NCBI GenBank assembly: GCA_012729785.1
Contig: JAAYCL010000001.1
Span: forward strand, 1 to 64,000
Source: Chlamydiota bacterium
GTDB lineage: Bacteria > Auribacterota > Tritonobacteria > UBA1439
Reading direction: 5' to 3'
DNA: 64,000 nucleotides
The translations under genes and the position numbers were made by a program. How positions within the stretch are numbered: position 1 is the stretch's first letter; each line of letters begins with the position of its first letter. Of the stretch, positions 1 to 64,000 are shown piece after piece. The notes beneath the pieces were generated by a model that was not told where the DNA came from, did no database searches, and saw only the letters and a list, made by a program, of their open reading frames with translations.

Positions 1-61
1 AAGCGGTTGTACCCTTTTATTTATCCAAGCCCTTCTTGACAATACTAATCTTCGCGGCGCC

Positions 62-79
62 CCCACCCCTAGGGGTGGG
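62..79. other. 18-bp perfect palindrome upstream of the first gene
   Basis: The sequence CCCACCCCTAGGGGTGGG is its own reverse complement. It lies in the 219-base leader before the first gene. It has almost no loop and no T-tract follows on either strand, so it is a poor intrinsic terminator; a protein-binding site is as likely. Apart from a nearby TTGACA (36-41) with no matching -10 box, the rest of 1-219 shows only the -10 candidate at 176-181. Confidence 0.4.
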
Positions 80-175
80 CGGGAGCCAACATCTCTCCGA
101 AAGCCCACACTTTAATCTACATCCCCCCCCCGCCGCGGGGAAGGAAATAGGATGGAAGGGGCGCCCGCGTTGCCG

Positions 176-181
176 TATACT
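176..181 (+). promoter_or_regulatory. Possible -10 box (TATACT) before the DUF1189 gene
   Basis: TATACT lies 38 bases before the ATG at 220 and a GGGAGG ribosome binding site follows at 207-212. No convincing -35 box sits 16-18 bases upstream, so this is only a candidate. The same TATACT hexamer recurs before the mcsA and diguanylate cyclase genes of this window. Confidence 0.3.
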
Positions 182-219
182 ATCCCCTCGGCGCACGGTC
201 CGTCCCGGGAGGCCATCCG

Positions 220-990
220 ATGAAACGCTACTCGACGCTCCATCCGCTCGTGATGGCCTTCTACTCGCCGAAGATCTACCGCGACGTGGCGTACGCCTGG
301 AGGGGCGCCTGCATCCTGTACCTGCTCATCCTCGTCGCGCTCGCGCAGGTGCCCGGGGCGCTGCGGTTCCATTTCCAGACGAAACGGTTCGTGCGCGAGG
401 ATGCCCCCGCCCTCGTCGCGCAGGTCCCCCGGATGCGTTTCTCCGGCGGGACACTCGCCGCGGAGGAGCCCGGTGTGCACCGGGTCGTCGACCCGAAGAG
501 CGGGAGGCTCCTGGCCCTCTTCGACACGACCGGCGCCTCGCGGACGCCTGAGGAGACCCCCGCCCTGGCGCTCTTCACGGCGACGGAGGTGTCGATTCGG
601 ACCGGCGAACGCGAGACGGAGACATTCCCCTACTCGAAGAATCTCGCCTTCACGGTCACGCGGGAGCGGCTGACCCGTTTCCTCGACCTGTACGCCTCCT
701 ACGCCGCGGCGGCGCTCTACCCGGTCGCCGTGGCCCTGGCGATGGCCTTTCGCGTCGCGCAGGCGCTGCTCCTGTCGCTCGCGGGGCTCCTGCTGGCCAG
801 GTGGATGCGCCTGCGCCTGCCGTACGCGGCGATCGTCCGGCTCTCGGTCGCCTCGATGACCCCGGCGATCGTCCTGGGCGCCGCGTGCGCTGCGGCGGGC
901 GCCGTCATTCGCTTCGAGGTGGTCGTCTCCGCCGCGCTGACGCTCGGCTACCTCGCCGCGGCGCTGAGGTTCTGCAAGAGGGAGGGCTGA
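220..990 (+). CDS. DUF1189-like integral membrane protein
   Basis: 256 aa. The N-terminus (FYSPKIYRDVAYAWRG, residues 14-29) and the layout match the DUF1189 family: one membrane segment at about 30-45, a long polar extracytoplasmic-type region of roughly 110 residues, then four hydrophobic segments between about 160 and 252. The function of the family is unknown; Gram-positive members have been linked to maltodextrin use, which need not apply here. The ATG is preceded by GGGAGG at 207-212. A short GC-rich hairpin (CCCCCG, CTTA loop, CGGGGG; 1002-1017) separates it from the next gene, so the two may or may not be co-transcribed. Family call from motif memory; no catalytic residues are visible. 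Confidence 0.6.
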   Translation: MKRYSTLHPLVMAFYSPKIYRDVAYAWRGACILYLLILVALAQVPGALRFHFQTKRFVREDAPALVAQVPRMRFSGGTLAAEEPGVHRVVDPKSGRLLALFDTTGASRTPEETPALALFTATEVSIRTGERETETFPYSKNLAFTVTRERLTRFLDLYASYAAAALYPVAVALAMAFRVAQALLLSLAGLLLARWMRLRLPYAAIVRLSVASMTPAIVLGAACAAAGAVIRFEVVVSAALTLGYLAAALRFCKREG

Positions 991-1045
991 GCGGCGCGTC
1001 GCCCCCGCTTACGGGGGAGGCGGACGCCCGCATCGGATCGACGCG

Positions 1046-1582
1046 ATGAGATACGCCAAGGTGACGCAGGGACGCGTCTTCGTGCTGGCGCTTGACCACG
1101 GCGAGATCGTCCACGAGGCGATCGAGCGTTTCGCCGCCGCAAAGAAGATCCGGGCGGCGGCCCTGATCCTCCTTGGCGGCGCGGACCGCGGCAGCAGGCT
1201 CGTGGCCGGCCCCGCCGACGGCGACGCGAGACCGGTCGCGTCGTTGGAGGTCGTCCTCGACGACGTCCGCGAGATCGCGGGGACCGGCACGCTCTTCCCC
1301 GACGAACGCGGGGCCCCGATCCTGCACCTCCACGCCGCGTGCGGGCGGGGAGGGGAGACGATCACGGGCTGCGTGCGGCGGGGGGTGAAGGTCTGGCGGA
1401 TCGGGGAGGCGATCTTGTTCGAGCTCCTCGGCTGCGCCGCGGTGCGGGAGTTCTCGGCTGAACTCGGTTTCGCGGTCCTCAACCCCCGCGCGGGGGAGGC
1501 GGCGTCCGCCGCCGGCCCGCCGAAGGCGAAGGTTTCGGCGAAGCGCAAGAGAGCCCCCGCGAGGCGCCGCCCGCGCCGTTGA
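1046..1582 (+). CDS. PPC/DUF296 domain protein with basic C-terminal tail
   Basis: 178 aa. Residues 3-140 match the PPC (DUF296) domain: an N-terminal strand with VLALDHGEIVHEAIERFA, a central LILLGGADRGSRL and the signature HLHAACGRGGETITG. In plants this domain accompanies AT-hooks and binds DNA; bacterial copies are usually stand-alone with no defined role. Here it is followed by a strongly basic, Ala/Pro-rich tail (about residues 150-178, more than a dozen Lys/Arg), unusual for bacterial members and suggestive of nucleic-acid contact (inference). The stop codon is followed within a few bases by the next start, so it is probably the first gene of an operon with the ferredoxin protein. Confidence 0.7.
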   Translation: MRYAKVTQGRVFVLALDHGEIVHEAIERFAAAKKIRAAALILLGGADRGSRLVAGPADGDARPVASLEVVLDDVREIAGTGTLFPDERGAPILHLHAACGRGGETITGCVRRGVKVWRIGEAILFELLGCAAVREFSAELGFAVLNPRAGEAASAAGPPKAKVSAKRKRAPARRRPRR

Positions 1583-1587
1583 GGAAG

Positions 1588-2634
1588 ATGGCCCGCCGCG
1601 CGATCATCCACTGTTTCAGCGGGACCGGGAACGCGGCCCGTCTCGCCCGCATCGCCGCCGAGGAGTTTGTCCGGCTCGGCGTCCGGGCGGCCGTGAACCC
1701 CATGGAGCGTCCACACGTCCGCGGGGAGGCGGATCTCGTCGGGATCGTCGCGCCGGTCATCGGCTTCGGCCTCCCCCGGATGGCGGCGCGTTTCCTGCGC
1801 CGTCTCCCGCCGGGGAAGGGGAAGAAGGCGTTCGTCCTCGCCGCCCGCGGAAGCGCGGTGACCGTCCGGCTCGGGCGCCTGCGGATTTCCCTCCCCGCCC
1901 CCGAGGGGGTCGCGCTCCTTCAGGCGGCGGCATGGCTGCGCCTGCGGGGCTACGCGTTCGCCGGCGCGGCGGCCCTGGAGATGCCCACGAACTGGATACT
2001 GGCGGTCGACCCGCCCAACGAGGCGCGCCTCGCCGCGATGACGGACCGGGCCGCGGCGCGGATCCGCCGGTTCGTCGAATCGATCGCCGCGGGCGCCCGC
2101 CCCCCCGGAGGCGGGCGGCTGGCCGCGGCGGCGTGCCTGTCGCCGATCCTGGGGCCTGTCTGCCTCCTCTTCGGCGCGCTGGGCCGGCGCCTCGCGGGGA
2201 AATGGTTCACCGCCACGGAGCGGTGCACCGGCTGCGGCAGGTGCGCCGCGGAGTGCCCGCAGGGGACCATACGGATGCGGCGCGGCGTCCCCCGGTGGGG
2301 GTGGGACTGCCAGCAGTGCTTTCGCTGCATCAGTTGCTGCCCCTTGCAGGCGGTGGAGGTCTCCGGGACCGCCCTGCTGGCGACGTTCGCCCCGCTGCTG
2401 TTCGTCCGGCGGCTCTCGCGCCTCGCCGCTTCGCTGCCGAGCGGCGGCGGGGCGGCGGGGGTCGCCTGCTGCCTCGGCCTCATGGCGGCCGCCGCGGGGA
2501 TCGCGCAGGCGATCGGATCGCGCCGCCGCGGCGGGATACCGGGCTGGAAGCCCACGCGGGGCCGGAGGAGATACCGCGAAACGGGGTTCGATCCGTCCGC
2601 GTTCAGGGCGGGGGAACCGGGGAAGGCGCGATGA
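1588..2634 (+). CDS. EFR1-type flavodoxin/ferredoxin fusion protein
   Basis: 348 aa from ATG 1588; a TTG at 1579 would add three residues. The N-terminus carries a flavodoxin-like FMN loop (FSGTGNAARLA, about residues 8-18). Two clostridial-type 4Fe-4S motifs follow: C213, C216, C219, C223 and C241, C244, C247, C251, each ending in CP. Two hydrophobic stretches lie near the C-terminus, so the protein may associate with the membrane. The architecture matches EFR1-family ferrodoxins, electron carriers with unknown partners. The start lies just after the stop of the PPC gene, and the stop overlaps the next ATG by ATGA, which argues for one operon. No oxidoreductase partner is adjacent. Confidence 0.75.
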   Translation: MARRAIIHCFSGTGNAARLARIAAEEFVRLGVRAAVNPMERPHVRGEADLVGIVAPVIGFGLPRMAARFLRRLPPGKGKKAFVLAARGSAVTVRLGRLRISLPAPEGVALLQAAAWLRLRGYAFAGAAALEMPTNWILAVDPPNEARLAAMTDRAAARIRRFVESIAAGARPPGGGRLAAAACLSPILGPVCLLFGALGRRLAGKWFTATERCTGCGRCAAECPQGTIRMRRGVPRWGWDCQQCFRCISCCPLQAVEVSGTALLATFAPLLFVRRLSRLAASLPSGGGAAGVACCLGLMAAAAGIAQAIGSRRRGGIPGWKPTRGRRRYRETGFDPSAFRAGEPGKAR

Positions 2635-3248
2635 GGGCACGACGCCGGCGCGGATGGCCGGGTTTCGTCGCCGCCGGCTGCATCCTTCTCTGCTGCGGGT
2701 GCGGCCGCCCGGCGGCTCCGTCCGGCGGGGGCGGCGAGGCGGGGGGGGAGCGGCTGATCGTCCTCCTCGATCTCAACTACACCCTCGTCGAGAACCGGGA
2801 GGAGACCATCCGCGCGGGCGCGGGGGGGGTCGACCGCCGCCTCGCACGCGAGCGGTACCGGTCGTGGCTCCTGGAGCTGATCGGACCCCACCGCGTGATC
2901 CTGATCACCGCGCGGCCGGAGTCGCGCAAGGCGCGGACGCTCCTGCGGATCGAAGAGTCGGCGGGCTGGCGGCCCGACGAGGCGTACTTCAACGAGAAGG
3001 ACCTCCCGCCACCGGAATGCAAGAGGGATATCCTGGAGCGGTACGTCTTCCCGAAACACGGCGCCCCGCGCGACGGGACGCGCTACGCCGCGATCGAAAG
3101 CAACCCGCGGACCGCGGCGATGTACGCCTCCCTCGGCATCCCCTGCCTCCGGGTATGGGATTTGGGGCGGTACCGCCCCGGAGACGGGGATTCGGCGCGT
3201 TGCCCCGGGGATACGGCAGACGGGACAGACAGGGGAGGGGGGCGATGA
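2631..3248 (+). CDS. HAD-like lipoprotein with altered active site
   Basis: 205 aa. An Arg-rich N-terminus and a short hydrophobic stretch end in a Cys cluster (C17, C21, C22, C24) that looks like a lipoprotein signal, though the lipobox is imperfect. A HAD-type core follows: D47-L-N49-Y-T51 at motif I, ILIT93 at motif II, Lys around 123-131, and IE156SNP at motif IV. In classical HAD phosphatases the residue at D+2 is Asp; here it is Asn, so ordinary phosphatase turnover should be impaired. It could be a phosphotransfer enzyme of another kind or a binding protein. The start overlaps the upstream stop as ATGA, and the same overlap links it to the glyoxalase-like gene. Confidence 0.55.
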   Translation: MRARRRRGWPGFVAAGCILLCCGCGRPAAPSGGGGEAGGERLIVLLDLNYTLVENREETIRAGAGGVDRRLARERYRSWLLELIGPHRVILITARPESRKARTLLRIEESAGWRPDEAYFNEKDLPPPECKRDILERYVFPKHGAPRDGTRYAAIESNPRTAAMYASLGIPCLRVWDLGRYRPGDGDSARCPGDTADGTDRGGGR

Positions 3249-3856
3249 ACGTCATCCAGCTCGCGGTGGGGGGACTCGACGCGAACTTCTCGTATCTTCT
3301 GCACGACCGGCGCAGCCGCGACACGGCGCTCGTGGATCCGTGCGGGGACACGCGGCTGATCAAGACCGCCCTGGCGCGCCTGCCGGAGGCACAACCGCGC
3401 TACATCCTGCTCACGCACGGGCACCACGACCACTGGTCCGGCGTCCGGGAGATGCGCGGCGGTTTCGCCGCGCCCGTCGCCGCGCACCCCCGGTGCCCCG
3501 CGCGGCACGACCTCGATCTCTCCGACGGGGAGCGGCTCCCGTTCGGGGACACCTTCGTCGAGTGCCTGTACGCGCCCGGCCACAGCCCCGACAGCGTGCT
3601 CTACCGGCTCGGCGACGACACGGCCCTCTTCACCGGGGACACGCTCTTCGTGGACTGGTGCGGCTACGGCGAGCCGGAGGCGCTGTTCAGAACGATGCGC
3701 GAGGTGATCTTCCCTCTCCCCGACCGCCTCGAGGTCTACCCGGGGCACGACTACGGCCGCGCGCCGCATTCCCCCCTCGGGACCCAGAAGGCGGAGAACC
3801 CGTACCTGTCGACCGCGGAGTTCGCCCGTTTCCGCGAGGCGATGAAGGAGCTCTGA
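3245..3856 (+). CDS. Metallo-beta-lactamase-fold hydrolase (glyoxalase II-like)
   Basis: 203 aa. It holds the metal-binding signature T57-H58-G-H60-H-D62-H63, then APGHSPDS, FTGDTLF and YPGHDYG, the order of histidines and aspartate seen in hydroxyacylglutathione hydrolases and persulfide dioxygenases. The C-terminal substrate-binding helices of full GloB (about 250 aa) are short here, so glutathione specificity is uncertain; a general thioesterase or persulfide dioxygenase is equally possible. Start ATG overlaps the HAD-like gene stop. Soluble, cytoplasmic by appearance. It is the last gene of the ATGA-linked group that begins near 1046. Confidence 0.75.
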   Translation: MNVIQLAVGGLDANFSYLLHDRRSRDTALVDPCGDTRLIKTALARLPEAQPRYILLTHGHHDHWSGVREMRGGFAAPVAAHPRCPARHDLDLSDGERLPFGDTFVECLYAPGHSPDSVLYRLGDDTALFTGDTLFVDWCGYGEPEALFRTMREVIFPLPDRLEVYPGHDYGRAPHSPLGTQKAENPYLSTAEFARFREAMKEL

Positions 3857-3860
3857 GACG

Positions 3861-4193
3861 ATGCGGTTTCTCGCCAGACTCGCCGCCAGTGTCGCCGTGA
3901 TCGTGCGCTGCGCCCGGATCGGGAAACGGCACCCGTCGCTCGCGGGGCTCATCGCCACGATGCCGCTGATGAGTTTGATCGTCCTCTTCTAACTGCGCCT
4001 GGAGAACCCGGGGGACGACGCCCTGCTCAGGGGCTGCACGCAGGGGGCGCTCTGGGGGATCGTCCCGAGCATCCTCTTCTTCGCCGCCGCGTGGCTGAGC
4101 CTGAGGGGCGGGATCCCGCTTTCGCTCGCGCTCGCCTCGGCCTTCGCCGCATGGCCGGCCGGCGCCATGGCGCACCAGCGGGTGCTCCGTTGA
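3861..4193 (+). pseudogene. DUF3147-like membrane protein gene with in-frame TAA
   Basis: Reading from ATG 3861 gives 43 codons, then TAA at 3990-3992, then 66 more codons in the same frame to TGA at 4191-4193. The two halves read as one small multi-TM protein: a stretch ending GLIATMPLMSLIVLF, the stop, then LRLENPGDD and GALWGIVPSILFFAAAW. This resembles DUF3147-type proteins of about 110 aa. A single base change from a Tyr codon would produce the stop. It is therefore a recent pseudogene, an assembly or sequencing error, or (less likely) a read-through gene. It starts 4 bases after the glyoxalase-like stop, and its end overlaps the likely TTG start of the methyltransferase gene, which suggests it was once a normal operon member. 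Confidence 0.6.
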
Positions 4194-5395
4194 AACGCCC
4201 GCCCGCGCCGCCCCCGCGTCTCGACTGCCGCGTGGAGGGCCTCGCCTTCGGCGGGGAGGGGGTCGCGCGCGTCGACGGGATGGTCGTCTTCGTGGAGGGG
4301 GCCCTCCCCGGCGAGCGCGCCGCGGTCGAGATCGCCCGCGAGGAGAAACGGTTCAAGCGCGGCCGCGCCGTCGAGATACTGGAGTTCTCGCCGGACCGGG
4401 TCTCGCCCCGCTGCCGCCTCTTCGGGCGCTGCGGCGGGTGCGTGCTCCAGCACCTCCGCTATGAAAGCCAGGTCGCGTGGAAGCGCCGGCAGGCGCTCGA
4501 TATCCTCGCCCGGATCGGGGGCTTCCCGGAGTTCGAATGCGGCGAGGCGGTGCCGTCGCCCTCCCCGTACGCCTACCGCAACACCGTCCGGCTCCACCGC
4601 CTCCCCGGCCGCGAGCCGCGCTACGGCTTCTGCGGCCGAAACGCCCGCACGCTCGTCGAGGTGACGCGCTGCGAGATCGCGGCGGATGCGATCAACGAGG
4701 TCCTGCCTGAGCTCGGAAGGCGGGCGGGGCGGCGGCCGCCGCCGGACGAGATCCGGGTCCGCGCCGGCGTCGGGGGAGGGGCCGTCGTGCACCCCGGCGC
4801 GCGCCCCGCGGGGCCGGTCGTCTTCTCGCTGGGGGGGGCGCGTTTCTCCGTTCCCCCCGCCTCCTTCTTCCAGGTGAACATCCCGGTGGCGGAGTCGATC
4901 GTCGCGCGGCTGGCGGACTGGATCGACGCGCCGGCGCCCGTCGGAACGCTCTTCGACCTCCACTGCGGCGCCGGGATCTTTTCCGCGCTCCTCGGGAAAC
5001 GGTTCCGGCGCACCGTGGGGATCGACCGCGACGCCCGCGCCGTCGCGGCGGCCCGCGGGAACGCCGCGGAGGCCGGGGCCGGGGAGGCGGTCTTTATCGC
5101 CGGGGATGCCGGGGAGATCTTCGCGGAGGCCTTCCGGGAGCACGCGAGGGAGGGGAGCGTCGCGCTCCTCGACCCCCCGCGGGACGGCGTCGACGAGCGG
5201 CTCATCGGCCTCCTCGCCGGCGCCGGCCGGAAACTCGCGCGGATCCTGTACGTCTCCTGCGACCCCGCGACGCTCGCCCGGGACCTGAAGCGGCTCTGCG
5301 CGGGGGGCGCGTGGCGCCTCGAGCAGGCGGCGGTCTTCGACATGTTCCCGCAGACGGCGCACCTGGAGGTCTGCGCGTCGGTCAGGCGCGCGTGA
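4190..5395 (+). CDS. RNA (uracil-5-)-methyltransferase, RlmD/TrmA family
   Basis: 401 aa from TTG 4190, which overlaps the previous stop; an ATG at 4151 would extend it but eats into the preceding gene. Residues 8-60 form a TRAM RNA-binding domain. C75, C81, C84 (CRLFGRCGGC) and C161 are the four ligands of a 4Fe-4S cluster as in RlmD. A SAM site DLHCGAGIFSALLG lies near residue 255, and the catalytic YVSCDP with nucleophile C357 is intact. The enzyme adds a methyl group to C5 of a uridine in rRNA (U747 or U1939 type) or tRNA; which one cannot be told from sequence alone, so no symbol is given. Cytoplasmic. Confidence 0.85.
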   Translation: MKRPPAPPPRLDCRVEGLAFGGEGVARVDGMVVFVEGALPGERAAVEIAREEKRFKRGRAVEILEFSPDRVSPRCRLFGRCGGCVLQHLRYESQVAWKRRQALDILARIGGFPEFECGEAVPSPSPYAYRNTVRLHRLPGREPRYGFCGRNARTLVEVTRCEIAADAINEVLPELGRRAGRRPPPDEIRVRAGVGGGAVVHPGARPAGPVVFSLGGARFSVPPASFFQVNIPVAESIVARLADWIDAPAPVGTLFDLHCGAGIFSALLGKRFRRTVGIDRDARAVAAARGNAAEAGAGEAVFIAGDAGEIFAEAFREHAREGSVALLDPPRDGVDERLIGLLAGAGRKLARILYVSCDPATLARDLKRLCAGGAWRLEQAAVFDMFPQTAHLEVCASVRRA

Positions 5396-5410
5396 CGAGG
5401 GGGGGGGGAG

Positions 5411-5977
5411 ATGCGCTTTCTCGATCTGGTGAAACGGCGGCGGAGCGTGCGGCGCTACGCCCCCGCGGCCGTATCGCGCGCGGCGATCGACCGGTGCCTG
5501 GAGGCGGCGCGCCTCGCCCCCTCCGCCTGCAACGCGCAGCCGTGGTCGTTCGTCGTGGTCGACCAGCCGGGCCGGGCGGCGGAGATCGCTCGGTCCGTCT
5601 TCGGCGGCGTCTACTCGATGAACCGATTCGCCGGGGACGCGCCCGTCCTCATCGCGGCCGTGACGGGGCGGTCCACGCCCGCCGCCCGGCTCGGGGGGCT
5701 GTTCAGGAACACGCGCTACCCCCTCATCGACATCGGCATCGCCTGCGAGCATCTCGCGCTCCAGGCTGCCGAGGAGGGGCTGGGGACCTGCTGGATCGGC
5801 TGGTTCGACGAGAGGGCGCTGAAACGGGCCCTCGGCCTGCCGCGGAGGGCGCGGGTCGATATCCTTATCGCCCTGGGCTACCCGGCGGACGAACCGCCGG
5901 AGGGGGGGGCGAAGCGCAGGCCCCTCGAGGAGATACGGCGCTATCTCCAGACCCCCCGCGCGGAGGAGGGCCGATGA
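5411..5977 (+). CDS. Nitroreductase family FMN oxidoreductase
   Basis: 188 aa, normal for the family. FMN phosphate-binding RRRSVRRY lies at residues 9-16, APSACNAQPW at about 36-45, and a C-terminal GLGTCWIGWF plus a LGYPADE segment complete the flavin pocket. Such enzymes reduce nitro compounds, quinones or enones with NAD(P)H as homodimers. The substrate cannot be read from the sequence. It begins 15 bases after the methyltransferase stop behind a long G-run that serves as ribosome binding site. Its stop overlaps the next ATG as ATGA, so the phosphatase downstream is translationally coupled. Confidence 0.85.
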   Translation: MRFLDLVKRRRSVRRYAPAAVSRAAIDRCLEAARLAPSACNAQPWSFVVVDQPGRAAEIARSVFGGVYSMNRFAGDAPVLIAAVTGRSTPAARLGGLFRNTRYPLIDIGIACEHLALQAAEEGLGTCWIGWFDERALKRALGLPRRARVDILIALGYPADEPPEGGAKRRPLEEIRRYLQTPRAEEGR

Positions 5978-6648
5978 GCCGTTTCCGCGCCGTCCTCTTC
6001 GACCTCGACGGGACGCTCCTGGATACCATCGAGGACATCGCGGATGCGATGAACGCCGTCCTCCGCCGCGCGGGATTCCCCGGCCACGCGCCGGATGCGT
6101 ACAGGCGCCTCGTGGGGGACGGGCTCGAGCATCTCGTCCTCCGCGCCGTGCCGCCCGGCCACCGCGACGCGGAGACGGTCGCGCGCTGCATGGAGGGGAT
6201 GCGGCGGGAGTACGCGGCCGGGGGGTACGCGAAGACGAAACCGTATCCCGGGGTGCCCGGCCTCCTCGACGCGCTGAGCGCCCGCGGCTGCCGTCTCGCG
6301 ATCCTCACGAACAAGCCCCACGACAGCGCGCGCGAACACGTCTCCGCCACGCTGGGGAAATGGCGCTTCGATCTTGTGGCCGGCGCCCGCCCGGGCGTGC
6401 CGCTCAAGCCCGACCCCGCCGCGGCGATCGAGATCTCCGCCGCGCTCGGCATCCCGCCGGACCGGTTCGTCTTCCTCGGCGACTCGGGCATCGACATGGA
6501 CACCGCCCGCCTGGCGGGGATGCATCCGGCGGGCGCCGTCTGGGGGTTCCGCGGGAGGGAGGAGCTCGTCCTGCACGGGGCCGTCTCCCTGCTGGAGAAG
6601 CCGGCCGACCTGCTCGCCCTGTTCCGCCGCGGTGCCGACGCCCGCTAG
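5974..6648 (+). CDS. gph: Phosphoglycolate phosphatase-like HAD hydrolase
   Basis: 224 aa. HAD motif I is D10-L-D12-G-T14-LLDT, motif II ILTNKP, the KPDP lysine loop follows and motif IV is GDSGIDMDTA: all catalytic residues are present. An alpha-helical cap sits between motif I and II (about residues 17-85), as in class C1 phosphatases such as Gph and PGP. Dephosphorylation of 2-phosphoglycolate is the usual role (clearing DNA-repair product), but related beta-phosphoglucomutases and pyrophosphatases are close. Coupled to the nitroreductase gene. About 170 bases to the next gene contain a candidate promoter. Confidence 0.75.
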   Translation: MSRFRAVLFDLDGTLLDTIEDIADAMNAVLRRAGFPGHAPDAYRRLVGDGLEHLVLRAVPPGHRDAETVARCMEGMRREYAAGGYAKTKPYPGVPGLLDALSARGCRLAILTNKPHDSAREHVSATLGKWRFDLVAGARPGVPLKPDPAAAIEISAALGIPPDRFVFLGDSGIDMDTARLAGMHPAGAVWGFRGREELVLHGAVSLLEKPADLLALFRRGADAR

Positions 6649-6777
6649 GGATCCCTCCTGCCCGCCTTCCCTCTCCCCTCCGCGCGCGCGAAGAGAAGGA
6701 CGGGGTGCGGGCGGCTCGACCCTTCGTGCGGTGTCCCACGCCTCCCGTCCGGCGTGTTCAGTCCGCCTCCGTTGTGC

Positions 6778-6783
6778 TATACT
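6778..6783 (+). promoter_or_regulatory. Candidate -10 box for mcsA
   Basis: TATACT lies 34 bases before the mcsA ATG at 6817. At a 17-base spacing the -35 would be TGTTCA (6755-6760), a poor match. The element excludes upstream in-frame starts for mcsA, since they would overlap the promoter. No CtsR-type direct heptad repeat was seen around it. Confidence 0.4.
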
Positions 6784-6816
6784 TTTTCGTCGGAAAGCTC
6801 CCGGGGCTCGATCTCG

Positions 6817-7341
6817 ATGATCTGCGAACTGTGCAAGAAGAACACCGCAACGGTGCGCTACACCGAGGTGGTGGACAAGAAGGTCATGAAGATGAACCTG
6901 TGCGAGGAGTGCGCCAAGAAGAAGGGCGTCAGCGTGCAGGCGCCGTTCACCATCGCCGATCTCCTCTCGGGCCTCGCCGAGGCGGGGTCCAGGACCGAGG
7001 AGAACGCTGGCGCGACCTGCCCCTCGTGCGGCCTGACCTACGGCGACTTCAGGAAGACGGGGCGGCTGGGCTGCGACGGCTGCTACACCGCGTTCAAGAA
7101 AGGCCTCCGGAGCCTCCTCGAATCGATACACAAGAGCACCGCGCACCACGGCAAGGTCCCCGCGCGCGCCCGGGGCGCCGTCGACGAGGCGCGCCTGCTG
7201 TCGGAGCTCGAGGAGAGCCTGGCCGCGGCGGTGCAACACGAGGAGTTCGAGAAGGCGGCCGGGCTCAGGGACCGCATCCGCGAGATGAAGCGGGAGGCGC
7301 GGACGAAAGGGCGGGCCGCGAAGAAGACCAGGGAGGCGTGA
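6817..7341 (+). CDS. mcsA: McsA, activator of protein-arginine kinase McsB
   Basis: 174 aa. Two zinc knuckle sets: C3-x2-C6 with C29-x2-C32, and C68-x2-C71 with C86-x2-C89. A UVR motif (about residues 133-160, AVQHEEFEKAAGLRDRIREMK region) follows, as in B. subtilis McsA. The protein binds and stimulates McsB and acts as an adaptor to ClpC. I chose ATG 6817, which begins MICELC and follows the -10 box. It is followed after about 100 bases by mcsB and clpC. In Firmicutes the first gene of this operon is the repressor ctsR; it is absent here, and the upstream gene is gph. Confidence 0.9.
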   Translation: MICELCKKNTATVRYTEVVDKKVMKMNLCEECAKKKGVSVQAPFTIADLLSGLAEAGSRTEENAGATCPSCGLTYGDFRKTGRLGCDGCYTAFKKGLRSLLESIHKSTAHHGKVPARARGAVDEARLLSELEESLAAAVQHEEFEKAAGLRDRIREMKREARTKGRAAKKTREA

Positions 7342-7444
7342 CCTCGAAAGCCCGGCCGCGGCCTCTCGCCGCCGCGGCGGGGGCGGGACGGAGCTTGAGT
7401 CAATCCGCGGGGTCTTGGGCGTGCATACGGTTTCGGGGACGGGC

Positions 7445-8518
7445 ATGGGCATCGAGATACTGCTGGACCGCAACACCGAGTGGCTCAGGGGAGAGGGACC
7501 GGACGCCAGGATCGTCGTCAGCAGCCGCGTCCGGCTGGCCAGGAACCTGCGCGGCTTCCGCTTCCCCGGCCGCGCGGATGCGGAGACCCGCATCCGCGTG
7601 CGGGAGCTCGTCGCGCGCGCCGCGGAGGGAAGCCGCCTGCTGCAAGGGGCCCTCACGGTGCGCCTCGACGAGATCGGGGAACTCGACCGCCAGTTCCTGG
7701 TCGAACGGCACCTGAGCAGCCGCGAGCATGCCCGCGGCGACGAAGGGACGGCGCTCGTGATCGGCGACCGCGAGATCTTGAGTTTGATGGTCAACGAGGA
7801 GGACCACCTCCGCATCCAGACCCTCCGCTCCGGCTTCCGGCTCGACGCGGCGCTGGAGGAGATCAACCGGCTCGACGACGAGATCGAGGAGCGGCTCGAC
7901 TACGCGTTCCTCCCCGAAACCGGCTACCTCACCTCCTGCCCCACGAACGCCGGGACGGGGCTCAGGGCGTCGGTGATGCTGCACCTCCCGGGCCTCGTGA
8001 TGGTCGAGCAGATCAACCAGGTGCTCCAGGCGATCGCCAAGCTCGGCCTCGCGGTCCGCGGGCTGTACGGCGAGGGGACGGAGGCGTCCGGCAACCTGTT
8101 CCAAATCTCGAACCAGGTCACGCTCGGGATGGCGGAGACGGACATCGTCGAGAACCTCGGGAAGGTGATCGGTCAGATCGTCGACTACGAGAAGAAGGCG
8201 CAGGAGTCGCTCTTCAAGCGGTCTTTGAAGGCGCTCGAGGACCGCGTCTACCGCGCCTACGGCCTCCTGACCGGGGCGCGCATCATCACCTCGAAGGAGA
8301 CGATCGAACTCCTCTCCGCCCTCAAGCTCGGGCTCGACTCCCGCCTGATCCCCCTCGACCTCGGCACCATCAATGAGCTCTTCATCGTCACGCAGCCCGC
8401 CCATCTCCAGAAGCTCGCCGGCCGCGAGCTGAAGCCGGAGGAGCGCGACGTCTTCAGGGCTGAGCTGATACGGCAGCGGCTGGGCAGCGGCCGGAATCCG
8501 GACGCCGGCCCGCGCTGA
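7445..8518 (+). CDS. mcsB: McsB, protein-arginine kinase
   Basis: 357 aa from ATG 7445; a TTG at 7415 would give 367 aa. Phosphagen-kinase catalytic domain: VSSRVRLARN for ATP binding, the glutamate pair in VNE118E119D, catalytic-site C165 in TSCPTNAGTGLR, and GEGTEASGN. The allosteric phospho-arginine pocket motif R334-D335-V-F-R338-A is intact, so feedback regulation by pArg is likely. McsB phosphorylates arginines on misfolded proteins, marking them for ClpC-ClpP. It sits between mcsA and clpC as in Firmicutes, and must be working without an adjacent CtsR target. Confidence 0.93.
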   Translation: MGIEILLDRNTEWLRGEGPDARIVVSSRVRLARNLRGFRFPGRADAETRIRVRELVARAAEGSRLLQGALTVRLDEIGELDRQFLVERHLSSREHARGDEGTALVIGDREILSLMVNEEDHLRIQTLRSGFRLDAALEEINRLDDEIEERLDYAFLPETGYLTSCPTNAGTGLRASVMLHLPGLVMVEQINQVLQAIAKLGLAVRGLYGEGTEASGNLFQISNQVTLGMAETDIVENLGKVIGQIVDYEKKAQESLFKRSLKALEDRVYRAYGLLTGARIITSKETIELLSALKLGLDSRLIPLDLGTINELFIVTQPAHLQKLAGRELKPEERDVFRAELIRQRLGSGRNPDAGPR

Positions 8519-8550
8519 GGGCGGGGCGGCGTCCGCAACAGGAGCAGGAC

Positions 8551-11019
<2,469 letters not shown>

Positions 11020-11059
11020 GGGCGTTCGAGGCGGGGCGGGGATCCGCGGGACGGACGGC

Positions 11060-12454
11060 GTGAAGGAGTCCAGGGCGAAAACGGTCTTCGTCTGCAGCGC
11101 CTGCGGGCGCGACTCGGCGCGTTGGTTCGGGAGATGCCCCGGCTGCGGCGCCTGGAACACGCTCGAGGAGGAGGCGCCGCGCCTGAAAGGGAGCCGCCGA
11201 ACCGCTGCGCGGCGGGAGGCGGCCAGGCCGCTCGGCGAGGCGGGCGCGCCGGCCGCCCGCGAACGGATGGCGACCGGGATGCCCGAGTTCGACGGCCTCC
11301 TCGGCGGCGGGATCGTGCCCGGTTCGTTCGTCCTCATCGGGGGCGAGCCGGGGATCGGCAAGTCCACCCTGATGCTCCAGGTCGCCGCGCGCCTCGCCGC
11401 GGCGGGCGTCCGGGTCCTCTACGTGAGCGCCGAGGAGTCGTTCGAGCAGACGGGGATGCGCGCGCGGCGCGTCGGGGCCTCCGCCGCGGAGCTCTTCATC
11501 CTCTGCGAGGCGGACGTGACCGCGATCGTCGAGGAGGCGCGGCGGCTCAAGGCGGCGGTCACGGTGGTCGATTCCATCCAGATCGTCCACCACCCCGAGC
11601 TCCCGTCCTCGCCCGGCAGCGCGAACCAGGTGCGCGAGTGCGCGGGCGTTCTGATGGAGGCGGCCAAGGGCGGGGGGATGAGCGTCTTCATCGTCGGGCA
11701 CGTGACCAAGAGCGGCGATATCGCGGGGCCGCGGATGCTCGAGCATATGGTGGACACGGTGCTGTACTTCGAGGGCGACCGGTACCAGCGCTACCGGGTG
11801 CTGCGGACGCGGAAGAACCGCTTCGGATCCACCGAGGAGGTCGGGATCTTCTCGATGGGGCCGGACGGCCTGCGGGAGGTCGGCGACCCGTCGAGACTCT
11901 TCCTCGAGGAGCGCCGGGCGGGGAGCGCGGGGAGCGCGGTGACCCCGTCGATGGAGGGGAGCCGGCCGATCCTCGTCGAGGTGCAGGCGCTCGTCGGCGC
12001 CCGCTGCTACGGGGTCCCGCAGCGCAGGAGCGTCGGGGTCGACTACAACCGTCTCTGCATGCTGATCGCGGTGCTCGAGACGCGGGCGGGGCTGAATCTC
12101 CGCGACCGCGACGTCTTCGTGAGCGTGGCGGGGGGGTTGACGGTCGACGAGCCCGCCGTCGACCTCGCGATCGCGCTCGCCCTCGCCTCGGCCCTCACGG
12201 GGAAGGCGGTGCCCGCCGACCTCGTGATGATAGGGGAGGTGGGGCTCGGCGGCGAGGTGCGCGGCTGCGGCCACCTCGCGCGGCGGCTCAGGGAGGCGGC
12301 GAAGCTCGGTTTCAAGCGGGCCCTCGCGCCGCGCTCGGTCGCCGAAGCGGAGGAGGAGCCGCCGGATCTGGCGATCGTCCCGTGCGACACGGTGCGGGAG
12401 GCGATCAGACGCATCCTGGCGACCGAGACGGGGGACGCGAAACGCACGGCCTGA
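11060..12454 (+). CDS. radA: RadA (Sms) branch-migration protein
   Basis: 464 aa, GTG start. N-terminal zinc finger C12-x2-C15 and C26-x2-C29, Walker A GEPGIGKS at about 94-101, the RadA-specific KNRFGSTEEVGIFSM near 252, and a C-terminal Lon-protease-like domain (VDYNRLCMLIAVLE, then GEVGLGGEVR) without the catalytic serine. RadA drives D-loop extension during recombination repair. Gene order clpC-radA-ispD-ispF follows the Bacillus operon, except that disA, which comes next in Bacillus, is missing. Soluble, cytoplasmic. Confidence 0.95.
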   Translation: MKESRAKTVFVCSACGRDSARWFGRCPGCGAWNTLEEEAPRLKGSRRTAARREAARPLGEAGAPAARERMATGMPEFDGLLGGGIVPGSFVLIGGEPGIGKSTLMLQVAARLAAAGVRVLYVSAEESFEQTGMRARRVGASAAELFILCEADVTAIVEEARRLKAAVTVVDSIQIVHHPELPSSPGSANQVRECAGVLMEAAKGGGMSVFIVGHVTKSGDIAGPRMLEHMVDTVLYFEGDRYQRYRVLRTRKNRFGSTEEVGIFSMGPDGLREVGDPSRLFLEERRAGSAGSAVTPSMEGSRPILVEVQALVGARCYGVPQRRSVGVDYNRLCMLIAVLETRAGLNLRDRDVFVSVAGGLTVDEPAVDLAIALALASALTGKAVPADLVMIGEVGLGGEVRGCGHLARRLREAAKLGFKRALAPRSVAEAEEEPPDLAIVPCDTVREAIRRILATETGDAKRTA

Positions 12455-12503
12455 GGCGGTGCGGCCGTCCGGGGGGTCGCGTCTTTCGGTGCATGGAGGG
12501 GCT

Positions 12504-13229
12504 GTGCACACCGTGGCGATCATCGTGGCGGCCGGCGCGGGGAGGAGGATGGGGAACAGGCCCAAGCCCCTCCTCGAACTGAACGGCAGGCCGATGCTCT
12601 GCTATTCGCTGGAGGCGTTCCAGGCGTCGAGGCGCGTCGACGGCATCGTCGTCGCCGTGCCGCCCGGGATGCTCGCCGGGTTCAGAGACCGGATCCTGTC
12701 CTGCGGGAGGTACCCCAAGATCGCCGCGTGGGTCGAGGGGGGGGCCCGGAGGCAGGACTCGGTGGCCGCGGCCCTCGCGGTTGTCCCCGCGGAGGCCCGG
12801 CTCGTGGCGGTGCACGACGCCGCCCGGCCGTGCGTGCGGGGGGAACTGATCGGCCGTCTGATCGAGGCCGCGCAACAGACGGGGGCCGCCGTCCCCGGGA
12901 TCGAGGTCGTGGACACGATCAAGGAGATCGACGAGGCGGGGATGGTGGCCCGGTCGCTTCGGCGCGAGCGGCTCAGGGCGGTGCAGACGCCGCAGGTCTT
13001 CTCCGCCGGCCTTCTCCGCGGGGCGTACCGCCTGGCCGCGGAGGGGGGCGTCGCGGGCACCGACGACGCGTCGCTTGTGGAGCGGGCGGGGCATCCGGTC
13101 GCGGTGGTCGAGGGGGAGGAGGACAATTTCAAGGTGACGGTGCCTCAGGATCTGGGCAGGGCTGAAACGATACTGAAACGGAGGGGCGCGGGGGGCGGGG
13201 AGTCCGCGCCCCCTCGCCGCCGGGGATGA
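12504..13229 (+). CDS. ispD: IspD, 2-C-methyl-D-erythritol 4-phosphate cytidylyltransferase
   Basis: 241 aa. The nucleotide-binding AAGAGRRMG lies at about residues 8-16, with PLL at the expected lysine/leucine loop, VAVHDAARPCV in the middle, TPQVF and the TDDASLVE segment near the end. It makes CDP-methylerythritol from MEP and CTP in the non-mevalonate pathway. I chose GTG 12504 behind GGAGGGG (12495-12501); GTG 12513 is also possible, and GTG 12459 would leave an unneeded 15-residue extension. The C-terminus is a low-complexity Gly/Arg tail. Stop overlaps ispF start as ATGA. Confidence 0.92.
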   Translation: MHTVAIIVAAGAGRRMGNRPKPLLELNGRPMLCYSLEAFQASRRVDGIVVAVPPGMLAGFRDRILSCGRYPKIAAWVEGGARRQDSVAAALAVVPAEARLVAVHDAARPCVRGELIGRLIEAAQQTGAAVPGIEVVDTIKEIDEAGMVARSLRRERLRAVQTPQVFSAGLLRGAYRLAAEGGVAGTDDASLVERAGHPVAVVEGEEDNFKVTVPQDLGRAETILKRRGAGGGESAPPRRRG

Positions 13230-13726
13230 GGATCGGCATCGGCTTCGACGCGCACAGATTCGCCCGGGGCAGGAGACTCGTCCTGGGCGGGATCGAGATC
13301 CCGCACGACCGGGGGCTCGAGGGCCACTCGGACGCGGACGCGCTTCTCCACGCCGTCTGCGACGCGATCCTCGGCGCCCTGGCCCTCGGCGACATCGGGA
13401 AGCATTTCCCCGACACCGATCCGCGCTACAGGGGGATCGCCAGCGCCGAGCTCCTCCGACGGGTCTGCGTGCTCGCGGCGCGGCGCGGCCGCCGCGTCGG
13501 CAACGTCGACGCGACGGTCGTGGCGGAGCGGCCGCGGCTCGCCCCGCACGTCGACGCGATGCGCGAGAGGATCGCCGCGGTCGTCGGCGTCGCGCCCGAC
13601 CGGGTCGGCGTCAAGGCGACCACCACCGAAAAAATGGGGTTCTGCGGCAGGGGGGAGGGGATCGCCGCGATGGCGGTCGTCTTGCTCGAGAAGGCGGCGA
13701 GGGCGAGGAAACCGAAACCGCGCTGA
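13226..13726 (+). CDS. ispF: IspF, 2-C-methyl-D-erythritol 2,4-cyclodiphosphate synthase
   Basis: 166 aa, usual size. Zinc ligands D8-x-H10 in GFDAHRF, then GLEGHSDADALLHA with the third His, HFPDTDPRY for substrate and KATTTEKMGFCGRGEG for CDP. The trimeric enzyme cyclises the IspE product to MEcPP. It is coupled to ispD by ATGA, as in many bacteria. The other MEP genes are not in the window. A GC-rich segment just after the stop shares a 21-base identity with the pilB-pilC spacer. Confidence 0.95.
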   Translation: MRIGIGFDAHRFARGRRLVLGGIEIPHDRGLEGHSDADALLHAVCDAILGALALGDIGKHFPDTDPRYRGIASAELLRRVCVLAARRGRRVGNVDATVVAERPRLAPHVDAMRERIAAVVGVAPDRVGVKATTTEKMGFCGRGEGIAAMAVVLLEKAARARKPKPR

Positions 13727-13731
13727 CCGGC

Positions 13732-13752
13732 GCGCGGCGCCGCGGGGCGTCT
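13732..13752 (+). repeat. 21-bp sequence repeated at 44171-44191
   Basis: The 21 bases beginning GCGCGGCGCC and ending GGGCGTCT occur identically at 44171-44191. Both copies lie just after a stop codon (ispF here, pilB there) in a short spacer. Such an identity is unlikely but not impossible by chance in GC-rich DNA. The copy at 44171 is flanked by a larger palindrome; this one is not. Confidence 0.35.
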
Positions 13753-13785
13753 GCATCGCCGGAAGGTCGACATGCGGGGGGATCC

Positions 13786-15225
13786 GTGCTGAAGGTCTAC
13801 AACACCGCGTCGCGCCGCGTCGAGGAGTTCGTCCCGCGCGAGCCGGGGAAGGCGGGCGTCTACGTCTGCGGCCCGACCGTCTACGACGACTGCCACATCG
13901 GGCACGCGCGGGCCCTGGTGGCGTTCGACGTCATCGTCCGGTGGCTCGAGCGCCGCGGCTACGCGGTCCGCTACGTCAGGAACATCACCGACATCGACGA
14001 CAAGATCATCGCGCGGGCGGCGGAGCGGCACGTCTCCTGCGCCGAGCTCGCGGGGCGGTACATCGACTCGTTCCACGAGGATATGGGGCGCCTCTCCCTG
14101 CGCCTCCCGGACCTGGAGCCCAGGGCCACCGCGCATATCCCGGAGATGGTCGCCCTCGTCGAGGCGCTGTGCGCCAAGGGGCTCGCCTACGAGGCCGACG
14201 GGGACGTCTGCTACGACGTCGGGCGTTTCGCCGGGTACGGGCGGCTCTCGGGGCGCGACGTCGGGGAACTCCTCGCGGGGGCGCGGGTCGAGGTGGACGA
14301 GCGGAAGAGGAACCCGCTCGACTTCGTCCTCTGGAAGGCGGCCAAGCCCGGGGAGCCCGCCTGGCCGAGCCCGTGGGGGCCCGGGCGGCCGGGGTGGCAC
14401 ATCGAGTGCTCGGCGATGTCGGCGAAGCACCTCGGCGAGTCGTTCGACATCCACGGCGGGGGGCACGACCTCATCTTCCCGCACCACGAGAACGAGATCG
14501 CCCAGTCCGAGGGGGCGCACGGGCGCCCCCCGGCCCGCTACTGGCTGCACAACGCCCACGTCACGGTGAGGCAGACGAAGATGTCGAAGTCGCTCGGCAA
14601 CTTCGTGACGCTGAAGGAGATCTTCGCGGCGCACGACCCCCGCGCGGTGCGCTTCTTCCTCGCCTCCCGGCACTACCGCTCGCCGATCGACTTCTCCGAG
14701 GGGGCGCTCACGGAGGCCGCGGCGGCGCTCAGGCGGATCGGCGACGCCGTCGCCCGGCTCGCGGAGGCGCTGGGCGCGAAGCCGGCCCCCGCGGACGAAT
14801 GCCCCGCGGCGTTCGCGGCCGCGATGGACGCGGACTTCAACGCCACGGCGGCGACAGGGGTCATCTTCGGCCTCGTCAGCGCGCTGCACGGGGAACTCGA
14901 CCGGCGCCGGGACGGGTGGGAACAACGCGCCCGCGCGGCGGGCGCGGGGATCCTGGCCTGCTGCGCGGCCCTCGGTCTCGAACCGCTCCCCTGCGAGGAG
15001 CTCCGCCCCGGCGCCGCCGGGGAAATGGACCCGGGCGAGCTGGGGAGATGCCTCGCCGCCGACGCGCTCTCGGCCGAGGAGGTCGCCCGCCTGCTCGAGA
15101 CGCGGAACGTCCTGCGGGAGAGGAAAGAGTTCGAACTCGCCGATCGGATCCGCGTGAAGGTGCAGACGCTCGGCTACGAGGTGCGGGACGGGAAAGGGAA
15201 GGGGAGCACGGCCTCGCGCCGCTGA
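13786..15225 (+). CDS. cysS: CysS, cysteinyl-tRNA synthetase
   Basis: 479 aa, GTG start behind GGGGGGA. Class I signature is complete: zinc cysteine in VCGPTVYD, HIGH as CHIGHARA, WHIECSAMS, the zinc HHENE, and TKMSKSLGN. A DALR-type anticodon region follows and the C-terminus ends in a short basic tail. It charges tRNA-Cys. In Bacillus the ispD-ispF-gltX-cysE-cysS order holds; here gltX and cysE are missing from between. About 65 bases separate it from tmk. Confidence 0.96.
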   Translation: MLKVYNTASRRVEEFVPREPGKAGVYVCGPTVYDDCHIGHARALVAFDVIVRWLERRGYAVRYVRNITDIDDKIIARAAERHVSCAELAGRYIDSFHEDMGRLSLRLPDLEPRATAHIPEMVALVEALCAKGLAYEADGDVCYDVGRFAGYGRLSGRDVGELLAGARVEVDERKRNPLDFVLWKAAKPGEPAWPSPWGPGRPGWHIECSAMSAKHLGESFDIHGGGHDLIFPHHENEIAQSEGAHGRPPARYWLHNAHVTVRQTKMSKSLGNFVTLKEIFAAHDPRAVRFFLASRHYRSPIDFSEGALTEAAAALRRIGDAVARLAEALGAKPAPADECPAAFAAAMDADFNATAATGVIFGLVSALHGELDRRRDGWEQRARAAGAGILACCAALGLEPLPCEELRPGAAGEMDPGELGRCLAADALSAEEVARLLETRNVLRERKEFELADRIRVKVQTLGYEVRDGKGKGSTASRR

Positions 15226-15290
15226 TCCCCCGCAGCGTCGCAACATCCGAATCGCCGGCGCCGTGCGCCGCGACGGAGGAAAGGATCGCC

Positions 15291-15935
15291 ATGAAAGGAC
15301 GCTTCATCACCATCGAGGGGCCGGACGGCTGCGGGAAGACGACGCAGACGGAGCTGCTCGTGAAAACGCTCCGGGAGCAGGGGCGCGAGGTCATCGTCAC
15401 CCGCGAGCCCGGCGGGACCAGGATCGGCGAGGAGATACGGTCGCTCGTCTTGAGCGCCCGGTACGAGGAGATGCAGCCGCTCACCGAGCTCCTCCTGATG
15501 TCGGCGAGCCGATCGCAGCACGTCCTCGAGAAGATCAAGCCGGCGCTCGAGGAGGGGAAGATCATCGTCTGCTCCCGCTACACCGACGCGACCATCGCCT
15601 ACCAGGGGTACGGGCGCGGCTTCGATATCCCGCTGCTCGAGAAGGTGAACCGCATCGCCACCACCGGCGTCTGGCCCGACCTCACGATCATCCTCGACAT
15701 CGACGTCAAGGAGGGGCTCCGCCGGGCGTTCAAAACCGAGAAGGCCGAGGCGAAGAGCGGAGAGGGCGACCGCCTCGAGCGGGAGGACCTCGGCTTCCAC
15801 GAGCGCGTGCGCGCCGGCTACCTCGCGCTCGCGGAGAAGTACCCGCAGCGCCTGAAGGTCGTCGACGCGGCGGGGACGATTGCGCAGGTGCAGGCGGCGG
15901 TGATGCGGGAGGTGGAGGCGACCTTCGCGAGGTGA
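15291..15935 (+). CDS. tmk: Tmk, thymidylate kinase
   Basis: 214 aa from ATG 15291 behind GGAGGAAAGGA. P-loop GPDGCGKTT at 10-18, TREPGGT for the dTMP site, and TDATIAYQGYGRG for the nucleoside pocket. The usual DR(Y/F/H) motif preceding that pocket reads S95-R96-Y97, so the aspartate is replaced by serine while the arginine is kept. LID region residues (RR and the D-R-L-E segment near 160) are present. It phosphorylates dTMP to dTDP. It starts the tmk-holB-ricT-metG-tatD group, which matches Firmicutes order. Confidence 0.93.
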   Translation: MKGRFITIEGPDGCGKTTQTELLVKTLREQGREVIVTREPGGTRIGEEIRSLVLSARYEEMQPLTELLLMSASRSQHVLEKIKPALEEGKIIVCSRYTDATIAYQGYGRGFDIPLLEKVNRIATTGVWPDLTIILDIDVKEGLRRAFKTEKAEAKSGEGDRLEREDLGFHERVRAGYLALAEKYPQRLKVVDAAGTIAQVQAAVMREVEATFAR

Positions 15936-16024
15936 ACGGCCGCGTGGGAAGGGGTCGTTGCCGCGGTTCCGGCGGGATCGATTCGAAGCCTCGCCGCGGC
16001 GACGGTTCGTCTCCGCGGCGGCGG

Positions 16025-17200
16025 ATGGGGGGTGCGGCGGTGGGGCTCGGAGCGGTGCGGGGGCAGAAGACGGCGGTCGACCTCCTGGCGCGGAGCGTCG
16101 GGGAGGGGAGGATCGCGCACGCGTGGCTCTTCCACGGCCCCGAGGCGGTCGGGAAGGAGCTCGCGGCGAAGAACTTCGCCAAGCTCCTCAACTGCCGCGC
16201 GCCGAAGGGGGGGGACGCCTGCGACTTCTGCGAGGAGTGCCTCCACGTCGAGAAGAACGACCACCCCGACGTGCACTGGCTGCGGCCGAAGGGGAAGACG
16301 CGCAGCATACCGATCGGCGACCCCGCGAACCCGGCGGGCGGAACGGTGCGCGACCTCCAGCAGAAGATCTCGCTCAAGCCGTTCCGCGCCAGGTGGAAGA
16401 TCGGGATCTTCGTCGACGCGGAGTGCATGGACCCGGCCGCGGAGAACGCGCTGTTGAAGACGCTCGAGGAGCCGCCCGCGCACACGGTGCTCATCCTGAT
16501 CAGCGCGCACCCCGAGTCCCTCCTGCCCACCACCCTCTCCCGCTGCCGGGCGGTGCGCTTCTCCCCGATGCCGGGGGACGAGCTCGAGGCGCTGCTGCGC
16601 CGCGCGCACCGCCTCGATCCCGGGGACGCGAAGGCCCTCAGCCGCCTGGCGGGGGGGCGGTACGGCGCGGCGGTGTCGGCGATCCGGGAGGAGCGCCTCG
16701 GCGAGGCGCGCGAGCTCGCCCGGATGCTCTCGGCGGGGGATACCGGCTACTGGAGCGCGGTCGCGGGCCCGCTCGCCCTCTTCGAGACCTCCCTGCGGCG
16801 GGCGGGGGAGGCGCTGGAGATGGATCTGGCCGAACGGGGGCTGTTGCCGCCGCCCGGGGCGGAGGGGGGGCGGCCCCCGGCAAACGACGAGGATCGGGAC
16901 AAGGAGGCGGTCGCGTTCATCCAGGGGGAGATGCGGCGCAGGCACGAGGAGATGCTGTGCCGGATGCTCGCCTGGTACCGGGACCTGCTGGTCTGGAACC
17001 TCACCGGCGACGAGCGGCTCCTCGCGGGGGTCTCCCAGGCCTCCGCCGTCGCGCGGGCCGCCGCGGGCATGGACGCGGCGAAGGCGGAGACGTGCGTCGC
17101 CCGCATCGAGGCGGCGCTCGAGGCGCTGCGGATGAACGCGGAGTTCCACACGGTGATGGAGAATCTGCTGGTGCAGCTGTCGGCCGGGACCGGCGAATAG
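16025..17200 (+). CDS. holB: DNA polymerase III delta-prime subunit (HolB-like)
   Basis: 391 aa from ATG 16025; GTG 16040 is an alternative start. AAA+ clamp-loader fold: GPEAVGKELAA in place of a full P-loop, zinc cysteines in CRAPKGGDACDFCEEC (about residues 58-75), ENALLKTLEEPP and the SRC motif (TTLSRCRAVRF). The altered P-loop fits delta-prime, the stator subunit, rather than tau/gamma. It loads the beta clamp together with DnaX and HolA, which are elsewhere. Between tmk and ricT as in Bacillus. The C-terminal 120 residues are variable and hold a Glu/Arg-rich helix. Confidence 0.9.
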   Translation: MGGAAVGLGAVRGQKTAVDLLARSVGEGRIAHAWLFHGPEAVGKELAAKNFAKLLNCRAPKGGDACDFCEECLHVEKNDHPDVHWLRPKGKTRSIPIGDPANPAGGTVRDLQQKISLKPFRARWKIGIFVDAECMDPAAENALLKTLEEPPAHTVLILISAHPESLLPTTLSRCRAVRFSPMPGDELEALLRRAHRLDPGDAKALSRLAGGRYGAAVSAIREERLGEARELARMLSAGDTGYWSAVAGPLALFETSLRRAGEALEMDLAERGLLPPPGAEGGRPPANDEDRDKEAVAFIQGEMRRRHEEMLCRMLAWYRDLLVWNLTGDERLLAGVSQASAVARAAAGMDAAKAETCVARIEAALEALRMNAEFHTVMENLLVQLSAGTGE

Positions 17201-17234
17201 ACGGGCGCCGGCGCCGGCGAGCGGGGAGGCGTCA

Positions 17235-18053
17235 ATGCACAGGGTCGTCCAGGTGCGGCTCAGGGAGTCGGGCCGGGTGCGCTACTACAACTGCGGCGAG
17301 GCGTCCTACCCGGTCGGCGAGTACGTGGTCGTCGAGGCGGACCGCGGCGAGGACTACGGCCTCGTGATGAGCGAGCCGGAGACGACCCCCGACGCCGAGG
17401 TGGAGCAGCCGCTCCGGAATGTCCTGCGCCCCCTGAATCCCGCGGACCGGGAGCGGATCAAGGGGAACCGGCGGGAGGGGCGGGCGGCGCTGACCGTCTG
17501 CGCCGCCAAGATCGCCGAGCGGAAGCTCCCGATGAAGCTGATCGACGTGGAGTATTCGTTCGACCGGTCCAAGATCATCTTCTACTTCACCGCCGAGGGC
17601 CGGGTCGACTTCCGCGAGCTCGTGCGGGATCTCGCCGCGCACTTCAAGGCGCGCATCGAACTGCGGCAGATCGGCGTCCGCGACGAGGCGAGGATGCTCG
17701 GGGGGATCGGCTGCTGCGGCCGGCAGCTCTGCTGCGCCACCTTCCTGAAGGACTTCGAGGCGGTCAACATCAGGATGGCGAAGGAGCAGCGGCTGCCGTT
17801 GAACCCGAGCAAGATCTCCGGCCTCTGCGGCCGCCTTCTCTGCTGCCTCCGCTACGAGTTCGAGACGTACCGGGAGCTGCAGCGGGGGATGCCGAAGGAG
17901 GGGACCGTCGTCGCCACCTCGCAGGGGGAGGGGCGGGTCAGGGATGTGAACCTGCTGCGGCAGTCGGTGGGTGTCGAGCTCGAAAACGGCCGGGTGGTGC
18001 AGATGGACGTGAAGGAGGTGAGCCGGCCGAAGGGGAGGAAACCGAAAGGATGA
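17235..18053 (+). CDS. ricT: PSP1 domain protein, RicT/YaaT family
   Basis: 272 aa. PSP1 domain at about 1-110; then two cysteine clusters, C160-C161...C166-C167 and C198...C203-C204, which match the seven cysteines of B. subtilis YaaT (RicT). In Bacillus RicT joins RicA and RicF in a 4Fe-4S complex that helps RNase Y mature transcripts and promotes phosphorelay. Whether partners exist here is unknown. It lies directly after holB, as in Bacillus (holB-yaaT), and its stop overlaps the metG ATG. The tail is Lys/Arg-rich. Confidence 0.9.
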   Translation: MHRVVQVRLRESGRVRYYNCGEASYPVGEYVVVEADRGEDYGLVMSEPETTPDAEVEQPLRNVLRPLNPADRERIKGNRREGRAALTVCAAKIAERKLPMKLIDVEYSFDRSKIIFYFTAEGRVDFRELVRDLAAHFKARIELRQIGVRDEARMLGGIGCCGRQLCCATFLKDFEAVNIRMAKEQRLPLNPSKISGLCGRLLCCLRYEFETYRELQRGMPKEGTVVATSQGEGRVRDVNLLRQSVGVELENGRVVQMDVKEVSRPKGRKPKG

Positions 18054-19597
18054 AGGACACCTTCTTCCTCAGCACGGCGATCGACTACGTCAACGCCCTG
18101 CCGCATCTGGGCACCGCGTACGAGAAGATCGGGGCGGACGCCCTCGCCCGCTACATGCGGCTGAAGGGGACGGAGACGTTCTTCCTGATGGGCGTGGACG
18201 AGCACAGCGCGAACGTGGAGACGGCGGCACGCGCCCGCGGCATGGCGCCCCAACAGTACTGCGACGAGATGAGCCCGAGATTCGTCGAGGTGTGGCGCCG
18301 CCTGGGGATCTCGTGCGATCGCTTCATCAGGACCACCGAGGAGACGCACGTGGCCGCCGTCAGGGAGCTGTTCTCCCGGATCCACCGCAACGGCGACATC
18401 TACAAGGCCGTCTACCGCGGCTGGTACTGCGCCTCGTGCAACACCTTCCTCAAGGAGTCCGAACTCGAGGGGGGGCTCTGCCCGCAGCACGGGAAGCAAC
18501 CCGCGCGGCTCGAGGAGGAGAACTACTTCTTCGCCCTCTCCCGCTACGCCGACGCGCTCCGGCGCCATATCGAGGAGCACCCGGAATTCATCATGCCCCA
18601 GACGCGCCGGAACGAGATCGTGCGATTCCTCTCCGCGGGGCTCGAGGACATCAGCGTCACGCGGGAGGGGATCGAGTGGGGGATCCGCTGCCCGTTCGAC
18701 GAGACGCACGCGGTCTACGTCTGGTTCGACGCCCTCATCAACTACCTCTCGGGGGCGGGGTTCCTCGACGACCCGGCGCGCTTCTCGCGCCGCTGGCCGG
18801 CGGACGTCCATATCATCGGGAAGGACATCACGCGCTTCCACTGCCTCATCTGGCCGGCGATGCTCCTCTCCGCGGGGCTCCCGCTGCCCCGGTCGGTCTG
18901 GGGGCACGGCTTCGTCCACCTCGGCGGGGAGAAGATGAGCAAGACCCTCGGCACGACGGTCGACCCGGTGGCGCTCGCCGACGGGTACGGCGCCGACGCC
19001 GTCCGCTACTTCCTCCTGCGGGAGGTGCCGTTCGACAGGGACGGGGAGTTCACGCTCGAAAAGTTCCGCGCCCGGTACAGCGCGGACCTCTCCAACGACC
19101 TCGGCAACCTCTGCCAGCGCACGCTCACCCTGGTGGCCGCGCACCTGGGGGGGGCGATCCCCGAGGCGCCGACCGGCGAGGAGGGGGCCGACGGCGAACT
19201 CCGCCTCGCCCTCGCGGGCGCCGCCGCCCCGTTCCGCGCCGAGATGGAAACGTTCCGCTTCAGCCAGGCGCTGGAGAGGATCTGGGCGCTCGTGGGGCGC
19301 TGCAACCGCTACATCGACGAGACGGCCCCGTGGAAGCTCCGCAAGGACCCGGCGCGGGCGAAGCGGTTCGCGGGGGTCCTCTACAACCTCTGCGAGGCGC
19401 TGCGGGTGCTCTCCATCCTCGTCTCCCCCGCGATGCCCTCCACCGCCGCGGCGATGCGGGCCCAGCTCGGCCTGCCGCCGGGGCCGGCGCAGGGGGCGCT
19501 GGGGGAGGCCGAGCGGTTCGGCCTGCTCGCCCCCGGCACGCGGCTGGGCCGGGTGAAGCCGCTGTTCCCGAGAAAGAACCCCGGCGACAACGGCTGA
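18050..19597 (+). CDS. metG: MetG, methionyl-tRNA synthetase
   Basis: 515 aa, the short form without the C-terminal tRNA-binding (Trbp111) domain. The HIGH equivalent is PHLGTAYEKIGAD near residue 21; a single zinc knuckle CASC...CPQH lies around 125-145; KMSKTLGT near 300. It charges tRNA-Met, including initiator tRNA. ATGA overlap with ricT shows translational coupling. A perfect 8-bp stem follows 22 bases after the stop. Confidence 0.96.
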   Translation: MKDTFFLSTAIDYVNALPHLGTAYEKIGADALARYMRLKGTETFFLMGVDEHSANVETAARARGMAPQQYCDEMSPRFVEVWRRLGISCDRFIRTTEETHVAAVRELFSRIHRNGDIYKAVYRGWYCASCNTFLKESELEGGLCPQHGKQPARLEEENYFFALSRYADALRRHIEEHPEFIMPQTRRNEIVRFLSAGLEDISVTREGIEWGIRCPFDETHAVYVWFDALINYLSGAGFLDDPARFSRRWPADVHIIGKDITRFHCLIWPAMLLSAGLPLPRSVWGHGFVHLGGEKMSKTLGTTVDPVALADGYGADAVRYFLLREVPFDRDGEFTLEKFRARYSADLSNDLGNLCQRTLTLVAAHLGGAIPEAPTGEEGADGELRLALAGAAAPFRAEMETFRFSQALERIWALVGRCNRYIDETAPWKLRKDPARAKRFAGVLYNLCEALRVLSILVSPAMPSTAAAMRAQLGLPPGPAQGALGEAERFGLLAPGTRLGRVKPLFPRKNPGDNG

Positions 19598-19618
19598 TCG
19601 GCCGGGACCGGAAAAACC

Positions 19619-19643
19619 CGGCACGGCCGCGGGAACCGTGCCG
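19619..19643 (+). other. 8-bp GC-rich stem-loop between metG and tatD
   Basis: CGGCACGG (19619-19626), a 9-base loop, then CCGTGCCG (19636-19643) form a perfect stem. No T-tract follows, so it is not a textbook terminator. It could slow transcription or protect the 3' end of the metG message. Confidence 0.4.
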
Positions 19644-19665
19644 CGCGGCCCGCACTCCCGATCGT

Positions 19666-20454
19666 ATGCTGATCGACACGCACGCCCACCTGACCGACGC
19701 GCGATTCGGCCACGACCTCGACGCCGTGGTGCGCCGCGCCGGGGACGCCGGCGTGGCGGCGATTCTGGACGTCGGCGACGGGGCGGAGGGCTCCGCCGCC
19801 TGCATCGGGCACGCGAGACGGTTCCGGAACGTCTTCGCCGCCGTGGGCATCCACCCCAACTCCGCCTCCGCCGGCTGCGATCTCGGGCGGATCGCGGTCC
19901 TCGCCCGCGACGAAGCGGTGGCGGCGCTGGGGGAGACGGGGCTCGATTATTACCGACGGCACGCCTCGCGGGAGGCGCAGGAACGGCTCTTCAGGGAGAC
20001 GCTCGCCCTCGCCCTCGAGACGGGGCTGCCGGTCGTGATGCACTGCCGCGACGCGTACGGCGCCCTTCTCGGCGTGCTCCGCGAGAGGCGGTACGCCGGC
20101 GTCCGCGGCGTGCTGCACTGCTTCTCCGGCGGGAGGGGCGACGCGGAGGATCTGGTGGAACTCGGCTACTTCATCGCCGCGGGGGGGGCGCTGACCTACC
20201 CGAAGAACACGGGGTTGCGGGAGACGATCCGGGCGGTGCCGCTCGACCGGCTGCTCCTCGAGACGGACTGCCCGTACCTCCCCCCCGAGGGGGCGCGCGG
20301 GCGGCGGAACGAGCCGTCGGGGGTCGTCCGGGTGGCGGAGGAGCTCGCCCGGCTCCGGGGGCTCGGTTTCGGCGAGATCGCCCGCATCACCTCCGACAAC
20401 GCCCTGCGCCTCTTCGAGCGGATGGGGACGTCGGGGGGGGGGACGGAGCGATGA
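19666..20454 (+). CDS. tatD: TatD family metal-dependent DNase
   Basis: 262 aa from ATG 19666. Metal ligands H6-A-H8 near the start, the glutamate in GETGLDYYR, HCRDA, HCFSGG and ETDCPYL with the final aspartate are all present, giving the TatD TIM-barrel site. Family members degrade DNA 3' to 5' and help oxidative DNA repair and turnover. In Bacillus the tatD homologue yabD follows metS directly, as here. The stop overlaps the next ATG as ATGA. Confidence 0.9.
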   Translation: MLIDTHAHLTDARFGHDLDAVVRRAGDAGVAAILDVGDGAEGSAACIGHARRFRNVFAAVGIHPNSASAGCDLGRIAVLARDEAVAALGETGLDYYRRHASREAQERLFRETLALALETGLPVVMHCRDAYGALLGVLRERRYAGVRGVLHCFSGGRGDAEDLVELGYFIAAGGALTYPKNTGLRETIRAVPLDRLLLETDCPYLPPEGARGRRNEPSGVVRVAEELARLRGLGFGEIARITSDNALRLFERMGTSGGGTER

Positions 20455-21311
20455 CCGCGCCGCGGGGGCGCAGCCTCTGGTACCAGGCGTGGCGGCGGCT
20501 GCTCGCCAACCGGATGGCGGTGGCGGGGGGGATGGTCGTCGTGGCGATGGCCGCGCTTGCGCTGGCCGCGCCGTTGGTGAGCCCGTACGGCTACGACGAG
20601 ACATCCGCCGCGCAGTACCATCCCCCCTCGTGGCGCCACCCGATGGGGACGGATATCCACGGGCGCGACCTGCTCACCCGGGTGCTCTACGGCGCGCGGC
20701 TCTCGCTGGGGGTGGGGTTCGTCGCCACGGCGGTGAGCCTTCTGATCGGCGTCGGCTACGGCGCCGTCTCCGGCTACGCGGGGGGGAAAACCGATGAGCT
20801 GATGATGCGCGTGGTGGACATCATCTACTCGCTGCCGTACATGTTCTTCGTGATCATCCTCGTGGCGGTCTTCGGCAGGAGCGTGCTGCTGCTCTTCGTC
20901 GCCCTCGGGGCTGTGCAGTGGCTCACCGTGGCGCGCATCGTGCGGGGGCAGGTGCTCTCGATCAAGGAGAAGGAGTTCATCCAGGCCGGGCGCGCGATCG
21001 GCGCCGGGCACCTGCGCATCATCCTCCACCATCTCCTGCCCAACGTGCTCGGACCGGTGGTGGTGTACACGACCCTGACGGTGCCCGCGGTGATGCTCCA
21101 GGAGGCGTTCTTGAGCTTCCTCGGCCTCGGGGTGCCGCCGCCCGCGAGCTCCTGGGGCACGCTCATCGCCGACGGCGCCTCCGCCATCAACGCCCTGAGG
21201 ATCTACTGGTGGCTCCTGCTCTTCCCCGGGGCCGCGATGGCCGTGACGCTCTTCGCGATGAACTTCCTCGGGGACGGCCTGCGCGACGCGATGGATCCGC
21301 GCCTCCGCTGA
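20451..21311 (+). CDS. Oligopeptide-type ABC transporter permease (OppC/DppC family)
   Basis: 286 aa. An N-terminal OppC_N segment with one TM (about 21-41) and the HPMGTDIHGRD signature at about 63-73 are followed by five more TM segments and the EAA loop (EFIQAGRAIGAGHLRIILHH, about 178-197). The family forms half of the membrane pore for peptides or nickel. No OppB, OppA, OppD or OppF gene is nearby, so partners must be elsewhere or this is a relic. Start ATG overlaps the tatD stop. A proper promoter for the next gene begins 46 bases downstream of the stop. Confidence 0.85.
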   Translation: MTAPRGRSLWYQAWRRLLANRMAVAGGMVVVAMAALALAAPLVSPYGYDETSAAQYHPPSWRHPMGTDIHGRDLLTRVLYGARLSLGVGFVATAVSLLIGVGYGAVSGYAGGKTDELMMRVVDIIYSLPYMFFVIILVAVFGRSVLLLFVALGAVQWLTVARIVRGQVLSIKEKEFIQAGRAIGAGHLRIILHHLLPNVLGPVVVYTTLTVPAVMLQEAFLSFLGLGVPPPASSWGTLIADGASAINALRIYWWLLLFPGAAMAVTLFAMNFLGDGLRDAMDPRLR

Positions 21312-21357
21312 GGCCCGTTTCCCGCCGCCTTCCGGGCGACGGTTCCAGGAGACGGGG

Positions 21358-21386
21358 TTGCGCCTCTCCGCCTTCTTGTGTATACT
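21358..21386 (+). promoter_or_regulatory. Sigma70-type promoter of the diguanylate cyclase gene
   Basis: TTGCGC (21358-21363), a 17-base spacer and TATACT (21381-21386). The predicted start of transcription is near 21393, followed by AAGGGAGG and the ATG at 21406. This rules out the in-frame TTG at 21358 as start codon. Confidence 0.6.
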
Positions 21387-21405
21387 TCGGGAGAAGGGAG
21401 GACAG

Positions 21406-22269
21406 ATGGTACCGCAGCGTCCGCGGAGCGAGAAGATGCTCCTGTTCTTCGTGAGCCTGGGCACCGTGCTCGTGCTCTCGTTCCTGCTGCCCCTCGAGAC
21501 GATCCCGATCGCCCTGAGCTTCTTCATCATCCCGATCATCCTCGCGGCGAACTACTACGGACTCGCCGGGGGCATCGGATGCGCCGCCTTGAGCGCCGCG
21601 CTCGCCGCATTCTTCGCCTACCGGTCCGGCATGCTGCTGAAGGACCCCCTCTTCCTGCCCCAGATCGTCCTCTACTTTCTCGTGGGCGGGTTCGGCGGTT
21701 TCATGCAGCAGGAGCACGACCGGGTCCAGCGGATGCTCCACCTCTCCTCGATCACCGACGAGCTGACCGGCCTCTACAACTACCAGCACTTCCGCACGCG
21801 CCTCGACGAGGAGGTCCGCCGCGCCACGCGCTACGACCACCCGCTCTCCCTCCTGATGTGCGACATCAACCGCTTCAAGCGCTACAACGACACCTACGGG
21901 CATATGAACGGCAACTTCATCCTCAACAAGGTCGCCAGTCTGATCAAGGACTCGATGCGCGAAAGCGACCTGTCGTTCCGCTACGGGGGGGACGAGTTCG
22001 CGGTGATCCTGCCGGAGACCGGACTCGAAGCGGAGGAGGTGGCGCGGCGCATCGTCGGCGCCGTCAACGACGCCTTCGCCGCGCAGAAAGGCGAGCCGTC
22101 GCTCAGGCCGAGCATCACCGCGGGCGTCGCGGTGCGCGAAGCCGGGCGGCCCCTCGCCGCGTCGCTCCTGATCACGTATGCCGACAAGGCGCTCTACCAG
22201 TCCAAGAACGCCGGCCTCCCGTTCGGCGTCCTCAGGATCGGCGAGTTGGCCGGGAACCTTTCCGCGTGA
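21406..22269 (+). CDS. Membrane-bound GGDEF diguanylate cyclase
   Basis: 287 aa. Four TM segments at about 11-97, then a short helix and a GGDEF domain (about 115-280). Active site G194-G-D-E-F198 is intact, and the inhibitory RxxD site R185-D188 stands five residues before it, so product feedback is expected. The Mg2+ aspartate in CDINRFKRYND is present; the usual GHxxGD reads GHMNGN, an Asp-to-Asn change outside the metal site. It should make c-di-GMP, which in many bacteria controls pili and adhesion, such as the pilus cluster 20 kb away. Own promoter; stop overlaps maf as GTGA. Confidence 0.88.
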   Translation: MVPQRPRSEKMLLFFVSLGTVLVLSFLLPLETIPIALSFFIIPIILAANYYGLAGGIGCAALSAALAAFFAYRSGMLLKDPLFLPQIVLYFLVGGFGGFMQQEHDRVQRMLHLSSITDELTGLYNYQHFRTRLDEEVRRATRYDHPLSLLMCDINRFKRYNDTYGHMNGNFILNKVASLIKDSMRESDLSFRYGGDEFAVILPETGLEAEEVARRIVGAVNDAFAAQKGEPSLRPSITAGVAVREAGRPLAASLLITYADKALYQSKNAGLPFGVLRIGELAGNLSA

Positions 22270-22874
22270 ATCCGTCGCCCCCCCGCCTCGCGGCGACCCG
22301 GCGCCCCGTCATCCTCGCCTCCCGATCGAGGGCGCGCAAAGCCCTCCTCCGGCAGATCGGTCTCCGCTTCCGCACGGCGGCCCCCCGCGTGCGCGAGGCG
22401 GAGACGCACCGCGACGGCTCCGCGGCGATGGTCGTGGCCAACGCCCGCGCCAAGGCGCTCGACGTCGCCCGAAGGCGCCGGACCGGGCTGGTGATCGCGG
22501 CCGACACCGTCGTCACGGCGCGCGGGAAGGTGATCGGCAAGCCGGCGAATCTCGCGGAGGCGCGAAAGACGCTGCGGCTCCTCTCGCGCAGCCCCCAGCA
22601 GGTCCTCACCGGCGTCGCGGTGGCGGATATCGACCGCGGCACGGTTCGCACCGCCTGCGTGAAGACGCTGGTCGTGATGCGGCCGATGGGGGACCGTGAG
22701 ATCGGCCGCTATCTCCGGAAGGTGTCGCCGCTGGATCTGGCGGGGAGTTTCGACATCCAGGGGCTCGGGGCGCTGTTCGTCGAACGCGTGGAGGGGTGCT
22801 ACTTCAACGTGGTCGGCCTCCCGCTCGCCGCGCTCGCCCGCCTTCTCCGCGAAACCGGGATCGAGCTCCCCTGA
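22266..22874 (+). CDS. maf: Maf family nucleotide pyrophosphatase
   Basis: 202 aa, GTG start coupled to the cyclase stop. It has the Maf signature ILASRSRARKALL near the start, VIAADTVV with the catalytic aspartate, the GKPAN loop, and DLAGSFDIQGLGALFVERVEGCYFN-type C-terminal motifs. Maf proteins hydrolyse dTTP/UTP or modified NTPs and can arrest septation. A weak inverted repeat (22907-22932) follows, separating it from the convergent glycosyltransferase gene. Confidence 0.88.
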   Translation: MNPSPPRLAATRRPVILASRSRARKALLRQIGLRFRTAAPRVREAETHRDGSAAMVVANARAKALDVARRRRTGLVIAADTVVTARGKVIGKPANLAEARKTLRLLSRSPQQVLTGVAVADIDRGTVRTACVKTLVVMRPMGDREIGRYLRKVSPLDLAGSFDIQGLGALFVERVEGCYFNVVGLPLAALARLLRETGIELP

Positions 22875-22906
22875 CCCCGCCGCGCATTGTCCGCCCCCCG
22901 GTCTGA

Positions 22907-22932
22907 ACCGTTCCGCGGCAACACGGAACCGT
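22907..22932. terminator. Possible bidirectional terminator between convergent genes
   Basis: ACCGTTCCGCG and CACGGAACCGT form an imperfect 11-bp stem (two mismatches) with a 4-base loop, centred between the maf stop and the end of the minus-strand glycosyltransferase gene. There is no T-tract, so the call rests mainly on position. Confidence 0.3.
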
Positions 22933-22933
22933 G

Positions 22934-24580
22934 CTACCAGTCCGCCCGGTTCGCGATCAGCCGGTTGTCCGGGTCGGCCTCGAAGGCGGGGGCGGGGACG
23001 CGGTGCAACAGCCCCGAGAACGACGGGTCGCCGCGCAGGGCGTCGAGGGCCCCCTGCTCCAGAATCGCGAAAACCGTCTCCGGCTTCCCGAACGCCGCCT
23101 TGAGCTCCTCCGGGCGGTCGAGTTCCCGCAGCGTGCGGTCCGCGTAAAACGCGACGCTCCCCCTGAGATTGTCCCCGGGACGGTAAAGGTAGAGCGCGCG
23201 GTCGCCGACGATTTCCCTCGCCTCGCGCGCCAGGTCGAAGAGGCACCGCTTCCGGTAGCGCGCGGCCGAGACCGGGGGCGCGCTGGAGACGACGAGCGCG
23301 CAGAGGACGAGGGAGAGGGCGGGGAAGAACGCGGAGGAGGGGCGCCGCCGCGCCAGGGCCGCCCCGGCCGCCGCGGCCGGGGCGAGGGCGAGGAGGGCGG
23401 CGATCGCGAGCACGAGGCGGGCGGGGAGGAGCGGGGAGACGAGGCTGAGCGCCGCGAACGGGAACACCGCCCCCATCCAGGCGGCCCCGCGCCACGCCGT
23501 CTCTTCCCCGACCGCCGTCCTGTCGAGGAGCCACCCGGCGACGAGCATCGCCATCGCCGCGTAGGAGGGGAGAAGGTAGGAGCGCTCCTTGATGGCGGAG
23601 AAGGAGAAGGCGACCGCCGGGAGGAAGGCCCAGATGAGGAGGAGGATGAGGAAGTGCCGGTCGCCGCGCGTTCCCCGCCGGACGGCGGCGATCGCGCCCC
23701 ACGCCGCCAGCGGCAGGAGCGCCGTCCAGGGGCCCAGCGTCTCCGGGAGCGTGGTGAGATAGTAGTGCCACGGCATCTGGCGCCCGAGGTCGGTGTGATG
23801 GAAGCGGGTTCCGGCGAACTCGAAATGGACCTGGAGGAACCGCCCGAGGAGGTTGTTGACGAAATGCTCGTGGAGGTACGGCATCCCCCCCTCCCGGTAG
23901 AGGAGGGCGACCCACACGCCCGCGGGGACGATGAAGAGGAGGAGGGGGACGGGGGAGACGCACCGGCGCGGCAGGTCCCAGCGGCGGGTCGCCGCGCAGG
24001 ACGCGAGGGCGACCAGGGCGACGGTGAAGACGGCGACGGCCCCTTTCGTCAGAAACGCCCCCGCCGAGAAGAGGGCGAAGAGGGCCGGGAGCAGGGCGTT
24101 CGCGGGCTCTTCCGGCCGCCGCAGCATCTCCGCGCCGAGGCAGGCCAGCGCGCACGAGCAGAAGGCGCCGACGCCGATGTCGAGCAGAATGCGGTGGCTG
24201 TAGTTCCAGAAGCGCGGCATCGTGAGAAGGACGAGGAGCGCGAGCCACGCGGCGCGTTCCCCGCGCCAGCGGCGGGCGAGGAGGAACGTCGCGGCGAGCA
24301 TCACGGCCCCCAGGAGCACGGAGACGGCGCGGGCGACCGGCGCCGATACGCCCCCGGCGGCGGCGTAGGCCAGGGCGACGAGGTCGTAGTAGAGGGGCGG
24401 CTTCTCGAGGAACGGGAGGCCGCAGAGGCGGGGCACGATCCAGTGCCCCTCCCGCAGCGTCTCCCGCGCGATCTCCGCCTCTCGCGGCTCGTCGGGGCCG
24501 AAGAGCCGGCTCTGGTTGACGCCGGTCGCCATCGCCGCGGCCACCGCCGCCAGGAGAAGAACGGAACGCGCATGTCTCAT
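22934..24580 (-). CDS. GT39/ArnT-like membrane glycosyltransferase
   Basis: 548 aa from the ATG ending at 24580 (an upstream start would add 27 residues with no signal character). TM1 at about 6-20 is followed by the periplasmic-loop motif FGPD30E31PREAEIARE, the acidic pair used for metal/sugar-phosphate binding in PMT and ArnT enzymes. About ten further TM segments and a C-terminal soluble domain of about 110 residues follow. Such enzymes move a sugar from a polyprenyl phosphate to lipid A, protein or glycan. Acceptor unknown. It stands alone on the minus strand, divergent from the helicase-nuclease genes. Confidence 0.8.
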   Translation of the reverse strand: MRHARSVLLLAAVAAAMATGVNQSRLFGPDEPREAEIARETLREGHWIVPRLCGLPFLEKPPLYYDLVALAYAAAGGVSAPVARAVSVLLGAVMLAATFLLARRWRGERAAWLALLVLLTMPRFWNYSHRILLDIGVGAFCSCALACLGAEMLRRPEEPANALLPALFALFSAGAFLTKGAVAVFTVALVALASCAATRRWDLPRRCVSPVPLLLFIVPAGVWVALLYREGGMPYLHEHFVNNLLGRFLQVHFEFAGTRFHHTDLGRQMPWHYYLTTLPETLGPWTALLPLAAWGAIAAVRRGTRGDRHFLILLLIWAFLPAVAFSFSAIKERSYLLPSYAAMAMLVAGWLLDRTAVGEETAWRGAAWMGAVFPFAALSLVSPLLPARLVLAIAALLALAPAAAAGAALARRRPSSAFFPALSLVLCALVVSSAPPVSAARYRKRCLFDLAREAREIVGDRALYLYRPGDNLRGSVAFYADRTLRELDRPEELKAAFGKPETVFAILEQGALDALRGDPSFSGLLHRVPAPAFEADPDNRLIANRADW

Positions 24581-24743
24581 CCGGGATCCCCGCGACCCGG
24601 CGGATCGATAGGGGCCGTCGGGCGGAACCCCATGATACGGCGCGGGGGGGGAGCGGCTCAAGACGGAAGTTGGGCGGCCCTGCCGGACCTGTCGGCCGTG
24701 TTGGACCGCACGGCGCGGCCTGTCCGCCCGCGGGGAATACGGG

Positions 24744-24749
24744 TATAAT
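24744..24749 (+). promoter_or_regulatory. TATAAT -10 box before the addA-like gene
   Basis: A consensus TATAAT lies 22 bases before ATG 24772. The 17-base-spaced -35 position (24721-24726) reads TGTCCG, a weak match. The nearby ATG at 24748 overlaps this box and is thus unlikely as start. Confidence 0.45.
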
Positions 24750-24771
24750 GTCCCGACCCGGGGGGGACGCG

Positions 24772-27700
24772 ATGGCGAAACGGAACGCGGACGGTGCGGC
24801 GGGACCCGATCCCGGTTTCCCCGAGATCAGGGTCGTCGAGGCGTCGGCGGGCGCGGGGAAGACCTACGCCCTCGCCGCGAGATACCTCCGTCTCCTGATG
24901 GAGCCGGGGGAGGAGCTCGGCGCCATTCTCGCCATCACCTTCACCAACAAGGCGACGCGCGAGATGAAGGGGCGGATCCTCGACCTCCTGAAGAAACTCG
25001 CCCTCGACGCCTTCGACCGGCCGGAGGAGCGGGACGCGCTCAGCGAGAAACTCCCGGCCTCCGGGGGGGCCGTCGCCTCCCGCGCCGCCGCCCTCGTCGA
25101 CCGGATCGTGCGGAACTACCATTCATTCCAGGTCCAGACCATCGACAGCTTCATCAACAGTCTCCTCTCCGGCTGCGCCTACGAGCTGAACCTCTCCCCC
25201 GGCTTCTCGATCACGCGCGACCGGGGCGACTACCTCGCCTGGAGCGTCGACCGCTGCGTCGAGCGGGCGGCGCGGGAGCCGGAGATCCGCGAAACGATCG
25301 AGGCCTTCGTCACGCACTATCTCGTCTTCGACCGCGGCGCCCGCTGGCTCCCGAAGGAGGAGATACTCAGGACCGTCGCGATGCTCTCCGACGAGCGCGA
25401 CCGTCACGGCGGCCGGTTCGTCGCCTCCGGCGTCTCGCCGGAGCCCGCCGTCGACGCGCTCCGCAGGATGCTCCTCCGCCTCCAGGCGCGCATCCCCGAG
25501 GGGACGCACGCCAACCTCGCCAAGGCGTTGCGGACGGCCGTTTCCGCGCGCGGCCGCCTCGACCTCGGCGCCCTCTCGAGCGTCTACTTTGTGCGAGACG
25601 AGTTCCCGATGACGAAGGGGCGCGAGGCGCCCCCGGAGATCCGCGAGCTGTGGCGCCGGATCCGCGCCGCGATCCCCGAGGCCGCCGAGGCGGAGGCACG
25701 CGCCTTCTTCGACTGCGACGTGCGGCTGTTCGGGTTCGCCTCCGACGAGTGCGCCGCGCGCGCCCGCGAAGACGACCTGGTCTTTCTCGGCGAACTGAAC
25801 CGCCGCGCCCGGGAACTGCTGGCCAGCGGGCGCGTCGGCGTGCCGGAGCTCTACCTCCGCTTCGCGACCGCCTTCCGGCATTTCCTCATCGACGAGTTCC
25901 AGGACACGAGCGGCCTGCAGTGGATGAACCTCGAGGGGCTGGTCCGCGAGGCCCTCTCGACGGGCGGGTCGCTCTTCTACGTCGGCGACCGCAAGCAGGC
26001 GATCTACCGCTTCCGGGGGGGCGACGCGGAGCTGTTCGACCGCGTCGCCGCCGACCTCGCGGGGCAGGCGCCGGTGCGGCGCGAAACGCTGGGCCTCAAC
26101 CGGCGCAGTTGCCGGGCGATCGTCGAGTTCAACAACGAGATCTTCTCGCCGGGGAACGTCGCCCGTTTCGTCGCCTCGCTCTCGCCGGAACGCGACGACG
26201 ATCCCCGGGCCCTCCGCCCGGAGGATATCGACCGGATCGCGGAGGTCTTCGGCTCCGCCCGCCAGACCCATCTCCCCGGGCGCGCGCCGGGTTTCGTGAC
26301 GGTCGAGGGGGTCGACGGCGACCGGGTCCGCGAACGGCTCGTCCCGCTGATTCGCGAGCTCTGCGGCCGTTTCGAGCCGCGGGAGATCGCGGTGCTGGCG
26401 CGGGGGAACGAGGAGGTGGAGGAGATCGCGTCGTGGCTCTCGGAGGAGGAGATCGCCGCCGCCTCGGAACGGACCCTGAGCGTGGCCCACCACCCGCTCG
26501 TGCGGGAGATCTGCGCCCTGCTCCGGTTCCTCGACTCCCCCGTCGCCGACCTCGCATTCGCGGCCTGGATCACGGGGGCGATCTTCACCGCCGCCGCGGG
26601 GGTCTCCGCGGACGAGATGCGCGGGTTCATCTTTTCGCTCCGGGACGCGCGCCGCCGCGGCGGAACGGCATACCTCTACCGCGCCTTCCGCGACCGCTAC
26701 CCGGCCGCGTGGGCGGCGCATTTCGAGGAGCTGTTCAGGAACGTCGGGTTCGTCCCGCTCTACGAGCTCGCCACCGACATCCTCCGCCGCTTCGGCGTGC
26801 ACCGGCGCTTCGGTGAGTACCGCGGCTTCTTCCTGCGGTTCCTCGAGCTCATACGGGAGCAGGAGAAGGATCGCGGCGACATCGCCTCGTTCCTGGCGTA
26901 CCTGGAGGCGGGGACGGGGGAGGATCTGTTCGTCCGGTACCCCGGGGTGAACGCCGTGCGCGTGATGACGATACACAAGGCGAAGGGGCTCGGGTTCCCC
27001 GCGGTGGTCGTGCCGTTCCTCGACTTCGATCCCGGCGGCGCCCGCGGCGCGCCCCGGTACCGGACGGTCCGCCGCGGCGAAGACGCCGCCCTGGTGCGGC
27101 TCGAGAAAAAGTACACCCGGCTCTCCCCGCGGCTCCGGGACGAGGATCGCGACGAGCACCGGAGGCGGGTGGCGGACGAGCTCAACGCCGTCTACGTCGC
27201 CTTCACGCGCGCCGCCGAGGAGCTCCGCGTGCTGCTGCCGGCGCCGAAACGCGGCCGGAACGCGGCGGAGGGGCTCATCCCCGCCGCCTTCAGGGAGCGC
27301 GGCGAGCCGCGCGCCGGCACGGTGCGGGGGCAGGCGGCGCGCCCCTCGGCGGTGGACTCCGGGCCGCCCGACTACCGCGACTGGATCGCCTTCCTGCGCG
27401 AGGAGTGCGTCGACCCCGGCGAGATCCTGCGGCGCGGGGAGATCGAACGGGGCGAGGTGCTGCACTGCATCCTTGCGCTGCTGGGCGACCTGTCGGGGGG
27501 CGGGGCCGAGGAGGCGCTGCGCCGGGCCGCGGCGGGGGCGCGGGAGCGGTTCCCGGGGAGGCGCTGCCTCCCGGACTGCGAGGCGGTCGTGCGGCGGCTC
27601 CTCGACCGGCCGTGGGCGGCGCGGCTGTTCGCGCCCGGCGCGGGCGCGGAGGTGTTCACCGAGAAGGAGATCGCCGACGCCTCGGGAGGGATCCGGCGCA

Positions 27701-27891
27701 TCGACCGGCTGATCGTGCGCCCGGAATCGGTGCGGGTGGTGGATTTCAAGAGCGGCGCGGCGCACCGGGAGGCGCACCGGGCGCAGCTGCGCGGCTACGC
27801 GGCGCTCGCGGCGGCGCGGTACCCGGGCCGCGCGGTCGCCGGCACCCTCGTCTACCTCGACCGCGGAGAGGCGGAGGAGGTGGCGTTGTGA
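24772..27891 (+). CDS. addA: AddA/RecB-like UvrD-type helicase-nuclease
   Basis: 1039 aa. Helicase motifs in order: I ASAGAGKT (24-31), Ia AITFTNKATREMKGR, II LIDEFQDTSGLQW, III YVGDRKQAIYRFRGGD, IV LGLNRRSCRAIVEFNN, V VMTIHKAKGLGFP, VI YVAFTRAAEELRVL. A PD-(D/E)XK nuclease sits at the C-terminus (about 976-1020) with RIDRL, VVDFKSG and QLRGY. This is the AddA layout, the enzyme that resects double-strand breaks with AddB. The AddB-like gene follows with a GTGA overlap, so they are made together. The gene order addA-addB is the reverse of Bacillus. The symbol is by family, not by orthology test. Confidence 0.85.
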   Translation: MAKRNADGAAGPDPGFPEIRVVEASAGAGKTYALAARYLRLLMEPGEELGAILAITFTNKATREMKGRILDLLKKLALDAFDRPEERDALSEKLPASGGAVASRAAALVDRIVRNYHSFQVQTIDSFINSLLSGCAYELNLSPGFSITRDRGDYLAWSVDRCVERAAREPEIRETIEAFVTHYLVFDRGARWLPKEEILRTVAMLSDERDRHGGRFVASGVSPEPAVDALRRMLLRLQARIPEGTHANLAKALRTAVSARGRLDLGALSSVYFVRDEFPMTKGREAPPEIRELWRRIRAAIPEAAEAEARAFFDCDVRLFGFASDECAARAREDDLVFLGELNRRARELLASGRVGVPELYLRFATAFRHFLIDEFQDTSGLQWMNLEGLVREALSTGGSLFYVGDRKQAIYRFRGGDAELFDRVAADLAGQAPVRRETLGLNRRSCRAIVEFNNEIFSPGNVARFVASLSPERDDDPRALRPEDIDRIAEVFGSARQTHLPGRAPGFVTVEGVDGDRVRERLVPLIRELCGRFEPREIAVLARGNEEVEEIASWLSEEEIAAASERTLSVAHHPLVREICALLRFLDSPVADLAFAAWITGAIFTAAAGVSADEMRGFIFSLRDARRRGGTAYLYRAFRDRYPAAWAAHFEELFRNVGFVPLYELATDILRRFGVHRRFGEYRGFFLRFLELIREQEKDRGDIASFLAYLEAGTGEDLFVRYPGVNAVRVMTIHKAKGLGFPAVVVPFLDFDPGGARGAPRYRTVRRGEDAALVRLEKKYTRLSPRLRDEDRDEHRRRVADELNAVYVAFTRAAEELRVLLPAPKRGRNAAEGLIPAAFRERGEPRAGTVRGQAARPSAVDSGPPDYRDWIAFLREECVDPGEILRRGEIERGEVLHCILALLGDLSGGGAEEALRRAAAGARERFPGRRCLPDCEAVVRRLLDRPWAARLFAPGAGAEVFTEKEIADASGGIRRIDRLIVRPESVRVVDFKSGAAHREAHRAQLRGYAALAAARYPGRAVAGTLVYLDRGEAEEVAL

Positions 27892-30713
27892 AGCCGGTCC
27901 CGGGCGCGATCACGACGCTCCGCTTCGAGGACGACTGCATCGGGGCGCTCGCCGACCGCCTCGCGGACGAGGCCGCGCGGCGGGGAGGGGACCTGAGCCG
28001 CCTCGCCGTGGTGTTCGGCGGCAGGCGCCCGGCGATGTTCCTCTCCCGCGCGCTCGGCGCGCGCATCGGCGGCGCCTTCTTCCCGCCGCGCTGCTTCACG
28101 ATGGACGGCCTCATGGAGCATCTGCTCGCCGCGTCCGGGCCGCGGCGGCGCATACCCCCGCTCGACGCCTGGCACCTGATCTGGCGTCTCGCGCAGGAGC
28201 GCGCCCCGGGGATGCTCGCCGGCCGCGGCTCCTTCTCCCGCTTCGCCGCGTGGGCGGCCGAGATCGCCGCGTTCATCGAGGAGCTGGATATCGAGGACGT
28301 GCCGCCGGACGCGCTCCTCTCCCTGGAGCGCGGCGCCGAGATCGGGATCGACGCCGCGCCCGGCGTGCGGGATCTCCTCCTGAACCTCACGGCGATACGC
28401 GGCGGGTACCACCGCCTCCTCGAGGAGCGCGGGGAGGTCACGCGCGGCCTGACGTACCTCCTCGCCTCGCGCGCCGTCGCCGGGCTCGCCCTCCCTGAAT
28501 TCGACCGGATCCACCTCTGCGGCTTCTTCTCCCTGCACCGCACCGAGGAGCGGGTGGTGCGGGAGCTGTACCTGCGCGGCGACGCCGATCTCTGGTTCCA
28601 GCGCGGCGACGAGAACTGGCCGTCGCTGGAACGGCTCGCCGCGTCGCTCGGGAAACCGATCGCCCCCCCGCCCGGCGCCCGGAAGAACGGGCCCGCCGTC
28701 TCCCTCTGGGCCGGTTTCGACGCGCAGACGCAGGTGGGGATCGTGCGGAAGATCGTGGAGGGGATCCCCGACCGGGCGGGGACGGTGATCGTGCTGCCCG
28801 ACGCCGGGAGCGTCATCCCCCTCGTCTCCGAGATCGCCGCGCTCGAGCCCGACTTCAACGTCTCCCTCGGCTACCCGCTGCGGCGCAGCGCCCTCTGCCA
28901 CCTCCTCGGCTGCGTCTTCGACGCGCAGCGAAGCATGCGGGACGGCGCGTACCACGCCCGCGCGTACCTGCGGGTGCTCTCGCACCCGCTCGTGAAGAAT
29001 CTGGCGGAGACCGGCGACGGGGCGCCTACCCGCGTCCTCGTCCACAAGGTCGAGGAGGCGCTGCGCGGGGAGGGGGAGTCCCCGCTCGCGGGGAGTCTGT
29101 TCGTGCGCCTGGCGGACCTCGAATCCGACGAGAGCATCCCGCGTCTCGCCGCCGCCTCGCTCGGCGAGATGGGCATCGAAAAGGATCCCGGGGCGCTCGC
29201 CGCCGCGCTCGCCGCCATCCACGCCGCCGCCCTGCGCGCCTGGGAGCGGATCGAGAGCTTCGCGGGGTTCGCCGCGGCGCTGGAGTCGTTCGTCGACGTC
29301 CTCGTGCGCCAAAGCCCGCTCGAGCGCTACCCGCTCAACCTCACCTTCGCGGACAGGCTCCTCTCGATGGCGGCCGGCCTCGCCGAGTCGGAGGCGGGGA
29401 ACGAACGGTTCGAGCGGGAGGAGATCTTCAAGCTGTTCACCCGGATGCTGGAACGCGAGACGATCGGCTTCTCCGGTTCGCCGCTGCGGGGGCTCCAGAT
29501 CCTGGGGCTGATGGAGACGCGGTCGCTCGACTTCCGGCACGTGGTCGTGATGGACGTGAACGAGTCCGCGCTCCCGGCCCTGAAGGGGCCGGACCCGCTG
29601 CTGCCCCGGCGGGTGCGGCTGGAACTCGGCCTCGACCGCGTGGAGCAGGAGGAGGAGATCCAGCGCTACCATTTCAGCCGCCTCGTCGCGCACGCGGAGA
29701 CGGTCCACCTCGTCTACAGCGACCGGGAGGAGGGGGAGGGGCGGAGCCGCTTCATCGAGGAGCTCGTCTGGAGGGCGCAGCGCCTGCACGGGCAACTCGA
29801 CGCCCTGCCCGTGCGGCGCGCCCACGTGCCGGTGCGGCTCTCGCTCGCCCAGGCCCCGGTCCCCAAGACGGAGGAGACGCTCCGGCTCCTGGAGCGCTTC
29901 CGGTACTCCCCCTCGAGCCTCGACGCCTACCTCGCCTGCCCGCTCAGGTTCTACCACGCGTACGTCCTGCGCCTGAGGGAGGCCGAGGATCTGCTCGAGG
30001 AGCCGGGGGGCGCGGAGATAGGGCGGTTCGTCCATACGCTGCTTTTCGAAACGTTCACCCCGTTCATCGGCACGCGGCCGCGGATCGACAAGCGGTTCAG
30101 AAAGCGCTTCTTCGCGAGGATGGAGGAGCTGTTTGCGGAGACGTTCGAACGCCGGATGCGGTCGGACGCGTTCATCCTCAGACAGGTGCTGCGGGTGCGG
30201 CTCGAACGGTTTCTCGACGCCGAGGCGGCGCGCGAGGTCGAGGCGGTCCTCGCGCTGGAGGAGCGTTTCGAGGGGGGGCTGCCGTGCGGGGAGGGGGAGC
30301 GCCTCTTCTCCTGCCGGGTCGACAGGATCGACCGCGAGCCGGGGGGCGGGATCGTCGTCATCGACTACAAGACCGGCGCGGCCGAGGCGCCGGGGGGGGT
30401 CGACGCGCTCGCCCGGATGGAGCCGGCGCGCGAGTCGATCCTTCGCGGGATCCGCTCGTTCCAGCTCCCGCTCTACTGCCGTTTCGCGGGCGAACGGCAC
30501 CCCGGCGTTCCGGTGCGCGCCGAGCTCGTCGACCTCAGGGACTGCTCGCGGAAGCCGTTCCCGAAGGATCCGTCCGCGTTCGACGAGGCGATGGCCCGCT
30601 GCAACGAGGCCCTCGAACGGATCCTGTGCGAGATCGCCGACCCGGCGGTGCCGTTCGCCGCCTCCGAGGGGCGCTGGTGCAGCTGGTGCCCGTTCACGGC
30701 GATGTGCCGCTGA
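27888..30713 (+). CDS. addB: AddB-like PD-(D/E)XK nuclease subunit
   Basis: 941 aa, GTG start coupled to addA. The N-terminal helicase-like half lacks a recognisable P-loop. A nuclease domain has CRVDRID, IVVIDYKTG (about 821-829) and QLPLY. Four cysteines match the AddB 4Fe-4S staple: one in YLACPLRFYHAY (about 683) and three in CSWCPFTAMC at the very C-terminus. In AddAB the second nuclease cuts the 5' strand. The pair likely handles double-strand break repair; some relatives act in anti-phage roles, but no defence partner genes lie nearby. Confidence 0.82.
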   Translation: MKPVPGAITTLRFEDDCIGALADRLADEAARRGGDLSRLAVVFGGRRPAMFLSRALGARIGGAFFPPRCFTMDGLMEHLLAASGPRRRIPPLDAWHLIWRLAQERAPGMLAGRGSFSRFAAWAAEIAAFIEELDIEDVPPDALLSLERGAEIGIDAAPGVRDLLLNLTAIRGGYHRLLEERGEVTRGLTYLLASRAVAGLALPEFDRIHLCGFFSLHRTEERVVRELYLRGDADLWFQRGDENWPSLERLAASLGKPIAPPPGARKNGPAVSLWAGFDAQTQVGIVRKIVEGIPDRAGTVIVLPDAGSVIPLVSEIAALEPDFNVSLGYPLRRSALCHLLGCVFDAQRSMRDGAYHARAYLRVLSHPLVKNLAETGDGAPTRVLVHKVEEALRGEGESPLAGSLFVRLADLESDESIPRLAAASLGEMGIEKDPGALAAALAAIHAAALRAWERIESFAGFAAALESFVDVLVRQSPLERYPLNLTFADRLLSMAAGLAESEAGNERFEREEIFKLFTRMLERETIGFSGSPLRGLQILGLMETRSLDFRHVVVMDVNESALPALKGPDPLLPRRVRLELGLDRVEQEEEIQRYHFSRLVAHAETVHLVYSDREEGEGRSRFIEELVWRAQRLHGQLDALPVRRAHVPVRLSLAQAPVPKTEETLRLLERFRYSPSSLDAYLACPLRFYHAYVLRLREAEDLLEEPGGAEIGRFVHTLLFETFTPFIGTRPRIDKRFRKRFFARMEELFAETFERRMRSDAFILRQVLRVRLERFLDAEAAREVEAVLALEERFEGGLPCGEGERLFSCRVDRIDREPGGGIVVIDYKTGAAEAPGGVDALARMEPARESILRGIRSFQLPLYCRFAGERHPGVPVRAELVDLRDCSRKPFPKDPSAFDEAMARCNEALERILCEIADPAVPFAASEGRWCSWCPFTAMCR

Positions 30714-30744
30714 GTGCCGCGGCGCGGCGGCAGGCGAGGAGGAG

Positions 30745-31659
30745 ATGAAACCGTCCCGTTTCGCGGCGTTCTCGATGCTGACGGTGGCGGTCGCGTTCTG
30801 GGGGGCGTCGTATCCGGTCACCCGGTACGCGCTGCGCTTCATCCCCCCGTTCACGCTCGGCTTCGCCCGTTTCGCGGCCGCCGCCCTCCTCCTCGCCGCG
30901 TTCGTCCGGCCGGCCGCCGCGCCGCCGCGGGGGGAGCGGGCGGCGCTCCTGGCGCTCGGGTTCACCGGCTCGTTCCTCTTCGTCGGCCTGATGAACCTGG
31001 GGATGCGCGCCACGACCGGGGTGGCCGGATCGCTCCTCTCCGCGACGCCCCCGGTCCTCACCGCCCTGCTCGCCGCCGCGTTCCTCGGCGAACCGCTCCG
31101 ACGCGGACGGGTCGCGGGGCTCGCCGCCGGAATCGCGGGGGTCGTCCTGGTCGCGCGGGCCCCGGGGGGCGGGGCGTCTCCGGCCGCGGATTTCGTCCGG
31201 GGGAACGCGATCATACTCCTCTCCCAGGTCTGCTGGGCCTCCTACACGATGCTCGGGCGCCGGTTCGCGCTCCGGTGCGCGGGCGACACGGCGGCCTTCT
31301 GGACGACCGCCGTCGGGGCGCTGCTCCTCCTCCCGCTCTCCTGCCTCGAGCTCCTCCGCGGCGCCGCGATCGTCGTGACGGCGGGGGGCGCGCTCGCCCT
31401 GCTCTACCTCTCGGTCCTCAACACCGCCCTCGCGTACCTGTTCTGGAACCGCGCCCTCCGCACGGTGGGGGCGTCGACCGCGGCGGGGTTCCAGTACCTC
31501 CAGCCGCTCTCCGGGGCGTTCGTCTCGATCGCCTTCCTCGGCGAACGGCTCTCGCCGCCGCTCGTGGCGGGCGCCGCCTTGATACTGGCGGGCGTCTGGT
31601 TCGTGTTGCGGGGGGAAGGCGCACGAGACGGGAACGCCGCGGCCGCGGTTCCGGATTGA
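30745..31659 (+). CDS. EamA (DMT superfamily) transporter
   Basis: 304 aa with ten TM segments in two EamA repeats (about 10-135 and 152-290). The first repeat starts VAFWGASYPVTRYAL and the second has WASYTMLGRRF; the last repeat ends with FQYLQPLSGAFVSIAFLGE, a strong family signature. Substrate is unknown; relatives export amino acids or metabolites. ATG 30745 has GAGGAGG just upstream, 28 bases after the addB stop. The promoter of the next gene overlaps its stop codon. Confidence 0.88.
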   Translation: MKPSRFAAFSMLTVAVAFWGASYPVTRYALRFIPPFTLGFARFAAAALLLAAFVRPAAAPPRGERAALLALGFTGSFLFVGLMNLGMRATTGVAGSLLSATPPVLTALLAAAFLGEPLRRGRVAGLAAGIAGVVLVARAPGGGASPAADFVRGNAIILLSQVCWASYTMLGRRFALRCAGDTAAFWTTAVGALLLLPLSCLELLRGAAIVVTAGGALALLYLSVLNTALAYLFWNRALRTVGASTAAGFQYLQPLSGAFVSIAFLGERLSPPLVAGAALILAGVWFVLRGEGARDGNAAAAVPD

Positions 31660-31684
31660 CGCGCCGGGAGGCGTGGGATACCAT
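31656..31684 (+). promoter_or_regulatory. Promoter of the DUF3352-like gene
   Basis: TTGACG (31656-31661), 17-base spacer, TACCAT (31679-31684). The -35 box overlaps the stop codon of the EamA gene. Predicted start near 31691; ribosome binding site ATCGGAGGAG follows at 31706-31715. Confidence 0.6.
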
Positions 31685-31717
31685 TCGATAGGCATCGCCA
31701 CCTGATCGGAGGAGACA

Positions 31718-33454
31718 ATGAAGAAGCTGCTCGCCGCGCTGCTGCTGCTCGTTCTCGCCGGCTTCGTCTGGGTCCTGGCGTCTCGCGGGAGGTTCGAGCC
31801 GCCGTTCGCGGGCGCGTTCCCCTCGGGAGCGATCGCCTACGCCGCGGTGAAGGACGGGGGGGCGCTCGCGCGCGAGGTGGGCGGGTCGAACTTCTGGAAG
31901 GCGTTGCGCGATATCGAGAGCATCGGCGCCGCGGCGCCCGGCCCCGGCCGGACTGCGGCGGTCGCCGCGGTCCCGGCGGCGCTCTCCCGGATGCTCGGCG
32001 AGGAGGCGGCGATCGCCTTCTACGGGGAGAAGAGCCCCTTCGGCACCTCGGTCCTCTTCGCGGTGAAGGGCCCCGAGGCGCGCGAGGCGCTGCGCGCCCT
32101 CGCGCGGACGACGCGGCGCCGCGCGGAAACAGGCGAGGGGATGGAACGGTGCGCCTTCGAGGTGCCCGGCGCGCCGGGTTTGCGGGGGGCCTGCGCCGCG
32201 GACGATGCGGCGGGTTTCGCCGCGGTGTCGTCGCGCGACCCGGAGCTTCTGCTGAAGGCCGCGCTCGACCTCCGGGCGGGCGCGGGAGGGGCGGAGCCGC
32301 TCCGGAACGACCGCAGATTCAGGGCGGGGATCGGGAAACCGCCCCGCGGCGCCGGGGGGAGCCTGCTCGCCTGCGGATGGATGAACGACGAGGCGATCGA
32401 GGCGGCGGCGAGGTCGAGCGCCGCGGCCGCCGGGCTGGCCGCCGCGAACGTCCCCGCGGCCGCCCGGTCGCTCGCGGCGTCGGCGGAACGGTTCCCGGCG
32501 GTCTCCGCCGGGGGGTACCTGTTCCGGGACCGCGGCTTCCACGGGAGCCTCCGCACCCGTGTCGACCGGGCGCGCCTCACCGCGGAGCAGCAGGCGGTCT
32601 GGCCGGCCGCCTCGGGGACGCTCGGGGCGCTCGCCCTCGCGCCGAAGGGGACGATCCTCGTGAGCGCCGCGCGCATCCGGAACGCCGCGGCGGCGTGGGA
32701 GTTGTTCCGGGCGGATGCGAACCCGGTGGGAAGCGCCGTGGCGGGCTGGCTCTCGCGGCACGGGATCGACTTCGAGCGGGACGTGGCGCCCTGGGTGGGC
32801 GACGAGGTGAGCGTGCAGCTCTCCGACGTGCGCACGGGAGGCCTCTTCCCGCTCGCGGGCGCCGAGCTGATCGTGGCGGTGAAGGACCGGCGGGCGGCCG
32901 AGCGCGCCGTCGTGCGCCTGATGGAGGCGATGGGCGGCGGCGGGGCCGCCGGGGCGGGGCAGGCGTGGGATTTCCTCCGCCCCACGCTCTCGCGAAGCGC
33001 GCACCGCGGCGTCGAGGTGACGACGCTCGGCTACCCGGTCCCGGGCCTCTCCCCCTCGTTCGCCTTCGTCGGCGACCGCCTCGTCGTCGGGCTCGACCGC
33101 GCGTCGGTCCACGACATCGTCGACACCGCCGCGGGCGTCCGCGAACCGCTCTCCTCCGACGCCGTCTTCGCCGCGATGCGCGCGGCCGCCCCCGCGCGGC
33201 TGAACAGCTTCGCCTGGATCGACGGCGAGCGGGCGCTGCGGGCGGGCGAGGGGGTGCTCGCCTGGGCCCTCGCCGTGAAGCGCCTCGCCCGGTCGGTCTC
33301 CGACGCCCCGGTCCCCGAGTCGGAGCTCCGTCTCGAGGCGGATCTCCCGCGGATCTGCGCCGCCGCCGGGGTAGTCCGCGCCGCGATGACCGCCAGCGCC
33401 TGCGGCGACGACACGGTGGAGCAGTATTTCGCCGTGCGGCTGCAGGACATCTGA
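31718..33454 (+). CDS. DUF3352-like secreted or anchored protein
   Basis: 578 aa. A hydrophobic signal/anchor at 3-22 is followed by an Ala-rich extracytoplasmic region with the layout of DUF3352 proteins: an N-terminal PSGAIAYAAVKD, a middle region with GYLFRDRGFHGSL, and a C-terminal repeat of the same fold (AFVGDRLVVGLDRASV). The family has no proven function; it is common in diderm bacteria as a periplasmic protein. No catalytic motif is visible. It has its own promoter and lies immediately upstream of the mreB promoter, but is not coupled to it. Confidence 0.55.
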   Translation: MKKLLAALLLLVLAGFVWVLASRGRFEPPFAGAFPSGAIAYAAVKDGGALAREVGGSNFWKALRDIESIGAAAPGPGRTAAVAAVPAALSRMLGEEAAIAFYGEKSPFGTSVLFAVKGPEAREALRALARTTRRRAETGEGMERCAFEVPGAPGLRGACAADDAAGFAAVSSRDPELLLKAALDLRAGAGGAEPLRNDRRFRAGIGKPPRGAGGSLLACGWMNDEAIEAAARSSAAAAGLAAANVPAAARSLAASAERFPAVSAGGYLFRDRGFHGSLRTRVDRARLTAEQQAVWPAASGTLGALALAPKGTILVSAARIRNAAAAWELFRADANPVGSAVAGWLSRHGIDFERDVAPWVGDEVSVQLSDVRTGGLFPLAGAELIVAVKDRRAAERAVVRLMEAMGGGGAAGAGQAWDFLRPTLSRSAHRGVEVTTLGYPVPGLSPSFAFVGDRLVVGLDRASVHDIVDTAAGVREPLSSDAVFAAMRAAAPARLNSFAWIDGERALRAGEGVLAWALAVKRLARSVSDAPVPESELRLEADLPRICAAAGVVRAAMTASACGDDTVEQYFAVRLQDI

Positions 33455-33460
33455 AATCCG

Positions 33461-34557
<1,097 letters not shown>

Positions 34558-34565
34558 TCGTTTAG

Positions 34566-35387
34566 ATGTCGATCCGGAACGTTGCCCGGCTGGCCGTGGC
34601 CGCCGTTCTCGTCTGTGCGTTTCTCGCGCTCCCGGCGCGCGTCGCCGTCTCCACCCGCCTCCTCCTCGCCCAGGCGCTCTTCCCGCTCGTGCGGTGCGCC
34701 CGCGTCGTCCTGGACGCCCCCGGGCGGCTCGCGGCGTCGCTGGCCTCCCGCCGCCGGATCGAGGAGGAGAACGCGCTCCTGCGCCGGCAGTGCGCCGAGT
34801 TGCGCGGGCAGGTCTCCGCCCTGGGCGGCCTGAAGGAGGAGAAGAGCCGCCTGCAGCGCCTCCTCGAGTTCAGGGATTCCAGCCCGCTCGCGCTGCTCCC
34901 CGCGGAGGTGATCGGGCGCGACACGCAGCGCTGGTACAGCGGCGTCGTGATCGACAAGGGCGCGCGGCGCGGCGTCCGTCCGGGGATGGCGGTCGTTGCG
35001 GAGGGGGGGGTGGTGGGGAAGGTCGTCGACTGCGCCCCGGAGATCAGCACGGTCCTTCTCATCGTGGACCGGCGGAGCAGGGTGGGGGGGGTCGTCGCGC
35101 GCACGAGAGAGACCGGCCTCGCGGGAGGCTCGTCGTTCAACACCCTGCGCCTCGACTACCTCCCGCGCCGGCCGGATGCCAGGCCCGGCGACCGGGTGCT
35201 GACGTCGGGCCTCGGCGGCGTCTACCCGCGCGGGCTCGAAATCGGGACGGTCATCGGCGTCTACGACGGGGAGACCGGCCTCTCGAGCTGCGCCGACATC
35301 TCCCCGAGCGTCGACTTTTCGAGGCTGGAGGCGGTGTTCGTGGTGACCGGCAGGCGCGCGGGGGAGGAGGGGGACGTTCCCAGGTGA
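34566..35387 (+). CDS. mreC: MreC, elongasome scaffold protein
   Basis: 273 aa. One TM (about 7-25), a coiled coil rich in Glu/Arg/Leu (about 60-97) and the periplasmic double beta-barrel with GVVIDKGARRGVRPGMAV and the late VLTSGLGGVYPRGLEIG motif. It binds PBP2 and activates the elongasome from the periplasm. The GTG of mreD overlaps its stop. Confidence 0.93.
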   Translation: MSIRNVARLAVAAVLVCAFLALPARVAVSTRLLLAQALFPLVRCARVVLDAPGRLAASLASRRRIEEENALLRRQCAELRGQVSALGGLKEEKSRLQRLLEFRDSSPLALLPAEVIGRDTQRWYSGVVIDKGARRGVRPGMAVVAEGGVVGKVVDCAPEISTVLLIVDRRSRVGGVVARTRETGLAGGSSFNTLRLDYLPRRPDARPGDRVLTSGLGGVYPRGLEIGTVIGVYDGETGLSSCADISPSVDFSRLEAVFVVTGRRAGEEGDVPR

Positions 35388-35848
35388 GAGCGCTTCCGGC
35401 GGCGTTCCTGATCGGCCTCGTCGCGGCGGTCCAGGCCGCGTGCGCGGCGACGCCGGCGGGGATCCGCCTCCCCGCCGACCCGCTGCTGGTCTCCGTCCTC
35501 TCCATCGCCGCGCTGTGCGGCGCGGAGGCGGCCGTGCTCGCGGCGGCGTTCGCCGGGATGTGCAAGGACGCCCTCTCCACGGGGCCGTTCGGCGTCTCCG
35601 CCGCGGTCTTCATCCCGCTCGCCCTGCTCATGAACCGGCTCCGCCTCGCGCGGGGGCCGGCGCACTGGGCCGTGGGGTCCGCCGCCGCCTTCGCGGGGAC
35701 GCTCGCCGCGGCCGCCCTGTATCTCCTCTTCACCGCGCTCAGGGGCGAGCCGGCGTACGGGGGGCCGGGCCCGCTGCTTGCGGCCGCGCTCGTGAACGCC
35801 TGCATCGCGCCGCCGCTCCGCCTGGCGTGGCGCCTCGTGCTGAGGTGA
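35384..35848 (+). CDS. mreD: MreD, elongasome membrane protein
   Basis: 154 aa, GTG start overlapping the mreC stop as GTGA. Five hydrophobic segments, with GMCKDALSTGPFGVSA (about 59-74) matching the MreD loop signature. It joins MreC and PBP2/RodA in the membrane. Sequence is otherwise poorly conserved; position between mreC and mrdA supports the call. Confidence 0.85.
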   Translation: MRALPAAFLIGLVAAVQAACAATPAGIRLPADPLLVSVLSIAALCGAEAAVLAAAFAGMCKDALSTGPFGVSAAVFIPLALLMNRLRLARGPAHWAVGSAAAFAGTLAAAALYLLFTALRGEPAYGGPGPLLAAALVNACIAPPLRLAWRLVLR

Positions 35849-35855
35849 GGAGACC

Positions 35856-37652
35856 GTGAAGGATCGGCTCGAAAGGTTCCCGGAGGAGGCGCTGTTCCCG
35901 ACCCCCGCCGTGCGCGGGATCGCCTGCCTTGTCGCGGCGGCGCTGCTGGTCATCCTCTGCTGCCTCTGGTACGTCCAGGCCGTCCGCGGCGCGGAGTACC
36001 GCGAGATGGGGCGGAGCAACCGCGTGCGCCTCGTCCGGCGTCCCGCCCCGCGCGGCGCCATCCGCGACCGCCGCGGCGAGATCCTCGCCGACAGCCGCGT
36101 GAGCTTCGACGTCGAGGTCGTCCCCGGCGACGTCGAGGATATGGACGAGGCGGAGGAGGCGCTGGGGGGCATCCTCGGCATCGCGCCGGAGGAGGTGCGC
36201 GCCCGCATCGCCGCCGGCCGCTCGTACGCGTACCTGCCGGTGACGGTCGAGGCGGACGCGGGCGAGGAGGCGATGCTCGCGATCGAGGAGCGCCGCCCCG
36301 GGCTCGCCGGCGTGCAGGTCGGCGTCCGCCCGAGGAGGAGCTATCCCCACGGACGCCTGCTCTCGCACGTCCTCGGCCACCTCGGCGCCATCGATCCCGG
36401 GGAGTTCGAGCGGCTGAGGGAGCGGGGCTACACGCGGCAGGATTTCGTCGGCAAGAGCGGCATTGAGAAGCGGTGCGAACGCTTCCTCGCCGGCGCGGCG
36501 GGGGCCGAGGGGATACAGGTGGACAGCCGCGGCTACCTCGACCGGGTCCTCTACAGGCGGGACCCGGTCCCCGGCGCGGCGGTGTATCTGACGGTGGATC
36601 TGGCGACGCAGCGCGCCGCCGAAGCCGCCCTCGAGGGGGAGGTCGGCGCGGTGGTCGCGCTCGATCCGGCCACCGGCGCGGTGCTCGCCATGGCGAGCAG
36701 TCCCGGCTACGACCCGGCCGCGTTCCTCCCCCCCGCGGAGACGGAGCTCATCCGCGCCCTGATGAGCGACCCCTCGCTGCCGCTCGTGAACCGGGCGACG
36801 CAGGGCGTCTACTCCCCCGGCTCGACCTTCAAGCCGCTCGTCGCCTTGGCCGCCCTCGAGAGCGGCGCGATCTCGGGCGAGACGCGGTTCACCTGCACCG
36901 GCGCCTTCTTCCTCGGCAGGCGCCCGTTCAAATGCTGGCTCGAGAAGGGGCACGGGGCGGTCGCCGTCGAGGACGCCCTGATGTACTCGTGCAACGTTTT
37001 CTTCTACAATGCCGGCCACCGCGCGGGACGGGACGAGCTCGTGCGCGTCGCCTCCGCCTTCGGCTTCGACGAGCCGACCGGAATCGACCTCCCCGGCGAG
37101 CGGGCGGGCGTCGCCCCGACGGCCGCGTGGAGGGAGCGGCGCGGGATGCGCGCCTGGTATCCGGGCGACACCGTGGTGATGTCGATCGGGCAGGGGTATC
37201 TCTCCTTCACCCCGCTGAGGGCCGCGACACTCATCGCCGCGGTGGCCAACGGCGGGAAACTGCCGCGCCCCTTCCTGGTGGAGCGCGTCGTCTCCCCGCT
37301 GGGCGAGACGCTGCTCGAGGGCCGCCCGGAGACGGCGCGGGAGATCCCGCTCCGTCCCGGCGACCTCGCCCTCGTGCAGGAGGGGCTCCGCCGCGCGGTC
37401 AACTCCCGCTACGGGACCGGCCAGAAGGCCCGGCTGAAGGGGGTGGAGGTCGCCGGGAAAACCGGCACCGTGCAGGTGGGGACGGAGGAGCGGCGGAAAA
37501 ACCACGCCTGGTTCATCGGCTACGCCCCGGCCGGCGAGCCGCGGATCGCCCTGGCGGTGCTGCTCGAGGGGCGCGAATCCGGCGGGTTCTTCGCCGCGCC
37601 CGTCGCGCAGAAGATCCTCGCCGCCTATTTCGGCGTCGACCTGCACGGGTAG
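35856..37652 (+). CDS. mrdA: MrdA (PBP2), elongasome transpeptidase
   Basis: 598 aa, GTG start. TM at about 20-40, pedestal (PBP dimer) domain with RGAIRDRRGEILAD near 65, transpeptidase domain with S323-T-F-K326 (SPGSTFKP), S378-C-N380 and K535-T-G537. It crosslinks peptidoglycan during elongation with RodA, encoded next. There is no penicillin-binding domain loss; all three active-site motifs are intact. Confidence 0.95.
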   Translation: MKDRLERFPEEALFPTPAVRGIACLVAAALLVILCCLWYVQAVRGAEYREMGRSNRVRLVRRPAPRGAIRDRRGEILADSRVSFDVEVVPGDVEDMDEAEEALGGILGIAPEEVRARIAAGRSYAYLPVTVEADAGEEAMLAIEERRPGLAGVQVGVRPRRSYPHGRLLSHVLGHLGAIDPGEFERLRERGYTRQDFVGKSGIEKRCERFLAGAAGAEGIQVDSRGYLDRVLYRRDPVPGAAVYLTVDLATQRAAEAALEGEVGAVVALDPATGAVLAMASSPGYDPAAFLPPAETELIRALMSDPSLPLVNRATQGVYSPGSTFKPLVALAALESGAISGETRFTCTGAFFLGRRPFKCWLEKGHGAVAVEDALMYSCNVFFYNAGHRAGRDELVRVASAFGFDEPTGIDLPGERAGVAPTAAWRERRGMRAWYPGDTVVMSIGQGYLSFTPLRAATLIAAVANGGKLPRPFLVERVVSPLGETLLEGRPETAREIPLRPGDLALVQEGLRRAVNSRYGTGQKARLKGVEVAGKTGTVQVGTEERRKNHAWFIGYAPAGEPRIALAVLLEGRESGGFFAAPVAQKILAAYFGVDLHG

Positions 37653-37701
37653 AACACGGCGCGCCCGCCGCGGCGGCGGCGGACGCGTGGGGACGGACGG
37701 C

Positions 37702-38799
37702 ATGCTGAACCTTTCGCGCTACCGGCACACCTCGTGGGCGATCACGGCCTGCGCCTCCGCGATCGTGGCGCTCGGCCTCGCCTTCATCTACAGCGCATCC
37801 CTCGGGATGGGGGAGGGGGCCGGGAGCGCGTACGTGGCGCGCCAGGCCGCGTGGGCGGCCATCGGCCTCGCGGCGGCGGCCCTGCTGGCGGCGACGGACT
37901 ACCGGAGGCTGGCCTCCTCCGCGTATCTGCTCTACGGCGCCTGCATCCTCGTCCTCGTCCTCCTCCTCGCCGCCTCCGACGCGCGGCGGGGGGCGCGGAG
38001 CTGGTTCAGCATCGGCTCCTTCGCCGTGCAGCCGTCGGAGTTCGCCAAGATCGTCCTCATCCTCGCCCTCGCGCGGTACCTCTCGAGGGAGGACGCCTCG
38101 CGGCGGTCCGCCTCCTACCTCGGCGGCGCCCTGCTCCTCGCCGGCGTCCCGGTCGCCCTCATCCTGCGCGAGCCCGACCTCGGCACCGCCCTCGTCTTCG
38201 CGCCGGTCATTTTGGCGATGCTCCTCGTCGCGGGCGCCCGCCGCTCCTACCTCTCCGGGATCCTGCTGACGGGCCTCCTCTCCCTCCCCGCCGGCTGGCT
38301 GCTCCTCAAGCCGTACCAGAAGCTCCGGATCAAGGTCTTCCTCGACCCGCGGCTCGACCCGCTGCGCGCCGGCTACAACGCGATCCAGTCCCGCATCGCC
38401 GTGGGGGGCGGCGGGGTATGGGGGCAGGGCTGGCTCCACGGCACCCAGACGCACCTCCGGTTCCTCCCCGAGCGGCACACCGACTTCATCTTCTGCGTGC
38501 TCGCCGAGGAGGCGGGGTTCCTGGGCTGCGCCCTGCTGCTCGCGCTCTACGCGACGATCATCTTCGCGGGGTTGAGGATCGCGGAGCAGGCGCGCGACGA
38601 GTTCGGGAAGCTGGCGGCGGTCGGCATCACGGTGCTGCTGGCGGCCCACGTGGTGATCAACATCGGGATGACGATCGGGCTGCTCCCGATCACCGGGCTG
38701 CCGCTCCCGCTGATGAGCTACGGGGGCTCCTCGCTCGTGGGCACCTGCATCTCGCTCGGGGTGCTCCAGAGCATCAGCGCGCGGAGGTACGTCTTCTAG
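37702..38799 (+). CDS. rodA: RodA, elongasome SEDS glycosyltransferase
   Basis: 365 aa from ATG 37702 (GGGGA at spacing 8); GTG 37687 would add five residues. Ten TM segments. SEDS motifs include FIYSASLG, SWFSIGSFAVQPSEFAKI in the first third and LPERHTDFIFCVLAEEAGF with the essential Asp in the large loop, and ITGLPLPLMSYGGSS near the end. It polymerises lipid II with PBP2. Last of the five elongasome genes. Confidence 0.95.
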   Translation: MLNLSRYRHTSWAITACASAIVALGLAFIYSASLGMGEGAGSAYVARQAAWAAIGLAAAALLAATDYRRLASSAYLLYGACILVLVLLLAASDARRGARSWFSIGSFAVQPSEFAKIVLILALARYLSREDASRRSASYLGGALLLAGVPVALILREPDLGTALVFAPVILAMLLVAGARRSYLSGILLTGLLSLPAGWLLLKPYQKLRIKVFLDPRLDPLRAGYNAIQSRIAVGGGGVWGQGWLHGTQTHLRFLPERHTDFIFCVLAEEAGFLGCALLLALYATIIFAGLRIAEQARDEFGKLAAVGITVLLAAHVVINIGMTIGLLPITGLPLPLMSYGGSSLVGTCISLGVLQSISARRYVF

Positions 38800-38842
38800 C
38801 GGCGCACGGCGAAGGCGGAACGGGGACGGGGGAGGGGGGCGA

Positions 38843-40747
38843 ATGGACAACGGGGGAACGGCCGGGATCCGCGGCGTGCTCGAGCGGGAGGTGCTGCCGC
38901 GCGTGACGAAGCCGGGGCGTTACATCGGCGGGGAATTCGGCGCGACGCCGAAAAGCGGCGCGGAGGTGCGCATCGCGCTCGCCTTCCCGGACGTCTACGA
39001 GATCGGGATGAGCCACCTCGGGTTGAGGATCCTCTACTCCCTCGTCAACGCGCGCCCCGGTTTCGCCGCCGAGCGGGTCTTCGCCCCGTGGCCCGACATG
39101 GAGCGGGAGATGCGCGCGCGGGGGGTGCCGCTCTACGGGCTCGAGACCTTCCGGCCGCTGCGGGGATTCGACCTCGTCGGCTTCTCGCTCCAGCACGAGC
39201 TCACCTACACCAACATCCTCACGATGCTCGACCTCGGCGGCGTCCCGCTCCGCGCCCGCGACCGCGAATCCGCCCTCCCGCTCGTCGTCGCCGGCGGGCC
39301 GGGGGCGTACTCGCCGGGGCCGCTCGAGGAGTTCGTCGACCTGTTCGTGGTCGGCGACGGGGAGGAGGCGCTCCCCGAGCTGATGGAGGAGCTCGGGCGA
39401 TGGAAGCGGGCGGGGGGCGGCGCGAGGGGCGACCTGATCCTCCGCCTCGCCCGCGGCGTGGCGGGCGTCTACGCGCCGTCCCTCTACCGGGAGCGGCGCC
39501 TCCCGGACGGGTCCCTCGGGGGGATCGAGCCGGTCACCGAGGGGGTCCCGGCGCCTGTGCGGCGCCGCCTCGTCGCGCAACTCGACTCGGCCCGCTGGCT
39601 CTCCGCCTTTCCGGTCCCGCACGTCGCCGCGGTGCACGACCGGGCGGCGATCGAGGTGCGGCGCGGCTGCGGGCAGGGGTGCCGGTTCTGCCAGGCGGGC
39701 TTCATCTACCGCCCGGTTCGGGACGAGTCGCCCGACCGCGTCTGCGCGGCGGCGGAGGAGGCCCTCCGCCGGACCGGGCACGGCGAGGTGGCCCTCTGCG
39801 CCCTGTCGATCGGCGACGTCCCCGGTCTCGCCTCCCTGGCGGAGCGGGTCGCGAAGCTCCCCGCCCCGGGGCCGGTCTCCCTGTCGATCCCCTCGCTCCG
39901 GCCCGACCGCCTCACGGACGCGCTCGCCGACCGCCTCTCCGCGGGGGCCAAGACGGGGATCACCCTCGCTCCCGAGGCGGGCACGGAGGCGATGCGGCGG
40001 CGGATCAACAAGAAGGTCTCGCTCGACGACCTGCTCCGGTTCGCCGCGGCGCTCAAGGACCGCGGCTGGAGATCCGTGAAGCTCTACTTCATGATCGGCC
40101 TCCCCGGCGAGACCGAAGAGGACCTCAAGGGGATCGCGGACTGCATCGGCCGTGTCGCGTCGCTGCGCGGCAGGGGGAAGGGGAGGTGGGAGGTCTCCGT
40201 GACCGTCTCGTCGTTCGTGCCCAAGGCGCACACGCCGTTCCAGCGGGACGGGATGACGTCGGCGGAGATGCTCCGCGACACGCAGCGATTCCTGCGCCGG
40301 GAGGTGCGGCAGCGGAACGCGACGCTCAGGTTCCACGACGTCGAATTGAGCGCGCTCGAGGGGGTCTTCTCCAGGGGCGACCGCCGCCTCGCCGCCGTCA
40401 TCCTCGACGCTTGGCGCAGGGGGGCGCGCTTCGACGGCTGGAGGGAGTGCCACGACCCGTCGATCTGGAGGGAGGCGTTCCGCGGGGAGGGGATCGACCC
40501 GGCCGCGTACGCGGGCAGGAGCTTCCGCGAAGACGAGTTCCTCCCCTGGTCGGTCATCGATGCCGGCGTTTCGCCCGGCTACCTGCTCCGCGAGCGCCGG
40601 AAGGCCGCGCGCGGCGAGTTCACCCCCGACTGCGTGACGCACGGATGCCAGGGGTGCGGGGCCTGCGGGGCGGGGTGCGCGCCCCGGCCGGCCGGACCCG
40701 CCGGGGGAGCCCGCGCGGCGGCGGAGGCGCCCCAGGATCCCTCTTGA
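38843..40747 (+). CDS. TIGR03960-type radical SAM protein with B12-binding-like N-domain
   Basis: 634 aa. N-terminal cobalamin-binding-like domain (about 40-190, with AFPDVYEIGMSHLGLRILY), radical SAM cysteines C276-x3-C280-x2-C283 (CGQGCRFC), a TIM-barrel core to about 480, and a C-terminal Cys-rich tail (THGCQGCGACGAGC) that may hold another iron-sulfur cluster. The family stands near rodA/mre and ribonuclease G genes in many bacteria, usually beside a DUF2344 (TIGR03936) gene, sometimes fused to it; that partner is missing here. Substrate is unknown; a role in tRNA/RNA modification has been supposed for relatives. Confidence 0.85.
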   Translation: MDNGGTAGIRGVLEREVLPRVTKPGRYIGGEFGATPKSGAEVRIALAFPDVYEIGMSHLGLRILYSLVNARPGFAAERVFAPWPDMEREMRARGVPLYGLETFRPLRGFDLVGFSLQHELTYTNILTMLDLGGVPLRARDRESALPLVVAGGPGAYSPGPLEEFVDLFVVGDGEEALPELMEELGRWKRAGGGARGDLILRLARGVAGVYAPSLYRERRLPDGSLGGIEPVTEGVPAPVRRRLVAQLDSARWLSAFPVPHVAAVHDRAAIEVRRGCGQGCRFCQAGFIYRPVRDESPDRVCAAAEEALRRTGHGEVALCALSIGDVPGLASLAERVAKLPAPGPVSLSIPSLRPDRLTDALADRLSAGAKTGITLAPEAGTEAMRRRINKKVSLDDLLRFAAALKDRGWRSVKLYFMIGLPGETEEDLKGIADCIGRVASLRGRGKGRWEVSVTVSSFVPKAHTPFQRDGMTSAEMLRDTQRFLRREVRQRNATLRFHDVELSALEGVFSRGDRRLAAVILDAWRRGARFDGWRECHDPSIWREAFRGEGIDPAAYAGRSFREDEFLPWSVIDAGVSPGYLLRERRKAARGEFTPDCVTHGCQGCGACGAGCAPRPAGPAGGARAAAEAPQDPS

Positions 40748-40772
40748 CACCCGCGCGGCCGTCGGGCATCAT
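40744..40772 (+). promoter_or_regulatory. Promoter giving a probable leaderless transcript
   Basis: TTGACA (40744-40749), 17-base spacer, CATCAT (40767-40772). The expected start point, 6-7 bases after the -10 box, falls on the ATG at 40779. No Shine-Dalgarno sequence precedes that ATG. The -35 overlaps the stop codon of the radical SAM gene. Confidence 0.55.
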
Positions 40773-40778
40773 GCCTCC

Positions 40779-41621
40779 ATGTTCAGCCTCGGGCGACTCG
40801 CGCTGCTCCCCAACGGGCTCCGGGCGAAGTTCATCGCCGCCTTCGCCTGCATGTCCATCCTCCCCCTCCTGGTCTGCGTCTATATCATACTGACCTTCGT
40901 CTTCCCGTTCTCCGAGTCCCTCTGGCTGACCAGCACCATCCTCCTCCTCACGATGCTCATCGCCTACTGCGGGTTTCACCTGATGGATGAGATCGTCAAC
41001 TCCATCATCGCCCTCTCGCGCACCGCCCGCCGTCTCGTGCCGCACGCCGCCGCCGGTCTCCAGGCCCATCCCGGCGGGGACGAGGTCACCGCGATCAAGC
41101 AGTCCCTTTCCACGCTCGCCGAGGACGTGGAGCGCAAGACGTTGAAGATGCGGCAGTTGGAGACCACGGACGAGAAGATCGGCATCTTCACCGAGCGGCA
41201 CCTCAGGGCGCTTCTCGTGGAGGAACTCAAGCGGGCGGCGCTCTACCAGCGTCCGTGCGCCTTCGTGGTGGTCCGTTTCAAGAGCCGCCCCGGCACCGAC
41301 CGGATCCTCGCGGACGCGGAACACGGCACGGCGGCGGTCAGGGGCCTGGCGGGCGTCGTGAAGCGCTACACCACGAAGATCGAGAAGGTCGGCAGGATGG
41401 GGCCGGCCGGCGTGGGCATCATTCTCCCCGAATGCAACCGCCAGCAGGCCATCCAGACGGCGGAACGCATCGTGGAGGATGCCGCCTCCTTCTCGTGGGG
41501 GCCGCTCTCCGCGATGGCGGACTGGGGTCCCGAGATCGCGGTGAGCGTCGTCTCGGCGCCCGTGGACGGCGTCGATCCGGCGATCCTGATCAAGAAGTGC
41601 CTGACCTCCCTCCCCGCGTGA
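40779..41621 (+). CDS. Membrane protein with degenerate GGDEF domain
   Basis: 280 aa. Two TM segments (about 19-41 and 48-70), a HAMP-like linker with conserved polar helix (about 72-125), and a GGDEF-fold domain (about 130-278). The catalytic signature is lost: the segment expected to read GGDEF is MGPAGVG (about 206-212), and the metal aspartate loop is RFKSRPGTD. It therefore cannot make c-di-GMP, but may bind it or act as a docking protein for pili. It precedes the pilus cluster and has its own promoter. GGDEF fold is inferred from the RxxxF...E pattern and the strand order. Confidence 0.6.
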   Translation: MFSLGRLALLPNGLRAKFIAAFACMSILPLLVCVYIILTFVFPFSESLWLTSTILLLTMLIAYCGFHLMDEIVNSIIALSRTARRLVPHAAAGLQAHPGGDEVTAIKQSLSTLAEDVERKTLKMRQLETTDEKIGIFTERHLRALLVEELKRAALYQRPCAFVVVRFKSRPGTDRILADAEHGTAAVRGLAGVVKRYTTKIEKVGRMGPAGVGIILPECNRQQAIQTAERIVEDAASFSWGPLSAMADWGPEIAVSVVSAPVDGVDPAILIKKCLTSLPA

Positions 41622-41738
41622 CCCGGCGGAGCCGCCGCGCGCGCCCTTTCAGTGACGGTCGTTTCGTCTCCGCGGAGTTTCCTTCCCGGTTCGCCGCCGA
41701 ATAACCGGCACCCGGTTTGCACTTTTGCAAACGGTTCC

Positions 41739-41767
41739 TTGACTATATCAATTTTGCGTGCTACGTT
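41739..41767 (+). promoter_or_regulatory. Promoter of the pilus MshEN-pilB-pilC genes
   Basis: TTGACT (41739-41744), 17-base spacer, TACGTT (41762-41767), in a local AT-rich patch (41700-41770) that stands out from this GC-rich genome. Predicted start near 41774, 47 bases before the GTG at 41821. Confidence 0.65.
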
Positions 41768-41820
41768 GATTCAGGCCGCGGTCCGACGCCTCTTTTCACG
41801 AGGGCGGGGAGGGCGAGAGG

Positions 41821-42438
41821 GTGTCCGCTTTCAAGAAGGTCACCAAGAAGCTGGTCGGGGAGCTTATGATTGACAGCGGCGTCATCACCCGCGCCCAGCT
41901 CAACCAGGCCCTCGAACGCAAGAAAGAGACCGGCAAGCTCCTGGGCGAATCGCTCGTGGAGCTAGGATTCGCGAGCGAGCAGGACGTCGTCGGCGTCGTC
42001 GCGGCGCAGTACCGGATCCCGTACCTGCCCCTGAAGAACCACGACGTGGACAAGGAGCTCCTCAAGACGCTCCCGCGGGAACTCGTCTTCAGGCACCGCT
42101 GCTTCCCCGTGGACAGGATCGGCTCCGTCACCACCGTCGCGATGGAGAACCCGCTGGACGACAGGGCGGTCGGGGAGATCCAGAAGGCCGTCGGCGGCAG
42201 GGTGCTCTGCTTCGTCTCCACGCCGAGCGAGATACTCTCCGCCATAGAACAGCACTACGGCGCCGTCGAGGCGCACGCGTTGCGCGCCGCCGCGTCCGCC
42301 CCCCAACCCCCTCCCGAGACCCGGCAGGCGCCCGCCTCCGCCGGGGCGGACGAGGGCGCGTTCCTGGGGGAGGAACCGGACGTCGAGGAAGGCATCAAGG
42401 TCTTCCAGATCGAGGAAGACGCCCTCCCGGAGGAATGA
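41821..42438 (+). CDS. Stand-alone MshEN (GspE N-terminal) domain protein
   Basis: 205 aa, GTG start behind GGGCGGGGAGGG. Residues 10-150 form the T2SSE_N/MshEN domain: LGESLVELGFASEQDVVGVVAAQYRIPYLPL and AMENPLDDRAVGEIQKAVG-type repeats, as in the N-terminus of PilB. No ATPase follows; residues 150-205 are Pro/Ala/Glu-rich and unstructured. MshEN domains bind c-di-GMP in some PilB/MshE proteins. It overlaps pilB as ATGA, so the two are made together. Could be a regulator of pilus assembly by c-di-GMP (inference). Confidence 0.75.
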   Translation: MSAFKKVTKKLVGELMIDSGVITRAQLNQALERKKETGKLLGESLVELGFASEQDVVGVVAAQYRIPYLPLKNHDVDKELLKTLPRELVFRHRCFPVDRIGSVTTVAMENPLDDRAVGEIQKAVGGRVLCFVSTPSEILSAIEQHYGAVEAHALRAAASAPQPPPETRQAPASAGADEGAFLGEEPDVEEGIKVFQIEEDALPEE

Positions 42439-44153
42439 CCGTGTCGATGCCGCTTCTGGATGAACTGCCCGAGATCCTGCTCCAGGACGGCTGCGTCGGC
42501 CGCGAGGAGATGGAGAAGGCCGTCGAGGAGCAGAAGCTCACGGGGGGGCGGATCGACCAGATACTGGTCAAGAACGGCTACGTCACGGAAAAGACGCTGA
42601 TGGCCTCCGTGGCGGCGCACCTGAACATCCCCCCCGTCGACCTTTCCAAGTTCAGGCCCGCCCCCGACGTCCTCGAGCTGGTCTCCCGGCAGGTCGCCAG
42701 CTTCTACAAGGTGATCCCGCTCGCCAAGATCGGCAACACCCTCACCTTGGCGATGGTCGATCCGCTGAACGTGCTCGCGCTCGACGACATCCGCCTCATC
42801 GCGGGGCTCGACATCCAGCCCGCCATCTGCGCGGGGAAGGAGTTCCGCGACGCGCTCGAGAATTTCTACTCCTCCAAGGCGAACATGGAGCACCTCCTCA
42901 AGGACGCCGTCGGCGTCGGCGTCGAGGCGAAGAAGAAGGAGTCCGAGCAGGACATCAACCTGGACGAGCTCGTCGAGCAGACCGGCCAGGTCTCCATCAT
43001 CAAGATCGTGAACATGATGCTGGTGCAGGCGATCAAGGAGCGGGCGAGCGACATCCATATCGAGCCGTTCGAGAAGGAGATGAAGCTCCGCTACCGGGTC
43101 GACGGCGTCCTCCACGAGAGCGTCGCCCCCCCCAAGCATATGCAGAACGCCGTCACCTCCCGCATCAAGATCATGTCCAACCTCGACATCGCTGAGCGCC
43201 GCCTGCCGCAGGACGGGCGTTTCAGGATCAAGGTCCACGGGCGCGAGATCGACTTCCGCGTCTCCTGCCTCCCCACGAGCTTCGGCGAGAAGGTGGTGCT
43301 CCGCGTGCTCGACAAGAGCGGGCTCGACAACATCGACCTGGCGAAACTCGGCTTCCACAAGGAGGGGGCCGAGGCGTTCATAGGGGCGATCTCGTCCCCG
43401 TACGGGATGATCCTCATCACCGGCCCGACCGGCAGCGGGAAGTCGACCACCCTCTACGCCGCCCTCAAGGTCATCAACAAGCCCGAGGTGAACGTCATCA
43501 CGGTCGAGGACCCGGTCGAGTACCAGATGCAGGGAATCAACCAGGTCTCGGTCCGCTCCGACATCGGCCTCACCTTCGCCGCGGGCCTCCGGTCGATCCT
43601 CCGGCAGGACCCCGACGTGATCATGATCGGGGAGATCCGGGACCTCGAGACCGCGGATATCGCGGTCAAGTCCGCCCTCACCGGGCACCTTGTCCTCTCG
43701 ACGCTCCACACCAACGACGCCGCGAGCGCCATCACCCGCCTCGACGACATGGGCATCGAGCCGTTCCTCATCTCCTCCTCGACCCTCCTCGTCGCCGCGC
43801 AGCGCCTCGTCCGGCGCATCTGCAAGAAGTGCAAGAAGGAGATCGACGTCCCCGAGGACGCCCTCCGCCTGGCCCAGATGAGCTACCCGAAGGGCCAGAA
43901 GCCCCTGGTCTGGCGCGGGACCGGCTGCGGCGCGTGCAACAACACCGGCTACTCGGGCCGGATGGCGCTCATCGAGGTGATCGCCATCGACGACGAGGTC
44001 CGCGGACAGATCATGAAGCGCGCGACCGGGCGCGAGATCAAGCTCGCCGCGATGCGGCGGGGGATGAAGACGCTCAGGATGGTCGGCCTCGACCGGGTGC
44101 GGGAGGGGGAGACCACCATCGAGGAGGTGCTGCGCGTCACCGCGCCCGACTGA
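42435..44153 (+). CDS. pilB: PilB, type IV pilus assembly ATPase
   Basis: 572 aa. MshEN domain (about 10-155) then the GspE ATPase: Walker A G330-PTGSGKS-337, Asp box and DPDVIMIGEIRD, His box LVLSTLHTNDA, and tetracysteine zinc site C463-C466 and C498-C501. It powers pilus extension. ATG overlaps the preceding stop. Retraction ATPase PilT, often next to pilB, is absent from the window. The spacer to pilC contains the dispersed 21-bp repeat and a 20-bp palindrome. Confidence 0.95.
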   Translation: MTVSMPLLDELPEILLQDGCVGREEMEKAVEEQKLTGGRIDQILVKNGYVTEKTLMASVAAHLNIPPVDLSKFRPAPDVLELVSRQVASFYKVIPLAKIGNTLTLAMVDPLNVLALDDIRLIAGLDIQPAICAGKEFRDALENFYSSKANMEHLLKDAVGVGVEAKKKESEQDINLDELVEQTGQVSIIKIVNMMLVQAIKERASDIHIEPFEKEMKLRYRVDGVLHESVAPPKHMQNAVTSRIKIMSNLDIAERRLPQDGRFRIKVHGREIDFRVSCLPTSFGEKVVLRVLDKSGLDNIDLAKLGFHKEGAEAFIGAISSPYGMILITGPTGSGKSTTLYAALKVINKPEVNVITVEDPVEYQMQGINQVSVRSDIGLTFAAGLRSILRQDPDVIMIGEIRDLETADIAVKSALTGHLVLSTLHTNDAASAITRLDDMGIEPFLISSSTLLVAAQRLVRRICKKCKKEIDVPEDALRLAQMSYPKGQKPLVWRGTGCGACNNTGYSGRMALIEVIAIDDEVRGQIMKRATGREIKLAAMRRGMKTLRMVGLDRVREGETTIEEVLRVTAPD

Positions 44154-44170
44154 CGGGCGCGGAACGGCAG

Positions 44171-44191
44171 GCGCGGCGCCGCGGGGCGTCT
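44171..44191 (+). repeat. 21-bp repeat, second copy (see 13732-13752)
   Basis: Identical to 13732-13752 over 21 bases. It sits 17 bases after the pilB stop and forms the left part of a larger inverted repeat (CGCGGCGCC / GGCGCCGCG) around the palindrome at 44194-44213. Confidence 0.35.
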
Positions 44192-44193
44192 TC

Positions 44194-44213
44194 CCCCTCC
44201 GCCGGCGGAGGGG
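44194..44213. other. 20-bp perfect palindrome between pilB and pilC
   Basis: CCCCTCCGCCGGCGGAGGGG is fully self-complementary, nested within a further 9-bp inverted repeat. It would fold in the transcript between the pilB stop and the pilC ribosome binding site. No T-tract, so it may tune pilC translation or stabilise the upstream message, or bind a protein. Confidence 0.4.
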
Positions 44214-44248
44214 CGCCGCGGTGACGGGTTCGCACGGAGGTGTGGCGC

Positions 44249-45454
44249 ATGGTCAACTTCAAATACACGGCCAAGGATCTGCAGGGGCGCGACGTCGCCG
44301 CGACGATGACCGCCGAGAGCGAGGGGGAGGTCATCGGCAAGCTCCGCAAGAGCGGCCTCATCCCGGTCAAGATCGTCCGGGACGAGAAGGCGGGGCGGAA
44401 GCGGTTCCAGAAGAAGGTGAAGGCGGAGGCGGTCGTGATCTTCGCCCGCCAGCTCGCCACGATGATCGAGGCGGGGCTCCCCCTCGTCCAGGGGCTCGAG
44501 GCGCTCGAGCAGCAGCAGGTCCAGTACCCGGTCTTCGCCGCCGTCATCAAGACGGTCAAGGAGGACGTCGAGGGGGGGAAGAGCCTCTCGGACGCGCTGG
44601 AGCGGCACCCGCGGGCCTTCGGCGCGCTGGTCGTGAACCTGGTCCGCGCGGGGGAGAACAGCGGCACCCTCGCCGAGATCATGGACCGTATCGCCAAGTA
44701 CCTCGAATCGGCCCGCGCGCTCCAGAAGAAGGTGAAATCCGCGATGATGTACCCGCTCGTCGTCTCGGTGATGGCGCTCATCATCACGATCGTGCTGCTC
44801 GTCAAGGTGATCCCGGTCTTCGGCACCATCTTCTCGAGCTTCGGCGCCGAACTGCCGCTCCCGACGCAGATGCTGCTCACGTTCAGCGACTACCTGCGCC
44901 GGTACATCCTTCTCGCCCTTGCCGGGATCGTCGGGATCGTCTTCGCGTTCCGCGCCTTCTACAAGACCGACAAGGGGCGTCTCCGCGTTGACGCCCTCGT
45001 CCTCCGGCTGCCGGTCTTCGGCGACCTGATCCACAAGGTGGTCCTCTCCCGCTTCGCCCGGACGCTCAGCACCCTGGTGCGGAGCGGCGTCCCGATCCTG
45101 CGCTCGCTCGACATCGTCGCCAAGACCGCCGGCAACTACGCGGTGGAGCTCGCCGTCGGCAAGGCGGCGCAGAAGATCAAGGAGGGGGAGAGCATCGCGG
45201 GGCCGCTCGAGGAGACCAAGATGTTCACGCCGATGGTGGTGCGGATGATCTCGGTGGGGGAGAAGACCGGCAAGGTGGACACGATGCTCGAGAAGATCGC
45301 GGACTTCTTCGACGACCAGGTCCAGACCACCCTCGCCGGCTTCACCGCCCTCATCGAGCCGCTCCTGATCGCCTTCCTCGGCATCGTGGTCGGGACGATC
45401 GTGATCTGCATGTTCCTCCCGATCCTCAGGCTCTCCTCGGTCGTCAAGATCTGA
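44249..45454 (+). CDS. pilC: PilC, type IV pilus inner-membrane platform protein
   Basis: 401 aa from ATG 44249 (GGAGG at 44236-44240); GTG 44240 would overlap that site. Two T2SSF domains (about 65-190 and 270-395) with conserved FARQLATMIEAGLPLVQGL and FARTLSTLVRSGVPILRSLD and three TM segments. It anchors the PilB motor and the pilin in the inner membrane. Follows pilB. A GC-rich hairpin follows its stop. Confidence 0.93.
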   Translation: MVNFKYTAKDLQGRDVAATMTAESEGEVIGKLRKSGLIPVKIVRDEKAGRKRFQKKVKAEAVVIFARQLATMIEAGLPLVQGLEALEQQQVQYPVFAAVIKTVKEDVEGGKSLSDALERHPRAFGALVVNLVRAGENSGTLAEIMDRIAKYLESARALQKKVKSAMMYPLVVSVMALIITIVLLVKVIPVFGTIFSSFGAELPLPTQMLLTFSDYLRRYILLALAGIVGIVFAFRAFYKTDKGRLRVDALVLRLPVFGDLIHKVVLSRFARTLSTLVRSGVPILRSLDIVAKTAGNYAVELAVGKAAQKIKEGESIAGPLEETKMFTPMVVRMISVGEKTGKVDTMLEKIADFFDDQVQTTLAGFTALIEPLLIAFLGIVVGTIVICMFLPILRLSSVVKI

Positions 45455-45463
45455 ACGCGGCAG

Positions 45464-45487
45464 GGGGGGCGCGGCGCGCGTCCCCCC
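45464..45487 (+). other. GC-rich hairpin after pilC
   Basis: GGGGGG and CCCCCC (45464-45469, 45482-45487) with inner CGCG pairing and one bulge form a strong stem in the 49-base gap before pilS. It lacks a clear T-run. It may be a weak terminator or attenuator between pilC and pilS. Confidence 0.25.
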
Positions 45488-45503
45488 GAACGGAGCGTGC
45501 GCC

Positions 45504-47192
45504 ATGAAGCTCGCCCGGGAACGGACGGAGTTGCTGAGCCGCGTCAAATGGTTCATGCTGCTCCGGCTGATCCTGATATCGGTCCTGATGCCGGTCAGCG
45601 CCTGGGTCTTCGGGCAGGGGGCCACCCCCTTCTTCTTCGTCATCGGGGTGCTCTACTGCGCCACGCTCCTCTACATCGTCCTTTTGAAGACGCCGGTGCG
45701 GCTCAGGACGCAGGCGTACGGGCAGTTCCTCTTCGACGCCGCGGTCGTGACCGCGTTGCTGAGCTTCACCGGGGGGATCAACAGCAACTTCGTGTTGCTC
45801 TACGTGCTGGTGATCGTCTTCGCGAGCCTCATCCTCGGGAGACAGGCGGGGATGGTCCTCGCGGTCAGCTCCAGCGGCTTCTACGCCGTCCTCGCCCTCC
45901 TGGAGTGCTGCAGCCTTCTCCCCCCCGCCCTGGACCCTGCGCGCGGCCTTACCTGCGACCCGGTCTACGCGGCCTACCTGGTGCTGGTGCGCGCCACCAT
46001 CTTCTGCATCCTCGGCTACTTCGCGGATTACCTGGTGAACAGCCTGTACGCGAACCGGATCGAGATCGAGGATCTGAAGAAGCTCAACGAGCGGATCCTC
46101 ACCCAGATCAACGGCGGTCTCATCACCACCGACGCCTCCGGCAGGATCATCTTCGCCAACGAGGGCGCCGAGGAGGTCCTGGGCTACACGCGCGCCGAGA
46201 TGATCGGGAAGAGCTGGCACGCCTTCCTGGGCCGCACGGTCGGCGATTTCGACGACCGCTGGCTGGTCGAGGAGGCGAGGTCGTTCGCGCGCTGCGAGAT
46301 ATGGGTGGCGCGCAAGAACGGCACGGAGATCCCGGTCGGCTTCACCGTGTCGAGCCTCGTGGACGGGGACGGGACGCCGCTCGGGCTGCTCATCCTCTTC
46401 AGGGACCTGACGCAGATGCGCCAGCTGGAGGAACGGATGCGCCGGGCCGACCGCCTCTCCGCCGCCGGGGCCATCCTCGCCGGGGTCGCCCACGAGGTCC
46501 GCACGCCGCTCACCGCCATCCGCGGGGCGGTGGAGGTGCTCAAGGAGAGCGGGTTCGGAGACGGCGAGGGCGCCGCGATGGCGGAGATCATCATCAAGGA
46601 GTCGGACCGGCTCAACAGGATCATCAGCGATTTCCTGGTCTCCGGGGGCCCGGGCCGCGACTCCCGCGCCGTGGAGGATCTCGGCGCCATCGTCGACGAG
46701 GTGATCCGTGTCGAGAGGCAGACGCGGCAGGGGGGCGAGGGGCTCCGCGTCGTCAGGGACCGCGCCGAGAAGTCGGTGCGGGCGCGCGTCGACAGCGCGC
46801 AGATGAAGCAGGTCTTCATCAACCTCATCGACAACGCCCTCGACGCGGCGTCGCCGCGGGGCGAGGTGACCGTCGGCGTCGAGCGGGTTCCCGCGCGCCC
46901 CGGGGAGACACCCGCCGCCCGGGTGCGGGTGGAGAATACGGGGCCCGGGATGAACGCCGAGGGGATGGCGCGCCTGTTCGAGCCGTTCTATTCGACGAAG
47001 CGGAGCGGCACCGGCATGGGGCTGTTCATCGCGGAACGGATCGTCCGCGGCCACGGGGGCCGGCTCGACGCCGAGAGCCGCGAGGGGCGGACGGTCTTCA
47101 CGGTCACGCTCCCGTGCGAGGAGGATGCGGGCGCGGGCGCGCGAGGGAGCGCGGGGCCGCCCCCCGCGGCTCCGCCGAATTCGGGCGGATGA
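45504..47192 (+). CDS. pilS: PilS-like membrane sensor histidine kinase
   Basis: 562 aa. Six hydrophobic segments (about 15-185), a PAS domain (about 195-310), HisKA with phospho-acceptor H330 in AGVAHEVRTPL, and HATPase_c: N-box QVFINLIDNALDA, G1 NTGPGM, F-box FEPFYSTK, G2 GTGMGLFI. Layout and position next to a PilR-type regulator identify it as PilS; in Pseudomonas PilS senses pilin level in the membrane. The C-terminus is a Pro/Ala tail. Confidence 0.88.
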   Translation: MKLARERTELLSRVKWFMLLRLILISVLMPVSAWVFGQGATPFFFVIGVLYCATLLYIVLLKTPVRLRTQAYGQFLFDAAVVTALLSFTGGINSNFVLLYVLVIVFASLILGRQAGMVLAVSSSGFYAVLALLECCSLLPPALDPARGLTCDPVYAAYLVLVRATIFCILGYFADYLVNSLYANRIEIEDLKKLNERILTQINGGLITTDASGRIIFANEGAEEVLGYTRAEMIGKSWHAFLGRTVGDFDDRWLVEEARSFARCEIWVARKNGTEIPVGFTVSSLVDGDGTPLGLLILFRDLTQMRQLEERMRRADRLSAAGAILAGVAHEVRTPLTAIRGAVEVLKESGFGDGEGAAMAEIIIKESDRLNRIISDFLVSGGPGRDSRAVEDLGAIVDEVIRVERQTRQGGEGLRVVRDRAEKSVRARVDSAQMKQVFINLIDNALDAASPRGEVTVGVERVPARPGETPAARVRVENTGPGMNAEGMARLFEPFYSTKRSGTGMGLFIAERIVRGHGGRLDAESREGRTVFTVTLPCEEDAGAGARGSAGPPPAAPPNSGG

Positions 47193-47264
47193 AGGCGGGG
47201 GCCCGCGCGGCCCGCCGTTTGAATCCCGTGAACCGCGCGCGTGGCGGGGCGAGGTGACGAACCG

Positions 47265-48656
<1,392 letters not shown>

Positions 48657-48668
48657 CGATGAACTGGT

Positions 48669-48708
48669 ATTTTGCGATTTTGCGAATTCAGCACATCAGT
48701 TTTCGCAT
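48669..48708. promoter_or_regulatory. Candidate PilR upstream activating sites
   Basis: ATTTTGCG occurs twice in tandem (48669-48676, 48677-48684), with a related TTTTCGCAT at 48700-48708. It lies about 105-140 bases upstream of the sigma54 -24 box, the normal distance for an activator site. The Pseudomonas PilR site (TGTC-based) is not present, so this is a hypothesis. The patch is AT-rich, unlike the surrounding DNA. Confidence 0.4.
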
Positions 48709-48810
48709 CTATGCGGAATCCGGGGCGGATGGAATGAGAATTAACCTCGATTCGGATCCTAACTAGTTGCGCTGCAGTGCAATGATGCATATGACATTAT
48801 ATATTTCAGA

Positions 48811-48826
48811 TGGAACGGATATTGCT
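48811..48826 (+). promoter_or_regulatory. Sigma54 (-24/-12) promoter of pilA
   Basis: TGGAAC (48811-48816), 5 bases, TTGCT (48822-48826): the GG and GC dinucleotides have the right 10-base gap between them. One mismatch to TGGCAC. Expected start of transcription is about 48837, which gives a leader of about 40 bases ending in AAAGGAGGTG (48859-48868) before ATG 48876. Confidence 0.75.
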
Positions 48827-48875
48827 TATCCAGGAAGTCGAACAGAGGAAACCTTCTGAAAGGAGGTGCGGTGAG

Positions 48876-49214
48876 ATGAGAAAGAGCGGGTTTACACTGG
48901 TGGAGATCATGATCGTAGTCGCGATCATCGGTCTCCTCGCTGCCATCGCCATCCCGAACTTCATTCGGGCGCGCGAGCAGACGCAGAAGAACTCCTGCCT
49001 CAACAACCTGCGCCAGTTCGACTCGGCGGTGCAGCAGTACGCGCTCGAGGCGGGTCTGGGGACCGGCGTCGACGTGACTGCGGCTCTCGACCCCTACCTC
49101 ACGAACCTGACGACGTCTTCCGCTTGTCCGGGCGGCGGCACCTACACGATCGGCGCCACGGGGACCGCGTCGAGCTGCAGCACGCACGGGTCGGTGTCCA
49201 CGTTCAACGAGTGA
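48876..49214 (+). CDS. pilA: PilA-like type IV pilin or pseudopilin
   Basis: 112 aa from ATG 48876. Prepilin leader MRKSG cleaved before F6, then FTLVE10IMIVVAIIGLLAAIAIPNF, the pilin helix with Glu5 of the mature form. Mature C-terminal domain is short with a Cys pair region (CPGGGTYTIGATG, then SCSTHG) typical of GspG-like short pilins of Omnitrophota/Verrucomicrobia type. An upstream in-frame ATG at 48810 overlaps the promoter and is not the start. Strong ribosome binding site. A terminator follows at once, so pilA is a single-gene unit. Confidence 0.9.
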   Translation: MRKSGFTLVEIMIVVAIIGLLAAIAIPNFIRAREQTQKNSCLNNLRQFDSAVQQYALEAGLGTGVDVTAALDPYLTNLTTSSACPGGGTYTIGATGTASSCSTHGSVSTFNE

Positions 49215-49241
49215 GGCCGCGCAGCGCGTAACGCAACAAGG

Positions 49242-49280
49242 AACGGGGCGGTATCCGGACGGATGCCGCCCCGTTTCGTT
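49242..49280 (+). terminator. Intrinsic terminator of pilA
   Basis: AACGGGGCGGTATCCG (49242-49257) pairs with CGGATGCCGCCCCGTT (49260-49275) as a 16-bp stem with one G-U pair, followed by TCGTT. It ends the pilA transcript 28 bases after the stop codon and 114 bases before the 3' end of the convergent gene. Confidence 0.75.
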
Positions 49281-49393
49281 GTCTATGCGCCTGCGCAACC
49301 GCCGCCCTTGCGCGCGTCTGTCGTGCCTGCCGGCGCCGCCTCGGCCGCTGCAGGACCCGGACGGCGTCGCGCGGGCGCCCTCGCCGCATAGGC

Positions 49394-51364
49394 TCAGTTC
49401 GCGTTCCGCATGAGTCGATGCGCCCTTTGCACCGCCGGCCCGAAGTCGGGGCGGCTCCTCGCGATGCCGCGATACGCCTCGAACGCCTCGCGCGTTTTAC
49501 CCTGCCTCTCGCAGCAGACCGCGAGCAGCATCTGCGCCTCGAATGAGGAGGGATCGACGGCGAGCGCTTCGCGGACGGCGCGCTCGGCGCGTTCCGGTTC
49601 GCCCGCGGCCAACAACGCCGAGGCGAGCTTGACGCCGAGCGCGGGATCCCTCGGCGCCGCCTCGACCGCCGCGGACAGTTCCCGGACGGCGTCGCGCGGC
49701 CGCCCCTCCTCGAGGGCGAGAAGGCCGGACACGGCGCGCACCTCCGGCGAGCCGGGCGCGAGGCGCGCCGCCTCCTCGATCTCCGCCCGCGCGTCGTCGG
49801 GGCGGTGCATCCAGAGGTAGGTGTGCGCGAGGTTGAGACGGGCGAGGAGCGAGCGCGGGTTGCGCGCGGCGACGTTTCGCAGGATCCGCTCGCTCTCCTC
49901 GTACCTCCCCTCGGCCGCGCGGATGAGCCCCAGGTTGATCTGCATCCGTTCGCTGTACGAACTGCGCGAGATTGTTTCGGAGTAGAAGGTGGCTGCGTCC
50001 CGCCAGTAGTCGTTGTGCAGGCGGGCGAGGGCGGAGAGGAGCAGGAGCGTCGCGACGCCCCCGGCGCGCCAGGCCGTCTGCGCGGCGGTTCCGTCGCCGG
50101 CCCGCCCGCTGTCCCCGTTCCCCGGCTGTGCGTCTCCTTCACATTGCGCGGATTCATCCGCTTGATGAGGAGGCGAGTTGCGAAGCCGTCGGCGCGCCAT
50201 GCCGCCGAGAAGGGAGCCCCACGCGTAAGCGATCGCGGCCGAGAGGCCGGCGAGCGGGAGGTAGAGAAACTGCTCCCCGATGAAGATCGCCCGGTCCGCG
50301 TACGCGGGGTAGAGCGGGAGGAGGTTGCCGGCGGGGAGGAGGGCGGCGAGCGCCCAGCACAAGAGCAGCGGGACGGGCGAGGCCCCCCGGCGGAGCAGCG
50401 CCCGCGCGACGACGAGCGCGGCGAGCAGCACGGCGGCGGCGGGGATGAGGGTCGCGGGCGTCACGGCCGGGGGAACGGGAAGGAACCGCTCCATATGGAG
50501 GCCGACGGGGAAGAAGATAAGGGCCGCGTACACGAAGATGCTCTTGGCGGCGGCGAGCAGGATGGGGAGGGAGGGGGGCGCGGCGGCGGGAGGGGGGAGG
50601 CCGGCGAGGCGCCGGCAAACCAGCACGAGACAGAGCGCGGCGGCGGACGCGCCGGCGAGGCGCAGGATCACGCCGCGCCTCCCGGGCGCCGGAGGGGCGC
50701 CTTTTCCGTCACGGGACGGAGCGGAGAGGGCCCCGGTCAGGAGGAGCAACAGGGGGGCGGCGAATGCGGACTCCTTCGACATCGCGGCGAGCGCCGTGCA
50801 GAGTCCCACGGCGCAGGCGGTCGCCGCTTCCCCCGCGCCGGAGGGGGCGGGCAGGGCGAGCCGCCGCGCGAGGAGGATGCAGCCGAGGAGGACGAAGAGG
50901 GCCGCGAGCAGGTCGGTCCGCCCGGAGATGTACGCCGCCGCGTTCGTCTGGAGCGGGTGGCAGGCGAAGAGGATCGCCGCGGGGAATGCGGCGGGCCGCG
51001 TGCGGGGAATGAGGCGGAACAGGAGGAGGACCAGCGCCGCGTTGAGCGCGTGCAGCCACACGTTCGTCAGGTGATAGCCGACGGGGGCAAGACCCCAGAG
51101 CGCGTGGTCGAGCGACAGGGTGACCAGCACCACGGGTCTCCAGTATGCGTTGACCGGACCGGTCCCGCCCCGCCGCCCGCCTCCCAGGAACTCCGAGGCA
51201 AAGTGCAGGGGGATGGAGCGGAGCCGGTGCGTGTTGACGTTGCGAATGATGAGGTGCGGATCGTCCCAGACGAAGCCGTGCCCCATCGTATTGGCGTAGA
51301 TTGCCCCCACGAGGAGCGCCACGATGAGATACCGCCCCCGGAGAACGGAGCGCGCGCGCCGCAT
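49394..51364 (-). CDS. TMTC-like membrane protein with C-terminal TPR repeats
   Basis: 656 aa. The first loop has FVWDDPHLIIRN (about 31-42) with the DD pair of GT-C glycosyltransferases, followed by about 9 TM segments to residue 440 and four to five TPR repeats (about 470-645; e.g. LARLNLAHTYLWMHRPDDARAEIEEAARLAPG as a degenerate unit). The layout matches protein O-mannosyl-transferase-like TMTC proteins, common in PVC-type bacteria. The donor would be a polyprenyl-linked sugar. The gene separates pilA from pilM on the opposite strand; target proteins (pilin or the TIG proteins) are speculative. Confidence 0.75.
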   Translation of the reverse strand: MRRARSVLRGRYLIVALLVGAIYANTMGHGFVWDDPHLIIRNVNTHRLRSIPLHFASEFLGGGRRGGTGPVNAYWRPVVLVTLSLDHALWGLAPVGYHLTNVWLHALNAALVLLLFRLIPRTRPAAFPAAILFACHPLQTNAAAYISGRTDLLAALFVLLGCILLARRLALPAPSGAGEAATACAVGLCTALAAMSKESAFAAPLLLLLTGALSAPSRDGKGAPPAPGRRGVILRLAGASAAALCLVLVCRRLAGLPPPAAAPPSLPILLAAAKSIFVYAALIFFPVGLHMERFLPVPPAVTPATLIPAAAVLLAALVVARALLRRGASPVPLLLCWALAALLPAGNLLPLYPAYADRAIFIGEQFLYLPLAGLSAAIAYAWGSLLGGMARRRLRNSPPHQADESAQCEGDAQPGNGDSGRAGDGTAAQTAWRAGGVATLLLLSALARLHNDYWRDAATFYSETISRSSYSERMQINLGLIRAAEGRYEESERILRNVAARNPRSLLARLNLAHTYLWMHRPDDARAEIEEAARLAPGSPEVRAVSGLLALEEGRPRDAVRELSAAVEAAPRDPALGVKLASALLAAGEPERAERAVREALAVDPSSFEAQMLLAVCCERQGKTREAFEAYRGIARSRPDFGPAVQRAHRLMRNAN

Positions 51365-51386
51365 CTTCTCCTCCTCCCGAGGAGAT

Positions 51387-51392
51387 ACTGTA
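51387..51392 (-). promoter_or_regulatory. Extended -10 box of the minus-strand TPR gene
   Basis: On the minus strand TGGTACAGT gives an extended -10 (TGN plus TACAGT) 22 bases before the ATG, with GGGAGGAGGAG between. No clear -35 at 17 bases. Position and RBS support it. Confidence 0.4.
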
Positions 51393-51466
51393 CCACACGC
51401 GCGGCGGGCCCGGCGACTGCGGCCGTTCCCCGGCGCGCCGCGACCCGGGCCATCCGGACCATCCGG

Positions 51467-51495
51467 TTGACATCCTCAATCGGGCCGAGTACACT
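51467..51495 (+). promoter_or_regulatory. Promoter of pilMNOPQ
   Basis: TTGACA (51467-51472), exactly 17 bases, TACACT (51490-51495), the best sigma70-type match in the window. Predicted start about 51502; GGGAGAGG precedes ATG 51563. Confidence 0.75.
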
Positions 51496-51562
51496 AGCGA
51501 CAAGGTCGGTGCGCGTGTGCGCGTGCCCGCGATCCAGGCGCGAGGCGGCCGGGAGAGGGCGG

Positions 51563-52600
51563 ATGCTTTCACATCTGCTTCCGAGGACGAGGCGAAAAGC
51601 CGGTCACGCCATCGGCCTCGACATCGGCTTCTCCTCGATCAAGCTGGTCGCCGTCAGCGGCGGCCCCGGGGCCTGGGCCCTGCGCGACAGCGCCATCGTC
51701 CCCCTCGAGCGCGACTCCGAGAACCCGATCCCCGTCAGCGCGGTCAGGAAGGCCCTCTCCGACGCGGTCGCGAGGCCCGGCCTCGACCTCTCCGACCTCC
51801 GCGTATCCGTTTCCGGCAAGGGGGTCATCGTCCGGCTCACGGAGATGCCGAGGATGACCCCCCTCGACCTCAAGTCCAGCATCAAGTACGAGGCGGAGAT
51901 GCTCCTCCCGTTCAGTCTCGACGACTGCGTCTTCGACTGCCCCATCCTCGACCCCGAGGCGAAGGACCGCCCCAAGATGAAGGTCGCGCTCGCCGCGGCG
52001 AGGAAGAGCGTGGTCAACGAGCGGCTCGAGCTCCTGAAGGAGATCGGGCTCGTCCCCAGGATCCTCGGCATCGACTCGATCGCCCTCGCCAACGCGTTCG
52101 AGTCGGCGATGCCCGACATCCCGCCGGATCAGACGGTCTCCCTGCTCCACATAGGCGCGGCCAGGACCATCCTGAACGTCATCACGGCCAAGGACCTCGG
52201 CCTGACGCGGGATATCGAGGTGGGGGGCAACAACGTCACGCTCGCCATCGCCCGCGGGCTCGGCATCCCGTTCGCGGAGGCGGAGCGGCGCAAGGAGGCC
52301 GCCGACCCGGCGGTGATGGAGTATATGAGCCCGATGGCGATGGTGCTCGCCCGCGAGCTCCGCTCCACCTTCGGCTACGTCTCGTCCAAGGCCGGCAAGA
52401 CCGTTCAGGCGATCTACCTCAGCGGCGGGTGCGCGCTCTGCCACGCGCTCAAGGAGACGCTCGCGGCGGAGTTCGGATTCACGGTCGCCCTCTGGGATCC
52501 GCTGCGGGGCATCTCGCTCGAGGGGGGGGCGGAACGCGAGGGGGTCCGCGGGCGGGAGTCGCTGCTGGCGGTGGCGACCGGCCTCGCGGTCGGCGAGTAG
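51563..52600 (+). CDS. pilM: PilM, type IV pilus actin-like protein
   Basis: 345 aa. Actin-like fold: GLDIGFSSIKLVAV (18-31), a substrate loop LLPFSLDDCVFDCPIL, LLHIGAARTILNVI for phosphate-2, and YLSGGCALCHAL near the end. It binds the N-terminus of PilN on the cytoplasmic side. First gene of pilMNOPQ. Confidence 0.93.
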   Translation: MLSHLLPRTRRKAGHAIGLDIGFSSIKLVAVSGGPGAWALRDSAIVPLERDSENPIPVSAVRKALSDAVARPGLDLSDLRVSVSGKGVIVRLTEMPRMTPLDLKSSIKYEAEMLLPFSLDDCVFDCPILDPEAKDRPKMKVALAAARKSVVNERLELLKEIGLVPRILGIDSIALANAFESAMPDIPPDQTVSLLHIGAARTILNVITAKDLGLTRDIEVGGNNVTLAIARGLGIPFAEAERRKEAADPAVMEYMSPMAMVLARELRSTFGYVSSKAGKTVQAIYLSGGCALCHALKETLAAEFGFTVALWDPLRGISLEGGAEREGVRGRESLLAVATGLAVGE

Positions 52601-52670
52601 GGGCGGGCCGCGGCGAGCGCCGCGCCGGGGCGGGGCGGCGGCCGACACAACCACGGGATTCGACGCGCCG

Positions 52671-53258
52671 ATGATACAGGTCAATCTGCTTCCCGAGGAG
52701 ATGCGCAAGATCGAGCGGATGCGCAAGGTCAAGGTGAACGTGGCCTTGCTCGTCGGCGCGGCGGCGGTGCTGGCGGCCGTCGTCATCGGCGTCATCCTCT
52801 TCGTCGTGGGGCGCCGGATGCGGGACCTGGCGGAGGTAAAAAGGCGCCTCCGCGAGATCACCCCGCAGCGGGAGGAGGCGGACGCGGTCGTCAAGAAAAA
52901 GCAGGAGATCGCCAAGGAACTCGGGGCGCTGGACGCGTTCAGCGCCAGGCGGCTGCTCTGGGGGCGGACGCTCAACGCGATAAGCGACGCGATGCCCCGC
53001 GAGCTGTTTCTCGGCAGGATCGGCTACAACTCCAAGCCGCCGGTCCTCCTGACCGTCAAGGGCGAGGCGGTCCCCGGGGCGGGGAACGAGAAGGTGGTGG
53101 AGTTCATCGAGTCCCTCCGCCGCACGCCGTTCTTCATCGATGCGTTCCCGCATCTGGATTACGCGATCGAGAGTCTCGACCAGGGACGCCGGTCGTTCGA
53201 GATCAAGTGCGCGCCGCCCGGCGCGGCGCAGCCGGACAAGGCGAAGAAGAAGAAGTAG
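52671..53258 (+). CDS. pilN: PilN, type IV pilus inner-membrane assembly protein
   Basis: 195 aa. The N-terminal IQVNLLPEE (2-10) is the PilM-binding signature. TM at about 24-46, then a coiled region and a ferredoxin-like periplasmic fold to 180; a lysine tail ends the protein. Starts 70 bases after pilM. Confidence 0.92.
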   Translation: MIQVNLLPEEMRKIERMRKVKVNVALLVGAAAVLAAVVIGVILFVVGRRMRDLAEVKRRLREITPQREEADAVVKKKQEIAKELGALDAFSARRLLWGRTLNAISDAMPRELFLGRIGYNSKPPVLLTVKGEAVPGAGNEKVVEFIESLRRTPFFIDAFPHLDYAIESLDQGRRSFEIKCAPPGAAQPDKAKKKK

Positions 53259-53363
53259 GATGGGGTCGGCGGCCGCGGGTCTTTGCTGACACGGCACGGG
53301 GAGCCGGTACGGCCGGCTGAACGGGGCGCGTTGCGCGAACCGCCTGAACCCCGCACGGTGATT

Positions 53364-53960
53364 ATGGGCCTGGAAAAGAAGCAGATCGAGATCATCGCGG
53401 TCTCGGCGATGTTCGGCCTGCTGGCGATAGTCCTCGCCTGGCAGCTGTGGCCCTCCGCGAAAACCACGGACGGCAAGGAGCCGCTGGAGTCGCCCGGCTC
53501 CTACCGCGAGCAGTTGCAGAAGGCGGAGATGGCGGTGAAGGGCCTTTCGCGTCTCCGGGAGGAGACGGAGGAGCTTCAGAAGAAACGGGATGCCGCGCTG
53601 AAGGAGGTCCCGCTCGAGACCGACCACACCTGGCTCTCCCGCCAGGTCAACGAGCACGCGGCCCGGGCGGGGGTCAAGGACGTGAGTCAGCGCTACCTCC
53701 CCGCCGCGGCGGGGGGCGGCTCCCTCGGCGACGAGCTCAAAACGAACTACTCGGAACGCACCTGGGAACTCAGGATGCAGTGCGGGTACCACGAGCTCGG
53801 CCAGTTCCTCGCCGGGATCGAGGGGGCCAACAGGTTCCTCGAGGTCACGGACATCTCGATAGAGGGCAACGATCCGGCGGGGCAGAAGGTGGTGCTCATC
53901 GTGCGCTACCTCACGGGCAAGGGGAAGGATGCGCAGCCCCCTGCGCCCACAACGAGGTAG
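53364..53960 (+). CDS. pilO: PilO, type IV pilus inner-membrane assembly protein
   Basis: 198 aa from ATG 53364; GTG 53358 is an alternative and upstream TTG is unlikely. Short cytoplasmic start, TM (about 8-26), coiled coil (about 48-80) and a PilO-like periplasmic fold with the LGQFLAGIEGANRFLEVTDI region. Forms a heterodimer with PilN. No good ribosome binding site is visible, so the start is uncertain. Confidence 0.85.
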   Translation: MGLEKKQIEIIAVSAMFGLLAIVLAWQLWPSAKTTDGKEPLESPGSYREQLQKAEMAVKGLSRLREETEELQKKRDAALKEVPLETDHTWLSRQVNEHAARAGVKDVSQRYLPAAAGGGSLGDELKTNYSERTWELRMQCGYHELGQFLAGIEGANRFLEVTDISIEGNDPAGQKVVLIVRYLTGKGKDAQPPAPTTR

Positions 53961-54046
53961 CCGGGCCGCCGGGCGCGGAACGCCCGGGGGGCAGGCGGGG
54001 CCGGAAAACGGCCCCGGGAGCCCCGGGATCGCGGGGGAAACGGACG

Positions 54047-54436
54047 ATGCGGCAGGGGATTCGCCTCGGGATGGCGGGGCTTGTTTTTTCCCTCGCAGGG
54101 GGTATACTGTCTGCGGAGTCGTTTGTCTACGACAGCCACGGGAGGCGCAACCCGTTCCTCCCCCCGGTGGAGGAGAAGAAGCAGGAGGAGATCGTCGTCG
54201 AGGAGTCCGTGGTCGACATCGAGCCGTTCCGCGCCTGGTTCATCGAGCACACGAGCGGCGTGCTCTTCGACCCCGAAAATCCGCGGGTCCTCATCGGCGA
54301 CGAGATCGTCGAGATAGGGGAGGAGGTCAACGGCTGCACCATCGTCGAGATCAGGCCGGATGGCTTCGTGTTCATCTTCGCGAATCAACGGGTGGAGGTG
54401 CCCCTGCGGCGTGACCCTGAAAGAGAGAGGAGATAG
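54047..54436 (+). CDS. pilP: PilP-like lipoprotein-position protein
   Basis: 129 aa. Signal peptide at about 1-23 without a clear lipobox, then RRNPFLPP (residues 33-40), the conserved N-terminal motif of PilP, a Glu/Val-rich segment and a small beta domain with LIGDEIVEIGEEVNGCTIVEIRPD-type strands. It links PilN/O with PilQ. It is shorter than Neisseria PilP (about 180 aa). Identified mainly by motif and by position directly before pilQ. Confidence 0.75.
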   Translation: MRQGIRLGMAGLVFSLAGGILSAESFVYDSHGRRNPFLPPVEEKKQEEIVVEESVVDIEPFRAWFIEHTSGVLFDPENPRVLIGDEIVEIGEEVNGCTIVEIRPDGFVFIFANQRVEVPLRRDPERERR

Positions 54437-54437
54437 G

Positions 54438-56780
54438 ATGAGCCTACATCGGGGGAGAGTGCGCTGGTGCGTCCTGTGCGGGCTGGCCCTCGCCGTGTCG
54501 CCGGCAATCGCCCAGGACGAGCGCCCGGCCGCCCCGGCGCCCGCGGCGGCGTCAGGGCTCGTCTCCCTCAACGTGAGGGACGCCGATATCCACGGCGTGC
54601 TCGCCACCTTCGCGCGCCGCTTCGATATCTCCATCAGCGCCGATCCGGAGATCCAGTGCCGGGTGACGGTGATGGTGGAGAACGTGCCGTGGGAGGCCGC
54701 GCTCATGCAGGTGCTCGACGCCTGCGATCTCTCGTACGTGGAGGAGGGGGACTCGTTCAAAGTGGCGCGGAGGACCGCCGTCGCCCCCGCCCAGGCCGCG
54801 CGAACCGTCCCGGAGACGGCGGCGCCCGCCCGGGCCGCCTTGACAGCCCCCGAGGGTGACGCGGTACCCGCCCAGGCCGCGCGGACCGTCCCCGAGACGG
54901 CGGCGCCCGCCCGGGCCGCCTTGACAGCCCCCGAGGGCGACGCGGTACCCGCCCAGGCCGCGCGGACCGTCCTAGAGACGGCGGCCCCCGTTCCCGCTCC
55001 CGGCGCCCCGCTCGTCGAAACGGCCGCCGAGACGGGCCCCCTCCCGACGCCGGTGCAGGTCGCCGCCGGACCGTCCCTGTCGACGAAGCCGCTGCCGGAC
55101 GAAGCCCCGGGCGCGCCGCCCCCCGACGCCGCGCCCACCCCGACGGCGTCGCCCGTCGTCGGCGTCAAGGCGGTGCCCACGCCGGCGGGGATCCCCGCCT
55201 CGGGCAAGGTCACCTTCGACTTCAAGGACGCCGACATCGTGAACATCCTCCGCATCTTCTCGATGCGCTACGGCATCAACGTCATCGCCGGACCCGAGGT
55301 GCAGGGCAAGGTTACCATCCGCCTCGTGGACGTCCCGTGGGAATCGGCCCTCAAGCTGATCCTCGAGTCGAACAACTACTCCTACGTGAAGCAGAACAAC
55401 GTCTTCCGCGTCCTTTCGCGCGATCAGCTCGACAAGGAGCCGCTGGACACGAAGGTCTTCGCCCTCTCCTACGCGCAGGCCAAGGACGTCGCCAACTCCA
55501 TCCAGCACCTCCTCACCCCCCAGCGCGGCCAGCTCAAGCCCGACGACCGCAGCAACACCCTCGTCGTGACCGACATCCCGAAGCGGCTGAACGAGATAGA
55601 GGAGGTCATCGAGCGCCTCGACCGGCGCACGCCGCAGGTGATGATCGAGGCGCGCATCCTGGAGCTGAAGGACGACTTCGACGAGAATATCGGCATCAAC
55701 TGGGTCGCCCTCAAGGGGTACAACGTGAATATCGGCCCGCCCCAGGGAGAGGGGCTCTGGTCGATCGTCCGCGAGGAGACCCGCGGCAGGGAGGACACCT
55801 CCGCGGACATCTACTCCAACATCCTGAACGAGGCGGACACCCGGAAAAGGACCAGCACCTCCACGGACTCGACCAGCACCACCTTCCCCGGCGGCACGAC
55901 CATCTCCACGACCGACGGCACGACGAGCGAGCGCAGCAACATCAGCACCAGGAACATCGTCGACGGGGCGACCGGCATCCAGAAGCTCATGGAGGCGGAG
56001 GGCGGAGTGGGGGACAACGCGCTCAACATCGGCGAGCTCAGCGATCAGCCGTACGGCGTCAACCAGGGAGGCAGGAAGGTGATGACCACCGAGCTCACGC
56101 AGGCGGTCCTCACCCCCGACAACTTCCAGCTCACCCTGAACTTCCTCCAGGAGCAGACCGACGCCAGCCTGATCTCCCACCCGAAGATCGTCACCGCCGA
56201 CAACAAGGACTCGGTGATGAAGGTCGCCGACCAGTGGCCGATCCCCAATTTCCAGTTCAACAACGACACCGGCCAGTGGGAGATATCGAACTTCACCTAC
56301 AAGGACATCGGCATCGTCCTAAAGGTCAAGCCGCACGTCAACGAGGACGAGTACATCAACATGCGGGTCGTCCCCGAGGTCAGCGACATCCTCTCCTTCA
56401 CCACCTTCGGCGGGGCGACGAACGCGCAGCTGCCCGTCATCTCCACCAGGACCGCCGAGACCGACGTGCTCATCAGGAACGGCCAGACGCTCGCCATCGG
56501 GGGGCTGATGCGCGAGGACGAGTCCGCCGCCGTCACCAAGCTCCCGCTCCTCGGCGAGATCCCGTACGTGGGCCCCTACCTGTTCTCCAACTCCACGAAG
56601 AGGATCCGGAACAGCAACATCCTCATCTTCGTGACCGCGAACGTGGTCACCGAGGAGAACAAGGACTCGCTCTGGATGGCGCAGCGCGAGGAGCAGAACC
56701 GGCAGCTCAACATCCCGAAGACGAAATGGTGGGAGCCGCGGAAGCTCCGCCACGGCCTCGGCTCGACGCCGGGGTACTGA
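54438..56780 (+). CDS. pilQ: PilQ, outer-membrane secretin
   Basis: 780 aa from ATG 54438, one base after the pilP stop. Signal peptide (about 1-27); first STN-like domain (37-105, LNVRDADIHGVLATFARRF); a Pro/Ala linker holding a 27-aa tandem repeat (117-184); second STN-like domain (260-325, FDFKDADIVNILRIFSMRY); secretin_N (about 335-400); Ser/Thr-rich loop (470-515); secretin barrel (about 540-740) with VPEVSDIL and GGLMREDES. Usual PilQ has AMIN domains and one STN-type N0 domain, so the doubled STN is unusual. It forms the pilus exit pore. AMIN domains are not recognised. Confidence 0.92.
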   Translation: MSLHRGRVRWCVLCGLALAVSPAIAQDERPAAPAPAAASGLVSLNVRDADIHGVLATFARRFDISISADPEIQCRVTVMVENVPWEAALMQVLDACDLSYVEEGDSFKVARRTAVAPAQAARTVPETAAPARAALTAPEGDAVPAQAARTVPETAAPARAALTAPEGDAVPAQAARTVLETAAPVPAPGAPLVETAAETGPLPTPVQVAAGPSLSTKPLPDEAPGAPPPDAAPTPTASPVVGVKAVPTPAGIPASGKVTFDFKDADIVNILRIFSMRYGINVIAGPEVQGKVTIRLVDVPWESALKLILESNNYSYVKQNNVFRVLSRDQLDKEPLDTKVFALSYAQAKDVANSIQHLLTPQRGQLKPDDRSNTLVVTDIPKRLNEIEEVIERLDRRTPQVMIEARILELKDDFDENIGINWVALKGYNVNIGPPQGEGLWSIVREETRGREDTSADIYSNILNEADTRKRTSTSTDSTSTTFPGGTTISTTDGTTSERSNISTRNIVDGATGIQKLMEAEGGVGDNALNIGELSDQPYGVNQGGRKVMTTELTQAVLTPDNFQLTLNFLQEQTDASLISHPKIVTADNKDSVMKVADQWPIPNFQFNNDTGQWEISNFTYKDIGIVLKVKPHVNEDEYINMRVVPEVSDILSFTTFGGATNAQLPVISTRTAETDVLIRNGQTLAIGGLMREDESAAVTKLPLLGEIPYVGPYLFSNSTKRIRNSNILIFVTANVVTEENKDSLWMAQREEQNRQLNIPKTKWWEPRKLRHGLGSTPGY
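54786..54989 (+). repeat. 81-bp in-frame tandem repeat in pilQ linker
   Basis: Units at 54786-54866 and 54867-54947 are near-identical and a third is cut short (54948-54989). Each encodes 27 residues starting PAQAARTV. 81 is a multiple of three, so copy number can change without breaking the frame. It encodes the flexible linker between the two STN-like domains. Confidence 0.85.
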
Positions 56781-56803
56781 AGGCCCCTACAGGAGGCACG
56801 TCG

Positions 56804-59662
56804 ATGCGCCTGCGCCGCGCGTTCCTTCCCGCGATTTTGGCCTGCATCATCCCCGCCGCCTCAGGGGCCGCACCGACCACCATCCCGGGCAAGACCATCT
56901 ACGGCTCCACGGCGTGGAACGCGTCGATGAACCCGATCACCGTCACCGGCGACATCACGATCGCCGCGGGCGCCACGCTCACCATCGGGAAGGGGACGGA
57001 GGTCAGGTTCCGGGAGAACAGCGACGACACGCACTGGGGATGGGACCTCGCGCGGTCTGAGATCATCGTCTACGGCACGCTGAAGATCAACGGCACGGAA
57101 GCCGAGCCGGTCACCCTGACCAGCACCGGCACCGCCGCGATGGGCTGGTTCGGCATCGTCTTCTCCGACAGATACGCGTCTCCCGGTGCCACGGGGACCA
57201 TCGACTACTGCAATATCGCCCGGAGCGTCTACGGCATCAACTTCACCTCCTGCACCCCCGCCACCGCGGCGCGGAACTGCCTCATCAACGACGTCGCGGT
57301 CGGGATGTTTTTCGACAGCGACTCCGCCCCCGCGATCACCGACTGCACGGTCATCAGCGCGATCGTCGGATTCGAGTGCGTGGGGGTCTCCGCGCCCGTG
57401 ATCACGAACTGCAACGTCACGGGGCTTGTCGAGGACAAGGACGACAACAAGGCCGCGGTCTACGCGACGGAGTACTCTGCACCGGCATTCATCGGCTGCG
57501 CATTCGCCTCCGGGCCGGTGGATATCGACTGGTGGGCCGACGTCTCGCTCAAAGACACGACCGTCGCGCGCACCGCCGCGGGCGTCGTCGGCAACGAGTC
57601 CGTCAAATTCGAGAGCTCCTCGTTCCCCTCCCACTGCAGCGCCACGCTCGACAACTGCAATATCATCGGCCTCGGCGACGAGGGGAACGGCATCGAGTGG
57701 GACGACAACCTCGACGTCATCAAGGTCCAGTTCTCCCGCATCGGCGGTTTCATCAACAACGTCTGGGCGCGCTGGGGCACGATCGATCTCGAGGCGGGCA
57801 TCTACCACCCCGTCGGCGTGACCGCCCTCGAACCGGTGACCGGGGAGTGCGACGACGGGGGGTCCAACTACCTCATCGACGACAGCGTCGATTTCTACGA
57901 AATCGGCGCCGAGCCGGGGATCGAGGTGTTCAAGTACCCCGACATCGTGACCCCCGTTGGCGTCATCACCGCCATCGGTTCCATCCCCTCCTACCCGGTG
58001 ACGAACAACACGCTCTTCTTCTCCGAGGATCCCCCGGTAACTTGGGCGGTAAACGATGTTTACTACTTTCACCCCTACCCGGATTACGACAACATCGACC
58101 TCGGCGACCCGGACGCGTCGGGCTACTGGCCCCCGACCTATTCTGCCCCCTACAGCGAGGGGGAAAACGAGTTCTACGGCGTGCAGAATCCCTCCACCGA
58201 TTTCAATATCCGGATGGAGCAGGGATCGAACAAGCCCCCGTCCCTCTACCAGCTCGACATCTGGGCGGTGAACAACTGGTGGGTCACGACGGACGACAAC
58301 GTGGTGAGCCGCTACATCTGGGACCGCAGCGAAAACGGCTACCTCGGCATGGCGACGTGGCTCCCGCACCGCAATCCCGATACGCGGCGCACCTACTCGA
58401 TCTCCGGCAGGATCCTGGACAAGCTGAAAGAAGCCGTGCCGGGCGTCCGCGTCGAGGTGGACATCAGCGCGCAGTTCGCGGGGCACACGGTCCTGGCCGA
58501 CATCACGGACGAGAACGGGTACTACACGATCTACGGCCTGCCCCCCCACGCGACCGCGTATGTCGTGAAGCCGACGAAGCTCGGCTACACCTTCTCCCCC
58601 GCGTCGAAATCGGTTTCCATTAAGCCCGCCGCCCCCTCGGACACAATCGGAACAAACTTCACGGCGCTCCTGCCCAAGCCGGCGATCTCGACCGCCGTTC
58701 GCGCGGACGGCAAGGACGGCGCGCCGTACGGCCTCAGCGGCAGGACGAACTGGGGGCTCGTCAACGAGGAGACCGCGCTGCGGATCACCGGGTACAACTT
58801 CCGCGAAACGCCCGCCGTCTTCCTCAGGGGGCCGAGCCCGGCCGGCACCGATACGCCGTGCGAAGAAGTCGTCTGGACCTCCGCCACGCAGCTCTCGGCG
58901 CTGGTGCCGAACGGGATGAAACGGGGGGACTACTCCGTGCGGGTCGTCAATCCTGACGGCCAGTTCGGCGCGCTGGGGACCGCCGCAACCCCGGGCTTCA
59001 CCATCACCTCGCTCCCCGTACCGGTGGTGACCGGCATCTCCCCGAGCGGCATCAATCAGAACTACCGAGGCCCCCTGACCATCAGCGGCCGGAACTTCCT
59101 CGACGGCTGCACGGTGAGGATCGGTAGCGCGCAATTCGGCCCCTTCGACCCGGAGGCTTCGGGGACGCGCATCTCGCTCAACTACGCCGCGGGAACGCTC
59201 GGCACCGGCATCTGGGCGGTCGTCGTCGTCAACCCGGACGGGCAGGCGTCCGCCGCCGGCGTCACCCTGTCGGTCAGCTCCAAACCGGGGATCCTTGTCG
59301 ACACCGTCTCGGAGACGTACGCCCCCGGCTCCCAGATCGCGCTGATCTACTCCCTCTGGCCCGGCGCGGTTCAGGAAGACAACGTCGTGGACCCGTATAT
59401 CGCGGTCTTTCTCCCCTCCGGGAGCTGGCTCTTCTACGCCGGGAACCATCGCTGGACGTCGTCGCCGGTCCCGGTCTACCGGGGGTTCGCCATAGGAGAG
59501 GCGTCGGAGGGCACGCTCGCGGTGTTCACCGTCGGGGCCGACTGGCCGAAGGGGCTCTACAAGCTCTACGGGGGTCTGAACACCCCCGGGAAACCGCCGG
59601 TCCTTCCCCCGCCCGGTTTCTGGCTCTCCGATCTTTCGAGCCGCACGTTCACGATACGGTAG
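56804..59662 (+). CDS. Secreted parallel beta-helix/TIG repeat protein (paralogue 1)
   Basis: 952 aa from ATG 56804 behind AGGAGG (56791-56796). Signal peptide (about 1-22), N-terminal parallel beta-helix (about 30-400) with repeated right-handed coils (TITVTGDITIAAGATLTIG-type and VITNCNV), a Trp-rich linker, a carboxypeptidase-regulatory-like domain (about 525-600), two TIG/IPT domains (about 627-820) and a unique C-terminal domain (828-952) with WLSDLSSRTFTIR at the end. No enzyme motif is seen. Follows pilQ by 23 bases, so it may be cotranscribed. A hairpin follows. Likely a cell-surface or outer protein; adhesion is a guess. Confidence 0.75.
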   Translation: MRLRRAFLPAILACIIPAASGAAPTTIPGKTIYGSTAWNASMNPITVTGDITIAAGATLTIGKGTEVRFRENSDDTHWGWDLARSEIIVYGTLKINGTEAEPVTLTSTGTAAMGWFGIVFSDRYASPGATGTIDYCNIARSVYGINFTSCTPATAARNCLINDVAVGMFFDSDSAPAITDCTVISAIVGFECVGVSAPVITNCNVTGLVEDKDDNKAAVYATEYSAPAFIGCAFASGPVDIDWWADVSLKDTTVARTAAGVVGNESVKFESSSFPSHCSATLDNCNIIGLGDEGNGIEWDDNLDVIKVQFSRIGGFINNVWARWGTIDLEAGIYHPVGVTALEPVTGECDDGGSNYLIDDSVDFYEIGAEPGIEVFKYPDIVTPVGVITAIGSIPSYPVTNNTLFFSEDPPVTWAVNDVYYFHPYPDYDNIDLGDPDASGYWPPTYSAPYSEGENEFYGVQNPSTDFNIRMEQGSNKPPSLYQLDIWAVNNWWVTTDDNVVSRYIWDRSENGYLGMATWLPHRNPDTRRTYSISGRILDKLKEAVPGVRVEVDISAQFAGHTVLADITDENGYYTIYGLPPHATAYVVKPTKLGYTFSPASKSVSIKPAAPSDTIGTNFTALLPKPAISTAVRADGKDGAPYGLSGRTNWGLVNEETALRITGYNFRETPAVFLRGPSPAGTDTPCEEVVWTSATQLSALVPNGMKRGDYSVRVVNPDGQFGALGTAATPGFTITSLPVPVVTGISPSGINQNYRGPLTISGRNFLDGCTVRIGSAQFGPFDPEASGTRISLNYAAGTLGTGIWAVVVVNPDGQASAAGVTLSVSSKPGILVDTVSETYAPGSQIALIYSLWPGAVQEDNVVDPYIAVFLPSGSWLFYAGNHRWTSSPVPVYRGFAIGEASEGTLAVFTVGADWPKGLYKLYGGLNTPGKPPVLPPPGFWLSDLSSRTFTIR
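57650..58030 (+). repeat. Near-identical block shared with the next gene (copy 1)
   Basis: This block and 60546-60926 are almost identical in DNA, at a constant offset of 2896 bases with no net gaps. The same offset, with lower identity, holds from about 57300 to 58600. Silent positions have changed little, which points to recent duplication or gene conversion. Confidence 0.9.
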
Positions 59663-59683
59663 CGCCGCCGCGGCGAGGCGGCG
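59663..59683 (+). other. Hairpin between the two paralogues
   Basis: CGCCGCC (59663-59669), a 7-base loop and GGCGGCG (59677-59683) pair fully. AAGGTTTCTC follows, so it could act as a weak terminator before the second paralogue. Confidence 0.35.
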
Positions 59684-59714
59684 AAGGTTTCTCACCCGCA
59701 CCCGAGGACCCGCA

Positions 59715-62700
59715 ATGCGCTCTACACTGTGTCTGGCTCTGGCATCCATCTGCGTGTCGTTCCCATTCGCGGCGCACTCCCAGACCACCTCCGGCTCCAT
59801 CTGGGGGAGCGAGACCTGGGATTCGACGATGAATCCGATCCTCGTCACCGGCGACGTGACGATCGAGGAGGGCGCGACGCTCACCATCGAGGCGGGGACG
59901 GAGGTCAGGTTCGAACCGAGCGACGACACGGAGTACGGCTGGGATTTCGACCGGTGCGAGATCATCGTCTACGGCACCCTCAACATACTCGGGACCGACG
60001 AGAACCTCGTGGTGCTCACCGGGCGGGATACCGCCGCGATGGGCTGGTTCGGCATCATCTTCTCCGATGTCAACGCGACCGGCACGGTCCAGTACTGCAA
60101 CATCGATCGGAGCGTCTACGGCATCAACTTCACCTCCTGCGCCGGGGGCGCGAACGCCCCCGCGGTGTCGAACTGTCTCATCAACGACGTCGCGGTCGGG
60201 ATGTATTTCGACAGCGACTCCGCCCCGGCGATCACCGACTGCACGGTCGTCAACGCGAGCATCGGCTTCGAGTGCTGGGACGTCTCCGCGCCCGTGATCA
60301 CCAACTGCAACGTCTCCGGGCTCGTGCCGGGCGCCGAGGGCGCCGGCAGGTCGGTGTACGCGACCGAGAGGTGCACCCCTGTCTTCACAGGCTGCGCCTT
60401 TGCCTCCGGGCCGGTGGATATCGACTGTTGGGCCGACGTCTCGCTCACCGACACCACCGTCGCGCGCACCGCCTCCGGCGTCGTCGGCTACGAGACCAGG
60501 AAGTTCGAACAGAGCAAGGTCCCCTCCTACTGCAAGGCCACGCTCGACAACTGCAATATCATCGGCCTCGGCGACCGGGGGAACGGCATCGAGTGGGACG
60601 ACAACCTCGACGTCATCAAGGTCCAGTTCTCCCGCATCGGCGGTTTTACCAACAACGTCTGGGCGCGCTGGGGCACGATCGATCTCGAGGCGGGCATCTA
60701 CCACCCCGTCGGCGTGACCGCCCTTGAACCGGTGATCGGGGAGTGCGACGACGGGGGGTCCAACTACCTCATCGACGACAGCGTCGATTTCTACGGTATC
60801 GGCGCCGAGCCGGGGATCGAGGTGTTCAAGTACCCCGACACCGTAACCCCCGTCGGCGTTATCACGGCCATCGGTTCCATCCCCTCCTACCCGGTGACGA
60901 ACAACGCGCTCTTCTTCTCTGAGGATCCGCCGCTGAACTGGATGGAGGAAGATCTGTACTACTTCTGGCCCAACCCGGATTTCGACAACATCGACCTCGG
61001 CGACCCGGACGCGTCGGGCTACTGGCCCCCGACGTATTCTGCCCCCTACAGCGCGGGAGAAAACGAATTCTACGGCGTGCAGAATCCCTCCACCGATTTC
61101 AATATCCGGATGGAGCAGGGTTCGAACAAGCCCCCGTCCCTCTACCAGCTCGACATCTGGGCGGTGAACAACTGGTGGGCCACGACGGACGACAACGTGG
61201 TGAGCCGCTACATCTGGGACCGCAGTGAAAACGGCTACCTCGGCAGGGCGACGTGGAACCCGCACCGCGACCCGGACAAGCGGCGCACCTACTCGGTCTC
61301 CGGCATCGTCGTGGACAACCTGAACGAGGCGGTGGAAGGGGTGCGCGTCGAGGTGGACATCAGCGCGCAGTTCGCGGGGCACACGGTCCTGGCCGACATC
61401 ACGGACGAGGAGGGGTACTACACGATCTACGGCCTGCCCCCCAACGCGATCGAGTACAACGTGACCCCGACGAAGCTCGGCTACACCTTTGATCCGGCGG
61501 CAATCCCCGTCTCCATCCCGGTCGCGGACCCGTCCGATGTCGTCGACCAGGATTTCGACGCCACGCTGCCGGCGCCGCGCATCACGAGCGTCGGCCGTGC
61601 GGACGGGCTCGACGGCGACGCGCACGGCCTCCCCGGGAGGACGAACTGGGGCCTCGCGAGCGAGACGACCGATATTGTCATCAACGGCCTGAATTTCAGG
61701 GACGGAGCCACCGTGTACCTCAGGGGGCCGCTCCCCGGCGCGGACGACATCCCCTGCTCGAACGTCGTTTGGGTCACCGGCACGCGCCTCACCGCCACGC
61801 TCCCCGCGGGGCTGGCCGTGGGCGACTACGTGGTGCGTGTCGTCAACCCGGACACGCAGGAGGCCGTCTGGGGGGACACCGACAATCCCGGTTTCACGAT
61901 CGTGCCCCCGCCCCCCCCGCACGTCTCAGAGATAGTGCCGGCGGAGATCAACTCCTTCGAGAGCGTCGACCTGACGATCACCGGATCAGACTTCATCACC
62001 GGCTGCAGCGTGGCGATCGGCGGGACGCTCTGGTCGTCGCTCTCCGTGTTGGACGACGGCGGGCGCATCGTGGTGCACTATTCCCCCGGCACTCTCGCCC
62101 CAGGGAGATGGCCGGTTCGTGTCACGAACCCCGACGGGCAGACCTCCAACGAAAACGTGACGCTCGCCGTGAACGGCCCGCCGGCGCCCGCCGATATCCA
62201 GATAGACCCCGACCGCGGCCCGAACAACAAGGTCGTGGACGTGATCATCACGGGGCTCAACTTCGTCGCGACCCCCTCGGTGCGGATAGGGACCACCTTC
62301 TGCCTCAACGTGGCCCTGATCGACGCCGGGCGCCTGGAGGCCCAGGTCCCGACCGGCATCACGCCCGGCACGTACGATGTCGTAGTCACAAACCCCGACG
62401 GCGGCACCGGAACCCTCCCGAACGGCTACACGGTCGAAGAGCCGCCCCTCGCCGTGCACGGCGTGAGCCCGCCGATGGGGAAGGACGACGCGGAGACGGA
62501 CATCATCGTGGTCGGTGAGAACTTCAAGACGGACCCGAACATCCCCACGGTGAAAATCGGCGACGCGCCGGGGACGGAGTGCACGAACGTGCGTGTGGTC
62601 AGTTCGACCTGCATCCTTGCGACGGTGCCGGCGATGATGCCGGGGCTCTACAACCTTATCGTGGACAACGCGGACGGCGAGCAGGCGACGCTCGAGAACG

Positions 62701-64000
62701 GCTACACGGTGGTGGGGGTGCCGACGCTCTCCTCCGGCGGCCCGACGAGCGGGGCTGCGAACAAGACCACCCCCCTCACGGTACACGGCGCCAACTTCGT
62801 CTACATCCCGAAGGTGGAGATACTGACCGACCCGCCGACGCGCTGCACGGACGTGAGGTTCGTCTCGTCGGCGCAGCTTGAGGCGAACGTGCCGTCGGGG
62901 ATCGAGCCGGGGACGTACGGCATCCGGGTGACCAACCCGCTCGAAAAAGCGGGCGAGCTTCCGGCGGCATACGAGGTGACCGCGCCCCCCGTGAACGAGC
63001 CGACGGTGACGGGCGTGAACCCGGCGCGGGGCAGCAACGGCGCGGCGACGGAGGTCACGATCACGGGCTCGGGTTTCACAGACGTGATGGGTACCGTGAC
63101 GCTGGACACGGTGCCTCCCACGGTCTGCACGCCTCTGACGTGGACGGACACGCAGATCACGGCGACGGTCCCGGCGGGCCTGCGCGTGGGGAGCTATGAC
63201 GTGGCGGTGACCAACGCGACGGGCACGGGGGCGCTGACGCACGGCTTCACGGCGGGCGGATCCGGAACGCTGCCGGCGGGGCAGACGACGCTGGCGGGGA
63301 CGGTGCTGCTGACGGGTGACCTCGTGGTGCCCGCGGGTTCGACGCTGACGGTGGAGCCGGGGTCGATGCTGAGGTTCGAGGCCCTCTCCGACGACACGAG
63401 CGGGAACTGGGACGGTTCCCGCGGGGAGATCAAGGTCTCCGGCCGGCTGGAGATCCTCGGCGAAGAGACGGCGCGCGCGGCCCTGACATCCAACGGCGGG
63501 GCGGCGTCGGACTGGCTCGGCGTGATCCTCTCCGACACGACGGCGTCGGTGTGGATCGAGCACGCCGACTTCACGAACGCGGTGTACGGCCTCGCGTTCG
63601 AGTCGAACCTCGCGGTGCCGGCGGCGGACGATCCGCGCCCGTGGGTGCACGATATCTACGTGGCGAACTGCGCCACGGGCGTCGCCCTCAATAGCTCGAA
63701 GGCGTTCACCTGCCCGGCGATCGACGGCTGCACGATCGACACGGTGGAGACCGGGATCACGGCCCGGAGCACGGCGGCGCCGATCTTCACGACGGTGCTG
63801 TTCAGGAACGTGGCCGGGACGGGGCTGGAGGGGAGGGAGAACGCGATCGTGACGCTCGAGGGCTCCTCGATCGTGGACGCCCCGAAGGCAATCTCCTGCC
63901 CGGCGAAGGGGACGGGGGAGCAGGCGAACGCCTCGACGGTGAACCTCGTCTTCTCGGTGCTGGGGAACGGAGCGGTCGAGCTCTCGGACTCCTCCCGGCT
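59715..64000 (+). CDS. Giant secreted beta-helix/TIG repeat protein (paralogue 2), incomplete at window end
   Basis: At least 1428 codons, open to the window end with no stop. Signal peptide at about 1-23 (ends AAHSQ). Beta-helix at about 30-420 close to paralogue 1, regulatory-like domain at about 520-600, six TIG/IPT repeats (starting at about 622, 735, 827, 913, 1001 and 1097), then a second beta-helix beginning near 1188 that repeats the N-terminal module (GTVLLTGDLVVPAGSTLTV, GNWDGSRGEIKVSGRLEILG). No enzyme motif or sorting signal is seen in the portion present. Shares a near-identical DNA block with the gene before. The rest lies beyond 64000. Confidence 0.8.
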   Translation, partial: MRSTLCLALASICVSFPFAAHSQTTSGSIWGSETWDSTMNPILVTGDVTIEEGATLTIEAGTEVRFEPSDDTEYGWDFDRCEIIVYGTLNILGTDENLVVLTGRDTAAMGWFGIIFSDVNATGTVQYCNIDRSVYGINFTSCAGGANAPAVSNCLINDVAVGMYFDSDSAPAITDCTVVNASIGFECWDVSAPVITNCNVSGLVPGAEGAGRSVYATERCTPVFTGCAFASGPVDIDCWADVSLTDTTVARTASGVVGYETRKFEQSKVPSYCKATLDNCNIIGLGDRGNGIEWDDNLDVIKVQFSRIGGFTNNVWARWGTIDLEAGIYHPVGVTALEPVIGECDDGGSNYLIDDSVDFYGIGAEPGIEVFKYPDTVTPVGVITAIGSIPSYPVTNNALFFSEDPPLNWMEEDLYYFWPNPDFDNIDLGDPDASGYWPPTYSAPYSAGENEFYGVQNPSTDFNIRMEQGSNKPPSLYQLDIWAVNNWWATTDDNVVSRYIWDRSENGYLGRATWNPHRDPDKRRTYSVSGIVVDNLNEAVEGVRVEVDISAQFAGHTVLADITDEEGYYTIYGLPPNAIEYNVTPTKLGYTFDPAAIPVSIPVADPSDVVDQDFDATLPAPRITSVGRADGLDGDAHGLPGRTNWGLASETTDIVINGLNFRDGATVYLRGPLPGADDIPCSNVVWVTGTRLTATLPAGLAVGDYVVRVVNPDTQEAVWGDTDNPGFTIVPPPPPHVSEIVPAEINSFESVDLTITGSDFITGCSVAIGGTLWSSLSVLDDGGRIVVHYSPGTLAPGRWPVRVTNPDGQTSNENVTLAVNGPPAPADIQIDPDRGPNNKVVDVIITGLNFVATPSVRIGTTFCLNVALIDAGRLEAQVPTGITPGTYDVVVTNPDGGTGTLPNGYTVEEPPLAVHGVSPPMGKDDAETDIIVVGENFKTDPNIPTVKIGDAPGTECTNVRVVSSTCILATVPAMMPGLYNLIVDNADGEQATLENGYTVVGVPTLSSGGPTSGAANKTTPLTVHGANFVYIPKVEILTDPPTRCTDVRFVSSAQLEANVPSGIEPGTYGIRVTNPLEKAGELPAAYEVTAPPVNEPTVTGVNPARGSNGAATEVTITGSGFTDVMGTVTLDTVPPTVCTPLTWTDTQITATVPAGLRVGSYDVAVTNATGTGALTHGFTAGGSGTLPAGQTTLAGTVLLTGDLVVPAGSTLTVEPGSMLRFEALSDDTSGNWDGSRGEIKVSGRLEILGEETARAALTSNGGAASDWLGVILSDTTASVWIEHADFTNAVYGLAFESNLAVPAADDPRPWVHDIYVANCATGVALNSSKAFTCPAIDGCTIDTVETGITARSTAAPIFTTVLFRNVAGTGLEGRENAIVTLEGSSIVDAPKAISCPAKGTGEQANASTVNLVFSVLGNGAVELSDSSR
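60546..60926 (+). repeat. Near-identical block shared with the previous gene (copy 2)
   Basis: Second copy of the block at 57650-58030. The flanks diverge more, so homogenisation seems local. An indel of 9 bases precedes the aligned stretch (around 57240/60125). Confidence 0.9.

Follow-up and report, generated by a model that had tools for sequence, protein, structure and literature searches.

Enteric NtrC acts at glnA and glnL through paired palindromes before a sigma-54 promoter and through a repressing site at the sigma-70 promoter of its own operon. Control of a pilin gene by a regulator of this type has been described for the PilS–PilR systems of Pseudomonas aeruginosa and Geobacter sulfurreducens, in which a kinase with six transmembrane segments (6-TM), the NtrC-type regulator PilR, an RpoN-dependent pilin promoter and the position of pilR next to pilA are found together (PMC6058289, PMC2725144). 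The signature of the Pseudomonas PilR site is TGT-N11-AGA with GTCT (PMC6058289). Two sigma-54 activators of Vibrio, LuxO at qrr and SypG at syp, have described sites. LuxO reads TTGCA-N3-TGCAA (PMC10328515) and has the helix VSPSTIYRKL, as read from mutant names (PMC11407668), and the SypG site is TTCTCANNNTGMDWN, with the half-site TTCTCA (PMC10162802). Literature searches made here found no model of pilus control for the phylum Auribacterota.

Here we describe a PilSR–pilA locus of this phylum in the window, the whole stretch of 64,000 nucleotides that was analysed, and compare it with related genomes. Judged by architecture and gene order, the locus is a member of the PilSR systems, sharing the features listed above with those of P. 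aeruginosa and G. sulfurreducens, whereas its operator is a different one. The P. aeruginosa site is TGT-N11-AGA with GTCT and the site here is a paired TTYGCR-N4-YGCRAA palindrome, the letters being compared with the P. aeruginosa signature only. The operator here also marks the pilB-C-S-R operon, another difference from the two described systems.

Gene order and the sigma-54 promoter of pilA

The features of the locus are collected in Table 1. PilS matched the six-transmembrane PilS domain PF25323 as well as HisKA and HATPase, and PilR, encoded among pilus genes, combines a receiver, an AAA+ domain and a Fis-type HTH.

Table 1. Features of the pilus locus in the window
Feature	Position	Strand	Description
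Operator of the pilB-C-S-R operon	41716..41731	+	TTTGCA-CTTT-TGCAAA, perfect palindrome
Sigma-70-like promoter of the operon	41739..41767	+	TTGACT, 17-bp spacer, extended -10 TGC-TACGTT
MshEN-like gene	41821..42438	+	first in operon; stand-alone domain of c-di-GMP-binding type
pilB	42435..44153	+	pilus extension ATPase
pilC	44240..45454	+	inner-membrane platform protein
pilS	45504..47192	+	sensor kinase: PilS-like 6-TM domain, PAS, HisKA, HATPase
pilR	47241..48656	+	response regulator, AAA+ with GAFTGA, Fis-type HTH, recognition helix GIDLATLYRKI; ATG at 47265 a possible alternative start
pilA operator site 1	48671..48686	+	TTTGCG-ATTT-TGCGAA, exact TTYGCR-N4-YGCRAA
pilA operator site 2	48702..48717	+	TTCGCA-TCTA-TGCGGA, one mismatch
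pilA sigma-54 promoter (-24/-12)	48811..48826	+	TGGAACG-GATA-TTGCT (TGGAACGGATATTGCT)
Ribosome binding site	48860..48868	+	AAGGAGGTG, before pilA
pilA	48876..49214	+	type IV pilin, N-methylation motif, 112 aa, ATG at 48876
Hairpin 3' of pilA	49240..49277	+	possible terminator, weak T run

The gap from pilR up to the pilA promoter has 42.6% GC against 70.5% for the window, which bears out an earlier note on this DNA that had described an AT-rich island before pilA. The sigma-54 promoter named in that note was recovered at the same place. TGGAACGGATATTGCT matches 11 of 12 consensus positions, with the GG and GC elements at the fixed -24/-12 spacing, and the ribosome binding site, pilA and the GAFTGA motif in the upstream PilR are likewise as the note had them. 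The note had held that a genome lacking rpoN would speak against this promoter; rpoN is present on contig C15 (PF04552, E 1.3e-62). The promoter is accompanied by a GAFTGA activator, PilR, and by paired operators upstream. In nine related genomes, ten further pilA promoters carry -24/-12 elements 55–78 bases 5' of the start codon; these agree with the consensus at 8 to 11 of 12 positions, the weakest being those of G003 and G005. Across the 2.59-Mb genome the pattern TGGNACRNNNNTTGCW occurs four times and its reversed control three times; it is therefore not enriched genome-wide, and position is what counts. From the usual distance to the -24/-12 elements, the pilA transcript would start near 48837.

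A sigma-70 promoter for pilA was also considered and none was found. No IHF site was present in the loop between promoter and operators in the window's genome, and no consistent one in its relatives. This genome has three other strong -24/-12 matches. Two of them (C4:17623-17638, L034, and C13:9131-9146, L035) are each preceded, about 600 bases upstream and on the same strand, by a gene for a sigma-54 activator, an arrangement like that of pilR–pilA. In four relatives from families f13, f16 and f17 (G022, G039, G038 and G036; L047, L049, L051 and L053) an ORF of about 44–47 aa stands between the -24/-12 elements and pilA. It has one likely membrane segment, preceded by a shared pattern roughly of the form [IL]-x-[FLV]-x-E, and may encode a small protein of the pilus whose gene is transcribed together with pilA.

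Paired palindromes upstream of pilA

The earlier note had read a tandem ATTTTGCG and a separate motif, TTTTCGCAT, in the gap. The letters are real, but they were divided wrongly: a single palindrome is present twice, and ATTTTGCGATTTTGCG (48669-48684) and TTTTCGCAT (about 48700-48708) belong to its two copies. The direct repeat was rejected as an operator. TTTTGCG occurs in the window at chance (3 matches, 2.5 expected), and before pilA in the relatives, where the note had suggested looking for TTTTGCG, it is the palindrome and not the repeat that is kept.

The palindrome is 16 bp long, TTYGCR-N4-YGCRAA. Its two copies in the window are 31 bp apart from centre to centre, and the centre of site 2 is 101 bp upstream of the -24 T. 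In the eight pilA upstream regions of family f1 (G000, the window's genome, to G005) and family f2 (G006, which contributes the region G006b), nine exact sites were found against 0.007 in shuffles, and 17 exact or one-mismatch sites against 0.22. Only a spacer of 4 occurs when spacers 0 to 9 are scanned. A pair 30–32 bp apart is seen in seven of the eight regions and is common to six related genomes; in G006b one copy passes the pattern, and a freer scan puts a weak partner 32 bp away. The freer scan, which leaves positions 3 and 4 unconstrained and accepts pair spacings of 18 to 34, recovered the same pairs. None of 200 shuffles was as good in 13 of the 18 promoters tested, and the same held for G036; the pair was weaker in G006b, G038 and G039, and no pair was found before pilA in G022.

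The pairs are spaced by 30–32 bp (about three turns) or 19–21 bp (about two turns), and these whole turns place both operator sites on the same face of the DNA. The second site lies 100–115 bp before the -24 element in f1, f2, f6, f10 and f15. Even in G002, where pilA and pilR are on separate contigs (38 and 50 kb), the operators are still there.

Neither TGT-N11-AGA nor GTCT is present on either strand of 48657-48811, between pilR and the -24 element. The operator is thus unlike the Pseudomonas PilR site, as the earlier note had thought; the signature is diagnostic of the Pseudomonas operator and not of PilSR systems as a family. The layout resembles that of NtrC, with a pair at the sigma-54 promoter and a site at the sigma-70 promoter of the regulator's own operon, but the half-sites differ, and pilA is not preceded by the NtrC-type sequence GCACY-N5-RGTGC. 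In other phyla the loci of the best PilR-like hits yielded no paired sites, and few of those loci combine a pilin gene with -24/-12 elements.

The operator of the pilB-C-S-R operon

In the window's genome an exact copy of the palindrome is seen at pilA, at the start of the pilB-C-S-R operon and at one G+C-rich site on C5, three places in all. The second place goes beyond what the earlier note saw. A wider regulon was considered for this genome and rejected, the C5 site being the only further exact one. Sites that are exact or have one mismatch are few in the six f1/f2 relatives as well, and pilA and the start of the pilB operon are again among their positions; a two-promoter regulon is predicted in the seven genomes. 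In every one of these a sigma-70-like -35 follows the operon site after 6–7 bp (in the window the promoter begins 7 bp past the operator), and by the scoring used the promoter has a 17-bp spacer and an extended -10 in five of them.

This arrangement probably reflects autoregulation at a sigma-70 promoter. Activators with GAFTGA would not be expected to open a promoter of this kind; repression is therefore the preferred sign, and we infer that negative feedback on the operon is the likelier. PilR might instead read the pilA sites and activate the sigma-70 promoter directly from the operon site, and the fixed gap of 6–7 bp to the -35 in seven genomes, which suggests contact with RNA polymerase, would suit direct activation. 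We nevertheless regard it as rather unlikely, since GAFTGA activators are built for the sigma-54 polymerase and NtrC represses at the sigma-70 promoters of its own operon.

G002 has four further exact operators (C64:11053, C78:2053, C154:16807 and C215:34834); the surroundings of three of them, on C64, C78 and C215, were inspected, and no recognised pilus gene is nearby. G022 has two TTTGCA-type sites, separated by 42 bp (L190:3413-3470), before the sigma-70-like promoter of a g40779-like gene and the pil operon. They lie in the gap common to the divergent pilA, not before the pilA sigma-54 promoter.

Operator letters and the PilR recognition helix

The 6-4-6 architecture of the operator is kept across the families, and the inner letters of the half-site change, to TTCTCA in f6, f10 and f15 and to TTAACA in f8. 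The TTTGCA class (f1, f2, f13, f16 and f17) has the PilR helix [IV]D[LP]ATLYRK, with the variant IDLVTLYRK in G004, the TTCTCA class has IS[LV][AP]SLYRK and the TTAACA class has ITLMSLYRK. Half-site class and helix class match in nine of nine families; these families are related, and a PilR tree with the HTH left out leaves their branching order open. The agreement in f13 rests on G036, as G022 has no pair at pilA, and the helix of G005 was not read. The operator class of G019 was set before the helix of its true PilR was known. A paralogue had been retrieved initially, and the fragment of the true PilR then gave ISVPSLYRK, as expected. In the window's genome the helix occurs in PilR alone among 14 full sigma-54 activators.

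PilR is very probably the reader of the palindromes, because the same sites recur in relatives and at the pil operon and change in step with the PilR helix. This agreement also supports the suggestion of the earlier note that PilR is the likely activator of pilA. Another transcription factor overseeing the pilus genes could read the palindromes while PilR reads a different, unseen site, and a site abutting a sigma-70 promoter is indeed more usual for other regulator classes. Such a factor is improbable, however, in view of the tracking of the PilR helix by the half-site letters in nine families and the absence of this helix from every other activator of the genome. Paired sites about 100 bp out at whole-turn spacing are typical of sigma-54 activators, and the operator letters match the sites of LuxO and SypG, which likewise argues for PilR. 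That an AT-rich gap produced motif and promoter by chance has next to no probability: within the window alone neither TTTTGCG nor two-mismatch -24/-12 matches exceed expectation, but place, spacing and sequence are conserved in relatives, and the count of exact sites against shuffles refutes chance.

LuxO and SypG are sigma-54 activators with the same half-site letters and with two sites upstream of a sigma-54 promoter, and the LuxO helix VSPSTIYRKL resembles IDLATLYRKI of PilR. In LuxO binding was lost on the S423A substitution, which corresponds in position to the A of D-L-A-T, whereas S421A and T424A kept activity (PMC11407668). The Vibrio systems differ in having a spacer of 3 instead of 4 and other targets; no TTGCA-N3-TGCAA site with a spacer of 3 was found, every exact site having a spacer of 4. 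PilR is not itself a LuxO, scoring 361.8 bits against an equivalog cut-off of 800. The match to the half-sites of both Vibrio activators suggests that the code may hold beyond the phylum.

A proposed PilS–PilR switch at two promoters

We favour, with a probability of about 0.84, a PilS–PilR switch in which PilR on the paired palindromes drives pilA through sigma-54 and also binds a site at its own operon. What computation established is the promoter and the operators, together with the spacing and conservation of these elements and the match of the operator letters to the PilR helix. From these features we infer PilR binding, looping, transcript starts and feedback. Phosphorylated PilR would bind as dimers at the two 16-bp palindromes, on the same face and three turns apart. 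Positioned about 100 bp upstream of the sigma-54 promoter, it would form an AAA+ ring, loop to RNA polymerase–sigma-54 and open the pilA promoter. At the operon PilR would bind the single palindrome abutting the sigma-70 promoter of pilB, pilC, pilS and pilR and would thereby control the levels of both itself and the pilus motor, with negative feedback the likelier outcome.

We lean slightly towards a broader formulation, in which one operator serves two kinds of promoter. Pairs would act at pilA with sigma-54, and a single site 6–7 bp from the -35 would directly tune the sigma-70 promoter of the motor genes and pilR, while the half-site code (TTxyCA) would change from family to family along with two or three helix residues. 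If such switching is true, the families offer a natural series from which DNA recognition by these activators could be decoded. The matched sets of operator and helix (TTTGCA, TTCTCA and TTAACA) could reveal the residues by which Fis-type helices choose bases, and the palindrome provides a sharp, testable operator for the phylum.

The MshEN-like gene adjoins pilB in the relatives too, and its product may tie c-di-GMP to pilus assembly.
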